Shown in pieces: positions 1 through 41,586 of a DNA stretch of 41,586 nt (position 1 is its first letter; every line of letters starts with the position of its first letter). Below the pieces are notes generated by a model. It worked only from the letters and a program-made list of their open reading frames with translations, was not told the origin of the DNA and made no database searches. The stretch covers positions 1 through 41,586 of IMG/VR virus record IMGVR_UViG_3300036820_000432; one strand, given 5' to 3'. The position numbers and the translations under genes were made by a program. Source of the DNA: a virus.

Positions 1-59
1 AGGACTTATGACGGGTTTACCGTCGCAAGTCTTGGCCACGAATCCGCGATGGGGGACAT

Positions 60-109
60 GAGCGCTGCACTTTTCGGCCGACCGTCGGCTACTCGCCGAG
101 CGCTGCACT
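60..109. repeat. Pair of 12-bp direct repeats at left edge
   Basis: The 12-mer GAGCGCTGCACT occurs at 60-71 and again at 98-109, followed by similar TTTTCG and TATTCG. It lies just downstream of the last tail gene in a 163-base stretch with no convincing ORF. It could be a protein-binding or recombination site, but nothing in the window confirms that. Confidence 0.4.
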
Positions 110-163
110 ATTCGAGCGCCGTTTACATGGCGTCGCCGGCGACGGCTGCGAATTGGCAGGGCT

Positions 164-2110
164 TCATGTGCTGAGATTCACTTCCGGGCTGCCATAGCTG
201 CCGGCGAAATTGGTGAGCGCGAGCACCGCACCCGGGCAGCCGATCGTCGCCGGACTGCCTCCCGCGCCTTGGAGGTATTGATACGCTTCGGCCACCACGC
301 TGCCATCCGTGGTTTGAAACTCGATCACGATTTCGCAATCGGCGCCGGCGTCGTTGCCGATGCCGACCCATAACGTCGCTCGGATGATGGTCACCGTGTC
401 GCTGATCACGACCGACATGCTGCTGATCGTCCAGCAGCCGCAAGCCTGCAGGCCGAGGTAGGGCGACGTCGCCGCCAGCGGCGTCGGCGGCGTGCAGGGG
501 CCGATATTGTTGAAGCTGTAGGTGCCATTGAGCTGCGACCAGGCGTTGCCGCCGCCGTCTTCGAATCCGGACAAATCGGCGGTGATCGAATTCGGCACTG
601 TGCCGCCGATCGTGCTCGGCAATGGCCAGCAGCAGACGACGCACGTCGGGCAGGTCGCGATGCAGGCGGCGCCGGCGGTAATCGCAATGTTTTTGAAGCT
701 TGCGACGCCCGTCAGGTCCGCCGTCGAAAGCCCCGGCACAAAATTGCCATTGGCGAAGCAGGTGAGCATCGGCGTGCCGTTGAAGAGCACCACGAGCCCC
801 GACGTGCCGATACCGCTGCCGCCTGCCAGGTTGGTTGGCGGAGAAATGCAAACGGCCAACGTCTGAAATTGACCCGTCGGCGCCGAGACCGTGCATTGCG
901 TGGCATCGACGTTGCCCATCAACGTGAGCGTTCCACTGCCGAACTCGAGCTGCACGAGCGTATCGCCCGGCAAACCGATTTGCACCTGGTCGCCGTCTTC
1001 GCTCGAACTGACGTCGGCGCTGATCTGGTAACCGCCGTTGAGCCCTTCGCCGATATTGCAGCTTGGATTCGGCAGCGAAATCTGCGCGTCGGCCTCGGTG
1101 GCCTGCAACTCGCCGTCTTCGATGATCCAGCCATCCGTCGGCGAGTTGAATTGACCCGTGTTATTGGTGACAGTGACGGTGCCCGTGCTCGTCGAGTTCG
1201 TGACCGAGGCAGCCGAGGCCGGCGTCGCTACACCTTCGAGCACGACCAACAATTCCGTCGTGCCGGCGGTCGGCACGAGTGAAACCGTTGCATCCGACAG
1301 GCCGCTCATGGCCTGGATCGCCGATTGAACGGCCGCCGCATTGGCGGCCGAATCGATGTGGCCGCTCGACGCGCCGCGATAGTTGAAGGTCCAGAAGCCG
1401 CCCGAGCCGTAATTGCTCCACGTGATCCGCACTTCGCAGAGCGCGTTGTACGTCAGATCGGCGGCAAACAGCGTGCAGCCGGTGCACGGACTGCAGGCGC
1501 TGTTGCATTCTTGGGTCGGGTAGATTGCCACACCCGAAAATTGGGCGGTGCCCACCGAATCCTCGGACGTGCCGAGCGACCAGCTTGCGCCCGCCGGCGT
1601 GCCGGTACCGTCGAGCTGATAGCTGGGAATTACCGTCTGGCCGTCGAGCGTCACCGTGGCGCAGACGAGCGCGTCGCCGTCGCCGTCCTCGCCGCTCGAA
1701 AGGCAGAGAGTCACCGCGACGGCGGAGTTGGTGTCGGTGACATACTCCGTCAACAGCGTCTCGCCGTCGGAATCCAACAGATCGATTTCGACCGTGCCGT
1801 TGTCGAACGAGATCTGCACTCCGCACACCTCGCACAGCAATTGGGTTTCGATCGTGTTGTTCGCCACGATCGAGACGGTGGCCGATCCATACACGTTGCC
1901 GGTCGGGCAATTGCTGGTGGTGATCTTTTGCTGGCAGGCAATTTCGGCGTCGGCCGAGGCCGTGTGCAGATAGCCGCCGCTTTCGGCCCAGGCGCCGCTG
2001 ACGACCGACCAATTCGCGCCGATCGACGAGCCGCCGAGCGAGTCGCTGAAAAACGGCGGGCAGTTGCCGCAGCAGCACGTGTGGCCTCCGCCACGGTATT
2101 GAAGGGGCAT
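164..2110 (-). CDS. Cysteine-rich tail fibre-like structural protein
   Basis: This 648-residue protein is the most distal tail-block gene seen, so it is probably a tail tip or fibre protein. The N-terminus has a Cys cluster (CCCGNCPP, residues 12-19). It is followed by a segment of the SDSLGGSS...WSVVSGAWAESGGYL type, which resembles LamG/concanavalin-like jelly-roll domains of phage fibres. A related segment near residue 320 (DGWIIEDGELQATEADAQI) suggests a second copy. Further Cys clusters are CSPCTGC near residue 207 and CPTCVVCC near residue 490. It is rich in Ser, Thr, Gly and Asp and has no signal peptide or membrane helix. The function is inferred from position and composition. Identity as a receptor-binding protein is not proven. 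Confidence 0.55.
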   Translation of the reverse strand: MPLQYRGGGHTCCCGNCPPFFSDSLGGSSIGANWSVVSGAWAESGGYLHTASADAEIACQQKITTSNCPTGNVYGSATVSIVANNTIETQLLCEVCGVQISFDNGTVEIDLLDSDGETLLTEYVTDTNSAVAVTLCLSSGEDGDGDALVCATVTLDGQTVIPSYQLDGTGTPAGASWSLGTSEDSVGTAQFSGVAIYPTQECNSACSPCTGCTLFAADLTYNALCEVRITWSNYGSGGFWTFNYRGASSGHIDSAANAAAVQSAIQAMSGLSDATVSLVPTAGTTELLVVLEGVATPASAASVTNSTSTGTVTVTNNTGQFNSPTDGWIIEDGELQATEADAQISLPNPSCNIGEGLNGGYQISADVSSSEDGDQVQIGLPGDTLVQLEFGSGTLTLMGNVDATQCTVSAPTGQFQTLAVCISPPTNLAGGSGIGTSGLVVLFNGTPMLTCFANGNFVPGLSTADLTGVASFKNIAITAGAACIATCPTCVVCCWPLPSTIGGTVPNSITADLSGFEDGGGNAWSQLNGTYSFNNIGPCTPPTPLAATSPYLGLQACGCWTISSMSVVISDTVTIIRATLWVGIGNDAGADCEIVIEFQTTDGSVVAEAYQYLQGAGGSPATIGCPGAVLALTNFAGSYGSPEVNLST

Positions 2111-2150
2111 GCGGCAAGGGTGGGTGAGGGGGGTCAGGAATGAGAAACGC

Positions 2151-2723
2151 TCAGCCGCATTGCATGGAAATCAACCGCCAAAGTCCATGCTCGTCATAGC
2201 GGGCCCAGCCTTGCTTGCCGATCGAGGCGCTATCGCCGCTGGAAAGGATCCAATCGTAGACGGTGATCGATTGGCCCGTGCTGACGCTGGCGCCGCCGTT
2301 GTCGACGTAGATCGTCGCTGCGGCGCTTCCGCCGTAGGCGAGGGCGGCGGTCAGCTTCACCATTCGCGTCAGGCCGAACTCGGCGAGGGTCTCGTAGCGG
2401 TTCGCGTCTTCGGCGCCCTCGGCGCCGTTGACGCCGGCGGTCCAGGTGGTCATGTCGGGCTGGTTCACCACCCAAATCCGATCCGCCTGGCCGCCGTAGT
2501 TGCCGGCCGGGAAGGCGCAGCACAAACCGAGCGCGTCGTAGACCATGATCTGCGGGCCGTGGGTGTCGGCGATCCACTGCCCGCCCGAACAATAGACCCG
2601 CCGCGCCGGGGCCGATTGGCCGGGCATCAGCACGGCCGCCAATTCCGCGCGGAATAACTTGACGCCGTCGTACGTCTGGCGGGCGTCGGGCAGCAGGGGG
2701 CGGCGTTCGCTGGCGGAAAACAT
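2151..2723 (-). CDS. Tail-block protein of unknown function
   Basis: This 190-residue protein is read from the ATG at 2723 (MFSASERRPLL). A longer reading from 2765 would translate the upstream repeat and is less likely. The sequence is globular with many Trp and Tyr (IWVVNQPDMTTWTAG, VYDWILSSG) and looks like a virion or tail-tip component. No family is recognised with confidence. It lies between the hub-like protein (2816-4864) and the fibre-like gene (164-2110). Palindrome copy 2642-2655 lies inside it and encodes LFRAE. The start codon is preceded by a pyrimidine-rich repeat and not by a Shine-Dalgarno sequence. Confidence 0.6.
   Translation of the reverse strand: MFSASERRPLLPDARQTYDGVKLFRAELAAVLMPGQSAPARRVYCSGGQWIADTHGPQIMVYDALGLCCAFPAGNYGGQADRIWVVNQPDMTTWTAGVNGAEGAEDANRYETLAEFGLTRMVKLTAALAYGGSAAATIYVDNGGASVSTGQSITVYDWILSSGDSASIGKQGWARYDEHGLWRLISMQCG
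2642..2655. promoter_or_regulatory. 14-bp palindrome, copy 1 (parS-like shape)
   Basis: ATTCCGCGCGGAAT is a perfect palindrome. It is one of seven sites of the form ATTYCGCGCGRAAT in the window and lies inside the coding sequence of the 2151-2723 gene. Confidence 0.5.
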
Positions 2724-2815
2724 AGGGGCGACGGGCGAGGGACGAAGCGGAAAACCACGGATCAAAGGATGACACGAATGACGACGCCGGACGCTTGCGC
2801 GTCCCCGACCTCACC
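2724..2815. repeat. Intercistronic family A repeat with family C element
   Basis: This spacer carries a purine-rich arm (GGGCGAGGGACGA), then a family C element in inverted orientation (AAACCACGGATC, 2756-2767, and GACACGAATGAC). After that comes the centre GGACGCTTGCGCGTCC (2789-2804) and a short pyrimidine arm. It separates two tail genes. Confidence 0.7.
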
Positions 2816-4864
2816 CTATCTCAGCGCCCCCAGCTCGCCCCCGGCGCCTTCGGCTTGCCGGGCCGCGGCCTCGCGGTCGCGGTAGCGCTCCAGTTGCAGC
2901 GTCGTCCGCTGACGCTGGAAATCGTAGGTGATGCCGACGATCTGCGGATAGACCGGTGTCTGGCCGTCGACGCCGGCATTCAGGGCAATGTCGCGGCCGC
3001 CGATCGCCACCACCGCCTGGCCGACCTCGTAGGCCGGGGGCGCGCGAAAATCATCGATCCCTTCGATCGTGATCGGGCCATTGACGGCCGCCAGGTTCCA
3101 GGCTCCCACCAGGCTCTTCGCGAAATTCACGAGCTTGGTGATATCCTCGCGCACGTCGGCCTTGAGCGTCTTGTTTTGCACCTGGGGATAATAGATGCTG
3201 CCGCTGTCCTGCACATGCCACACGAACAGATGCTCCCAATCGAGCGCCAGCAAACGCCGGTCGGCGTTCGGGCTGGGCGTCCCCTCGGCCGAGCCGAACA
3301 GCCGCTCGTCGAAGGCCACGCTGGCCGTGATGCGGATCCCGATGTCGTCGGCATCTCCCAGCTGGTACCACAGCATCTGCAAGAACTGGGGGATCTCGCG
3401 GTCGCTGAAATAGACGCCGCACTCCGTGTGCAACAGCGAGCAGCCCGTGGGCAACCTTTTCCAAATCTTGTCGACCGGGTCGTAATACTCCACGAGCGTG
3501 CCCTCGAGCGGGCCGATCGGACGCATGTCGGCGCTGAGCGTCAGCGTCGGCAAGAAGCGGCGGCGCTTCGCCAGCACCGGCAAGACGGCCGGCGCAGCCT
3601 TGAGGTCCGACCAATCGTAGGTGTCGAGCACGTTGCGGAGGCCGTTGTAATCGCCGGCTTCGTTGAGCGCGAATTTGCGCCACACATCGTGCAGGCCCAG
3701 GGCGTCGAAACGCGGATTGTCGCGATTGAGCACGTCCCACGTGCCGAACTTGTTGGACGGCAGCCACGCCGGCGGATAGCCGGTCGGATCGTCGAGACTC
3801 TCGTCCCAGCAGGGCGACAAATAAAACGTCCCCTCGATCGTCTTATAGCCCCCCAGGCCCAGGACCGCGTTGTACACGGCCGTGAGATCGTATGCCAGTT
3901 GGGCGGCGGCGACGTTCGAACCGGCGCCGGTTACATCGGTCGAGACGATCGAGCCCGGCGCTTGCAGCGCGACGTCGACTTGCCCGGTGCCGACGCCGCG
4001 TTTGAAGACCTGGATCAGCGGCTGATAATCTGCGTCGGCGTCGAGGTGCACGAACCAGTCGTAGCCCAGCGGCGCGAGCACGCGATCCAACGCATCCGGC
4101 AAATAGAGCCCCTGGGGCAGGTGCAGGTTGCGCACCAGGTCGTTGGCGTCGTCGATCACGGCCTGCAGGTCGGCCGCGGACGGGTTGTCGATATAGGGCT
4201 CCGGAAACTCGGGATCGACGCTCGGGTCGAGATTGCCGCGCCAACAGAGATAGAGCACCACCTCCGACAGCTTCCACAAAAAATCGCTAGCCGACGGATC
4301 CTTGCCGTCGGACAGCACCTCGCCTTGCGCCTGGCGGGCGGCCTGGGTGCGAATCGATTCGGGGTCGACGACGAGCCGCACCGGATCTCCTTCCGGCGTC
4401 GTCGCGGTGTGGGCCACCGAGGCGTTGCCGTAGATGCGCCCGTCGAGCTGCGGATTGAAGAGGATCGGCGTCAGGTATTCCACGTCCTTGCTCCATTCGG
4501 TCGACCAACTGCTCACGCCCGTGATCGGCTGGCCGAACAGTTCTTCGGTGATCTGACAGACCAGCTCGAGCTCTTCGCGCCCGTCCTCGATCACGAGCTT
4601 CGTGCTGCGGACCTTGCCCCAGAAATAGGTAAAGGGTTTTCCGGGCTGATTCGGCAACGCCCCGACGATTTGTACTTCGCGATTTTCGGCGACCGGCAGC
4701 GCGAAATGCTGCACCCGCTGGCCGGCCTTTCCGAGATCGACCCGCACGATCGCATGATCGAGCCGCTTGCCGCCGGTCGACCGCTGGACCCGGATCGCGC
4801 GCACGTTGGCCTGCGGCTGCCCGTCGATGAGCACGGTGATGGTGGGGCTAGGGCGAGAAGGCAT
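2816..4864 (-). CDS. Probable tail hub/baseplate protein
   Basis: At 682 residues this is the largest tail gene after the tape measure. The N-terminal 120 residues (ITVLIDGQ..., then FTYFWGKVRSTKL and ELELVCQIT) have the beta-rich pattern of hub proteins related to late-control D/gp27-like folds. There a ring domain clamps the tail tube tip. The middle has several aromatic-rich segments (WRGNLDPS, YDWFVHLDADADY). The C-terminus has a helical charged stretch (RDREAAARQAEGAGG). Position two genes after the tape measure fits a hub or tail-tip role in a siphovirus-like particle. The assignment rests on position and pattern only. The start at 4864 follows a pyrimidine-rich repeat with no Shine-Dalgarno sequence. 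Confidence 0.55.
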   Translation of the reverse strand: MPSRPSPTITVLIDGQPQANVRAIRVQRSTGGKRLDHAIVRVDLGKAGQRVQHFALPVAENREVQIVGALPNQPGKPFTYFWGKVRSTKLVIEDGREELELVCQITEELFGQPITGVSSWSTEWSKDVEYLTPILFNPQLDGRIYGNASVAHTATTPEGDPVRLVVDPESIRTQAARQAQGEVLSDGKDPSASDFLWKLSEVVLYLCWRGNLDPSVDPEFPEPYIDNPSAADLQAVIDDANDLVRNLHLPQGLYLPDALDRVLAPLGYDWFVHLDADADYQPLIQVFKRGVGTGQVDVALQAPGSIVSTDVTGAGSNVAAAQLAYDLTAVYNAVLGLGGYKTIEGTFYLSPCWDESLDDPTGYPPAWLPSNKFGTWDVLNRDNPRFDALGLHDVWRKFALNEAGDYNGLRNVLDTYDWSDLKAAPAVLPVLAKRRRFLPTLTLSADMRPIGPLEGTLVEYYDPVDKIWKRLPTGCSLLHTECGVYFSDREIPQFLQMLWYQLGDADDIGIRITASVAFDERLFGSAEGTPSPNADRRLLALDWEHLFVWHVQDSGSIYYPQVQNKTLKADVREDITKLVNFAKSLVGAWNLAAVNGPITIEGIDDFRAPPAYEVGQAVVAIGGRDIALNAGVDGQTPVYPQIVGITYDFQRQRTTLQLERYRDREAAARQAEGAGGELGALR

Positions 4865-4966
4865 GGGGGAAGGGCGAGGGTGAGGGGCGACGGACGAGGC
4901 ACGAGGGGCGAGTGAAGAGAGACGGGCCCGCGATGCTTGCGCGTCCGTCGCCCCTCACCGTCGCCC
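4865..4966. repeat. Intercistronic family A inverted repeat
   Basis: On the plus strand a purine arm (GGGCGAGGGTGAGGGGCGA and a second block) is followed by GATGCTTGCGCGTCC and a pyrimidine arm (GTCGCCCCTCACC). The arms can pair into a long hairpin in the minus-strand transcript between the 4967-5413 and 2816-4864 genes. Confidence 0.75.
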
Positions 4967-5413
4967 TTAACTGACCGTCAGTTGCGTGAATTTCAGCGCG
5001 CCGAAGCACCACCAGCCGCCGTCGAGCGTGCCGGCCACGTCCAGGAGCATGCCCGGATCGGGGCGCATTGTAAAACCCTCGAACGTGCAGTCATTGTAGA
5101 AAAATAGAAACGCGTTGGAGTTGTTGTCGCCGCGGTACTCCAGGGTGCCGTTCGCGCCCAGGCCGCCGCCGGAGGCGAAGTCGAGGTTCATGCCCTTGCT
5201 GCCGTCAATATATTGCTGCAGGGCGGTGCGATTCTTGAAGCCGCCATAGCAGACGACCGGAATCGCGATCTCGCGGAGACCGCTGCCGGCGGCGATCTCG
5301 CTGACGCCGATCACGCCCGAAAACTTGGTGCGGAGGAATTCGTACTGCGGCGCCGCCAGCGTGAACGCGAGCGGCACGCCCTTGAAGGCAACGTTGTTGA
5401 AAAGCAGTGCCAT
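4967..5413 (-). CDS. Small tail protein, unknown family
   Basis: This 148-residue protein is read from the ATG at 5413 (MALLFNNVAFKG). The 17 extra residues from the upstream ATG come from repeat DNA. It is predominantly beta-strand, with a compact sequence rich in Gly, Phe and Asn (NNSNAFLFFYNDCTFEGF). It lies directly after the tape measure gene, where siphoviruses encode distal tail or minor tail proteins. A distal-tail or minor-tail role is therefore plausible. No diagnostic motif was recognised. Confidence 0.6.
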   Translation of the reverse strand: MALLFNNVAFKGVPLAFTLAAPQYEFLRTKFSGVIGVSEIAAGSGLREIAIPVVCYGGFKNRTALQQYIDGSKGMNLDFASGGGLGANGTLEYRGDNNSNAFLFFYNDCTFEGFTMRPDPGMLLDVAGTLDGGWWCFGALKFTQLTVS

Positions 5414-5464
5414 CGGCGGGGGAAGGGTGAAACGAAAGGGTGAGGGATAGGTTAGGACGCGCAA

Positions 5465-6985
5465 TCAGTGGCCGGCGGCCGGCGCCGGCACCGACGCGGC
5501 GCGGTGTTCGTCGCCGTCGTGCCGGATAATGATCTGCTGCGGTTTTTCGCCTTGCCGGCGGATTTCGCGGAGCTGAGTCGCCATCTCGTTGAGCACGTGA
5601 ATCTGCTGAGCAACAAGATCCAGCGTGGCTTGCGTCTGCCGGTCGACAGGCTCGCCGCGGGCTCGCTCGCCTTGCGCGGTGCGGCCGGCCTCGAGACCGA
5701 ATCCCTGTAGCTGACCGAGAGACCATTGGATCTGTTGTTCGGGGCTGACGCGACTCCAAGGCACGTCGCGAGGCCGATCTAGCCAACCGCCGATTGAATC
5801 TTCCCAGTCGCCGACCTGATCGACGGTGTCGTTGTAAACCTTCAGGGCTTGAGCCTTGATCCCCTCAAGGTTCTGGCGTTTGAAGTTCTCGAGCGACTGC
5901 CCGGATTCATTTTCAGTGGTCTCAGCCCGCTGCTCGAGCAATCGATCGGACGCTTCTTTCAGCGATTGACGGGCGTCGCGGGTCTGGGGATCGTTCGCCG
6001 CCGGCGACGCCATTTGGAAACCGGGCGCGAGTATCTGCGGCATCGCCGCGGCCAGCCCCGCATTGTGGCCGCCGGCGGCGCCAGCCTTCCCACCGGTGAT
6101 CTCCGTCCAATCCATCCGCTTTGCGGCCCGCTGGCCCTCGTCGGTGTTGCGATACCAATCGAGGGCGGCGCCCAAGTCGCCGTGCGCCGTGTGGCCTTGC
6201 GTTTCGGCGGTGCGGATCAACGTCTCGACGGTTTTAAGCAGCGACTGTGGATCGACTTCTTCGCCGGGAACGGCGCTCAACGCCTCGGCAAAACCGCCCA
6301 GCGTTTGGTAATTGCCTCTGATGCCGGCGCCCACCATCGCCTCGACCATCCGCTGCGGCTTGCCGCTCCAATCGGTCCGGCCGAGCGCATCGCCCGCGCC
6401 CTGGGCAGTGAACTCCGGCCGAAAGTGCTGTAGCCGAGCGATCTGGGCGGCGCGCTGGGCGGCTGTCGCGCCGATCGGCGTCGTCTCCAGGGCCGCTTGG
6501 GCCTGCTCGACTTCCCGCTCGATCGGCGCACCGCCCCATGGGGCGTTCGCCTGGATCACGGCCGCCAGCGTTTGATCGGCCGCGGCGCGAGTCGCGCCGG
6601 TACGCATCGTAATCTGGTCCAAACGCTGGTTGACGGCCGCCGGATCGTCTCCGGGCCTCAACTGGTCGAGCCACGCGTGCTGCCCCTGGGCGCCGCGGGT
6701 CTGGGCCTCGGCCGCCTCGTCCATCCGCTTTTTATACAGCTCCATGCGTCCGGTGAGCGATTCGATCGCTTTATCGAACAAGGCGCCGGCGCTGATCGCG
6801 CCTTCGATTTTGCTTGTGAATTCTTCGGTGCCCGCCGCCGCCCACTCCATGCCTTCCTTGTGCTCGCGGCCGGCGTCCTTGCCCTTCTCGCCGATCTTTT
6901 GCAGCGACGCGGCGATCTGCTCGAGCGCGGTTTGGGCCGCGTGCGCGTCGGCGCTGAACTTGATGTCGACGGCGTCGTCCGGCAT
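5465..6985 (-). CDS. Tape measure protein
   Basis: This 506-residue protein is mostly helical and charged. It opens with VDIKFSADAHAAQTALEQI, a typical tape-measure start in which a short beta segment precedes a coiled coil. Long Gln/Ala/Glu-rich helical stretches follow (residues 40-350). Tape measure proteins set tail length and sit inside the tube. At the usual 0.15 nm per residue, this length predicts a tail of about 75 nm, which is an inference. It follows the tail chaperone gene with its frameshift, the classic lambda G/GT-H order. No transmembrane segment is obvious, which is a little unusual. Confidence 0.7.
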   Translation of the reverse strand: MPDDAVDIKFSADAHAAQTALEQIAASLQKIGEKGKDAGREHKEGMEWAAAGTEEFTSKIEGAISAGALFDKAIESLTGRMELYKKRMDEAAEAQTRGAQGQHAWLDQLRPGDDPAAVNQRLDQITMRTGATRAAADQTLAAVIQANAPWGGAPIEREVEQAQAALETTPIGATAAQRAAQIARLQHFRPEFTAQGAGDALGRTDWSGKPQRMVEAMVGAGIRGNYQTLGGFAEALSAVPGEEVDPQSLLKTVETLIRTAETQGHTAHGDLGAALDWYRNTDEGQRAAKRMDWTEITGGKAGAAGGHNAGLAAAMPQILAPGFQMASPAANDPQTRDARQSLKEASDRLLEQRAETTENESGQSLENFKRQNLEGIKAQALKVYNDTVDQVGDWEDSIGGWLDRPRDVPWSRVSPEQQIQWSLGQLQGFGLEAGRTAQGERARGEPVDRQTQATLDLVAQQIHVLNEMATQLREIRRQGEKPQQIIIRHDGDEHRAASVPAPAAGH

Positions 6986-7157
6986 GGAAGGAAGGGTGAG
7001 GGGTTAGGGGCGAGGGGTTAGGGACGGAGGGACGGACGCTGGCGCGTCCTCATCCCGCCCCCTCACCCTCACCCTGGCTTGCAGTCATTTCGCGCGGAAT
7101 GGTTCGTCGTTCGCGGCCGCCGGCGGCGGCCGTCTTGCTTCGCTCGCCCCTCGCCCC
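6986..7157. repeat. Intercistronic family A repeat
   Basis: Purine tracts (AGGGGTTAGGGGCGAGGGG), the centre GGACGCTGGCGCGTCC (7031-7046), pyrimidine tracts and palindrome copy 2 fill this junction between the chaperone and the tape measure. No ORF is supported here. Confidence 0.7.
7087..7100. promoter_or_regulatory. 14-bp palindrome, copy 2
   Basis: ATTTCGCGCGGAAT is intergenic, between the tape measure and the tail chaperone genes. It has one asymmetric position against a perfect palindrome. Confidence 0.5.
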
Positions 7158-8068
7158 TCACCCTTCCTCGGCCAGCCAGTGCAGATCCAACAGGCTGGGC
7201 ACGTAATCGGGCCACAGGCCCAATCGCCAGGCATGGAAGCGGTTGTAGCGGGCATGCCCTACTCGGCCGTTTTTTTTTGCGCGGCCACCTCGCGCAAGAT
7301 TTCCCACTCGAACGTGGCGCCGCACAAGCGCACCAGGCTCTCGTCGTCGAACAGGCCCAGCCAATCGATCAGGTCGGCGTTGAGCCGGTAGTTCAGCGTG
7401 AGGGCTTCGACGGCCAAAGAAAAGCCGCCGGGGATCGTGTGTGTAGGGACAGTCCCCTTTTGCTCCGCGGACTCCGCAAAAGGGGACAGTCCCCGGGCGT
7501 AGCGCAGGAACCAGTTGTAAATCTGCTCGCAGCGGTCGTAGTAACGCTGGTAGCGCGACTGCAACACTTGCACGCCTTGGCCCAGCTCGTCGATCGTCCA
7601 GCGCTTCGGCAAGCGCAAGGCGGTCGGCACGAGCCACGCCTGGCCGTCGGCCAAAGGGACCGGAGTCGAGGCGAGTTGCTTGGCGCGGGCGATGCTTGCG
7701 GGGATGATCTGCGCCGGGGCTACGGTCCCCTTTTGCTCCGCGGATTGCGCAAAAGGGGACAGTCCCCGGGATGCGGCCAGTCCCCGGCCGAACCAGACGC
7801 GAGCGGCGGGGAGCTCCTTGCGAGCTTTGCATGCGGTCCACGATTGCTGCTCGGGGTGAAACCCCGGCGGACCGCCGTCCCTCGCCCCTCGTCCCTCGTC
7901 CCTCGCCCCTTCCCAAAAATAGACCGTGCCGCTAGCGCCGTCGGGTCCTTGCGGGGCGGCGATCGCCGCCGACGCGCAGCCCGGGTCCAACAGATCGGCC
8001 ATGCCGATCGCGGCAAAGTGCTCCTGCGGCGGCAGCCGTTGGCCGGGGATATAAAGCTGATAACTCAT
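7158..8068 (-). CDS. Frameshifted long form of the tail assembly chaperone (GT-like)
   Basis: A -1 slip on the A9 run at 7270-7278 joins the first 266 residues of the 7259-8068 frame to a 37-residue extension. The extension begins NGRVGHARYN, contains WRLGLWPDYVPSLL and ends at the TGA at 7158-7160. The predicted product is 303 residues. The extension has the aromatic-rich composition of a real protein, and its frame is open exactly across the slip site. In lambda and most siphoviruses the G and GT chaperones, made by -1 frameshifting just upstream of the tape measure gene, load tail tube subunits onto the tape measure. Position, direction of slip and slippery sequence all agree. Confidence 0.6.
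7259..8068 (-). CDS. Tail assembly chaperone, zero-frame short form (G-like)
   Basis: This 269-residue reading ends at the TAG at 7259-7261, eight bases past the A9 run. The native parts include RLPKRWTIDELGQGVQVLQ and a C-terminal helical region (LNYRLNADLIDWLGLFDDESL). Three segments are repeat-derived: residues 54-66 (ARDEGRGARDGG, family A), 100-116 and 192-207 (both RGLSPFA[QE]SAEQKGTV, family B). All are in the same frame and keep the ORF open. Assignment as the chaperone rests on its position immediately before the tape measure and on the frameshift structure. The protein is longer than lambda gpG (about 140 residues), partly because of the insertions. Confidence 0.6.
   Translation of the reverse strand: MSYQLYIPGQRLPPQEHFAAIGMADLLDPGCASAAIAAPQGPDGASGTVYFWEGARDEGRGARDGGPPGFHPEQQSWTACKARKELPAARVWFGRGLAASRGLSPFAQSAEQKGTVAPAQIIPASIARAKQLASTPVPLADGQAWLVPTALRLPKRWTIDELGQGVQVLQSRYQRYYDRCEQIYNWFLRYARGLSPFAESAEQKGTVPTHTIPGGFSLAVEALTLNYRLNADLIDWLGLFDDESLVRLCGATFEWEILREVAAQKKTAE
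7270..7278 (-). other. A9 slippery sequence for -1 frameshifting
   Basis: The minus strand reads GCG CAA AAA AAA ACG in the zero frame. The heptamer A AAA AAA allows both tRNAs to re-pair after a -1 slip, after which AAC GGC CGA continues into the open extension. A run of nine A could also give the same result through polymerase slippage. Confidence 0.65.
7445..7497. repeat. Family B palindromic element inside the chaperone gene (copy 1)
   Basis: It contains GGGACAGTCCCCTTTTGC, the centre TCCGCGGACTCC and GCAAAAGGGGACAGTCCCC. Its ends are near-palindromes and its CCCCTTTTGC and GCAAAAGGGG blocks are inverted repeats. It is translated as RGLSPFAESAEQKGTV. Confidence 0.85.
7716..7771. repeat. 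Family B palindromic element inside the chaperone gene (copy 2)
   Basis: It has the same structure as the copy at 7445-7497, with a slightly diverged left end (GGGGCTACGGTCCCC). It is translated in the same frame as RGLSPFAQSAEQKGTV. Confidence 0.85.
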
Positions 8069-8139
8069 AAGAGGCTTGAGGCTTGAGGTACGAGGGCGAC
8101 GGCCGACGCTGCGCGTCCTAACCCCTCACCCTAGCCTGC
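8069..8139. repeat. Intercistronic family A variant
   Basis: The block AGGCTTGAGGCTTGAGG (8071-8087), then GACGCTGCGCGTCC and a pyrimidine arm (TAACCCCTCACCC) separate the chaperone from the 8140-9570 gene. The AGGCTTGAGG variant recurs at 27530-27550. Confidence 0.7.
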
Positions 8140-9570
8140 TTACAGCAGGCTCACCGGCCCGCTGGGGTTCACGATCCAGTTGCCTTCCCAGAGCCCGATC
8201 TTGTTCGCGCCTCCGTTCATCGTGTCGACGATGATGTAGCTGAGCGTGCCTTGCGGAGCGACGGCCGGGTTGAGCGAGGAGGGGACGTCGAAGGTGACGG
8301 TTTGATTCGAGTTGCTCAGTTCGCCGGTGAGCGGGCTATCGACGATGGCGCCGCTGGCCGTGTCGTAGATCATCAGCTTCACCGGCCCGAGCATCGTGAT
8401 CGGGTTCTTGTACATGTCGGTGGGAGACAGCACCCACGGCTCGCTGGCGAGGCCTTGGTAGGCCGTGAAATCGCTCGATCCCAATTGGCCGCCGGGCACC
8501 TGCACCGAGATCGGCGTGACGGTGATTTGCGTCGGGTTATTGGCGGTGAACCCGTCCCCTGAATTCTGCGCCGTAATCGCGGCGGCGGCCGCAGTCTGAA
8601 TCGCGGTTGCGATGGTCTGACTCACTGCGATGGTCGCTGCCGTCGCTGCCGTAGTCGCTTCGCTGGCGGCTATCGTCGCCTGACTTGCAGCCGTGGCGGC
8701 GCTTGCCGCGACCCCGGCCGCCGCAAGCGCCGCTGTGCCGGCGGGGTCGATGCCGTCCACATCGAGCGCCTGATACATTGGCGATACGGTGCACGATCCT
8801 GTGGCAGGATTAATTGCGCTATAGCTTCCTATTGGCCAACCGGCTGCCGCGCTGCCCTCCAGCAACTCTGTATCGTCGCTTGCATCTACGATGACCTCTA
8901 ACTCGCCGTCCCATTGGATCAGATACGCATCGTCGAATCGGCGATAACAAGGATAGCCATTTTGAAATTGATTGCCATTCAGGAAATACGCGCCGGTCAC
9001 ATCGGGGGCTGTCTCGCCGGTAACTAGCAATGCGACGGGATAATTGCACGGAACAGCTCCGGCATCGATTGCCGCCGTAATCGCTGCCGCAGGATTCACG
9101 CCGGGAGCGCTTGCCGTCCAATTCTCAACATCGCTCTGCAAATACGCTTCGCCGGCGCCTGCCGCGGTCACCAGCAGATCGCCCTCGGCCGCGCCGTACA
9201 GAAACCCTCGCAGTTGATCGGTCGGCGAAGCTCCGGAATTGTTGACACGATAGCGATAGTTCGCGCCGATCGTGAAGCCCGAAAGCGTCGTCAGGGCATA
9301 TGTCCAGTAGCCGGTGTCGGTGCTGCTGTTGTTGCTCTTGCGATAGGTGAGCGACGCGGTTTCCGTGGTTACGGCCGTCGATTTGAACGTGTTGCTGGCG
9401 AAATCGTAGGTGAGTATCGAGCCGTCGCTCATCTGCTGCCAGATATAGAGCGACGTTGTTCCGCTGGTGACGAGCGCCCCGGCCGATGTCTGCAAAAATC
9501 CCTCAAAGATTAGTGCGGTGCCAGTCTGCCGGCAGTCGATGCCCTTGATTCCCACTGCACTTGCCGTCAT
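8140..9570 (-). CDS. Large surface-type virion protein with Ala-rich coiled coil
   Basis: This 476-residue protein has an N-terminal beta-rich region with Tyr/Trp/Ser motifs (SLYIWQQMSDGSIL, TGYWTYALTTLSGF). An Ala/Ser/Thr-rich helical stretch at about residues 276-335 (AAGVAASAATAASQATIAA) resembles the stalk of a trimeric fibre. A C-terminal beta domain ends in IGLWEGNWIV. It shares a one-base stop/start overlap (TAATG) with the upstream 9570-10256 gene, so the two are translationally coupled. Position between tail tube and chaperone is unusual for a fibre. Codons are visibly less GC-biased than in neighbours, suggesting separate origin. Confidence 0.6.
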   Translation of the reverse strand: MTASAVGIKGIDCRQTGTALIFEGFLQTSAGALVTSGTTSLYIWQQMSDGSILTYDFASNTFKSTAVTTETASLTYRKSNNSSTDTGYWTYALTTLSGFTIGANYRYRVNNSGASPTDQLRGFLYGAAEGDLLVTAAGAGEAYLQSDVENWTASAPGVNPAAAITAAIDAGAVPCNYPVALLVTGETAPDVTGAYFLNGNQFQNGYPCYRRFDDAYLIQWDGELEVIVDASDDTELLEGSAAAGWPIGSYSAINPATGSCTVSPMYQALDVDGIDPAGTAALAAAGVAASAATAASQATIAASEATTAATAATIAVSQTIATAIQTAAAAAITAQNSGDGFTANNPTQITVTPISVQVPGGQLGSSDFTAYQGLASEPWVLSPTDMYKNPITMLGPVKLMIYDTASGAIVDSPLTGELSNSNQTVTFDVPSSLNPAVAPQGTLSYIIVDTMNGGANKIGLWEGNWIVNPSGPVSLL

Positions 9571-10256
9571 TAGAATCCGCCTCCCGAACGGACGCCGATG
9601 CGATTAAATCCGCCGCCGGAAAGGATGCCCGAGCCGATCGCCGTCTGAATCGCCTTGAAGCTCGCAATCGTCGCCCCGGCGTCTAAGCCGCCAGCCATCG
9701 TCCATGCCGCGCTGATGCCTGCGGCTGCGGATTGAATCTGGTAAGCCAAAGCACTGCCTCTCGATGCATAGTCCGCCTGATCGGCAAGCGTAAAGCCGCT
9801 TGGCGGCGCACTGAGCGTGCCTCCGAAATAGCCGAGTCCGGTGATAATTAGCTCGCCGTTTTGCGACGGCGAAATCGAGCCGGTCGCCAGAGGCGGTCCG
9901 GTCGCAGTCACCGCGCCGCCTTGCACATCGAACGGTGATGATGCCGAGCCGCTGAAGGCGATGACCTCAAACGATATATATCCGCTGCTCAGCGCGACCT
10001 CAAACGTCTGTCCGCTGCCCACTGTTGGCTTTTCACACCACCACAACTGAGACCCACCGTAGCCGCCGCCGGCACCTGCCGGATATTGAGCAACCCCAGC
10101 GGTCCAGGTATTACCCTTGCTGTCAGAGACAACCGGAGTGTTGTGGCTTGTTGCGTGGATAATGATTAGGTCCGCGCCTGTCCAATTCACGGAGCCTGTG
10201 ACACCACCACCCGTCGATCCCGCGTAATAGGTATGTCCGATCAGCGTCCACCCCAT
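9570..10256 (-). CDS. Gly/Ser-rich Ig-like virion surface protein
   Basis: This 228-residue beta-rich protein carries SDSKGNTWTAG and YISFEVIAFSGS, patterns common in phage tail and capsid surface domains with an immunoglobulin-like or jelly-roll fold. The C-terminus is Gly-rich (ILSGGGFNRIGVRSGGGF). It has no signal peptide. It overlaps the downstream gene by one base and abuts the upstream gene at 10256, so the three genes form a tight unit. The unit lacks the family A spacer seen at most other junctions. Codon use is less GC-rich than the head genes. The role is inferred as decoration or fibre accessory. Confidence 0.6.
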   Translation of the reverse strand: MGWTLIGHTYYAGSTGGGVTGSVNWTGADLIIIHATSHNTPVVSDSKGNTWTAGVAQYPAGAGGGYGGSQLWWCEKPTVGSGQTFEVALSSGYISFEVIAFSGSASSPFDVQGGAVTATGPPLATGSISPSQNGELIITGLGYFGGTLSAPPSGFTLADQADYASRGSALAYQIQSAAAGISAAWTMAGGLDAGATIASFKAIQTAIGSGILSGGGFNRIGVRSGGGF

Positions 10257-10894
10257 TAGCCTTGCACCTCGACCGCAGCGAACCCTACCGGCGATGTGTA
10301 ATTGACGTAGGCGCTCGCCGCTGCTTGCACAGCGGCGTCCAAAGCTTCGATCGCCGCTGCCAACACTCCGGCGGCTGTCGCTTGATTCGTGGTCGCCGTC
10401 GATGCCGCCGCGCCGGCCGCGGCGATCTGCGTCGCGGCCGCTGTGACGGCCGCGGCTCCGGCCGCGGTCGCCGCAGTCTGTTGGGCGGCAATCGCCGCGT
10501 TGTAGGCCGTTTGCTGATCGGTGGTCGGATTCATCGGCAGCGGAGCCACCGGATTGCCCGCGACGTAGGCCGCGTTCGCCTGCGACGCGATCTGCTGCGC
10601 GAGCGCGTTTTCCGCTGCCGTCGAAGCCGCGGCCGCATTCGCCGTGGCGTTCGTCGCCTGCGCGCCGAGCGTCGTCAGCAAGGCGACAGCATCCGCAATC
10701 GAGCCGCTATAGCGGATCGTCGGCGACGGTTCGCTGTAGCTGCCATCGCTGTTGGCGGCCGCCATGCAGACCGCAAAATTCGAGGATTTGACGCCGGCCA
10801 GATTTAGGCCGACGGCCATTTCCTCGACGAGCATCACGTCGTAAGTGACGGGCGGCGGCGTAATCGCGGCGACGCTTGGAGCGATGATGGTCAT
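10256..10894 (-). CDS. Alanine-rich helical structural protein
   Basis: This 212-residue protein is read from the ATG at 10894 (MTIIAPSVAAITPPP). The upstream ATG at 10945 would add 17 residues from the spacer. Residues 75-195 are strikingly Ala/Thr-rich (AAASTAAENALAQQIASQ, AAGAAAVTAAATQIAAAG) and should form a long helix or coiled coil. The C-terminus turns beta-like (YVNYTSPVGFAAVEV). The composition recalls tail-fibre stalks and the Ala-rich segment in the 8140-9570 product, so these may assemble together. Confidence 0.55.
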   Translation of the reverse strand: MTIIAPSVAAITPPPVTYDVMLVEEMAVGLNLAGVKSSNFAVCMAAANSDGSYSEPSPTIRYSGSIADAVALLTTLGAQATNATANAAAASTAAENALAQQIASQANAAYVAGNPVAPLPMNPTTDQQTAYNAAIAAQQTAATAAGAAAVTAAATQIAAAGAAASTATTNQATAAGVLAAAIEALDAAVQAAASAYVNYTSPVGFAAVEVQG

Positions 10895-10945
10895 AGATAC
10901 ACAGCCTAAAGGAGAAGAAAATCGGCACCGGGCCGGCTGGGTCAC

Positions 10946-12178
10946 CTAACTCACTTGCAAATGCCGGCCGAAGCCGAAGTCGAGCGACACGTCGTCGACG
11001 CGGCAGGCCTCCAGCAACAACGGGTTGGTGAACGTGATCGTCGCCGAGCTGTCGATCAGGCTCGCGCCGACGCCCAGCGTGCAATTCGTGATCGTGCGAT
11101 CTTGGATGTTGTCCACGAACGACGCGGTCCCCTTTTGACCGACCGTCAATTGCGTGATCGTGCCGCCGTCTTGATAGTCGAGCGTGCCGCCGTAGACGTC
11201 GACCGTGCCGATCCCCGAGGCGCTGCCGGTGACACAGGTGACCGTGCCGGCCGCGGCGTCGAGCCGCAGCGATGTGGTTTCGCCGTTCGGCGAAAAAGAC
11301 AAAGCGCCGCCGGCGTTGTCGACCGCCACCAGCTCCGCGCCGCCGCCGGCCAGGATCGAGCCGCCCGTTTGGGCCAGCGCGCCGAACTCGGCCGTCTCGC
11401 CGCCGAAAAAAGCGATCCCGATCGAGCCGCCCAAGACATAGAGGGAGTTGCCCGCATTCGTGCCCAGCAGTAGCAGCGAGGGGACGCCGGCCGACTGGTC
11501 GACGCCGACGGCCGTCGCGACGACCGTGGCGGCCGTCGGGGCGCTGCCGGTGTCGATTTTGACGCGGCCGCTCGCTTGCTGGACGTTGATTGTGTCGGCC
11601 CCGATCGCCAGGTACAGCGGGCGATACTCCGGGTAGCCGCCGGCGTTGATCGGCGAATTGCCGATCTGCACCGTCTTGCTGTTGATCGTCAGCGAATCGA
11701 GCGTGACGGCGGATTGAGCCAGGCCGTAGAAAATGTTCGCGCCCGCGGCGGTGATCGTGACGTCGTCGCCGCTCGCCGGCACCGCGCCGGTCGACCAATT
11801 GGCGGCGACGCTCCACCAGTTGGGCCCGCTCGAGGCAGTCGTCGTCGCTGCCACAAAACTCGATCCGCTTCCGGTGGCCGCGCAGGAGACGGTGATCGGC
11901 TGGCCGGCGCCAGCGGCCTGTTGCGTCATCGTGATCACGCCGTCGACGTTGGCCCAGGTGGCCTCGGCAAACTGCGGCGCCGCCGACGTAGCGCTGCATA
12001 GCGCTACGAGGGCCGCGGCGACGGTGGTGGCGCTGTCGCTGCCGCCGGCCGTGTATTCGACGCTCGCGCCGCCGATCGTGATCGTGTAGGTGTACGTGCT
12101 GGCGACGGTGCCGCTGACGGTGAGCATCGTGACCTGGGCGATCGCCGGAGCGCCGCCGATCCAATTGAGAGAGGACAT
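10946..12178 (-). CDS. Beta-helix-like repetitive surface protein
   Basis: This 410-residue protein opens with WIGGAPAIAQVTMLTVSG and a domain with ITIGGASVEYTAGGSDSA. From about residue 110 there are many short Gly/Asn/Thr turns with regular strands (GPNWWSVAANWSTGAVPAS, LGGSIGIAFFGGE, VDVYGGTLDYQDGG). This is consistent with a right-handed beta-helix of the kind found in phage spikes and autotransporters. It could be a fibre or spike. It lies directly downstream of the tail tube candidate, ahead of the three other surface-type genes. The start codon sits just after a CCTCCTGCC pyrimidine tract. Confidence 0.55.
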   Translation of the reverse strand: MSSLNWIGGAPAIAQVTMLTVSGTVASTYTYTITIGGASVEYTAGGSDSATTVAAALVALCSATSAAPQFAEATWANVDGVITMTQQAAGAGQPITVSCAATGSGSSFVAATTTASSGPNWWSVAANWSTGAVPASGDDVTITAAGANIFYGLAQSAVTLDSLTINSKTVQIGNSPINAGGYPEYRPLYLAIGADTINVQQASGRVKIDTGSAPTAATVVATAVGVDQSAGVPSLLLLGTNAGNSLYVLGGSIGIAFFGGETAEFGALAQTGGSILAGGGAELVAVDNAGGALSFSPNGETTSLRLDAAAGTVTCVTGSASGIGTVDVYGGTLDYQDGGTITQLTVGQKGTASFVDNIQDRTITNCTLGVGASLIDSSATITFTNPLLLEACRVDDVSLDFGFGRHLQVS

Positions 12179-12269
12179 AGGCAGGAGGGTGATGGTGAGG
12201 GTAAGGGGTCAGGACGAGGGCGAACGGACGCTTGCGCGTCACTCGTCCCTCGCCCCTCGCCCCTCGTCC
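12179..12269. repeat. Intercistronic family A inverted repeat
   Basis: A purine arm (GGTGAGGGTAAGGGGTCAGG), the centre GGACGCTTGCGCGTC (12229-12243) and a pyrimidine arm (CTCGTCCCTCGCCCCTCG) fill the junction between the 12270-13208 and 10946-12178 genes. Confidence 0.8.
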
Positions 12270-13208
12270 CTAGGGAATGGTGGTTTGCGCCGCCACGGCC
12301 AGGGCCGCGGTGGGACGGATTTCGATGCTCGTGTCGGCGTCGCTTTCGCCTTGGACGGCCACGCTGCGGGCGTGCCATTCGCCGCTCGTGGTGGTGATCT
12401 TGACGTGATTGTTGCCCGAATAGCTTTTGCGCTGGCCCCCGGCGGCGCCTTGAGCGAAGTAGACATACAGGCTCGAGCCGAGCGCGTTGGCGAACAGCGA
12501 ACTGAGCGCCGTCGGCGTGAGGCTCACGTCGGTGAAGCTCAGCGTGATCACCGGCTGGCGCTTGATGATCGCGCCCGCCTTGGGATAGAGGTTGCCGTCC
12601 GTGGCGCCGCGCGTCGTGAACTTCGAGAACGTGATCCCGAAATCGATCCGCACGTCGCAGCAACTCAGAATCTGCGCACTGCCCAAATAGACCCCGCCCA
12701 GGTAAAACAGCGAGCTGAAGGCCGGCGCGGTGCCTCCGAGGCTTTGGCTGGCGGTGAGCGTGAACGGCTCGGCGAGGCCGGTCGAGGAAAACGCATGGTA
12801 GGCCAGCTCCAGCAGGGCCGGCTTGTCCTGCGACGCGGAGAGCCGGGTCGGCAGCAGGAAGCCGCTCGAGCTCGTGGCCAGCACGTTGGCGCCCGAGCCG
12901 GCGAACACGCCGCCGTCGGCCCGCTTCTGGAATTGCAGCACCGCGCCGCCGGTGCAGAGCAGCCCGACCGCCGGATCGACGACACCGAAGGCCGTGGCCA
13001 GATCGGGCGTCGCGAAGCGCACGCTCGCCGGGCCGCTGTTCAAGACGACGGCCGCGCGGTCGATCGCGCCCGAGGGATAGATCTCGGCCAGCTCTTGGGC
13101 CGCGTCGAGCGCGACGCCGCCCAGTTGGATCAGGTCGGTCTCGGTGCCGCCCATCGAGCCGGAGTAGAGGCGGGCGGTATAGCCGGAGAAGCGATTGGGA
13201 GTCGACAT
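12270..13208 (-). CDS. Probable major tail tube protein
   Basis: This 312-residue protein is largely beta-strand with balanced composition. Features include RFSGYTARLYSGSMGG at the start, VDPAVGLLCTGGAVLQFQK and the C-terminal ITTTSGEWHARSVAVQGES. It lies after three connector-type genes and well before the chaperone and tape measure, the position of gpV-like tail tube genes in lambda-type phages. The final 60 residues resemble the C-terminal strand pairs of tube proteins. Assignment is positional. A minor tail protein is an alternative. Confidence 0.45.
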   Translation of the reverse strand: MSTPNRFSGYTARLYSGSMGGTETDLIQLGGVALDAAQELAEIYPSGAIDRAAVVLNSGPASVRFATPDLATAFGVVDPAVGLLCTGGAVLQFQKRADGGVFAGSGANVLATSSSGFLLPTRLSASQDKPALLELAYHAFSSTGLAEPFTLTASQSLGGTAPAFSSLFYLGGVYLGSAQILSCCDVRIDFGITFSKFTTRGATDGNLYPKAGAIIKRQPVITLSFTDVSLTPTALSSLFANALGSSLYVYFAQGAAGGQRKSYSGNNHVKITTTSGEWHARSVAVQGESDADTSIEIRPTAALAVAAQTTIP

Positions 13209-13296
13209 AGGGGCGAGGGGTTAGGGGCGAGGGGCGAGGACGAAGAGGACGGGCTCGTGCCGCTTGCGCGTCACTCGCCCCCCTCGTCCCTCGTCC
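13209..13296. repeat. Intercistronic family A inverted repeat (clearest example)
   Basis: The left arm GAGGGGTTAGGGGCGAGGGG (13216-13235), the centre CCGCTTGCGCGTC (13260-13272) and the right arm CTCGTCCCTCGTCCCT (13284-13299) form a large hairpin. In the transcript the purine arm touches the upstream stop codon. The pyrimidine arm ends directly at the next ATG. Confidence 0.85.
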
Positions 13297-13869
13297 CTAA
13301 ATCGTTTTCGTCGCGTAGCGGGCCAACAGATAGAACTCGCGGTATTCCGCGCGGAATAGGTTGGCGAGCTCCTGCTGCTCTTGCCGGGTCATGGCGCGGA
13401 TTTCGGCATGCAGTTGCTCGATCGTCACGGCCTGGCTCGAGGCCTTGCGGTAGCGTCGGCCGCCGCCGGTGAAATCAAAGCGGAGCTTGAGCACGCCCTG
13501 CAGCTTCTTCTTGCCTCCCTCGGCCGCGCCGCCGATCACGATCTTCGGATCGGCGAGCATCTTCTGGCGGGAGCGGCCCGTCTTCACCAGGTCGGTGCTG
13601 CTTCCGTAGCGGCGGTTCTTTTCGCGGATGTATTTTTGGCTGCGCTGCTTGTAGCCGTAGGTGCCGTGGGCCGAGCGCTCGAAATGCTTGGGGATGTGTT
13701 GCTTGTGATGACGGGCGATGATCGCTTTGAGGGCGTCTTTCACGACGCGGTTGTGATCGCGTTTGGCCATTTCCTCCGGCCGCGTGGGCAGCGTGATCAC
13801 CGCGTCGAGCCGCCCGAAGGCGTCGATCTGGCGGCCGGCGAGGTGGGCGAGGGAGGCGATCGAGGGCAT
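13297..13869 (-). CDS. Basic head-tail connector or neck protein candidate
   Basis: This 190-residue, strongly basic protein is read from the ATG at 13869 (MPSIASLAHLAG). An internal ATG at 13770 (MAKRDHNRVVKD), 157 residues, is an alternative start. It has GGAGG directly upstream but only two bases away. Lys/Arg/His-rich segments (AIIARHHKQHIPKHFE, KYIREKNRRYG) are followed by a C-terminal helix (MTRQEQQELANLF). Position between capsid and tail tube genes fits a neck or tail-completion role. The last palindrome-encoded residues are LFRAEY. No family assigned with confidence. Confidence 0.55.
   Translation of the reverse strand: MPSIASLAHLAGRQIDAFGRLDAVITLPTRPEEMAKRDHNRVVKDALKAIIARHHKQHIPKHFERSAHGTYGYKQRSQKYIREKNRRYGSSTDLVKTGRSRQKMLADPKIVIGGAAEGGKKKLQGVLKLRFDFTGGGRRYRKASSQAVTIEQLHAEIRAMTRQEQQELANLFRAEYREFYLLARYATKTI
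13344..13357. promoter_or_regulatory. 14-bp palindrome, copy 3
   Basis: ATTCCGCGCGGAAT is a perfect palindrome in the 3' end of the 13297-13869 gene. It is translated as LFRAE, the same peptide as at copy 1. Confidence 0.5.
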
Positions 13870-13895
13870 ACGCTCGCAGCAAAGAATTCCAAGGT

Positions 13896-14423
13896 TCAGT
13901 CGGGCGTCGAGACGCGGAAATCGACGCCCCAAAAGTACAAACCAAAGTCGTCGCGATCGCACGGCAGCGGGCCGTCCACGATCGTGAAGCGGCAGACGTT
14001 CAGGTAGGGGTAAAAGGTTTCGCCGATCGTCGTGCCGCCGCTCGACACGTTGGCCCGCAGGTCGCTCAAGATCGATTCGATCAACTCCAAAAACCAGCTG
14101 GCCTCTTGTTGGTTCGTGTTCGGCTGCAGGCCGTTCAGTTGCGGCGGGATCGCCTGGAAGGCCAGGTTGAGCGTCGCGGCGTCGTCCCAGTTGCCCGGGC
14201 CCGTGCGCCACGTCGTCCAGCCCGGTTCAATCGTCACGATCGCCCGCGGCAGCGGGTTGGCCAAGTTGCTCTCGCCGACGACCTGGGTGTCATCGGCCTC
14301 CTGGAAGTAGATCGCACTCAACGCCGCCGGCAGCGAATCCGCGCCGACGAGGGTCTCAAAATTGGTCGAACTGGCGATCAGGTTGGCTAGAGCCAGCGGC
14401 GGACCGCTTAGTAGTGACGCCAT
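13896..14423 (-). CDS. Neck/tail-terminator candidate
   Basis: This 175-residue protein is read from the ATG at 14423 (MASLLSGPPLALAN). The longer reading runs into repeat DNA. It is an acidic alpha/beta protein with IVTIEPGWTTWRTGPGNW and a Cys-containing C-terminus (CRFTIVDGPLPCDRDDFGLYFW). It lies third after the major capsid gene, where connector, stopper and tail terminator proteins are encoded. The strand-rich C-terminus and length fit a tail terminator, but no diagnostic motif was seen. Confidence 0.55.
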   Translation of the reverse strand: MASLLSGPPLALANLIASSTNFETLVGADSLPAALSAIYFQEADDTQVVGESNLANPLPRAIVTIEPGWTTWRTGPGNWDDAATLNLAFQAIPPQLNGLQPNTNQQEASWFLELIESILSDLRANVSSGGTTIGETFYPYLNVCRFTIVDGPLPCDRDDFGLYFWGVDFRVSTPD

Positions 14424-14529
14424 TGTTCCGAAGACTCCACAAAAGGGGACAATCCCCGGACTCCAAAAAGGGGACAGTCGCCGCCTCTTCGTCTCCGCTG
14501 TCTCCGCGGCTCCGCGTCCCTCGCCCCTA
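14424..14529. repeat. Family B fragment plus pyrimidine repeat
   Basis: A diverged family B element lies at 14430-14477 (CACAAAAGGGGACAATCCCC and AAAAAGGGGACAGTC). It is followed by CTCCGCGTCCCTCGCCCCT of family A type, between the 14530-14907 and 13896-14423 genes. Confidence 0.7.
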
Positions 14530-14907
14530 TCACGGGCGTGCCCGTGATTCCTTGCTGCTGATGCCATGCGGCAGTTTGCAGATCACGAGCGGGAATTGCC
14601 CGCTGGGATCGGCGTAAAACTGGCGGATCACTTGGGTCACGCTCCGATCGGGCAATTGGATCGCGTCGTCGACGCCGGGGAACACTCCGCACGTCGTGAT
14701 CTGGATCTGCACGTATTCGTCGGCCTTGCGGCCGGCCTTAGTGGCCGTCCCCTCGTGCCCGCTGGGATCGCTCGCGCGATGCACGATCCCGCGAAACTTT
14801 TTCTGGCAGGCGTGGTTGCCTCCGACCCACAGGACCAAATCGTCGGCCAGCCGCTCGTCCAAGAGCGGCATGGCCATGTCGGCGAATTGGACGTCGTAGG
14901 AGGACAT
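14530..14907 (-). CDS. Small head-tail joining candidate
   Basis: This 125-residue protein starts MSSYDVQFADMAMPLL and contains LWVGGNHACQKKF, then YVQIQITTCGVFPG and VTQVIRQFYADPSG. It is a compact alpha/beta protein and the first gene after the major capsid protein, so a connector or head-completion role is likely by position. The last residues (HGISSKESRARP) run into repeat DNA. No family recognised. Confidence 0.55.
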   Translation of the reverse strand: MSSYDVQFADMAMPLLDERLADDLVLWVGGNHACQKKFRGIVHRASDPSGHEGTATKAGRKADEYVQIQITTCGVFPGVDDAIQLPDRSVTQVIRQFYADPSGQFPLVICKLPHGISSKESRARP

Positions 14908-14997
14908 GGGATTGGTTAGGGGTTAGGGTTAGGGGTTAGGGTTAGGTCGAGGGCAACGGACGCTTGCGCATCCCTCACCCTGAACCCTCACCCTTCT
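14908..14997. repeat. Family A variant with telomere-like TTAGGG tract
   Basis: Plus strand TTAGGGGTTAGGGTTAGGGG (14918-14937) is followed by GGACGCTTGCGCATCC (14958-14973) and a pyrimidine arm (CTCACCCTGAACCCTCACCC). This matches family A elements elsewhere, so the TTAGGG resemblance is coincidental. Confidence 0.75.
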
Positions 14998-15960
14998 TCA
15001 ATAGGCGTTGGTGATGATATTGCCGGCCTTGGCGATGATTGTCAGCTCGTCGGTCTGGTTGCGGCAGCGGATCACTTCGCCGTTCGTTTGCGGCTCGGGG
15101 TACGACTCCATCGTGCCGCCGATCGCGCTGCCGGCTTCGTCCCAGTGGAACGTGCGGCCGACGCAGGGGCGCTTCGGGTTGTCGCCCCAGTCGCCGCGGA
15201 ACACGAACACGCTCGACTTGCTCCAGATGCCGGCGATCGAGCCCGATTGGCCTTCGTTGGCCGTGTTCTGCGCGCCGCCGGCCACCAGGACGCGCTCCAG
15301 GTCGAACAGCGCGGCGATGGCATTGGGCGTAATTTTTTCCGGGCTCGGATCTTGCAAGCCCGAATATTTGATCAGGTTTTGGATTTCGGCCACAAGCCGC
15401 AACTGGCGGAACGTCTGCCTGGGGATCACGATCGCGTTCGGCCACAAGCCGCATGCGGCGAAGATGCTCTCGACGGCCGTCTCGACGTCTTCCAACGGCG
15501 TGGCGGTGGCGTGGGTGCTCCAGCCATACGCGGCGGCAGCGTTGGCAAACGTGCCGGTCGCCTGGCAGATCGTGGCGATCCGGATCTCCATCGAGCGCAG
15601 CACGCCGTCGATGGCCAGCTCGGCCGAAATCTGCTCGCTCTTGAAATACGAGTCGTACATCGTCGATTCGGTGTTATCGACGGGGACCTCAAGACCGTGC
15701 TCGAGCGTGGTATACGTCGAGGGCGTGAACGAAAACCGTACGCGCTGATAGCCGGTGCCCGGGGCGCGCTCGGTGTCGGGGTTGTTCAACAGCTGCTCCA
15801 GCGGGATGACGCCGAAATTGCCGCTGGCTTTGGCGACGTCGATCGGCGTCAGGACCTGCAAGCCGACGAAGCCGGCCCGGTCGGCGGCCAGGTCGAACGA
15901 TTCGACCGACTGCGCCAAGTCGGGGCGGAGTGTGACGAGTGAACTAGAAGGAAAAGGCAT
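14998..15960 (-). CDS. Major capsid protein
   Basis: This 320-residue protein is the likely gpE-like major capsid protein. It has a VRFSFTPSTYTTLEHGLEVP segment near residue 75, a long internal helix (YFKSEQISAELAID) and a peripheral-type region (NAIVIPRQTFRQLRLVAEI). The C-terminus includes WGDNPKRPCVGRTFHW and IAKAGNIITNAY. The pattern is like HK97-fold major capsid proteins of the lambda E or Mu-like groups. It follows the decoration protein and protease genes in lambda order. No direct fold match was computed. Confidence 0.75.
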   Translation of the reverse strand: MPFPSSSLVTLRPDLAQSVESFDLAADRAGFVGLQVLTPIDVAKASGNFGVIPLEQLLNNPDTERAPGTGYQRVRFSFTPSTYTTLEHGLEVPVDNTESTMYDSYFKSEQISAELAIDGVLRSMEIRIATICQATGTFANAAAAYGWSTHATATPLEDVETAVESIFAACGLWPNAIVIPRQTFRQLRLVAEIQNLIKYSGLQDPSPEKITPNAIAALFDLERVLVAGGAQNTANEGQSGSIAGIWSKSSVFVFRGDWGDNPKRPCVGRTFHWDEAGSAIGGTMESYPEPQTNGEVIRCRNQTDELTIIAKAGNIITNAY

Positions 15961-16136
15961 GGCCTAGCAAACCCGGTGCGGCGGTGCGCGTCCGCATCGC
16001 TGCGGAATGCCGCGGCCCTCGCTGGCCGGCGCGAATAGGGGTCCGGGTTTAGGGCTACGGGTTAGGGACGAATAGCACGGGCTCAGTCGGCTTGCGCGTC
16101 CCTCACCCTAACCCCTCACCCTAACCCCTTGCTTTA
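15961..16136. repeat. Intercistronic spacer with family A arms
   Basis: This 176-base spacer between the decoration and capsid genes contains AGGGGTCCGGGTTTAGGGC, GGCTTGCGCGTCC (16090-16102) and a pyrimidine arm (CTCACCCTAACCCCTCACCC). No ORF is supported. Confidence 0.7.
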
Positions 16137-16775
16137 CTACACGCCCAGCGCGACCCAACTGATGTAGTCGCTGGCGTTCGTGCTGGCGAGCAACGTCGGG
16201 TTGCTCGAGCTGGTGAACTTGTACGCATACACGTCGAGCGTGCCGGCGGCGACGCTGCCGCCCCAGTCGACGGCCAACTGGCACGGGTCGAGGCCGGGGG
16301 CCGCGCCGCCGACGATCTGCAGGCTGGCCGCGGCGTACAGAATCGTCGACAAGCCGGTGACGATGGCCGTCGGGCTCGAGCCGCCGAGGACCGTGCTGCC
16401 GCCGGTCATTTTCAGGCCGTTCAAGCGCAGGACTTCGAGCACGCTACCGGAACCGCTGGCGGCCTCCAGCGCCAAGCCGATGAACACCGGCCCGACCGCG
16501 CTCGAAATCTTGCCGCTGGCCGCGGCATAGACGAAGGCTCCGGCGGTGATCGCGCCGGCGGCGGTCATCTTGTGCGTGCCCTGGCCCGTGGCCAGATCGA
16601 CCGGGTAGGGGACGCCCTGCGTGGCGCAATATTCAAAGGTCGTGCCGATGTCGAGATCGTCGACGCCGGCCACGACCAACTGCTTCGAGCTGTTCATCGT
16701 GACGCGGAGGTAGGCCGCGATCGCCGAGCCGCCGCACTCGAATTTGCGGAAGCGTGTTGCAATATATTGGGACAT
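16137..16775 (-). CDS. Capsid decoration protein (DUF2190-like)
   Basis: This 212-residue protein carries the typical decoration-protein pattern of this family. VVAGVDDLDIGTTFEY is followed by a GQGTHKMTAAGAITAGAF strand pair and VGPVFIGLALEAASGSG near residue 95-110. The C-terminus is longer than the usual 110-120 residues and repeats the strand-rich pattern (LDVYAYKFTSSSNPTLLAS). It is likely the gpD-like cement protein that stabilises the capsid lattice. It lies between the protease/scaffold gene and the major capsid gene, exactly as in lambda (C-Nu3-D-E). Confidence 0.65.
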   Translation of the reverse strand: MSQYIATRFRKFECGGSAIAAYLRVTMNSSKQLVVAGVDDLDIGTTFEYCATQGVPYPVDLATGQGTHKMTAAGAITAGAFVYAAASGKISSAVGPVFIGLALEAASGSGSVLEVLRLNGLKMTGGSTVLGGSSPTAIVTGLSTILYAAASLQIVGGAAPGLDPCQLAVDWGGSVAAGTLDVYAYKFTSSSNPTLLASTNASDYISWVALGV

Positions 16776-16838
16776 GGCTTTTTGAAAGGGTGAGGGTGAG
16801 GGGCGATTGGCGCTCGTGGCTCGGAAGCGGTGGGCGGC
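16776..16838. repeat. Short family A arm between protease and decoration genes
   Basis: It contains AGGGTGAGGGTGAGGGGCGA (16789-16808) immediately upstream of the decoration gene start. The pyrimidine side faces the ATG in the transcript. No ORF. Confidence 0.55.
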
Positions 16839-17357
16839 TTACGAAAAGCGGCGATCCTGGTCGACCGCGCGCATGGCTTGGGCATGGGCCAGCTTGCGGT
16901 GCTCGGCCGGGTAGGCCGCGATATAGGCCATGTGTAGCGCGCGATCACGGCCGGCGACCGTGTGGATCGCCTTCGCGCGGCGCTGGGCTTCGCTGAGCCG
17001 CGTGTGCATCCGCAGCTTGCCGTACCGCTCGAGCTCGGCGTCGACCGCGGCGTGCCAGGCCTCGATCGGATCGCCGCTCGATAGCGGATCTTCTTGGCTC
17101 TTGGCGGCTCCGGACGGGATCGGGTCCCTGAGCCCGGGCTTTTTAACTTGGGCCTTGGCCGCTTCCGTCTCGGACTTGGCGGAGGCGATGCGCTTGTTTT
17201 GCTCGGCCATCCAGGCGCTCGTGGCTTGAGCGCCGGTGGCATTGGCCTCGAGCTGCGAGACGAGGAACGCCGGATCGGCGCCGACGCACGCGGCCTTGAG
17301 CTCGCTGAAGGCGGCCGGACCGGAAACGGCCGCGGCCGGAGGATTTGCATCGGACAT
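16839..17357 (-). CDS. Probable nested scaffold protein (Nu3-like) from internal start
   Basis: The ATG at 17357 (MSDANPPAAAVSG) lies in frame within the protease gene and would yield 172 residues, mostly helical and charged. A GGAG sequence lies about 10 bases upstream (CCGGAGCAACGCAAAG). In lambda, Nu3 is produced from an internal start of gene C in the same way. The internal start is an inference from layout and sequence. It needs protein evidence. Confidence 0.5.
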   Translation of the reverse strand: MSDANPPAAAVSGPAAFSELKAACVGADPAFLVSQLEANATGAQATSAWMAEQNKRIASAKSETEAAKAQVKKPGLRDPIPSGAAKSQEDPLSSGDPIEAWHAAVDAELERYGKLRMHTRLSEAQRRAKAIHTVAGRDRALHMAYIAAYPAEHRKLAHAQAMRAVDQDRRFS

Positions 17358-18308
17358 CTTTGCGTTGCTCCGGTTCGAAGAAGAGGGTTGAGGTTTGGGT
17401 TTCTTGCTCGCCAACATGGCGAGCACGTCGTCGAGCGTGCTGACACCGTCGATCAATCCTTTTTTCTCGGCCTCGGCCGCCAGATAGGCCCGGCCGTCGG
17501 CCACGTCGCGCGTGGCGGCGAGCGTCATTTTCCTGCCCTTGGCCACGCCGCGCACGAAATGCTCGTTGGTCTGATCGATCCGCGCCTGCATCACGGCGAG
17601 TTGCTCGTCGGTGACTTGCGTCCCGTCGACGCCGGCGCCCTTGTAGGCGCCGGCTCTGATGACGTGCACCTTCACACCCTGTTGCTTGGCCGCTTCGCTT
17701 GAGTCTTCGATCACGCCGTAGGTGCCGATCGAGCCGACGAGCGCCGTGGCGTTCGCCCATACCTTGTCGCATTGCGAGGCGACCCAGTAGGCGGCCGAGC
17801 AGGCCATGTCTTCGCAAAATGCGTAGACCGGTTTTTTGCCGGCCGCCGCGGCGACGTCGGCCGCCAGGTCGGCGGTGCCCGAGACGGTGCCCCCCGGCGA
17901 ATCGATCCGCAGAAGGATGGAATGCACGTCGTCGTCGGCCGCGGCCGAGCGCATCGCACGCCGCACGGCGACGGTGCCGCGCGAGGAGCCGAGCGAGGAC
18001 TCCTGCTTCATCATTGTGCCCGCCAGGTCGATCAGGGCCACGCCCCCGCGGGCGACCTGATACGATTTTCCCGCGCCGCCGCCGGCGCCACCCGCGGCTA
18101 GCGCCGTCGGCTCACGAGCGACGTGCTGCTCGATGTGCAGATTCAAATTGAGCGCGTTGAAGCGGCCGACCGCGGCCTGAAAGGGCTCTTCCAAAATGGC
18201 CCACAAGCCAAAATACTCCTCGATCCGCGGCACGCGGCCGGTGATGCCGCGCGCGTCGGCGAACACGGCCGCTTCGAGGATCTCGAGGTTGGTCAATTCG
18301 TTGGGCAT
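16839..18308 (-). CDS. S49 (SppA/ClpP-like) head maturation protease with scaffold C-terminus
   Basis: The ATG at 18308 (MPNELTNLEIL) gives 489 residues. Residues 130-240 form the S49 peptidase domain. LLRIDSPGGTVSG is the oxyanion-type region. The nucleophile is Ser171 in MACSAAYWVAS, then comes VGSIGTYGVIED, and the catalytic Lys is Lys223 in RAGAYKGAG. After residue about 320 the sequence becomes Ala/Lys/Glu-rich and helical, as in lambda gpC-Nu3 scaffold fusions. The protease trims scaffold and portal during head assembly. It lies between portal and decoration genes as in lambda. A nested internal start (17357) could make the scaffold alone. Confidence 0.85.
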   Translation of the reverse strand: MPNELTNLEILEAAVFADARGITGRVPRIEEYFGLWAILEEPFQAAVGRFNALNLNLHIEQHVAREPTALAAGGAGGGAGKSYQVARGGVALIDLAGTMMKQESSLGSSRGTVAVRRAMRSAAADDDVHSILLRIDSPGGTVSGTADLAADVAAAAGKKPVYAFCEDMACSAAYWVASQCDKVWANATALVGSIGTYGVIEDSSEAAKQQGVKVHVIRAGAYKGAGVDGTQVTDEQLAVMQARIDQTNEHFVRGVAKGRKMTLAATRDVADGRAYLAAEAEKKGLIDGVSTLDDVLAMLASKKPKPQPSSSNRSNAKMSDANPPAAAVSGPAAFSELKAACVGADPAFLVSQLEANATGAQATSAWMAEQNKRIASAKSETEAAKAQVKKPGLRDPIPSGAAKSQEDPLSSGDPIEAWHAAVDAELERYGKLRMHTRLSEAQRRAKAIHTVAGRDRALHMAYIAAYPAEHRKLAHAQAMRAVDQDRRFS

Positions 18309-18340
18309 ATTCCAAATAGCGCGTCGCAAGCGAACGCGGT

Positions 18341-19936
18341 TTACGCGGGGACTGGATCGCCAGCGGCCACGGTCGGCGAGCCGGCCTCGGCTTCGTCGGT
18401 GCCGGTGAGCTTCGCCGTGACGCCCTTCGGCATCGGCAGCGGCAACAGCTCGTTGCGGGCAACGCGGTCGGCGCCCTGCAGGTTGTACCGCCGGTTGATG
18501 GCGTCAGCCTCGTCGAGCGCCGCGCGGATGGCCACGGACCGCTCGGAAATGATCTTGGGATATACGTCGTCCCAATCGAGCCCCCGCTCGGCCATCACGT
18601 GCGAGATGGGGGCCAGGCAATTGCTGACGCGCGTCAGGTCGGCGTCGGCGTCTTTCGACGGGTCGATGTAGGGCCACGCCGGCTTGTGCCACTTGCAAGC
18701 AAAGAACGCTGGGCCCAGCGTTTCGAGTTTTGTGCTCAGCAGCGGATCGTCGGCCGCGAACTGCATGCACTTCCAGCGGTAGACCGGCCGATAGAAGCGG
18801 TCGATCATCGTCTTCTGGTTGTGGCGAAAGCCCATCTTGGCCTGGTCGATCGCGCCACGATACGCCGAAAAACTGCCGCCCGGCTCCATCAGCGCCACCA
18901 CCAGCGGGATTCCCAGATTCACGCCGATGAGCGTGATCAGAAATCGCATGTGCGGCTCGAACGCGGGGCTGGGAATGTTGGGCGAGAAGCCGGTGATCTC
19001 TTCGCCCACCATGCCGGGCACGTCCATTCCCGGCGCCATGCCCTGGATCGTGCGCTGCGTGGCCACCGCTTCCGGGATCGGGATGGTCGGGCCGATCGGG
19101 ACGCCGCCGCCGGCCATGTAGTCGTTCGTGCGTTTGCGAAAAATGGCCCAGCACGCACTGACCTGGTGTTTCACCATCGTCGCGAAGTTGATGTCTTCCA
19201 GCATGCCAAGGGGGTCGAACATCGGGGCAAAGGCCGTGACGCCGCGCGTTTGCGAGATGCGCCGCGGGTCATAGACATGGAACACCTGCGGCGAACCGTC
19301 TTCGTCGCGGGCGTCGATCTGGATCATGTCGCTGACTTTTTCGAGCGAGCTCCAGGCCTGCACGTCCTCTTTGGTGAACCAATACTGGAGGCGCTTGCGC
19401 GTCGTCGGATCGAGCAGGATCCCGTGAACGACGTTCTTTTTGGTGTTTGTCGGCGTGCGCGAGCGGTGCGCCTCCATGAGTTGCAGTTGGCCGTCTTGCA
19501 TCGGCAGCCCGAAAATATCGCCGTCGACCAACATCTGCCGCAGCGCCAGCCAGCCCAATTGGTGCAGGTCGAATTCGCCGTCGACCGAGGCATCGGGGCT
19601 TTCAGACCACTCCTTCATGCGGGCCGACAACTCGGCATCGACGCCCGAATCGCCCGTCTTGGGGTCGGCCCAAATGCCCGACTGCAGCGTGTAGGTCACC
19701 GCGCGATCGACGAGGCTGCCAATCAACGCGTCGTTGCGGTCCATGTCGCGGGCTTGCTCGCGCATCTCGCTGAAAGAGACTTCGACGCGGTAGTGCCAGT
19801 CGGCATGCGTGCCGAAGGGCAACGTGCCCGTGCGATGGCGGCGGTATTGCGAGCGCTTGGCGGCCGCATAGTCGGCGCGCGCTTCGCCGAAGTACTCGGC
19901 GGGCGAACTCTGATTCGCTAGCGATCGGGAGCGCAT
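18341..19936 (-). CDS. Portal protein (lambda gpB-like)
   Basis: This 531-residue protein has the lambda-type portal pattern. The N-terminus is basic (ADYAAAKRSQYRRHR). The crown/clip region contains MREQARDMDRNDALIGSLVD and LRQMLVDGDIFGLPM. The stem region has GVTAFAPMFDPLGMLEDINF, and the C-terminal part includes HMRFLITLIGVNLGIPLVV and GAIDQAKMGFRHNQKTMI. Portals form the dodecameric gate for DNA entry. It lies between terminase and the S49 protease. Length is typical for this family (500-550). Confidence 0.85.
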   Translation of the reverse strand: MRSRSLANQSSPAEYFGEARADYAAAKRSQYRRHRTGTLPFGTHADWHYRVEVSFSEMREQARDMDRNDALIGSLVDRAVTYTLQSGIWADPKTGDSGVDAELSARMKEWSESPDASVDGEFDLHQLGWLALRQMLVDGDIFGLPMQDGQLQLMEAHRSRTPTNTKKNVVHGILLDPTTRKRLQYWFTKEDVQAWSSLEKVSDMIQIDARDEDGSPQVFHVYDPRRISQTRGVTAFAPMFDPLGMLEDINFATMVKHQVSACWAIFRKRTNDYMAGGGVPIGPTIPIPEAVATQRTIQGMAPGMDVPGMVGEEITGFSPNIPSPAFEPHMRFLITLIGVNLGIPLVVALMEPGGSFSAYRGAIDQAKMGFRHNQKTMIDRFYRPVYRWKCMQFAADDPLLSTKLETLGPAFFACKWHKPAWPYIDPSKDADADLTRVSNCLAPISHVMAERGLDWDDVYPKIISERSVAIRAALDEADAINRRYNLQGADRVARNELLPLPMPKGVTAKLTGTDEAEAGSPTVAAGDPVPA

Positions 19937-19951
19937 GTTCGCCGTGCTTTC

Positions 19952-20269
19952 TTAATATCCACGCAGAAATTGGAACGACGGCGTGATCACCTGGTTGCCG
20001 GCGGCGCTGGCGCTGTTGAGCCATTCGCTGGCCTGCGCGAGCTGGGCGTTGATTTGGCGGATGTTCTCGTCGAGCCGCAGCCGGTTGCCGCTGGCCGCTT
20101 TTTGGGCCTCGGCCGCATAGCGCCGCAACAGCATCCTCCCCGCCGTGATGAACGCCAGGCACTCGGCGGCGCTCGAGTCCTCCATGTACGACGCGTTGTC
20201 GTCGTAGACGGCTTCGATTTCCGCCAGCGTCGAACTGGACGACAGGCCGGAGGGAGAGTTGGCGGACAC
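19952..20269 (-). CDS. Small helical protein between terminase and portal (gpW-like position)
   Basis: This 105-residue protein has two long helices: AAECLAFITAGRMLLRRYAA and NRLRLDENIRQINAQLAQAS. Lambda encodes gpW, a small head-tail joining protein of about 68 residues, at the same place. Similarity is only positional. It begins MSANSPSGLSSSS. The stop at 19952 lies 15 bases before the portal start at 19936. Confidence 0.5.
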   Translation of the reverse strand: MSANSPSGLSSSSTLAEIEAVYDDNASYMEDSSAAECLAFITAGRMLLRRYAAEAQKAASGNRLRLDENIRQINAQLAQASEWLNSASAAGNQVITPSFQFLRGY

Positions 20270-20344
20270 GATAGGGGCGAGGGGCGAGGGACGAGGGGCG
20301 AGTAAGAAAACAGCCGGTCGCCTCCTGCGCAGAAACGTGCGGCT
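20270..20344. repeat. Family A purine arm
   Basis: Plus strand GGGGCGAGGGGCGAGGGACG (20275-20294) and GAGGGGCGAGTAAGAAAAC adjoin the upstream end of the 19952-20269 gene. This is a half element with no clear pyrimidine arm. Confidence 0.65.
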
Positions 20345-20475
20345 TTATTCAACCACGCCGGGCGGCTTCTTTTCGATGGCTGGGCCCCGTTCCGGGACCG
20401 TATTTTTTCCACACGATCCTCGCGTCGGGCCGAGCAGCACCATGCCGGCGAACGCCAGCAGGAGCGCGATCGCCC
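20345..20475 (-). CDS. Possible small membrane or lipoprotein ORF (start unresolved)
   Basis: This open frame ends at 20345. It contains LGAIALLLAFAGMVLLGP, a good single transmembrane segment, followed by GSCGKN. It directly follows the 20476-20793 stop codon, but no ATG, GTG or TTG is in frame at the segment's start. The only internal ATG would cut the helix. It could be a coding remnant or use a rare start. Reported with low confidence. Confidence 0.2.
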
Positions 20476-20793
20476 CTAATTGCTCTCCGCCGGCAGCCGG
20501 TCCATTTCGCTCAGCACAAGCAAGCAGCGGCCGACCGTCGGGCGGCACTCGGGCGCGAGCGGCAGCCCGGAGATCAGCCGCGGCCAATCTTCGGCCAGTT
20601 GGTCGATGAGATCGCCGGCGTTGCCGCCGTGCATCGCCAGCCGGCAATCGTCGCGCCCGGGCCACGCGATATCGAGGCTGTAGATCCGTGTCGCCGCGCC
20701 GCTGGAGGCCAGCGATTCGAGCAGGTGGCACTCGAAGCGGGCCCGGCCGGCGACGATCAGCTCGATCTCGTGGCGGAGGGAATGCAGGAGCAT
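20476..20793 (-). CDS. Small head-region protein of unknown function
   Basis: The ATG at 20793 (MLLHSLRHEIEL) gives 105 residues. An earlier ATG would translate repeat DNA. It is an alpha/beta protein (RARFECHLLESLASSGAATR, DIAWPGRDDCRLAMHGG). It lies between terminase and portal, with no recognised family. It may be an accessory packaging or connector protein. Confidence 0.55.
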   Translation of the reverse strand: MLLHSLRHEIELIVAGRARFECHLLESLASSGAATRIYSLDIAWPGRDDCRLAMHGGNAGDLIDQLAEDWPRLISGLPLAPECRPTVGRCLLVLSEMDRLPAESN

Positions 20794-20882
20794 GGGAGAA
20801 GGGTGAGGGCTAGGGGATGGGGGGAGGGTCATTTCGCGCGGAATGGGGCTGGGGCGGAAGGGGGACAGTCCCCGGCGCGTCC
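20794..20882. repeat. Composite spacer: family A, palindrome and family B fragment
   Basis: It contains GAAGGGTGAGGGCTAGGGG, palindrome copy 4 (20831-20844), a family B half (GGGGGACAGTCCCC, 20860-20873) and GGCGCGTCCTCACCC. Three unrelated repeat types meet here. Confidence 0.75.
20831..20844. promoter_or_regulatory. 14-bp palindrome, copy 4
   Basis: ATTTCGCGCGGAAT is intergenic, near the start of the 20476-20793 gene, with one asymmetric position. Confidence 0.5.
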
Positions 20883-21305
20883 TCACCCTGACCCCTCACC
20901 CTCACCCTTCGCCGGCCCCTCGCCCTTCCGCGCGATCTGATCGAGCAGCCAGCGGATCGCGTCGGCGCCGGTGGCGGGCCGGCGGCCGGTGCCGAGACGC
21001 AGGCCCGTGTGGTCGAGGCCGGCCAACAGCGACTTGAGCGCCGTGGCTTGCGGCGGCGTGAGTTGCACGTCGACGTGTTGGTTCAAATAGCCGCGTGCCG
21101 GCGGACCGAGTGGGAGCGTGCATTGGCAGACGCGCACCCCGTCGGCGCGTTCTTCGTAGTTCGGGGAAGGGGCCGTGGGCGACGGCGAGGGACGAGGGGC
21201 GAGGATGGCGACTTCGTCGCATGCGATCTGCGGCTCCGGTTCGCCCGGCGGCAGCGGCAGCGCCTCGTCGATCGACGCGCCGGTAGGTTTGTGTTTCTTT
21301 GTCAT
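20883..21305 (-). CDS. Small terminase-adjacent protein with repeat-derived segments
   Basis: This 140-residue protein starts MTKKHKPTGAS. The start codon lies inside a family C element (CACGAATGAC). Central residues RVCQCTLPLGPP and the helical LTPPQATALKSLLAGLD look like native protein. The segment LAPRPSPSPTAPSP and the C-terminal GEGPAKGEGEGSG derive from family A. A DNA-binding or packaging accessory role is possible but not evident. Confidence 0.5.
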   Translation of the reverse strand: MTKKHKPTGASIDEALPLPPGEPEPQIACDEVAILAPRPSPSPTAPSPNYEERADGVRVCQCTLPLGPPARGYLNQHVDVQLTPPQATALKSLLAGLDHTGLRLGTGRRPATGADAIRWLLDQIARKGEGPAKGEGEGSG

Positions 21306-21335
21306 TCGTGCAATCCGTGTGATGCGTGGTTTATC
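21301..21335. repeat. Family C element at a start codon
   Basis: GTCATTCGTGCAATCCGTG and TGATGCGTGGTTTA form a tandem-type repeat, also seen at 2756-2785, 26148-26172 and 33340-33370. It contains the start codon of the 20883-21305 gene. Confidence 0.7.
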
Positions 21336-23394
21336 CTCGTCCCCGGTCCGAAATCAAAAACGGCCGCCCGTCGGGCGTCGTGAAATGCACTCGCCCCTCG
21401 TCTCTCGCCCCTCGCCCCTGGCTCGCGCTCGCGAGCTGCACGTCGCGAGCTAGGATCGGCGCGCCGCGCGTGACAATGAGCATCGCCACGTAGGCCTGGC
21501 GTTCGCAGTCGCGATAATCGTTGGGGATGCTTTCGACGACGCGATCCCAAATCTCGTGGGTGCCATCCGGAGAAATGGTCGGGGCGTCGTTGAGCAGTTG
21601 CTCCAGATAATCCTGATGCTCCTGCAGGCTGCCGGCGAACAAGGAAAAACCGCCGGGATCGGCGCGCGCCAGCTCGTGCAGCACGCGGTCGATCCAGCCT
21701 TGGGTGCGCACGGTGTCGATCCAGAACAGCCGCATGCCGGGGGCGCTCGTGTCTTTGCCGAGCGTCGACTGCCGCCAGTCGGCGTTGAGCGAATTGCTCG
21801 AGCCCTTCGAGGGCCAGACCTGCAGCGGCGGCCGGCTGAGCAGGCAGGCGCGGGAGAATTCGTAGATGCCTTCGGGGCGGAAGCCGCTATCGACGAGCGT
21901 CATCGCCACGCGGAGCGGGGCTTTGCCGTCGGCGTGCGGCCAAGTGGGCTCGATCAAATGCTCGCGGATGTCGGCCAGCGACGGCGACAGGCCGTAGGCG
22001 ATCGCGGCCGAGCGACGGCCTTCTCCCCAGGCTTTGAGCACATACGGAAACCCGCGCTCCTGGCGATCGACGCCCAGCGTAAGAAGCGTCGACCAGGCCG
22101 GGCAGACGCCCGGCTTGAGATCGGGGTCGATCAAGCGTGCGCCGAGTTGCTCCCAGGATTGCTTGCGACTGCGGCGCTCCCAGGTTTCGGCGAGCCAGCC
22201 GTTGACGAAGTTTTGCAGCTCGGCCGGTTGATCCTTGGCGCGGACGAATTTCGCAGCGACGTCGCCGAAGCCGACGGAGAGCGCGCACAGCGAGCTGAGC
22301 TGATAGCCGGCGTCGGGGCCGTCGTTGGCCGGAGCGCCTTCGACCCAAGCGGCGTGGTTCCAGCCGCGCCATTCGTATTCGTCGCTGAGGAATCGCGGCA
22401 CCGTGGCGCCGGAATCACTGTCGCCGGCGACGGGCACGAGGTCGGTGAGCTCGAGCGCCTGCGCATCGATGACCGTGCAGCCTTCGGGGCACCACACGCC
22501 GCGGCGGAGCATCGGGGCGCGGTGATGGTCCCATATTTTCTCTGCGCAATGGCGGCAGAGGTAGTGGCCGGTGCGGCGGGCGATTTCTTTGTCGTGCGCG
22601 CCGGTAACCGTGACACGGTCCCAGCGGATGCCGCCAGGTGCATCGGGCTTGCCGAACACGAGCGGCTGGTAGCGCTGGCAATGCGGGCACGGGGCTTCGA
22701 AGCGGCAGTTGGTGCTCGCCAGGCGAAGCCGCTCGATGCGCGATTTGCCTTCGATCGTCGGCGTGCTGTCGAGCACTTTTTTGTGTGTGGGATAGTCCTT
22801 GAATCGCTCGAGGAACAATTCGAGCGGCTCGGCCTCGAGCGACGTGCTGAGGTAGACCCATTTGTCAATCTCGGTGCCATGGCCCCAGCGGATCGATTTG
22901 TCGGCCAGCGTGCTGACGCTACGCGGCCAGGCGACGTAGACGCGGCAGGCGCGGAGCACGATCTGCGTCTTGTGGCGCAGCCGCTCCGGCAGCAGTTGGC
23001 CGCGGAGGCGCGGATTGTGGCCGAGGCTTTGGTATTGCCGCTCGGTGATTTCAATGGCCAGCTTTTCGTCGGGCGCCACGAACATCATCGGCCCGGGTTG
23101 CGTGTCGGCCAGGAATTGCTGGGCCCAGGCGCCGAATTGCGTCTTGCCGCAGCGGCTGGCCCATTGCAGCGCGATCGTGCGCACCGACGGATCGTCGAGC
23201 GCGTCGCACGGGCCTCCGGGGGCGCCGAGGTAGGGATAGGCGCCGTGATCGAAGGGACGGCCGCGGTCGGTGTGGGCGTGGTCGCGCATCCAGCGAATCG
23301 AGCGAATGCGGGCGCGGGGCTCGAAATGGCGCACGGCGAGCGTGAACAGCGGGACGGCGTTTTTTCTAGGCGCGGGCTTTGGGGGAGTCTTCAT
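21331..23394 (-). CDS. Terminase large subunit (GpA-like)
   Basis: The ATG at 23394 (MKTPPKPAPRK) gives 687 residues. Residues 75-90 (LQWASRCGKTQFGAW) contain the Walker A loop. Cys pairs CPHC near residue 240 and CRHC near 285 are typical of the GpA family. The C-terminal nuclease domain begins near residue 425 (LLTLGVDRQERG) and contains VDSGFRPEGIYEF. This enzyme cuts concatemers and pumps DNA into the head. The last 40 residues contain a family A-derived stretch (SQGRGARDEGR). It lies directly after the small subunit. Confidence 0.9.
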   Translation of the reverse strand: MKTPPKPAPRKNAVPLFTLAVRHFEPRARIRSIRWMRDHAHTDRGRPFDHGAYPYLGAPGGPCDALDDPSVRTIALQWASRCGKTQFGAWAQQFLADTQPGPMMFVAPDEKLAIEITERQYQSLGHNPRLRGQLLPERLRHKTQIVLRACRVYVAWPRSVSTLADKSIRWGHGTEIDKWVYLSTSLEAEPLELFLERFKDYPTHKKVLDSTPTIEGKSRIERLRLASTNCRFEAPCPHCQRYQPLVFGKPDAPGGIRWDRVTVTGAHDKEIARRTGHYLCRHCAEKIWDHHRAPMLRRGVWCPEGCTVIDAQALELTDLVPVAGDSDSGATVPRFLSDEYEWRGWNHAAWVEGAPANDGPDAGYQLSSLCALSVGFGDVAAKFVRAKDQPAELQNFVNGWLAETWERRSRKQSWEQLGARLIDPDLKPGVCPAWSTLLTLGVDRQERGFPYVLKAWGEGRRSAAIAYGLSPSLADIREHLIEPTWPHADGKAPLRVAMTLVDSGFRPEGIYEFSRACLLSRPPLQVWPSKGSSNSLNADWRQSTLGKDTSAPGMRLFWIDTVRTQGWIDRVLHELARADPGGFSLFAGSLQEHQDYLEQLLNDAPTISPDGTHEIWDRVVESIPNDYRDCERQAYVAMLIVTRGAPILARDVQLASASQGRGARDEGRVHFTTPDGRPFLISDRGRG

Positions 23395-23444
23395 CGGGAG
23401 GGCGGCCGCAGCGATCAGGCCGGCGCCGAATGCGGCGACGAGCG

Positions 23445-24005
23445 TCAGGTCTCGGAATTGGGATCGAAGGTCCACGCGGACATTTCCTTGAGCACGAGGC
23501 GGAGCTTGTCGTCGATATCGCGCTTGACCACGGATCGCACGTCGGCCGGCAGGAGCATCTCGAGCTCGTCGGGCAATGCCTCGAGGCGCGCCTTCACGCG
23601 CAGACACAATTCGGCGAGCACGCGATCGGCGGCGTCGCGGCGGAGCAATTGACCTTCGGCCAGATCGTTCTTGAGCCGCTTCGCCCGGACTTCTTCGGCG
23701 CACTTCGCGCGCTGGAGGTCGGCGAGCGAAGGGCCGGCTGTTTCGCCGGGCGGCGGGACGACAGCACGCTTGGCGAGGTTGTCGGCCCGCCACTGCTGGA
23801 CCTCGGCGACGCTGCCGCGCGGGCAGCCGCGAGCGAAATAGTCTTCAAGCGTGCGCTTCGAGACGCCGACCTGCAGCGCGAAGTCGGCCAGATTCTTTGG
23901 AGCGGCGGCTCGCCGTTGCTTTTTCGCCGGTTTCTTGGGTCGTGTTTGGGGACCAATGGTCGGACCGATGATGATGAGGGCACAAATTTTTGTCTTCGCG
24001 TGCAA
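23445..24005 (-). CDS. Terminase small subunit (Nu1-like)
   Basis: This 186-residue protein has a helix-turn-helix near residues 38-60 (NLADFALQVGVSKRTLEDYF) followed by helical, charged segments (AEEVRAKRLKNDLAE, VLAELCLRVKARLEAL). The best start is a TTG at 24005, as no ATG occurs in frame upstream. Small subunits bind the packaging site and recruit the large subunit encoded next. Position directly before TerL confirms the call. Confidence 0.75.
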   Translation of the reverse strand: MHAKTKICALIIIGPTIGPQTRPKKPAKKQRRAAAPKNLADFALQVGVSKRTLEDYFARGCPRGSVAEVQQWRADNLAKRAVVPPPGETAGPSLADLQRAKCAEEVRAKRLKNDLAEGQLLRRDAADRVLAELCLRVKARLEALPDELEMLLPADVRSVVKRDIDDKLRLVLKEMSAWTFDPNSET

Positions 24006-24069
24006 AAAAGGCGCACGCCAATAGCCGCGAGCCCCAGGGGCAGGCCTGGGAGGACCCGCGGCGGCAGGG

Positions 24070-24339
24070 TCAGGGTTTGGGGCGGCGAGGCGGAAGTGTC
24101 AGGGGCGGCTCCCCTTCCTCGCGGCCGAGCACGCGCATGTCGGCCCGCAGCTCGGCGATCTGGGCTGCCAGTCCATCTCCGCGAGCTTCCAGTGTCGAAA
24201 GCCGGCTGTCGACCGAGGTCGTAAACGACCAGATAGCGCCTACGGCCACGAAAAACTGCCCGGCCATCATCAACACAATGGCCACCCAGTTCGACGTCGT
24301 CAGTCGCACCCGTTGTGGCCGGCCCTCGTCGTACGTCAT
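24070..24339 (-). CDS. Small membrane protein, holin-like or Rz-like candidate
   Basis: This 89-residue protein has one transmembrane segment (NWVAIVLMMAGQFFVAVGAIW, about residues 17-37), then a short coiled coil (SRLSTLEARGDGLAAQ), and a Pro-rich tail. Phages often encode such proteins next to terminase as holins, spanins or accessory lysis factors. With one membrane helix and a periplasmic or cytoplasmic coiled coil, a class III-like holin or Rz-like protein is possible. No lysozyme or amidase is recognised in the window. Confidence 0.45.
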   Translation of the reverse strand: MTYDEGRPQRVRLTTSNWVAIVLMMAGQFFVAVGAIWSFTTSVDSRLSTLEARGDGLAAQIAELRADMRVLGREEGEPPLTLPPRRPKP

Positions 24340-24360
24340 GTTGTGCCTTCTCCGGCGCTG

Positions 24361-24681
24361 CTACCACGGATACGCCATCCCCGCTTCGCGTTTCGGCTGC
24401 GTCGGCCGCTTGGCGAGCAGCTTGGTCGCGAGGCGCATCACCCTGCACTCATGGCAGGGCAGGTACACCCGCGCGCCGCATTCCTTGCAGCGTCCCACTG
24501 GCCCATGATTCACGAGCGACACATAACCGGCCGTCGGCTCCTGCCGCTCGTGGAATGCCTTTCCCTTGGCCACCGCGCCGATCGTCCCGCGGCTGATCCC
24601 CGTCGCGAGCGCCACCTTTCGCTGCGAGAGCCCGCGCTCCAGCAGCCGCCGCGCCCGTTCGAGTTTCGCCAGACAAAGCAT
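24361..24681 (-). CDS. Helix-turn-helix plus zinc-ribbon regulator, copy A
   Basis: This 106-residue protein has an N-terminal helix-turn-helix (LERGLSQRKVALATGISRGT, residues 14-33) and a four-cysteine zinc ribbon at Cys65, Cys68, Cys76 and Cys79 (CKECGARVYLPCHEC). It is paralogous in architecture to the 30575-31024 product. It is likely a DNA-binding regulator; late-gene control is an inference. A perfect copy of the 14-bp palindrome (24687-24700) lies six bases upstream of its start, in the position of an operator or leader element. Confidence 0.65.
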   Translation of the reverse strand: MLCLAKLERARRLLERGLSQRKVALATGISRGTIGAVAKGKAFHERQEPTAGYVSLVNHGPVGRCKECGARVYLPCHECRVMRLATKLLAKRPTQPKREAGMAYPW

Positions 24682-24686
24682 CGACT

Positions 24687-24700
24687 ATTTCGCGCGAAAT
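24687..24700. promoter_or_regulatory. 14-bp palindrome, copy 5 (perfect, operator-like)
   Basis: ATTTCGCGCGAAAT is a perfect palindrome, six bases upstream of the ATG at 24681 of the helix-turn-helix/zinc-ribbon gene. It is the most plausible operator copy in the window. Confidence 0.6.
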
Positions 24701-24723
24701 AACACGTTCGCGCCCTGCGCGAC

Positions 24724-25095
24724 CTACCGCCGCAACCGGCGAACGCGCGCCGCGCGCTCGCGCACGATTACCGGCGGCCGAATCGTAACTACCGGCGCGC
24801 TGAAAAACACGCCCGCCGCCGGCACGCTCGCATAGCCGGCCGACGGCTCAAGTACCGGCGGAAGATTCGCCCCCACGTCGTATTGCACGCCGTCGATCGA
24901 AAGCGCCGCGCCCGGCACGAAAAACCCTTCCGGCGTGAACAGCCGGAACCCGTTGCGCACGACGGCCGCATGCACCAAGCCGTCGCTGCCGACAAACGCC
25001 TCGCGATGAAACAACGCGCCCGCATCGGCCGGCGCAACGCAAAACGCCGCTCCCAAGCATGCCACCGCGATCACCGACTGCATGATTCCACGCAT
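24724..25095 (-). CDS. Small exported protein
   Basis: This 123-residue protein starts MRGIMQSVIAVACLGAAF, a signal peptide with cleavage expected near residue 25 (APADA-GAL). A strong GGAGA lies seven bases before the ATG at 25095. The mature part is beta-rich (LVHAAVVRNGFRLFTPEG) and ends in a basic Arg-rich tail. It is the first of three exported proteins before the protease gene, so it may act with them in the envelope. No family recognised. Confidence 0.6.
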   Translation of the reverse strand: MRGIMQSVIAVACLGAAFCVAPADAGALFHREAFVGSDGLVHAAVVRNGFRLFTPEGFFVPGAALSIDGVQYDVGANLPPVLEPSAGYASVPAAGVFFSAPVVTIRPPVIVRERAARVRRLRR

Positions 25096-25133
25096 ACAAA
25101 TCTCCAGAAAAAGAAACGGAAGAAGTTCACCTT

Positions 25134-26138
25134 TCAGCGCGCCGGCGCTACGGCCGCCAACACCGCCCGATATTGATACAGCGTTTCCTTGCTCCCGCGA
25201 TCGAGCGGCGCGCCGGCGCTGCCGTCCGCCTTGCGCGGCATCAGCTTGGCCGGATCGCTCGATTCGATACGATCCAGCAGGTGATCGAATTGCCCGAGGT
25301 CCATCGACGGCACGCCGGCAATCGCAAAGCCGCCACGCGGCTTATCGCCCGAATGGCAACTGGCGCATTTGAGCTGCACCTCGGCCATCATCGCCGTTTT
25401 CGGATCGCCCGCCGACGAAGGCACCGGCCCGGGCACGACGTTCAGCCGCCCGTCGTCGCCGACCTGCGCTTGAAACGAAAACGAGCGCTGGATCGTTTGC
25501 GGCGATTGCGGCTTGGTGGCATTGAGGGCCGCCGCGGCCGCGTTTCCCGTGGCCACGATTTTCGCCACCTCCAGTTGCGACGTCGTCAACTGTTGCACGG
25601 TGTCGTTGACGCCTTGAAAAGCTTTGCCAGCCAGCTCGTTTTGCTGCGATGCCAGCCGCACGGCCTGATTCAAGAATTGCGTGTAGTCGGGCGCATAGGC
25701 GGCGGCCCCGGCTTGATACGACTGCGGCGCGCCGTAGCTTGCGGTTTGGCTCGCATAACCATAGATCGTGCTCCCTTGGCCGGCGAGCGGTTGATAGCCG
25801 GCCAAAGGCACGGGCGCGGGCGAACTTGATCCGCCGGAAGCGGTGGGTACGAGCGGCTTGGGATAATACCATTGCCGCCAGCCGGTCGGGCTCGTGCGAT
25901 CGAGGATTGCTCCTTCGGCGTATTCGAGGCCGTCTTGCCAAAACGTCCCATCGGCATGCCGAACGATGACTTGGTTCGCCGCCAGATCGCCGACGGTCGG
26001 GGAGGCGTAAGCGCAGCCGCCGTAGTTGCAATAGCCATAGGAAGGCGAAGAACCGTAGAAACCGAACCCGTGCGCGCCGGCGATCGCCGGCACCAAGAGC
26101 GCGAGCAGCGCGGAGAGCGCGAACAAAAAATTTCGCAT
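25134..26138 (-). CDS. Exported protein with single CxxCH haem motif (cytochrome-like)
   Basis: The ATG at 26138 (MRNFLFALSALLALL) gives 334 residues and a clear signal peptide cleaved near AGA-HG (residue 22). The mature N-terminal half is rich in Tyr, Gly and Ser (GSSPSYGYCNYGGCAY), then helical. The C-terminal domain has the haem-binding CASCH at 258-262. A candidate distal ligand is Met300 in KLMPRKADGS, as in small c-type cytochromes of planctomycetes. Covalent haem would need a host cytochrome c maturation system in the periplasm-like space. Phage-borne cytochromes are very unusual. The role is unknown and could be redox or envelope-related. Confidence 0.6.
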   Translation of the reverse strand: MRNFLFALSALLALLVPAIAGAHGFGFYGSSPSYGYCNYGGCAYASPTVGDLAANQVIVRHADGTFWQDGLEYAEGAILDRTSPTGWRQWYYPKPLVPTASGGSSSPAPVPLAGYQPLAGQGSTIYGYASQTASYGAPQSYQAGAAAYAPDYTQFLNQAVRLASQQNELAGKAFQGVNDTVQQLTTSQLEVAKIVATGNAAAAALNATKPQSPQTIQRSFSFQAQVGDDGRLNVVPGPVPSSAGDPKTAMMAEVQLKCASCHSGDKPRGGFAIAGVPSMDLGQFDHLLDRIESSDPAKLMPRKADGSAGAPLDRGSKETLYQYRAVLAAVAPAR

Positions 26139-26147
26139 CGTTTGCCT

Positions 26148-26172
26148 CGTCATTCGTGTCATTCGTGGTTTG
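26148..26172. repeat. Family C element at a stop codon
   Basis: CGTCATTCGTGTCATTCGTG and GTTT at the end of the 26159-27919 gene. Its stop codon lies inside the element (TNHE then TGA). Confidence 0.7.
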
Positions 26173-27919
26173 TCGCTTCCGCCCGAAACGCCGCATCGCC
26201 ATAAACGGCTTCCCACTGAAACCGGTTCACGCTTTTGCCTTCTTTGAGCGCCGCGAGAATCGGATCCTCGGGCGATACCGGGGGCTCGCCGTCGCTATCG
26301 ACCACGGCCGCCAATGGTGGCCATAGGCGATTGAGTAGCGCGATGGCCATTTTGTCGTCCGGCGTCTGAAAACCGATCTCGAAGCAAGCCTGCCGCGGCG
26401 TTACCAGCGGGTAGCGATAATCGCCGTAGATGTGCGACAGTAGCTCGGCGGTGTCGGCCAGTTCGTGGCCGCCACTGGCCTTCCAGCTTGCCTCCTGGAA
26501 ATCATCGCGCCCGCGGGCCAGCGGCTTTTCGAAATTGCCGCCATACAATCCAGCCAGCAGTTGCACCTGCGCCGTGAGGTCCTTTCGATCGGCGAGCGCC
26601 AGATCGCCGAAGGCATTGAGGCTAGTGGCGAGGGGCGAGGGACGAGGGACGAGCAGCGACGCCACGTCATTCACCACCGGCTGTAGTTGGTCGTTCTTGC
26701 GATGGCAGCGGATGCAGCCGATCGCGCATTGCAGCCGCGCCGTGTGCGGCCGCGGCACCTCGTGATCTTGCACCACGTCGTCGGGCGCGCTGTCTTGCCT
26801 GCGACCATTCCCCGCGGCAAACAGGCCGTAGATCGGCAATCCGTTCGGCCGCACTCCAATGGCCTCGCGCGCCTTGTCGCGAAAATTGATCAGATTGCGA
26901 ATCGGGTCCGCCGCGGCGTCGACGTCGTCATCCGAGGGATCGTGCGTTTCGGTCGCCAAGCCGGCCGCGGTGCCGGGCCGCACCTGGTCGCTCGGCAAGA
27001 GATCGACGATCCGCGGCTTGCCGGTTACCTCGCTGCGAAACATCGCCACGCGATTCGCATTGGGCAGATCGCCCAGCTTGGCCCCCAGCTTCGCGAAAAA
27101 CTTTTGCTCCGCCGTTTTCTTGCTCGTCCCTCGTCGCTCGTCGCTCTGCTCGACGCCGGCGAAGTCGTAATACCGGCCGCCTTCGATCGTCGTCAGAATC
27201 ATCTTCAGAAACCAGTCCGCGCGCAGCACGGGCACGACGCTGACGCACTCGGCCTGCAATTCGCTCATCGCTTCGACACCGACGTGCGAACCGAACTCGA
27301 CGACGGTCTTGCCGTCGATCACGCGCGTCACGTGAAAATAAGGCTCGCCATGTTGCAGCGACCCGTACAGCTCGGCCAGCGACTGCGCCGAATCGTCGCC
27401 GGCCAGCTCGCGCAAGTTGATTCGTACCAGGATCGCGGGGACTTTCTGCGGCTCGGGGACTGCCCCATTTTGCGGACTCCGTGGAGCAAAAGGGGGCTGC
27501 CCCCCTCGCCCCGCCAGGAAGGCGTGAGGCATGAGGCTTGAGGCTTGAGGTACGAGGGGGCAGCGGACGATCACCTCGGATCGCGACACCGCGTCGTTGA
27601 CGCCCCAACCGACTGCGCCGGCCCAGGCTCGCGGATCGGCAGCCCAAGGCGGAATCCAGATATAGCGTATCCAGCGCCTGTCGCTCATCGGGAAAATCGT
27701 GCGCACGTCGCGCAAGGCAGCTCGCACGGCGTCGCGAGGAGTGGCCGCGGGAATAGGGACGAGGGGCGAGGGACGAGGGGCGAGCGAAGCAGGCGCGGGG
27801 ACGATCGGAGTCGGCGCTCGCGCGATGCTCGCGCCCTGCTCGGCGGGCGCCTGCGGACGGCCGGCGGTGGGCACGGTGAGGAGCATCAGGATTGCGAGGA
27901 GTAGAAAGAAGCGGCGCAA
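26159..27919 (-). CDS. Large exported CxxCH protein with four repeat-derived inserts
   Basis: This 586-residue protein starts MRRFFLLLAILMLLTV, a signal peptide cleaved near residue 20. A CIRCH motif at 402-406 (QCAIGCIRCHRKND) is a typical covalent haem site. Other conserved-looking parts are IRYIWIPPWAADP (84-96) and FEIGFQTPDDKM near the C-terminus. Four segments are repeat-derived: 43-56 (family A), 120-158 (family A variant, then family B), 257-271 (family A) and 420-433 (family A). These are in frame and not disruptive. It lies directly upstream of the other CxxCH gene and may form a complex with it. Confidence 0.6.
   Translation of the reverse strand: MRRFFLLLAILMLLTVPTAGRPQAPAEQGASIARAPTPIVPAPASLAPRPSPLVPIPAATPRDAVRAALRDVRTIFPMSDRRWIRYIWIPPWAADPRAWAGAVGWGVNDAVSRSEVIVRCPLVPQASSLMPHAFLAGRGGQPPFAPRSPQNGAVPEPQKVPAILVRINLRELAGDDSAQSLAELYGSLQHGEPYFHVTRVIDGKTVVEFGSHVGVEAMSELQAECVSVVPVLRADWFLKMILTTIEGGRYYDFAGVEQSDERRGTSKKTAEQKFFAKLGAKLGDLPNANRVAMFRSEVTGKPRIVDLLPSDQVRPGTAAGLATETHDPSDDDVDAAADPIRNLINFRDKAREAIGVRPNGLPIYGLFAAGNGRRQDSAPDDVVQDHEVPRPHTARLQCAIGCIRCHRKNDQLQPVVNDVASLLVPRPSPLATSLNAFGDLALADRKDLTAQVQLLAGLYGGNFEKPLARGRDDFQEASWKASGGHELADTAELLSHIYGDYRYPLVTPRQACFEIGFQTPDDKMAIALLNRLWPPLAAVVDSDGEPPVSPEDPILAALKEGKSVNRFQWEAVYGDAAFRAEATNHE
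27452..27509. repeat. Family B element inside the large CxxCH gene
   Basis: Diverged copy GGGGACTGCCCCATTTTGC, then GCAAAAGGGGGCTGCCCCC. It is translated as GRGGQPPFAPRSPQNGAVP. The adjacent AGGCTTGAGGCTTGAGG (27534-27550) is the family A variant also seen at 8071. Confidence 0.8.
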
Positions 27920-27931
27920 GGCATGTTCCCG

Positions 27932-28060
27932 CTAACCTCGCGGATGGTCTCGGTAATACTTTTTCAGCCGCTCGGCAGCCTGAGCCTCGCACGATGGCTT
28001 TGCACGCGGCGGCCGAAAGACGATCGCCGGCGGCTTCGGTTTTGGCTTGGCATCGCTCAT
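27932..28060 (-). CDS. Short basic protein, 42 residues
   Basis: The ATG at 28060 (MSDAKPKPKPPAIVF) yields 42 residues, Lys/Pro-rich then helical (AQAAERLKKYYRDHPRG). It lies between the papain-like protease gene (stop at 28072) and the large CxxCH gene (start 27919), with typical tight spacing. Such a short protein may be an inhibitor or accessory peptide, but this is speculation. Confidence 0.4.
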   Translation of the reverse strand: MSDAKPKPKPPAIVFRPPRAKPSCEAQAAERLKKYYRDHPRG

Positions 28061-28071
28061 GCAGTCGAACG

Positions 28072-28965
28072 CTAATTGAGACCGCGCGCCCGCCGTGATT
28101 CTTTCAGCTTCCGGAACATGGCGCGCGTGGGAGACTGCTTGCGCGTCCCTCGCCCCTTCGCCGGCAGAGCCGGCATCGGCGCGGGAGAAGGCGTCGGACT
28201 CGGCGACACGTCGGCGGTCTGCAGTACCCAAAAGTCGCTCGCCAACCGTGCCGACGTGACGTAGGCATACGGCATGGCAAAATAACCGGCCATGCCCCAG
28301 CTCGCGCCCCACGAATTGCGGACGATGAATCGCTGCGTCGCGTTGCAGTAGCCGACCGCCAGCACGGCGTGCCCGCCGACGGCCGATTCGAACAGCCGCG
28401 GCATCGGGACAATGCCGGTCTCGGCCACCTGGTCGCTCTCGAACGAGCTATACACCGTGAAGCCGAACACGAACGGCTTTCCAGCGGCCAGGCTGGCCTG
28501 CAATTGGGCGAGCTGCTGCTGGGCCCGCTGGTAGCAGGCCACCTTATGCAGCAGGGCATTGCTACAGGCCTGCGGATCCGGCTCGACGGTCACTTCAGCG
28601 GGCACATAGGGCCAATCGCTTTCGGGCGGAGCGCCCAGATTGGCAGCCTGGCTGACCACGTCGCGAATCTGCGCTCCGGCGTCGGTCGACGTGTCCCCTT
28701 CGAGCGCGCGGCCGTTGTAATACAGAAACAGTCGCGAAGGGGTAAAGTCCGCGAGCCCTTGCGCCAGCCGATCGAACTCGATCGCTCCGGCCGTGGCGTT
28801 TCCCGTGCAACTGCCTATGTCCCCTTGGTCATAGACGGCCGGGCATTGCGGCCGCAGATCGACCGCATCCGGCAGCGTCAACAGCCGCCGCGGATGGATG
28901 GCCAACAGATGGTCGCGATGATCTGGCAGGTCGGGCTTCCAGCCGTAGCGGCGAGTGCTTCTCAT
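28072..28965 (-). CDS. Papain-like cysteine protease (C1A)
   Basis: This 297-residue protein has the papain triad. Gln47 and Cys53 lie in VYDQGDIGSCTGNATAG, His199 in AVGGHAVLAVGY and Asn217 in VRNSWGASWG. The N-terminal region LPDAVDLRPQC matches mature enzymes with no visible signal peptide or prodomain. The C-terminus is Pro/Ser-rich with basic residues and family A-derived sequence (PSPTPSPAPMPALP, KGRGTRK). In a phage this might degrade host envelope proteins, serve in lysis or process virion proteins. No conventional endolysin is seen nearby, so lysis is a reasonable guess. Confidence 0.75.
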   Translation of the reverse strand: MRSTRRYGWKPDLPDHRDHLLAIHPRRLLTLPDAVDLRPQCPAVYDQGDIGSCTGNATAGAIEFDRLAQGLADFTPSRLFLYYNGRALEGDTSTDAGAQIRDVVSQAANLGAPPESDWPYVPAEVTVEPDPQACSNALLHKVACYQRAQQQLAQLQASLAAGKPFVFGFTVYSSFESDQVAETGIVPMPRLFESAVGGHAVLAVGYCNATQRFIVRNSWGASWGMAGYFAMPYAYVTSARLASDFWVLQTADVSPSPTPSPAPMPALPAKGRGTRKQSPTRAMFRKLKESRRARGLN

Positions 28966-29067
28966 TAGGGGCGAGGGGTTAGGGACGAAGGAAGAAAAAA
29001 GAGCGTCGGGGATTGTCCCTTTTTGCGGAGTCCGCGGAGCAAAAGGGGACCGCTCCCCTCTGCCCTG
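28966..29067. repeat. Spacer with family A arm and family B element
   Basis: Family A (GGGGCGAGGGGTTAGGGACG, 28969-28988), then family B (29006-29060: TCGGGGATTGTCCC, TTTTGCGGAGTCCGCGGAGC and AAAAGGGGACCGCTCCCC). It lies between the CsrA gene and the protease gene. Confidence 0.8.
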
Positions 29068-29265
29068 CTATTCGGGCTCACTCGGAAAGAAGCTCGGCGG
29101 CGCCTGGGCTTCGATGGCCAAAAACACTTCCTCGCGGTGCACCGGCACTTCGCGCGGGGCGTCGATCCCGATTAGCACGCGATCGCCGCGGATTGTGACG
29201 ATCGTGAGCGTCACGTCGCGACCGATGCGTATCTTTTCGTCGCGCTTGCGCGAAAGCACGAGCAT
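29068..29265 (-). CDS. csrA: CsrA translational regulator, canonical
   Basis: The ATG at 29265 (MLVLSRKRDEKIRIG) gives 65 residues, the normal length for CsrA. Recognisable elements are Leu4 and Ser5 in LVLSRK, the LTIVTIRGDRVLIGI core and the APREVPVHREEV signature with the RNA-binding Arg44. CsrA dimers bind GGA motifs in mRNA leaders and regulate translation. An earlier ATG at 29301 would translate repeat DNA. The family B element directly upstream contains GGGGAC and stem-loops. A second, shorter-signature CsrA-like gene lies at 37245-37478. Confidence 0.85.
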   Translation of the reverse strand: MLVLSRKRDEKIRIGRDVTLTIVTIRGDRVLIGIDAPREVPVHREEVFLAIEAQAPPSFFPSEPE

Positions 29266-29347
29266 AGGGCCTCGGGGACTGTTGCGGAGTTCGCGGAGCA
29301 AAAGGGGACTGTCCCCTTCGCCCCGCGTGAGATGCCATTTTCGTCGT
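29266..29347. repeat. Family B element in the CsrA leader
   Basis: Copy at 29271-29325 with CTCGGGGACTGTTGCGG, then GAGCAAAAGGGGACTGTCCCC spread over 29297-29317. It lies immediately upstream of the csrA start, so it would be in the mRNA leader. Confidence 0.8.
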
Positions 29348-29596
29348 CTACGCCGTCGCCGGCTGCATCGACTTGATCAATGCCATGATCGCCTGGAGCA
29401 CGGCCGGCAGGTTCTGCAACAGGTTCGAAAGCGCGCCGGCGATCGCTTGCTCGGTCTTGCTGGCGGCGGCCGCGGCGTAGGCGCGGCACGAAGGTGCGGC
29501 GCCGGCCAACAGGTTTTCGATCGCCGTCACGAGGGCCTCGATCTGCGGCAACCGGGCGACGACCCAAGCCATCACGACATTCATAGACGCTCTCAT
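29348..29596 (-). CDS. Small hydrophobic/amphipathic protein
   Basis: The ATG at 29596 (MRASMNVVMAWVV) gives 82 residues. It shares ATGA with the upstream 29593-29823 stop, which supports this start over the ATG at 29584. Two amphipathic or hydrophobic helices (VARLPQIEALVTAIENLL and LSNLLQNLPAVLQAIMALI) could be membrane-associated, holin-like or form an oligomer. It is coupled to the upstream gene. Confidence 0.45.
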   Translation of the reverse strand: MRASMNVVMAWVVARLPQIEALVTAIENLLAGAAPSCRAYAAAAASKTEQAIAGALSNLLQNLPAVLQAIMALIKSMQPATA

Positions 29597-29823
29597 GTGG
29601 AAGAATTCGCCGGCGGGGGCTCGAGAAAGAGATCCTCGATAAACGCCAGCAACAGCGGGGAATACGAATCCAAAAGGCGCTTCACCTCGGCGACGTCGTT
29701 CGCGCCCAAGCCTCGTTTGGCCGCCTTCTCCAACAGCCCGGCGCGCAGCGACGCATAGGTCACCGTCACTTTGACTACCGGCGGCGCCGGCGCGGGAGCA
29801 GGATTGGGAGCGGGATCGGGCAC
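29593..29823 (-). CDS. Pro-rich N-terminus, helical small protein
   Basis: A GTG at 29823 starts PDPAPNPAPAPAPPVV, followed by TVTYASLRAGLLEKAAKRG and VKRLLDSYSPLLLAFIEDLF. This gives 76 residues, partly hydrophobic. The stop TGA overlaps the next gene's ATG. Start assignment is tentative, because the upstream frame is long but is shadow sequence through repeat DNA. Confidence 0.4.
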   Translation of the reverse strand: MPDPAPNPAPAPAPPVVKVTVTYASLRAGLLEKAAKRGLGANDVAEVKRLLDSYSPLLLAFIEDLFLEPPPANSST

Positions 29824-29897
29824 GGGGCAACGGGCCAGGGGCGAGGGACGAGGGAAGCAAGTGCGAACACTATACGCGCTCGCGGCGCGCGTCCACT
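29824..29897. repeat. Family A arm spacer
   Basis: Plus strand GGGCCAGGGGCGAGGGACGA (29829-29848) and CACTCGCCCCTCGCC (29889-29903) flank an ATACGCGCTCGCGGCGCGCG block. It lies between the GNAT gene and the small protein gene. Confidence 0.65.
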
Positions 29898-30422
29898 TCA
29901 CTCGCCCCTCGCCGGGATCTCTTCGCGGCAATCGATCGCCTCGAACGGCGTTGGCTCGCGATCGTCGACGCGGCGCTCGAATTGCACGGCGGTCGAACGG
30001 TTTCGGCGGATCGTCGCCGACGCATGGAATCCACACGCCGACAGAAACTGCTGCACGCCCACCGCGCGCTCGTCGACTTCGGCCACGAGCCGCCGCAGGT
30101 TGCGGCGTTCGCACTCCGCGGCCAGGATCCCCAGGATCTCGCGGCCGTAGCCTTCCCGCCGCCGCTCCGGCACGACGACGCGCGACACGACGACGCGCGT
30201 CGGACGTTGCAGCGTGATCGCGTAGCCGACGCGCGAGTCGCGCGAGATCGGCCGCTCGCGGTAAAAAAATTCCAGAATGCGGCAGGCGCCGACGTCGCCC
30301 AGCCTCACCAGGTCGCCGTAGCTCAGCCGGTTCTCGAGGTCGAGTTGTTTTTCGAGGCCGCCGATCCAGAGCATCCCCTCCATGCCCGCGCGGCGCCACA
30401 CGATGCGAGAGAGGCCGGGCAT
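29898..30422 (-). CDS. GNAT-family N-acetyltransferase
   Basis: This 174-residue protein carries VSRVVVPERRREGYGREIL (residues 79-97). This includes the acetyl-CoA pyrophosphate loop R-x-x-G-Y-G (88-93) and the conserved following helix. A strand-helix pattern (LRRLVAEVDERAVGVQQFL) and ACGFHASATIRRNR are typical of the GNAT fold. The target is unknown. In phages, such enzymes may modify host RNA polymerase, toxins or DNA bases. It lies in the middle block next to the zinc-ribbon regulator. Confidence 0.7.
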   Translation of the reverse strand: MPGLSRIVWRRAGMEGMLWIGGLEKQLDLENRLSYGDLVRLGDVGACRILEFFYRERPISRDSRVGYAITLQRPTRVVVSRVVVPERRREGYGREILGILAAECERRNLRRLVAEVDERAVGVQQFLSACGFHASATIRRNRSTAVQFERRVDDREPTPFEAIDCREEIPARGE

Positions 30423-30574
30423 GGAGAAAGGGGTGGGGGTGAGGGTGAGGGGTTAGGTAAGGACGCGCGAGGCGGCGGCGTCCCGGGGGCTGTCCCCTTT
30501 TGCGGCATTCCGGGGCCGGCCCCCTTTTGCGGCGTCCGCGGAGCAAAAGGGGGCTGCCCCCCCTTGCTTGCACG
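30423..30574. repeat. Spacer with family A arm and two fused family B elements
   Basis: Family A arm GGTGAGGGTGAGGGG, then 30484-30566 with CTGTCCCCTTTTGCGG, GGCCGGCCCCCTTTTGCGG and GCAAAAGGGGGCTGCCCCC. Two copies are fused or nested. It lies between the zinc-ribbon gene and the GNAT gene. Confidence 0.8.
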
Positions 30575-31024
30575 TCACGCGTACCGCGTTCCGCGCGCGT
30601 CGCCCCTGCGCCGCTTGCGGCGCAGGGCGTTCAAGCGGTTCCTCTGGGCCGGCGTCAGATCGAGTGCCAGCGATTCGCACGCCGCGACGTGTTCGATCGT
30701 CCGTCGCAATCGCTTGGGCGCAACGCCCGCGGCTACCAGACTCTGACCGATCTTGGCTCGCATGGTTCGCGCCTTGCAGGTCCGGCAGGGGACGATTGCG
30801 TTCTTGCCGCCGCAGCCGCCGCAGCGGGCGCCATCGACGCGGATCTCGCCTGCTTCGAGCAGGTCGATCGGCCGGCCGGCGAGCACGTTATGCACGGCGC
30901 CGCGCGAGGGGGCGAAGCCATCGGCTGCCAGGCGCGCGCAAATGGCGCGCACCGACAATCCCCGCGCCGCCAACGTCCGCACCGCCCGCTTGATCTCCCC
31001 ATCCAGGGGTTTTCCGGTCGGCAT
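30575..31024 (-). CDS. Helix-turn-helix plus zinc-ribbon regulator, copy B
   Basis: The ATG at 31024 (MPTGKPLDGEIKRAV) gives 149 residues. An earlier ATG at 31078 would read through spacer. The helix-turn-helix is at about 14-50 (VRTLAARGLSVRAICAR, then SRGAVHNVLAG). A zinc ribbon is at Cys68, Cys71, Cys80 and Cys83 (CGGCGGKNAIVPCRTC), followed by a basic helical tail (LNALRRKRRRG). It has the same architecture as the 24361-24681 product. It is probably a transcription regulator; whether it binds the 14-bp palindrome is open. Confidence 0.65.
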   Translation of the reverse strand: MPTGKPLDGEIKRAVRTLAARGLSVRAICARLAADGFAPSRGAVHNVLAGRPIDLLEAGEIRVDGARCGGCGGKNAIVPCRTCKARTMRAKIGQSLVAAGVAPKRLRRTIEHVAACESLALDLTPAQRNRLNALRRKRRRGDARGTRYA

Positions 31025-31209
31025 CGTATCGTCCCTGGATTCGCCCGGCGAGGCGCGGCGCTGCGGGGCATCATCCACGAGGGCTTTACGCGAACGCTGT
31101 TGCGCTGAACAAGCGTCCCTCGGCCAGTCGTCGTTCGCCCTGAAGGGTCTTTGCCTCGCGGGTCTCTAGTCAAGCACATGGTAGCGGACAACCGCAAACT
31201 TCCGCGACG

Positions 31210-31722
31210 CTAAATCTGGCCGGGTGCCTGCAGAGGCAAGGGTGAGGGCGAGGAAGCGCAAGCGTCCGCATGCGCTCGTCCCACCCGGATCCTCTCGAGC
31301 TGCACCGCGCCGCTGACGTTTCCGTTGCGATGCTGGGCTTCGCGCGTGGTCACTCGCAGCAAAAGATTTTCCGTGAGCTCGATCGCCCGATCGGGCGGCT
31401 CGTAGGGAGTTTGCTTCGTCGTCGCCGGATCGAATGCCTCCTCGACGGCCTGGACGACCTTATCGCGCGTGATGGGGCCGAGCTGCATCAGGACCAATCC
31501 GAGCACGTGCTCGAGCTTCGGCTTCTTCGAGATTTGCGCGACCTGGTCGCCGCAGACGGTGACCGCGCCGCGAACGCGGATCGCGAAATCGACCGTTTGA
31601 TCGGGGCCTTCGGCGAGGGCCGGGCGAAATTTGCCTGCGTCTTTGACGGCCCGCTCGAGGGCCTGCCATTCGAGGGCCGTCAAATCGCCGAACAGCTTGG
31701 ATTGCCTGGGCGTGTTGCTCAT
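31210..31722 (-). CDS. Unknown early/middle protein with repeat-derived tail
   Basis: This 170-residue protein starts MSNTPRQSKLFGDL and contains FAIRVRGAVTVCGDQVAQI and LEHVLGLVLMQLGPITRDKV. It is helical and moderately charged. The last about 18 residues (ASSPSPLPLQAPGQI) derive from family A sequence. Its start ATG overlaps (ATGA) the upstream degenerate ORF at 31720-31861, showing it once had a coupled neighbour. No family recognised. Confidence 0.5.
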   Translation of the reverse strand: MSNTPRQSKLFGDLTALEWQALERAVKDAGKFRPALAEGPDQTVDFAIRVRGAVTVCGDQVAQISKKPKLEHVLGLVLMQLGPITRDKVVQAVEEAFDPATTKQTPYEPPDRAIELTENLLLRVTTREAQHRNGNVSGAVQLERIRVGRAHADACASSPSPLPLQAPGQI

Positions 31723-31861
31723 GGCCGCAATCTAGCGGCCGCGGCCGGGTGTCCACTTCCGCGCCGGCCGCGCCAGCTCTGCTTCACGGGAGCCTCCAAC
31801 CGGCGCGGTCCGCCAGCCACTTTATCCTTGGCGCAGCCCGCGCCCACTTGCCGGCGAGCAT
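31720..31861 (-). pseudogene. Degenerate junction copy of the 32849-33145/32364-32852 gene pair
   Basis: The ATG at 31861 opens a 25-codon frame ending WLADRAGWRLP at 31784, identical to the C-terminus of the 32849-33145 product. It is followed by a GTG frame (VKQSWRGRRG...) that mirrors the start of the 32364-32852 gene and ends with TGA overlapping the 31722 start. The shared 46 bases (31776-31821 and 32841-32886) mark a partial copy of this gene junction. Confidence 0.6.
31776..31821. repeat. Direct repeat R1, left copy (46 bp)
   Basis: This 46-base stretch starts GCTCTGCTTCACGGG and ends CCGCCAGCCACT. It is identical to 32841-32886. It marks the junction remnant described for 31720-31861. 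Confidence 0.9.
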
Positions 31862-31897
31862 CCTTGGCGGCCGGCCGCGATCATCACGTTCGTCGGT

Positions 31898-32356
31898 TCA
31901 ATCACGAGCGCCTCCTTCGGCGTGCTGCGCGAGCAGATCGAGCGGCAACTCGCCGTTGCGCCAGGCCTTTTCCATCCGCGCAATGAGCGCCGGGTCGAAC
32001 GCGTCAAGGCGGCTGTCGATGAAGACGGTGATCTGAAGGATCTCGCCTGGAGCGATCTCGATCGCCCATCGATGGCCAAGGTAGTGACGAGCAAGTAACG
32101 CGCGTCGCTCATCTTCCTCGGCGATCCGGATCGGCATTGGGGACGGTCGGCGGACTTTATGGAAAGTGCGGCCCGTCAGGCCCTCGATTTCCTGCAGCTC
32201 GATGCACGGCTTGGCGCCTTGCGGCTCGGGGGCCAAAAACGTCATCGGCCGCATCGCATAAGCCTGCTCAAAGCCGATCGTGTTGCGGCCGGCTTCAACC
32301 GGGTGAATCTGACCGTCGAGCGGGCCGCCGATGAAAAGGCGCGAGAAGATTTGCAT
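31898..32356 (-). CDS. Unknown protein with IGGPLDG start
   Basis: This 152-residue protein begins MQIFSRLFIGGPLDGQIH. The IGGPLDG signature is seen in many small phage-encoded proteins of unknown function. It contains IRIAEEDERRALLARHYL and an acidic C-terminus with helices (DPALIARMEKAWRNG). It lies between R1 left and R2 left, so it forms the interior of one repeat-bounded segment. Confidence 0.55.
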   Translation of the reverse strand: MQIFSRLFIGGPLDGQIHPVEAGRNTIGFEQAYAMRPMTFLAPEPQGAKPCIELQEIEGLTGRTFHKVRRPSPMPIRIAEEDERRALLARHYLGHRWAIEIAPGEILQITVFIDSRLDAFDPALIARMEKAWRNGELPLDLLAQHAEGGARD

Positions 32357-32363
32357 GGAACGA

Positions 32364-32852
32364 TTATAGCCGTCGTCCCTCGTCCCTTCCCCCTAGCTCC
32401 TTCGGCAGCCTCGACTTCGTCTCCGGCGCGGCGACGTCTCTTTGGAAATCGTCGTCGTCATCATCATCGCGCGGGCCGCGCCAGTCGTCTTCGTCGCGGA
32501 AGAAAAAAGAGCATTCGAAGCCGGCGATGCGAAGTCGGTCGAGCCATCCGGCCGTCCAGCGCACGTTGACGGCCTGCGCCGCGTGGCGGCCCGCGTCGGT
32601 CAGTCCCCAATGATGGCACGCGCAATTGCATCGCGTGAGGGCCTGCTGCCGCTTCGACCAGCTCGACCGCTCCGTCTGCACGAGCCCGGCCCGCTTGAGG
32701 GCCCCCATCGACACGAGTTGGATCGTCGCGTGAAACCCGCCGGCCGCGACGACGTGGCCGATCGCGTCGCGCGACCACCAATTCCAGCGGTGGGCATTTT
32801 CAAGCGCCAGCAGTGCCGCCAAGATCCGTTGCCGGTGCGCGCTCTGCTTCAC
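32364..32852 (-). CDS. Winged-helix-like protein with Asp-rich C-terminus
   Basis: The GTG at 32852 (VKQSAHRQRILAALL) overlaps the upstream stop as GTGA and is preferred over the GTG at 32885. It gives 162 residues. Helical segments (RILAALLALENAHRWNWWS, GFHATIQLVSMGALKRAG) suggest a winged helix. There are Cys/His residues (RCNCACHHWGLTDAGRHA), an acidic DDDDDDD run and a C-terminal tail APETKSRLPKELGGRDEG shared with the 33369-35846 protein. The shared tail comes from direct repeat R2. Confidence 0.5.
   Translation of the reverse strand: MKQSAHRQRILAALLALENAHRWNWWSRDAIGHVVAAGGFHATIQLVSMGALKRAGLVQTERSSWSKRQQALTRCNCACHHWGLTDAGRHAAQAVNVRWTAGWLDRLRIAGFECSFFFRDEDDWRGPRDDDDDDDFQRDVAAPETKSRLPKELGGRDEGRRL
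32375..32435. repeat. Direct repeat R2, left copy (61 bp)
   Basis: It matches 33395-33455 with one mismatch. It encodes the same C-terminal tail in the 32364-32852 and 33369-35846 products, in the same frame. Confidence 0.9.
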
Positions 32853-32886
32853 GGGAGCCTCCAACCGGCGCGGTCCGCCAGCCACT
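32841..32886. repeat. Direct repeat R1, right copy (46 bp)
   Basis: It is identical to 31776-31821 and spans the overlap of the 32849-33145 stop and the 32364-32852 start. Confidence 0.9.
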
Positions 32887-33145
32887 GCCGGCAGATCTCG
32901 GCGATCGCCGCCGTTTCGGCCGGCCCTGTGTCCCTTCGCGAGCGCAACACCGGTCCCAAAAACCGCACGGCGGCGTCGATCGCCTGGCGGTCGCGCGAGC
33001 TCGCCTCAGGCGCGGCCGCATCCTCCGCGTGGATCAACTCGGCGATGCGAGTCTCGGCCGACGAGAGCGATCCCCTGGCATCGTCGATCAGAGACTCGAG
33101 TCGGCGCAGGCGATCCTTCCTCGATTCCATGACGGTCGCAATCAT
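32849..33145 (-). CDS. Small helical unknown protein
   Basis: This 98-residue protein starts MIATVMESRKDRLRRLESL and is mostly helical with coiled-coil tendency (AETRIAELIHAEDAAAP, AAIAEICRQWLADRAGW). Its ATG overlaps the upstream 33142-33342 stop (ATGA) and its stop overlaps the downstream GTG. It is clearly part of a coupled set. No family recognised. Confidence 0.55.
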   Translation of the reverse strand: MIATVMESRKDRLRRLESLIDDARGSLSSAETRIAELIHAEDAAAPEASSRDRQAIDAAVRFLGPVLRSRRDTGPAETAAIAEICRQWLADRAGWRLP

Positions 33146-33342
33146 TTCGAGGTTTCCTCGTCGTCAATTTGTTCGGAATGGAGCCGTTTGAAATCCAGGT
33201 ACAACTGTGGGCCCGGGTTGTCCATCTTGTCCGCGATCTCTCGGAGAGCGCAGTCGAAACCGGGCCGCTCGACGGCAAGGTGAGCGAGGGCCATCAAAAG
33301 TAGCTGCCGCTGGGATTCGTCGATGGTGATGATGTGGCTCAT
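33142..33342 (-). CDS. Short unknown protein, 66 residues
   Basis: The ATG at 33342 (MSHIITIDESQRQLLLMA) follows a family C element (ATCCGTGGTTTA and ATTTCGTGTGATCC at 33340-33370, plus strand) that contributes the start region. The product is helical with Leu/Ala-rich segments (LLLMALAHLAVERPGF) and an acidic end. It belongs to the coupled chain 33342-32364. Confidence 0.55.
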   Translation of the reverse strand: MSHIITIDESQRQLLLMALAHLAVERPGFDCALREIADKMDNPGPQLYLDFKRLHSEQIDDEETSK

Positions 33343-33368
33343 TTCGTGTGATCCGCGTGATCCGTGGT

Positions 33369-35846
33369 TTACTTTTTTTTCTTCCTCGTCCCCCGTCCCT
33401 CGTCCCTTCCCCCTAGCTCCTTCGGCAGCCTCGACTTCGTCTCCGGCGCTGCGACCAATTGCGTGATGATCGTCTCCTTCGACTTCGCCCCGTCGACAAA
33501 TACGTTCAGCTCGCCGGCCAGTTCGAGGAGCTGCTCTTTTGTGCGGAGCGCGAAATAGCCGCGCGTCATCTTGCCGGCCAGGCGCCGCTTCCATTCGGCT
33601 GCGGGATCGACGCCCGCCAGCAAGAGCGCCGCCGCAATCTCATCCTCGTCGTCGATATACAGACGGCCGCGTTGCGCCGGGTCGAGCGAACGCAGCATCG
33701 CGTCCTTCGCCAGCGCCACCGGTTTTTTTGCCGCCAGAATCGCCTCGGCGACCCAGGCCGATGCGTTGGTCGGCTTCTTGCAGCCGACCGCTTTGGCGAA
33801 GAGAACGCGCTCCACCAAGGGGCTTTCCACGGCCATGAACAGCAGCAGCCGGAGCGTCAAGTCGTCGCCGCGCGCCGTTTTCAGTCGCTCGACCAGCAGC
33901 GTGCGCCACCAGTTCACGCGCCACCCTCTCACGCGCCACTCGAGGCCATCGGCCGTCAACTGCTTCGCCCCCCCGGCGCAGACGTCGTGTTGCGACGCCT
34001 TGGGCGCCTTCGGCTCCGGGAGCGTCTTGACGAATTGCGCCTGCAAGCTGTCGAATAGCTTCGTGTTGTAGGCGAAGGTCGCTTTCGAATCGTCCCAATC
34101 CTCGATCTCGATCAAATCGAGTTTCGCCGCCTGCTCCGGCGTCGGCGTGAAGACCGGCACGCGCCGCCCGCGGTCGTAGACGTCGCCGCCAAGACGCCTG
34201 CAATGGAGCCGCACCACGCCGGCGATGGCCTCGCGAAACTCGACCAGCGCGCCGAGTTTCCCTCTTTCCTTGCCGTCGTAATCCTCGCGCTTGACCCACT
34301 CGGCGAGCTCCTTCACGATCTTCGGGTACTTCGCGACGCGCAAAAACTCCTTGGCGTGGCTGGAGCTCATTTCGCGCGAAATAACTTTTCGACGCCATTC
34401 CTCGGGCAGCTCCAACAGCCGCACCGCGTTGGCCACGTAAGCCTGGCTGCGGCCGAGTTTTTTGCCGAGGGCTTCTTGGGTGACCCCGGTCTCTTGCAAC
34501 ACGCGGGCATACGCGGTCGCCCGCTCGATCGGGTTGAGGTCCTCGCGCTGGTCGTTGGCTACGATCGCCATCTCCGCCATCTCCGCATCGCTCACCTCTC
34601 GCACGACGGCCGTGAGATATTCCAGCTTCTTGAGCCGGGCCGCCCGCAGCCGCCGCTCGCCGTCGACGAGCTGGTAATGCACCCCGTGCAGCTCGCAAGC
34701 TTTCGGCGCCGGCCGCACGATGACCGGCTGAAGCTGTCCTTGAGCGACAAGAGAATCGCCGAGCGAATCGAGGATGGCCTCGTCGAAGTCGCGCCGCGGC
34801 TGCCACGGATTGGGCCCGATCGATTCGACCGCGATCGCGCGCAACGACAGCGGCCGCGTGTCGGGGCTCGCCGTCTCTTCGCTCGCCCCTCGCCAAGCAT
34901 CCGGGGCCCGCGCCTCCGGATCGAGCGCCGCGATCCCGTCCGGCAACGTCGTGCTCGCCCCGCCGGCGACGGCCGCCTTGTGGAGCGCCGCGCGCTGTTT
35001 CTTGGTGAGCGGCGCGGCGCGGCCGGCCCGCAGCATGCTCGCCGGCGTCGCCTCGCGGCGGCCATCGGCGCCCCTCCCCTCCGACGTCTCGTCTTCCCGC
35101 GCCCCTAATCCCTCACCCTCACCCTCACCCCCGCTTTCGATCAGCTCCCATTGCGCGTCGAGCACTTCTTCCCAGGGGATGATCGGATCGCCCACGTCGC
35201 CGCCGACGCGCAGCCCGGGCGCCGTGCCGTGCAGCCGCGGCAATCCGGCGTAGGTCGCATCGTCGAACGTAACGGGCCCGCGAATCTTGATGAGCATCTG
35301 AATCGCGTCGAGGTAATACGCGCAAAGCGCCAACTCGCGCTTCCAACGCTCGAGCGCCCAAAAGCGCTCGATGGCCGCGAACTTGTCGACCAAGGAGAGG
35401 CTCGAGACTTGAGACGGTGCGCCTTGAGGATGCGAAGCGTCCGCCTCCTTCGTCGCCCCTAACCCGTCGCCCTCAACCTTGCTCGGCCCGTCGAATGTCC
35501 GCCCGCACAATCGCCCCGCCTCATCGAGCACGTCGTCCCACGGAATCGTGCGCACGACCGTGCTGATCGGATGGCCGGCGTCGATGATCTTGATCCCCTC
35601 GGGCTCGGCGTAGGCGCGCGCGTCGCCGGCGAGCTTCGGCCTGCGGCGCCATTGCGTGATCCGCAGGCACCTGAGCGCCTCGGCGCGCGAACCGCAGGCC
35701 GCCAGCAGGCCCCCGGAGCCATCGGCCAAGAACTCCACGATGATGCGCCCGATCTGCGCGTCGTCGAGCGGCATCGCCGCGTCCGCCTTCTTACTCGCCC
35801 GTCGCCCCTGGCCCCGCGCCCCTTTGCTTTTCGTCGCCGTCGCCAT
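33369..35846 (-). CDS. Very large ParB-like protein
   Basis: This 825-residue protein has a strong AAGGAG six to seven bases before the ATG at 35846. Two N-terminal regions (to about 235) contain IPWDDVLDEAGRL and IPWEEVLDAQWEL, which look like repeats of one another. A ParB N-terminal domain with the GERR box lies at 396-399 (LVDGERRLRAARLKK). A helix-turn-helix follows at about 455-475 (TQEALGKKLGRSQAYVANAV). The remainder is helical, and the C-terminal 20 residues come from R2. ParB proteins bind parS sites, slide as clamps and can use CTP. Several repeat-derived inserts interrupt it (240-265, 120-140). Its own site could be the 14-bp palindrome, as a hypothesis. Confidence 0.75.
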   Translation of the reverse strand: MATATKSKGARGQGRRASKKADAAMPLDDAQIGRIIVEFLADGSGGLLAACGSRAEALRCLRITQWRRRPKLAGDARAYAEPEGIKIIDAGHPISTVVRTIPWDDVLDEAGRLCGRTFDGPSKVEGDGLGATKEADASHPQGAPSQVSSLSLVDKFAAIERFWALERWKRELALCAYYLDAIQMLIKIRGPVTFDDATYAGLPRLHGTAPGLRVGGDVGDPIIPWEEVLDAQWELIESGGEGEGEGLGAREDETSEGRGADGRREATPASMLRAGRAAPLTKKQRAALHKAAVAGGASTTLPDGIAALDPEARAPDAWRGASEETASPDTRPLSLRAIAVESIGPNPWQPRRDFDEAILDSLGDSLVAQGQLQPVIVRPAPKACELHGVHYQLVDGERRLRAARLKKLEYLTAVVREVSDAEMAEMAIVANDQREDLNPIERATAYARVLQETGVTQEALGKKLGRSQAYVANAVRLLELPEEWRRKVISREMSSSHAKEFLRVAKYPKIVKELAEWVKREDYDGKERGKLGALVEFREAIAGVVRLHCRRLGGDVYDRGRRVPVFTPTPEQAAKLDLIEIEDWDDSKATFAYNTKLFDSLQAQFVKTLPEPKAPKASQHDVCAGGAKQLTADGLEWRVRGWRVNWWRTLLVERLKTARGDDLTLRLLLFMAVESPLVERVLFAKAVGCKKPTNASAWVAEAILAAKKPVALAKDAMLRSLDPAQRGRLYIDDEDEIAAALLLAGVDPAAEWKRRLAGKMTRGYFALRTKEQLLELAGELNVFVDGAKSKETIITQLVAAPETKSRLPKELGGRDEGRGTRKKKK
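33395..33455. repeat. Direct repeat R2, right copy (61 bp)
   Basis: Second copy of the repeat at 32375-32435, in the 3' end of the ParB-like gene and including its C-terminal tail coding region. Confidence 0.9.
34369..34382. promoter_or_regulatory. 14-bp palindrome, copy 6 (perfect, inside parB-like gene)
   Basis: ATTTCGCGCGAAAT is a perfect palindrome in the coding sequence of the ParB-like protein just after the helix-turn-helix region, at the codons for VISRE. Confidence 0.6.
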
Positions 35847-36096
35847 TTGAAGCTCCTTCGTTGGTGTGAATGATTGGCAGCAGAAGCTGCCGTTTGTGCG
35901 CCCCGATGATCGCGATGGCCAGGTAATGCGCTGCCCGCCCCAAAGAATCGGCAGCCTCGGTCAACTCGCGGATCCAATCCTCCCCTTGAAACAGCAGCTC
36001 CGTCATGCGCAGCCGGCGGCGCATCAGATTGAGGCGCCCGGCTTCGGCCTTCAGCCGCCGCTCGAGCCGCGATGTTTTTTGTTTTCGCTTCGGCAT
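35791..36096 (-). CDS. Small basic-helical protein
   Basis: The ATG at 36096 (MPKRKQKTSRLERRLK) gives 101 residues. It overlaps the upstream stop as TGATG. The N-terminal part is strongly basic and helical (RRLKAEAGRLNLMRRRLRM), then LTEAADSLGRAAHYLAIAI. The final about 15 residues overlap the ParB-like gene start by 56 bases and derive from family A repeats (GDEKQRGAGPGATGE). It may bind DNA or act with the replication protein, to which it is coupled. Confidence 0.55.
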   Translation of the reverse strand: MPKRKQKTSRLERRLKAEAGRLNLMRRRLRMTELLFQGEDWIRELTEAADSLGRAAHYLAIAIIGAHKRQLLLPIIHTNEGASNGDGDEKQRGAGPGATGE

Positions 36097-37172
36097 CAGC
36101 GCCCCCTTTTTCGGCAGGTCGCGAATTTGAGGTCTACGCACATCTGCCGGCCGCTCCTATCGATCGACCACCAGAAATACCAGCCTGGCTCGGCGCGCAG
36201 CGGGTCTTCGGTGTCCGCCCGCTTTCTGTCGAGGCTGTCGAGGCAGCCCTCCATCCGCCACTGGGGGAACGTGCCTCCGAGGACGAGATCGACCAACCGC
36301 CGCACCTTCACGGGCGACAATTTCGGATCGGAGACGCGGCTGACAATGCGCGCCGCCATGTCATCGCGTCGCCGCGCCCGGTCTCCCTCGCTACGACCGA
36401 GCTCCGCGGCCAACACCTCGTCGACCAAAGCTCCGATCGGTTTCGGTTCGGAAGGAGGCGAATTCCCCTGGGGGAAGTCGGAGGCGACTTCCCCGCCCCT
36501 AACTATCCTGGCGCCACCCGAAGCGCTGGCGCTGCGCTTAGCGCTCTGAAAGTTACTAGGAAGGTTTGAATGTTCTTTAGCTGCGCGTCTTTTTAGAAGG
36601 GTTTGATTGTTGTCGACGAAGGCGTTTTCCCCCTGACGCGGGGAAGTCGCGCCCGACTTCCCCGTCGCTTCGCTCCCGCCGGGCGGTCCGGTGTCTGCTG
36701 ACGGGGCCGCCTCCTTCGCGGCCCCGATCAGCAAAGACACCGTCGGATCCCACTCGCCGAGCGCTGTTGCGTCTGAGGCGTCTTCTTCCGTCATGACTGG
36801 AAGAAGGGCCTGCGCGTCTCCTCGAGCGACTCGCACTTGGGCGAGTTCGAGCGGATCGTTCAACACACACTTGTAGACACCGGTGCGGGTGTCATGTTCG
36901 AGCACCGTCAGCAACCCGGCTGCGATCAATGCGGCGAGTCGATCGCGGCCCCCCTTCGAATTGACCGTCTCGTTCTCCGCCAGGTCCGAAGCCTTGAAGA
37001 CCACCAAACCCAACCGCATTCCCGACAAAAAGTAGAGCGACAGCCATGCGAGCTTCACTCCGGCCTGAAGCGTGGTCGGCGGCATCGTCGACTGCCACTG
37101 GCGAACCGCCCGCCACCGCGGATCGGCGGGATCAAACAGCGCGGCCGGCTTCGGCCTCCTCGCGCCTTCCAT
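36096..37172 (-). CDS. Replication-initiator-like protein (winged helix, origin-like linker)
   Basis: This 358-residue protein starts MEGARRPKPAALFDP. An N-terminal winged-helix-like part has AGVKLAWLSLYFLSGMRLGLV and LAALIAAGLLTVLEHDT. A low-complexity linker follows (about residues 160-250) with hairpin-coding DNA. The C-terminal domain has VRRLVDLVLGGTFPQWRM and a final Trp/Tyr-rich segment (GWYFWWSIDRSG). The layout recalls phage initiators such as lambda O, with DNA-binding N-terminus, linker and partner-binding C-terminus. It is coupled to the downstream basic protein gene. No helicase or polymerase gene is in the window, so host enzymes would be recruited. Confidence 0.5.
   Translation of the reverse strand: MEGARRPKPAALFDPADPRWRAVRQWQSTMPPTTLQAGVKLAWLSLYFLSGMRLGLVVFKASDLAENETVNSKGGRDRLAALIAAGLLTVLEHDTRTGVYKCVLNDPLELAQVRVARGDAQALLPVMTEEDASDATALGEWDPTVSLLIGAAKEAAPSADTGPPGGSEATGKSGATSPRQGENAFVDNNQTLLKRRAAKEHSNLPSNFQSAKRSASASGGARIVRGGEVASDFPQGNSPPSEPKPIGALVDEVLAAELGRSEGDRARRRDDMAARIVSRVSDPKLSPVKVRRLVDLVLGGTFPQWRMEGCLDSLDRKRADTEDPLRAEPGWYFWWSIDRSGRQMCVDLKFATCRKRGR
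36471..36663. other. Candidate replication origin inside the initiator-like gene
   Basis: Two perfect 10-bp stems with 4-base loops share the arms GGGGAAGTCG and CGACTTCCCC. They lie at 36471-36494 and 36640-36663. Between them lie repeated AGCGCT/GCGCT blocks (36531-36547) and a stretch at 36551-36610 that is about 62% A+T in an otherwise GC-rich window. In lambda the origin also lies within an initiator gene. This resemblance is inference. Confidence 0.5.
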
Positions 37173-37244
37173 GCGATTCCTTTCATACGCTCAATGTCGG
37201 GATCGAGACGGGGGCTCTTCGCCCGCGCCCCATCCCCTCGGCCT

Positions 37245-37478
37245 TCAGGCCGCAGGTTTCCTGTGAAATGCTCCGAGCTCCTCGCGGTAGATCACCACCG
37301 CCGGCGGCGCGGCGAGATGAATTTTCGCGCGGCCGTGCTTCGATTCAGTGAGCGTGACGATCACCTGGCCGCTGTCGGGCAATTGCAGGATCACCGATTG
37401 GCCGACCTTGCGATCCAGCAGCAAGCCGGGCCGTCGCGGCGGCGGCCGCTTGAAAAAATGTCGGATTGAGTGGCTCAT
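37245..37478 (-). CDS. CsrA-like protein with N-terminal extension
   Basis: The ATG at 37478 (MSHSIRHFFKRPPPRR) has AAAAGGA six to seven bases upstream and gives 77 residues. From residue 18 it follows the CsrA pattern: GLLLDRKVGQSVIL, then VIVTLTESKHGRAKIHL and APPAVVIYREEL with the conserved Arg. The usual MLVLSR start is replaced by a basic extension with three prolines, and the signature is diverged. It may bind a different RNA set from the canonical CsrA at 29068-29265. It is coupled by ATGA with the small gene at 37475-37663. Confidence 0.65.
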   Translation of the reverse strand: MSHSIRHFFKRPPPRRPGLLLDRKVGQSVILQLPDSGQVIVTLTESKHGRAKIHLAAPPAVVIYREELGAFHRKPAA

Positions 37479-37663
37479 AGAAAATCCTTTTCTAGGGGGT
37501 TTGGGGACGAACAACGAAATAAAAACTGGTCGGATCCACACCCCGGAATACTCTCGGCTTCGAGGCGCTGCCTGCATGCGGCAGCGAGGCTTTCCACCGA
37601 GTCGGTCCGCGTCGCAGAAATCGGCTCGCGAAACACTTCGCGTGCGGGACGTGCTTTTTTCAT
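37475..37663 (-). CDS. Small unknown protein coupled to the CsrA-like gene
   Basis: The ATG at 37663 (MKKARPAREVFREP) gives 62 residues and its TGA overlaps the CsrA-like ATG (ATGA). The product is basic at the start, then helical (VESLAAACRQRLEAE), with Cys residues near the end (GCGSDQFLFRCSS). No family is recognised. It could be a CsrA partner or antagonist, which is speculation. Confidence 0.5.
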   Translation of the reverse strand: MKKARPAREVFREPISATRTDSVESLAAACRQRLEAESIPGCGSDQFLFRCSSPNPLEKDFL

Positions 37664-37698
37664 GCCTGCCCGACCAGGTTGCTTAAATCTCCTTTGGA

Positions 37699-37905
37699 TC
37701 AGGGGGACGGAGAACGCGAACGCAAACGATCGACTTTGACCAAGCCGGCCCCGACGGCGTCGGCGAGCTCGTCGGCATCGCGCTGGTGCATCATGCCTTG
37801 CATGATGACGGTCGGCGCCGCGCCGTCGCGCTCCATCACCAGGTCGCAATAGCGCTGGTCCGAATCGTGTGGCGTGGTGGCGATTTGCAAGGTGATTCGC
37901 ATCAT
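37699..37905 (-). CDS. Small unknown protein, 68 residues
   Basis: The ATG at 37905 (MMRITLQIATTPHDSD) overlaps the upstream stop as ATGA. The product contains YCDLVMERDGAAPTVIM and RDADELADAVGAGLVKV, an alpha/beta pattern. The last residues (RLRSRSPSP) touch repeat-type sequence. No family recognised. The overlap with its neighbour supports the start. Confidence 0.5.
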   Translation of the reverse strand: MMRITLQIATTPHDSDQRYCDLVMERDGAAPTVIMQGMMHQRDADELADAVGAGLVKVDRLRSRSPSP

Positions 37906-38336
37906 CGCCTGACCTCCGTTTTCGGCGGCGGCTCGGGCTCGGGAAACAGCCGCTGAAAAATCTCGGCCACCGCGCCGCGGCAGCCGAGGATCGACACGGC
38001 GCCCTTGCCGCCGCACGGCGAGGCAAACAGAAAATCGGCGCGCACCGGCGCGTGCAGCATGACCGTGGCCTTGGCCTCGAACGGCCACTCCCTCACCGCG
38101 ATCGCCGGCATCGGCTCGAAGAATGGCTCGTTCATCAGCGCCTCCTCGAGCTCGGCCATCACCTTGCGCTGATGCTGGATGAGTTGATCTTTTTCGGCTT
38201 CGCGTTGGTGCGACCGCGCGCAGCTCATCTCGCTGCGGTGCAGCTCGGCGCGGGCCTGGTGGAGTTGCGATTCGGCTTCCGCCGCGCGTAACCGCGCCGC
38301 GGTCAGTTGGTCGGTGAGTTGAGGCTGGGCATCCAT
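37902..38336 (-). CDS. Coiled-coil N-terminus, unknown C-terminus
   Basis: This 144-residue protein has a coiled coil at residues 5-65 (TAARLRAAEAESQLHQAR and LIQHQRKVMAELEEALM), then a compact alpha/beta part (VREWPFEAKATVMLHAPV, FLFASPCGGKGAVSILG). It could be a DNA-binding or scaffolding accessory. A pyrimidine-rich repeat precedes its ATG and no Shine-Dalgarno sequence is seen. Confidence 0.5.
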   Translation of the reverse strand: MDAQPQLTDQLTAARLRAAEAESQLHQARAELHRSEMSCARSHQREAEKDQLIQHQRKVMAELEEALMNEPFFEPMPAIAVREWPFEAKATVMLHAPVRADFLFASPCGGKGAVSILGCRGAVAEIFQRLFPEPEPPPKTEVRR

Positions 38337-38369
38337 GCGGAGGAAGGGGTTAGGGTTAGGGGCTAGGGG
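38337..38369. repeat. Short family A arm
   Basis: Plus strand GGAAGGGGTTAGGGTTAGGG and TAGGGGTTAGGGG tracts fill this 33-base junction between the 38370-38819 and 37902-38336 genes. The repeat contributes the end of one reading frame and the leader of the next. Confidence 0.75.
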
Positions 38370-38819
38370 TTAGGGGTTAGGGGACGAAGAAGCACGCCCG
38401 TCGGTTAAGCGCAGCATTGGTGCCGGCGAAGTGATCCGATTGGTGCTGACGACGTTGACGGTGATTTCGCGAGGGCGGCGCGAAAGTCGAGGAAGGGGCG
38501 CCGCGCGTCGAGGCGCGATGATCGTGATCTCTTCGATGCCGACCGCGTAGCCGGCCGGTCCGACGAACTCGCGCAGGTGCTCGGGGACATCTTCGAGTCG
38601 GTGCGGGAAAACCCAGACGACGTCGCCGTTCGGGACCGTTTCCGCCATCGTCGCGGTAAAGGATCGTGAGATCTTCCGCACGAGCACGGCCGTGCCGACC
38701 GGCAACGCGGCGCGCAAAGCCGCGCACGCTCGCTCGTTGAGCTGCTTCGCCTGCCGGAAGAGCTTGCGGGCATTGTTGAGCCCTGTCTGATTCGGTCGCT
38801 TGGATCGAGCGGTTGCCAT
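38370..38819 (-). CDS. Small basic protein, unknown
   Basis: The ATG at 38819 (MATARSKRPNQTGL) gives 149 residues. It has basic N-terminal segments (NNARKLFRQAKQLNE), a strand-rich centre (GTAVLVRKISRSF, NGDVVWVFPHRLED), then VGIEEITIIAPRRAAPL. It ends in SSPNP encoded by the pyrimidine repeat, whose TAA provides the stop. No family assigned. Confidence 0.5.
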   Translation of the reverse strand: MATARSKRPNQTGLNNARKLFRQAKQLNERACAALRAALPVGTAVLVRKISRSFTATMAETVPNGDVVWVFPHRLEDVPEHLREFVGPAGYAVGIEEITIIAPRRAAPLPRLSRRPREITVNVVSTNRITSPAPMLRLTDGRASSSPNP

Positions 38820-38832
38820 TGTGAGGAAGGGG

Positions 38833-39261
38833 CTAGGGGTTAGGGGCCAGTGCGTGGATTGAAATCGCGGGGTCGACGCCGGTGCCGCGCCAGCCGCGAA
38901 ACGCCAATTCGCTGCACGCGGGCCCGAGGGCAGTGACGAGCATGTGCAGGTCGCCGGCGAAATGCACAACGAACACGCGCGATCCGGGCGCCGTCCTCGG
39001 AAGATCCGGATGGCGCAGCGCCATCTGGAGAAACGCCAGCAGCACCATGGCGCCGGCCGCGTCAAGGTCGATCGGCGCCACTGTGCCGCCGCCCCGCGTC
39101 ACCTCCCGCGCAGCCGCCTCGATCAGCACGTCGGCGTCGACGCATCGCGTGCAGAGCGTGTGCGAGGCGTCGAACCATGCGCAATTGCCGGGGCAAGGGC
39201 TCTTATCCGTGCATCCGCAAAGTCGGCAGGTACCGCCGCTCGTTTCGATGGGCTCCGTCAT
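38833..39261 (-). CDS. Zinc-finger phage protein
   Basis: The ATG at 39261 (MTEPIETSGGTCRLC) overlaps the upstream stop as ATGA and gives 142 residues. Cysteines 12, 15, 17, 23, 27, 37 and 40 form C-x2-C-x-C-x5-C-x3-C and C-x2-C patterns (CRLCGCTDKSPCPGNC). This recalls a Cys-rich family common in phage early regions. Residues 60-110 are hydrophobic and helical (AAGAMVLLAFLQMAL). The C-terminal ALAPNP is repeat-derived. It may bind DNA or RNA. The role is unknown. Confidence 0.6.
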   Translation of the reverse strand: MTEPIETSGGTCRLCGCTDKSPCPGNCAWFDASHTLCTRCVDADVLIEAAAREVTRGGGTVAPIDLDAAGAMVLLAFLQMALRHPDLPRTAPGSRVFVVHFAGDLHMLVTALGPACSELAFRGWRGTGVDPAISIHALAPNP

Positions 39262-39521
39262 CGCAGCAGATCTCCGATTTCCTGCGGATTGCGGCTGACC
39301 ATTTCGGCGAAGGGACTGATTCCGGCGAGCGCTTTCGCGTCGAGGCCGGGTGCGTGCTCGAGCAGGGCCTTGGCGATTTTGTAGGCCCGGCGTTCGCCGC
39401 CGCTCGCGCCCGAATGCCGCCCGCGCAGCAACAAGTTGATGAAGTGCTCGAGGCACGGATTGGCGAATTGCGGCGCCGGCGCGTCAAGTTCGACGTCGAT
39501 CGTTTCTTCAATGCGGCTCAT
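39258..39521 (-). CDS. First gene of the early leftward block, unknown
   Basis: The ATG at 39521 (MSRIEETIDVELDAP) has AAAAGGGG about six bases upstream and gives 87 residues. Helical segments (LEHFINLLLRGRHSG and RRAYKIAKALLEHA) are followed by AEMVSRNPQEIGDLL. It starts the long minus-strand chain and overlaps the zinc-finger gene by ATGA. It could be a regulator or a small accessory protein. The 14-bp palindrome (copy 7) lies 28 bases upstream of its start. Confidence 0.55.
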   Translation of the reverse strand: MSRIEETIDVELDAPAPQFANPCLEHFINLLLRGRHSGASGGERRAYKIAKALLEHAPGLDAKALAGISPFAEMVSRNPQEIGDLLR

Positions 39522-39548
39522 CGTTTCCCCTTTTGGTGGTTTCGTGTC

Positions 39549-39562
39549 ATTCCGCGCGAAAT
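39549..39562. promoter_or_regulatory. 14-bp palindrome, copy 7
   Basis: ATTCCGCGCGAAAT, with one asymmetric position, lies 28 bases upstream of the first gene of the early block, so it is well placed for an operator. Confidence 0.55.
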
Positions 39563-39653
39563 AAAAGGGCGGCCGGCCGCGGCGGTCCTGGTACCGCGGC
39601 GCGGTCGCCCCGGTGTCCGCCGCGCGACGAGCGCCGCGGACCGTCATCGATTA

Positions 39654-39769
39654 AGGCTCGTGGCCACAGACTGCAGGTTGAAGGAAGCAGGCGCCCTTGG
39701 GGCTTCACGGCGCGCCGCGCGGGCATGCCGGCCTGTCTGCCGCACCCGCAGCCCGCGGCCGCGAGCCTC
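39654..39769. repeat. Imperfect inverted repeat, MITE-like or structured RNA
   Basis: GGCTCGTGGCCACAGACTGC at 39655-39674 matches the reverse complement of 39749-39768 (GCAGCCCGCGGCCGCGAGCC) with a few transitions. The arms are 20-25 bases and the span is 116 bases. There are no matching copies elsewhere in the window. Confidence 0.4.
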
Positions 39770-39908
39770 AAGTGAGGGTGAGGGGGAAGGGTGACGATAC
39801 CCCAATCGATCGTTCGTAAAGCATCGCGCTTCAATGGGGCCGCCCCGAGCCCGCGGAAGCCTCGACTGCCTGGTTCGGCGCCGTCGACCGCAGAGCCGCG
39901 CCGGCCCG

Positions 39909-40856
39909 CTAAAACAATTCGAGTTGCCGCCGGTCGCGCGCCACGGGCGGCGGCGCGATCAATTGCTTCGCGCCGCGCGCCGGCAGGTGCCGTTGGTCGA
40001 TGTAGCGCGCGGTGACTTGCTCCGTCGAGTGGCCGAGTTGTCGTTGCGCCTCGCGGCGATCGCTGGCCTTCTCGATGCACGTGGCGGTCGTTTTGCGCAG
40101 GCAGTGAAACAGCCGCTTCGAATCGATCGGCAATCCGGCCCGCAGCAAAATGCGTTTGTAGTGGCGCGTGAGCGTCGGCCAGCCCTGCTGCTGCTGATCG
40201 TAGGGCCAGGGAAACATCAGCTCGCGCTCGGGGAGCCAGATCGCCTCGATCGCCGCGACCGTCTCCGGATGCAGATGCAGCACCTGCCCCTTGCGCTGCT
40301 TTTGCGTGCGGCATTTGAGCGTCAGAAGGCCGCGATCGAGATCGACGAACTCGCGCCGCAATTGCATCACCGCGCCGATCCGGGCGCCCGTCGAATAGAT
40401 CGTGGCCGGCAGCGCCTGCCAAAATCGAGCGGCCGGCAGGCCGCCGATCGAGCCGCGTTCTTGCGCGGCCGAGGCGAAGATGCGGGCGAGCTCGTCGGGG
40501 AACCAGGCCAGTGGGTCGTCGACGAACTCTTCCTCGAATTCGAAAAAGAGTTGTTCGGCCAGGAAGCCGCGGCGATGCGCAAAGTTCGCCAGCGCGCGAA
40601 GGTTGCGCAAGTCCTTGTTGAGCGTGGTCGCCTCGACGTAGCGCGGCGAGGCCTTGTCGCTGCGCCAAGCGCGGAAGCCGTCGATCAGACCGAGCGTGAA
40701 GTCGTCGAGGTCGACAGGCCGCTCGAAGAACTCTTGGAGCCGATCGAGCGTGAGCCGCATTTGTTGGCGGTGGGCTCGGCTCTTGCGGGCCAGTTTGGCC
40801 GGCGCGTAGTGCAGGTCGAAAAGCTGGTGAACGGTGACGCGCGTGCTGCAGATCAT
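39909..40856 (-). CDS. Tyrosine recombinase (integrase)
   Basis: This 315-residue protein has the tyrosine recombinase catalytic set: Arg159 in STGARIGAVMQL, Lys near 186-189 (CRTQKQRKG), His251 and Arg254 in FHCLRKT, His276 in LGHSTEQ and Tyr285 in ARYIDQRH. The N-terminal core-binding region is helical (KLARKSRAHRQQMRLTLD). It integrates and excises phage DNA at att sites. It stands at the end of the genome with a divergent region beyond, as in many temperate phages. No att site could be identified in the window. Confidence 0.85.
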   Translation of the reverse strand: MICSTRVTVHQLFDLHYAPAKLARKSRAHRQQMRLTLDRLQEFFERPVDLDDFTLGLIDGFRAWRSDKASPRYVEATTLNKDLRNLRALANFAHRRGFLAEQLFFEFEEEFVDDPLAWFPDELARIFASAAQERGSIGGLPAARFWQALPATIYSTGARIGAVMQLRREFVDLDRGLLTLKCRTQKQRKGQVLHLHPETVAAIEAIWLPERELMFPWPYDQQQQGWPTLTRHYKRILLRAGLPIDSKRLFHCLRKTTATCIEKASDRREAQRQLGHSTEQVTARYIDQRHLPARGAKQLIAPPPVARDRRQLELF

Positions 40857-41503
40857 GGCTGATACCCCTCATGGCGCTAGGGGGCGCGCTGAGTCGTTCC
40901 GTCGTCAATCCGTTGCGGCGCAGCGCGCCCCGATGACGATCGTCCGTGCGTATCGAAAAAGGCGCCTTCGCCGGCGCCGCGAAAACCCAAGCCATGGCCC
41001 AGCCGCGTCCTTACTCCGGCGCTTTGTTCCACACTAATTGGGGGCCGCGCTCGACGCCAGCCGGGGCGCGTGCTCGCTCGGAGAAGCCAAGCACGCGCCC
41101 ATGCACCGGCGCGGCGATTTTCCAACCAGAGGAAAACACGCCGGAAAAAAATCGGGTTGCCAACGGCCGCAGCCGACCGCCGAGGCGGTGAACCTTGTGA
41201 GGGTTAAGCGGCAGCAGCCAGATCAAAACACCAGAGCCAAGGTGAGTCGATCCTTTGCAGCCGTCGGCAACCCGAGGGGTTGCTTTAGAGTCGCGCGGCC
41301 GGCCAAGCGGGCCAGCCAGAATCGGTTCACCGCCAACTTCTTTTTCGCGGCGAAGGCTTTGCAAACCTCCGGGCTCCGCGAACCACTGGGAGCAAAAGCT
41401 AACGCGCGGGCCACATCGCGTCAAGAAGATTGCGAGAAAGTTGTCGCGACAGCTCCGATCACCGCGCTGGCAATTATTTGCGCGGCGCGGTACTATTCCC
41501 AGC
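40857..41503. other. Gene-poor 647-base region beyond the integrase
   Basis: No ORF here looks real; a 164-codon minus frame at 41011-41505 has an unconvincing composition. A 10-bp inverted repeat TCGGGTTGCC at 41152-41161 and GGCAACCCGA at 41266-41275 is present. The right arm also forms a 7-bp hairpin (41267-41283). These might be integrase arm sites or a noncoding RNA or operator region, but that is not shown. Confidence 0.45.
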
Positions 41504-41586
41504 ATGGAATCGACCGTCTCCGAGGCCGCGAAAATCTTGGGCGTCAGCGCGCGATGGGTGAGCGTGCTTTGCGCCGCGCACGCGAT
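41504..41586 (+). CDS. Partial helix-turn-helix protein (truncated by window end)
   Basis: The plus-strand ATG at 41504 opens MESTVSEAAKILGVSARWVS, a classic helix-turn-helix of excisionase or MerR type. The frame runs to the window end (27 codons visible). It is divergent from the integrase gene. TACTAT lies at 41491-41496, eight bases before the ATG, so the gene may be leaderless. It could be an excisionase-like factor, a lysogeny regulator or a host gene. Confidence 0.5.
   Translation, partial: MESTVSEAAKILGVSARWVSVLCAAHA

Follow-up and report, generated by a model that had tools for sequence, protein, structure and literature searches.

Two neighbouring genes on the minus strand of a virus record, here named A (25134..26216) and B (26159..27919), probably encode a pair of predicted haem proteins that are exported, bind their haem covalently and act together. 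The DNA analysed, called the window throughout, is the whole IMG/VR virus record IMGVR_UViG_3300036820_000432 (41,586 bases). Judged from sequence comparison, A and B appear to be a genuine, long-lived and phage-specific pair of exported proteins. The original prediction had regarded them as functional cargo of the phage: conservation, pairing, export signals and phage location all speak for an exported covalent-haem pair, with a function that can be proposed.

Both open reading frames were found on the minus strand where they had been predicted and begin with a hydrophobic export signal, as does a small protein encoded at 24724..25095 (minus strand), on the downstream side of A (Y position); all these signals were recognised by hydropathy only. 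Among the window ORFs of at least 100 aa, the CxxCH motif occurs only twice, once in A and once in B. In protein B it is CIRCH at residues 402-406, as first read. In protein A it is CASCH, for which the predicted position (258-262) is right when counted from the start at 26138 (MRNFLFALSALLALLVPAIAGA), the probable translation start, and corresponds to residues 284-288 of the 360-aa ORF. A chance occurrence was ruled out both by the expectation calculated from the Cys and His frequencies of the window (about 0.008 CxxCH per 950 residues) and by conservation in homologues, the motif being invariant in 25/25 A and 57/57 B sequences.

Following transcription along the minus strand, the gene order is papain-family protease, B, A, small exported protein and small HTH protein, then a holin-like protein with one transmembrane segment, the small terminase and a GpA-type large terminase. 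The terminase large subunit (21331..23793, minus strand) is supported by Pfam GpA_ATPase (1.1e-38), GpA_nuclease (2.3e-32) and phrog_15 (6.7e-76); its real start is probably nearer 23445 than the ORF start, because the ORF overlaps the small-terminase gene (23445-24005). The holin-like assignment (24070..24339, minus strand), between the cassette and the terminase, is weak, with a Phage_holin_Dp1 match below the Pfam cut-off (E 0.068). The window also has matches to families of portal, head maturation protease, major head protein and tail sheath, and so probably belongs to a contractile-tailed phage. The distance between the A-B pair and the terminase large subunit is 2-6 kb, and the genes for portal, head protease, major head protein and tail sheath are close by. 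Several other features of the window were recorded. A CsrA-family RNA-binding regulator (29068-29301, minus strand; Pfam CsrA E 2e-21) adjoins the papain-B-A cassette, and an 825-aa protein encoded at 33369-35846 (minus strand) contains ParB N-terminal (Pfam ParB_N 1.9e-22) and HTH domains in the middle of its chain. Two dispersed repeat families, one of 60 nt in four copies and one of 42 nt in five, include copies at 26607-26648, 27453-27512, 27738-27793, 28950-28991, 29006-29065, 29265-29324, 29813-29854 and 30510-30569; those within gene B roughly coincide with low-confidence segments of its model and with stretches that relatives lack, as if they had been inserted in frame.

Protein A consists of a signal peptide, a long low-complexity chain and a terminal c-type cytochrome domain, and was annotated as a predicted exported mono-haem c-type cytochrome with Met 326 as distal ligand. 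At a threshold of 92% of rows, an alignment of the phage and prophage copies has no conserved columns but C, C, H, M and P, all of them present in 25/25; A therefore reads as a His/Met cytochrome c, since these residues form its ligand set. The distal Met, described beforehand as plausible, lies in LMPRK in the window. The search against cytochrome c families proposed in the original prediction covered 13 relatives, of which eight match Cytochrome_CBB3 (PF13442; lowest E 2.8e-8) and three PSCyt1, the window copy alone remaining below the Pfam cut-off (PSCyt1 E 0.012). The A profile also matches solved cytochromes c, including a bc1 cytochrome c subunit in PDB (E 8.9e-6). As a cytochrome domain A is unremarkable: it shares CxxCH, the distal Met-Pro and a C-terminal helix pattern with the class I and cbb3-type domains (PF13442, PF00034, PF07635 PSCyt1), and differs from them in being phage-encoded and in closing a long exported chain of low complexity. 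The hydrophobic N-terminal signal, by hydropathy only, is found in the A of relatives as well as in that of the window. In several relatives A is followed by an exported low-complexity protein, in the position that the 24724-25095 protein takes in the window. The predicted model of A is mostly disordered (pLDDT 49.4), and a structure search with this low-confidence model gave no match.

Protein B, annotated as a predicted exported haem-c protein, matches no known cytochrome family at the level of sequence. Pfam has no family for it, and PF16694 (cytochrome P460) was missing both from the matches of the window copy and from the first 25 families listed for 20 relatives. The conservation of B is nevertheless precise. 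In window numbering, C402, C405, H406, Y250, D327 and E352 are present in 57/57 phage and bacterial sequences, and N108, R233, D235, S296, R303 and N359 in 56/57. The haem of B may lack a protein ligand on one side, because neither a Met nor a further His is invariant in the 57 sequences. Structure prediction of the CxxCH domains, proposed as a check, was poor for A (pLDDT 49) and good for B (AF2, pLDDT 79.8, pTM 0.80). Foldseek found nothing significant for the B model in PDB and BFVD. When 998 chains were realigned with VIA-align 2, the best was cytochrome P460 6hiu (Z 5.0, 116 residues, rmsd 3.9), a score under the caution level of this program, where Z < 8 may reflect a common fold arrangement; the next chain scored Z 2.6. 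The matched span covers residues 251-423 of the B model and contains the CxxCH near the domain end, so that a P460/c'-beta-like domain is predicted at about 250-425. Given this predicted model, it seems hard to ascribe to chance that the lone outstanding match is an open-haem CxxCH protein.

The comparison with the cytochrome P460/c'-beta superfamily (PF16694; 6hiu) is nonetheless a partial one. What is shared is the match over the CxxCH region and the lack of a conserved Met or extra His, and B carries invariant or near-invariant Arg, Asp and Glu before its CxxCH. McP460 possesses a capping Arg, a cross-linking Lys and a distal carboxylate (PMC11928373), and we infer that B Arg303, Asp327 and Glu352, whose order resembles that of the McP460 residues, might be their counterparts. 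In contrast to the superfamily, B is about four times longer, shows no invariant Lys before CxxCH that could form the P460 cross-link, either in 20 relatives or in the 57 sequences, and its homology is undetectable past the motif, with a modest Z. Sequence did not place B in PF16694, as the hhalign alignment (probability 22%) aligned little beyond the CxxCH region and does not extend past the motif.

Relatives of the pair were recovered by alignment-based scans; when viral contigs were searched with a single sequence of A, B or the terminase, there were no matches, and the PDB sequence search with two-sequence profiles gave only noise. A tblastn search with B reached the huge phage LR756511.1 (E 2e-7), where the order is papain, small helical gene, B (CIVCH), A (CAQCH and MPP) and a low-complexity exported protein. 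Small helical proteins also adjoin the protease or B in relatives; the one near the window cassette (29348..29860, minus strand) was listed on position and character only, sequence similarity to that of LR756511.1 being undetectable. Altogether, B is carried by 16 distinct virus records, including the window and LR756511.1 (two near copies are extra), and phage-type copies occur in 17 Planctomycetota assemblies, which does not bear out the initial view that cytochrome-like genes are extremely rare in phages. The carriers, many of them unrelated to each other, comprise a 595 kb huge phage, a 343 kb contig, phage contigs of 40-100 kb and planctomycete prophages. In all 14 virus records with downstream sequence, B is directly followed by an A that carries CxxCH and Met-Pro; in one record B itself is cut, and in another A is cut before the motif. 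Terminase large subunits, of two families, are present in 8/16 virus records.

Among cellular genomes, B was found in 12/392 Planctomycetota genomes. One of them, G389, contains a phage-type B that stands alone; its neighbours are a subtilisin, a ParB-like gene and, identified by eye, genes for the small and large terminase, the portal and the head protease. A is missing from this prophage, and a low-complexity tail closes its B. In the class of G389, B homologues occur in 137/398 genomes, for the most part within long open frames; another 16 phage-type copies from this class were examined. B keeps its CxxCH in all 16. The search for the pair in other planctomycete prophages, suggested at the outset, was successful: A with CxxCH and Met-Pro follows B in 11 of the 14 further loci with downstream sequence, A being undetected in 5/16, two of which stop at a contig edge. 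Eight of the 16 have terminases 57-71% identical to that of G389, with the terminase large subunit within about 6 kb. These loci fit integrated prophages, since some of the contigs are large (9.4 Mb, 0.9 Mb). In an unrooted tree of 41 B domains, the 16 phage copies fall on one side and the sampled bacterial ones on the other (SH-aLRT 99), with one label change against a shuffled mean of 12.8. Such a phage-only clade points to an old phage family and not to a recent capture from hosts. That the region could be host DNA beside a degraded prophage, the situation that would have undermined the original prediction, was ruled out by this clade and by the closeness of packaging and structural genes.

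The papain-family (C1) protease upstream of B (28072..28965, minus strand; Pfam Peptidase_C1 E 1.1e-16), already noticed beside the pair, has no signal peptide by hydropathy and is 54% identical to the protease of LR756511.1. The slot directly upstream of phage B is occupied by four unrelated peptidase families: C1 papain in the window, LR756511.1, L025, L027, L033 and L029, S8 subtilisin in L035, L039 and prophage G389, M10 matrixin in L030 and L037, and M12A astacin in L031. A slot protease is present in 11/14 informative virus records, the copies of LR756511.1, L025 and L027 being below the Pfam cut-off and called by similarity to other copies, and in 13/17 prophage-type loci (G389 included). 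Three virus records (L026, L028, L032) have upstream sequence and no slot protease, and two others are cut. In the 16 virus records S8 occurs only in the slot, once in each of L035 and L039; M10 matches are in or next to the slot, save one weak extra match in the record of L037, and C1 has extra copies outside it in some records. In the 16 further prophage-type loci, active-site motifs indicate an upstream S8 in nine, an upstream metzincin in three (one of these genes overlaps the open frame of B at its start), a papain on the downstream side of B in one and no protease in three. Protease calls in virus and prophage loci rest on such motifs, with ten genes checked by Pfam: seven gave peptidase matches (S8 three times, M10 twice, M12A and C1), the L029 gene showed intein domains where its papain active-site Cys lies, and L025 and L012 were without a match at the limit used. 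The intein of the papain-like protease of L029 (L029:4639-6552) directly follows the active-site Cys (Intein_splicing, Hint, LAGLIDADG). Another apparent intein was seen, reading the translation by eye, in a ThyX-type thymidylate-synthase-like gene (L012:15464-17443, minus strand). Finally, an exported Ig-like protein, X (L003:35927-36682 and relatives), for which there is no Pfam family, is conserved in 8 virus records on the upstream side of either B or the protease.

Nearly all cellular homologues unite the two parts in a single chain, an A-like CxxCH domain coming first and the B domain second; the exceptions, which show only B's motif, are the Isosphaeraceae copy L017 and L056, both cut at the contig start. 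The fusion of A and B in bacteria and their adjacency in phages are good evidence that they act together. These bacterial fusions (Planctomycetota and Alphaproteobacteria; for instance WP_227705619.1, annotated as a c-type cytochrome) thus have the same two CxxCH domains as the phage pair and often lie near proteases. They differ from it in forming a single chain in which A comes first and which often includes WD40 or DUF4384 parts, in belonging to a separate clade of B, and in having caspase-fold or trypsin neighbours instead of C1, S8 or M10. In several planctomycete and alphaproteobacterial lineages the neighbours are caspase C14, CHAT or trypsin genes, some with WD40 (L005, L013, L016, L017, L019, L023, L105, L107, L111, L113). 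This bacterial association of haem protein and protease is apparently undescribed so far. In Fimbriiglobus (L018:4019-6853), an A-like CxxCH domain, the B domain and WD40 repeats are joined in a single chain.

We propose the following mechanism. A and B would be made in the host and exported by Sec, and the host's own cytochrome c maturation would load haem onto them. A would act as a small His/Met-ligated cytochrome c domain passing electrons to or from the open haem of B. B, with its haem c in a P460/cytochrome c'-beta-like domain, would probably bind or turn over a small ligand, for which NO, peroxide or another small molecule are candidates. Together with the protease, the pair may act at the host envelope late in infection.

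No single biological role rises above a tentative suggestion. The pair could tentatively be assigned to egress, the protease doing the work of an endolysin on the protein-rich envelope of planctomycetes and changing from one family to another, as is common among endolysins; it is likewise conceivable, at that same tentative level, that the exported haem proteins help to open, weaken or time the breakdown of the envelope or of the proton-motive force. The cassette adjoins packaging or tail genes in many phages, the proteases are without signals whereas B, A and their neighbours have them, and a related C1 peptidase of an Alicyclobacillus phage is annotated as an endolysin. No endolysin was found among the 41 window ORFs scanned with PHROGs, from which a divergent one could escape, and a holin-like gene is near the cassette, although its weak match is below the cut-off; moreover, three virus records lack the upstream protease. 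We consider it rather doubtful that A and B serve auxiliary metabolism or protection, during infection or lysogeny, by feeding the host respiratory chain or removing periplasmic NO or peroxide and so prolonging the host's energy supply. The electron-carrier signature of A would suit such a role, as would the likeness of B to the P460/c'-beta superfamily, whose members bind NO, oxidise hydroxylamine or are peroxidase-like (PMC11928373), and redox genes are known in phage copies (PMC8190135). This role leaves the steady protease partner unexplained, however, and the phage copies form their own deep clade, unlike recent host captures.

The neighbours and fusion partners of the cellular A-B proteins (caspase, CHAT, trypsin and WD40, in Planctomycetota and Alphaproteobacteria) and the frequency of B homologues in one planctomycete class evoke instead a module of host control or immunity, in which the phage set would mimic, hijack or block a system of regulated proteolysis or of cell death, or protect the lysogen. 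We regard this as unlikely; several planctomycete loci have no such neighbour among the genes scanned. It is highly improbable that the CxxCH of either protein serves to bind a structural metal or to form a disulfide instead of attaching haem. Such a reading is compatible with the missing sequence-level match of B to cytochrome families, but A combines C, C and H with the distal Met-Pro and cytochrome Pfam matches, the P460 match of B contains its CxxCH, and both proteins carry export signals. Returning to the covalent-haem pair, we see a real possibility, held with less than even confidence, that planctomycete phages carry a distinct protease-haem system in which an exported electron-transfer pair and an interchangeable protease would form a redox-controlled weapon or switch. 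Its target might, with a confidence equally short of even, be the host envelope or host proteolytic signalling, bacteria holding a one-chain form of the system beside caspase-like proteases.

Cytochrome c-type proteins have already been reported on viral contigs: the phage-borne soxD sulfane dehydrogenase subunits are cytochrome c-containing, occur on only two contigs and have their cytochrome motifs missing (PMC8190135). Unlike A and B, phage soxD is part of Sox sulfur oxidation and has neither a protease nor a B-like partner. The literature consulted, covering few subscription papers and preprints, describes neither a conserved A-B pair in phages nor domain B, nor its association with proteases. 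As far as we found, a dedicated c-type haem pair kept by phages over long evolution was not previously known, and B represents a domain outside Pfam. The pairing with unrelated proteases, along with the bacterial fusions beside caspase-like proteases, offers a testable link between redox haem and proteolysis when phages infect planctomycetes, a phylum of which few phages have been studied.
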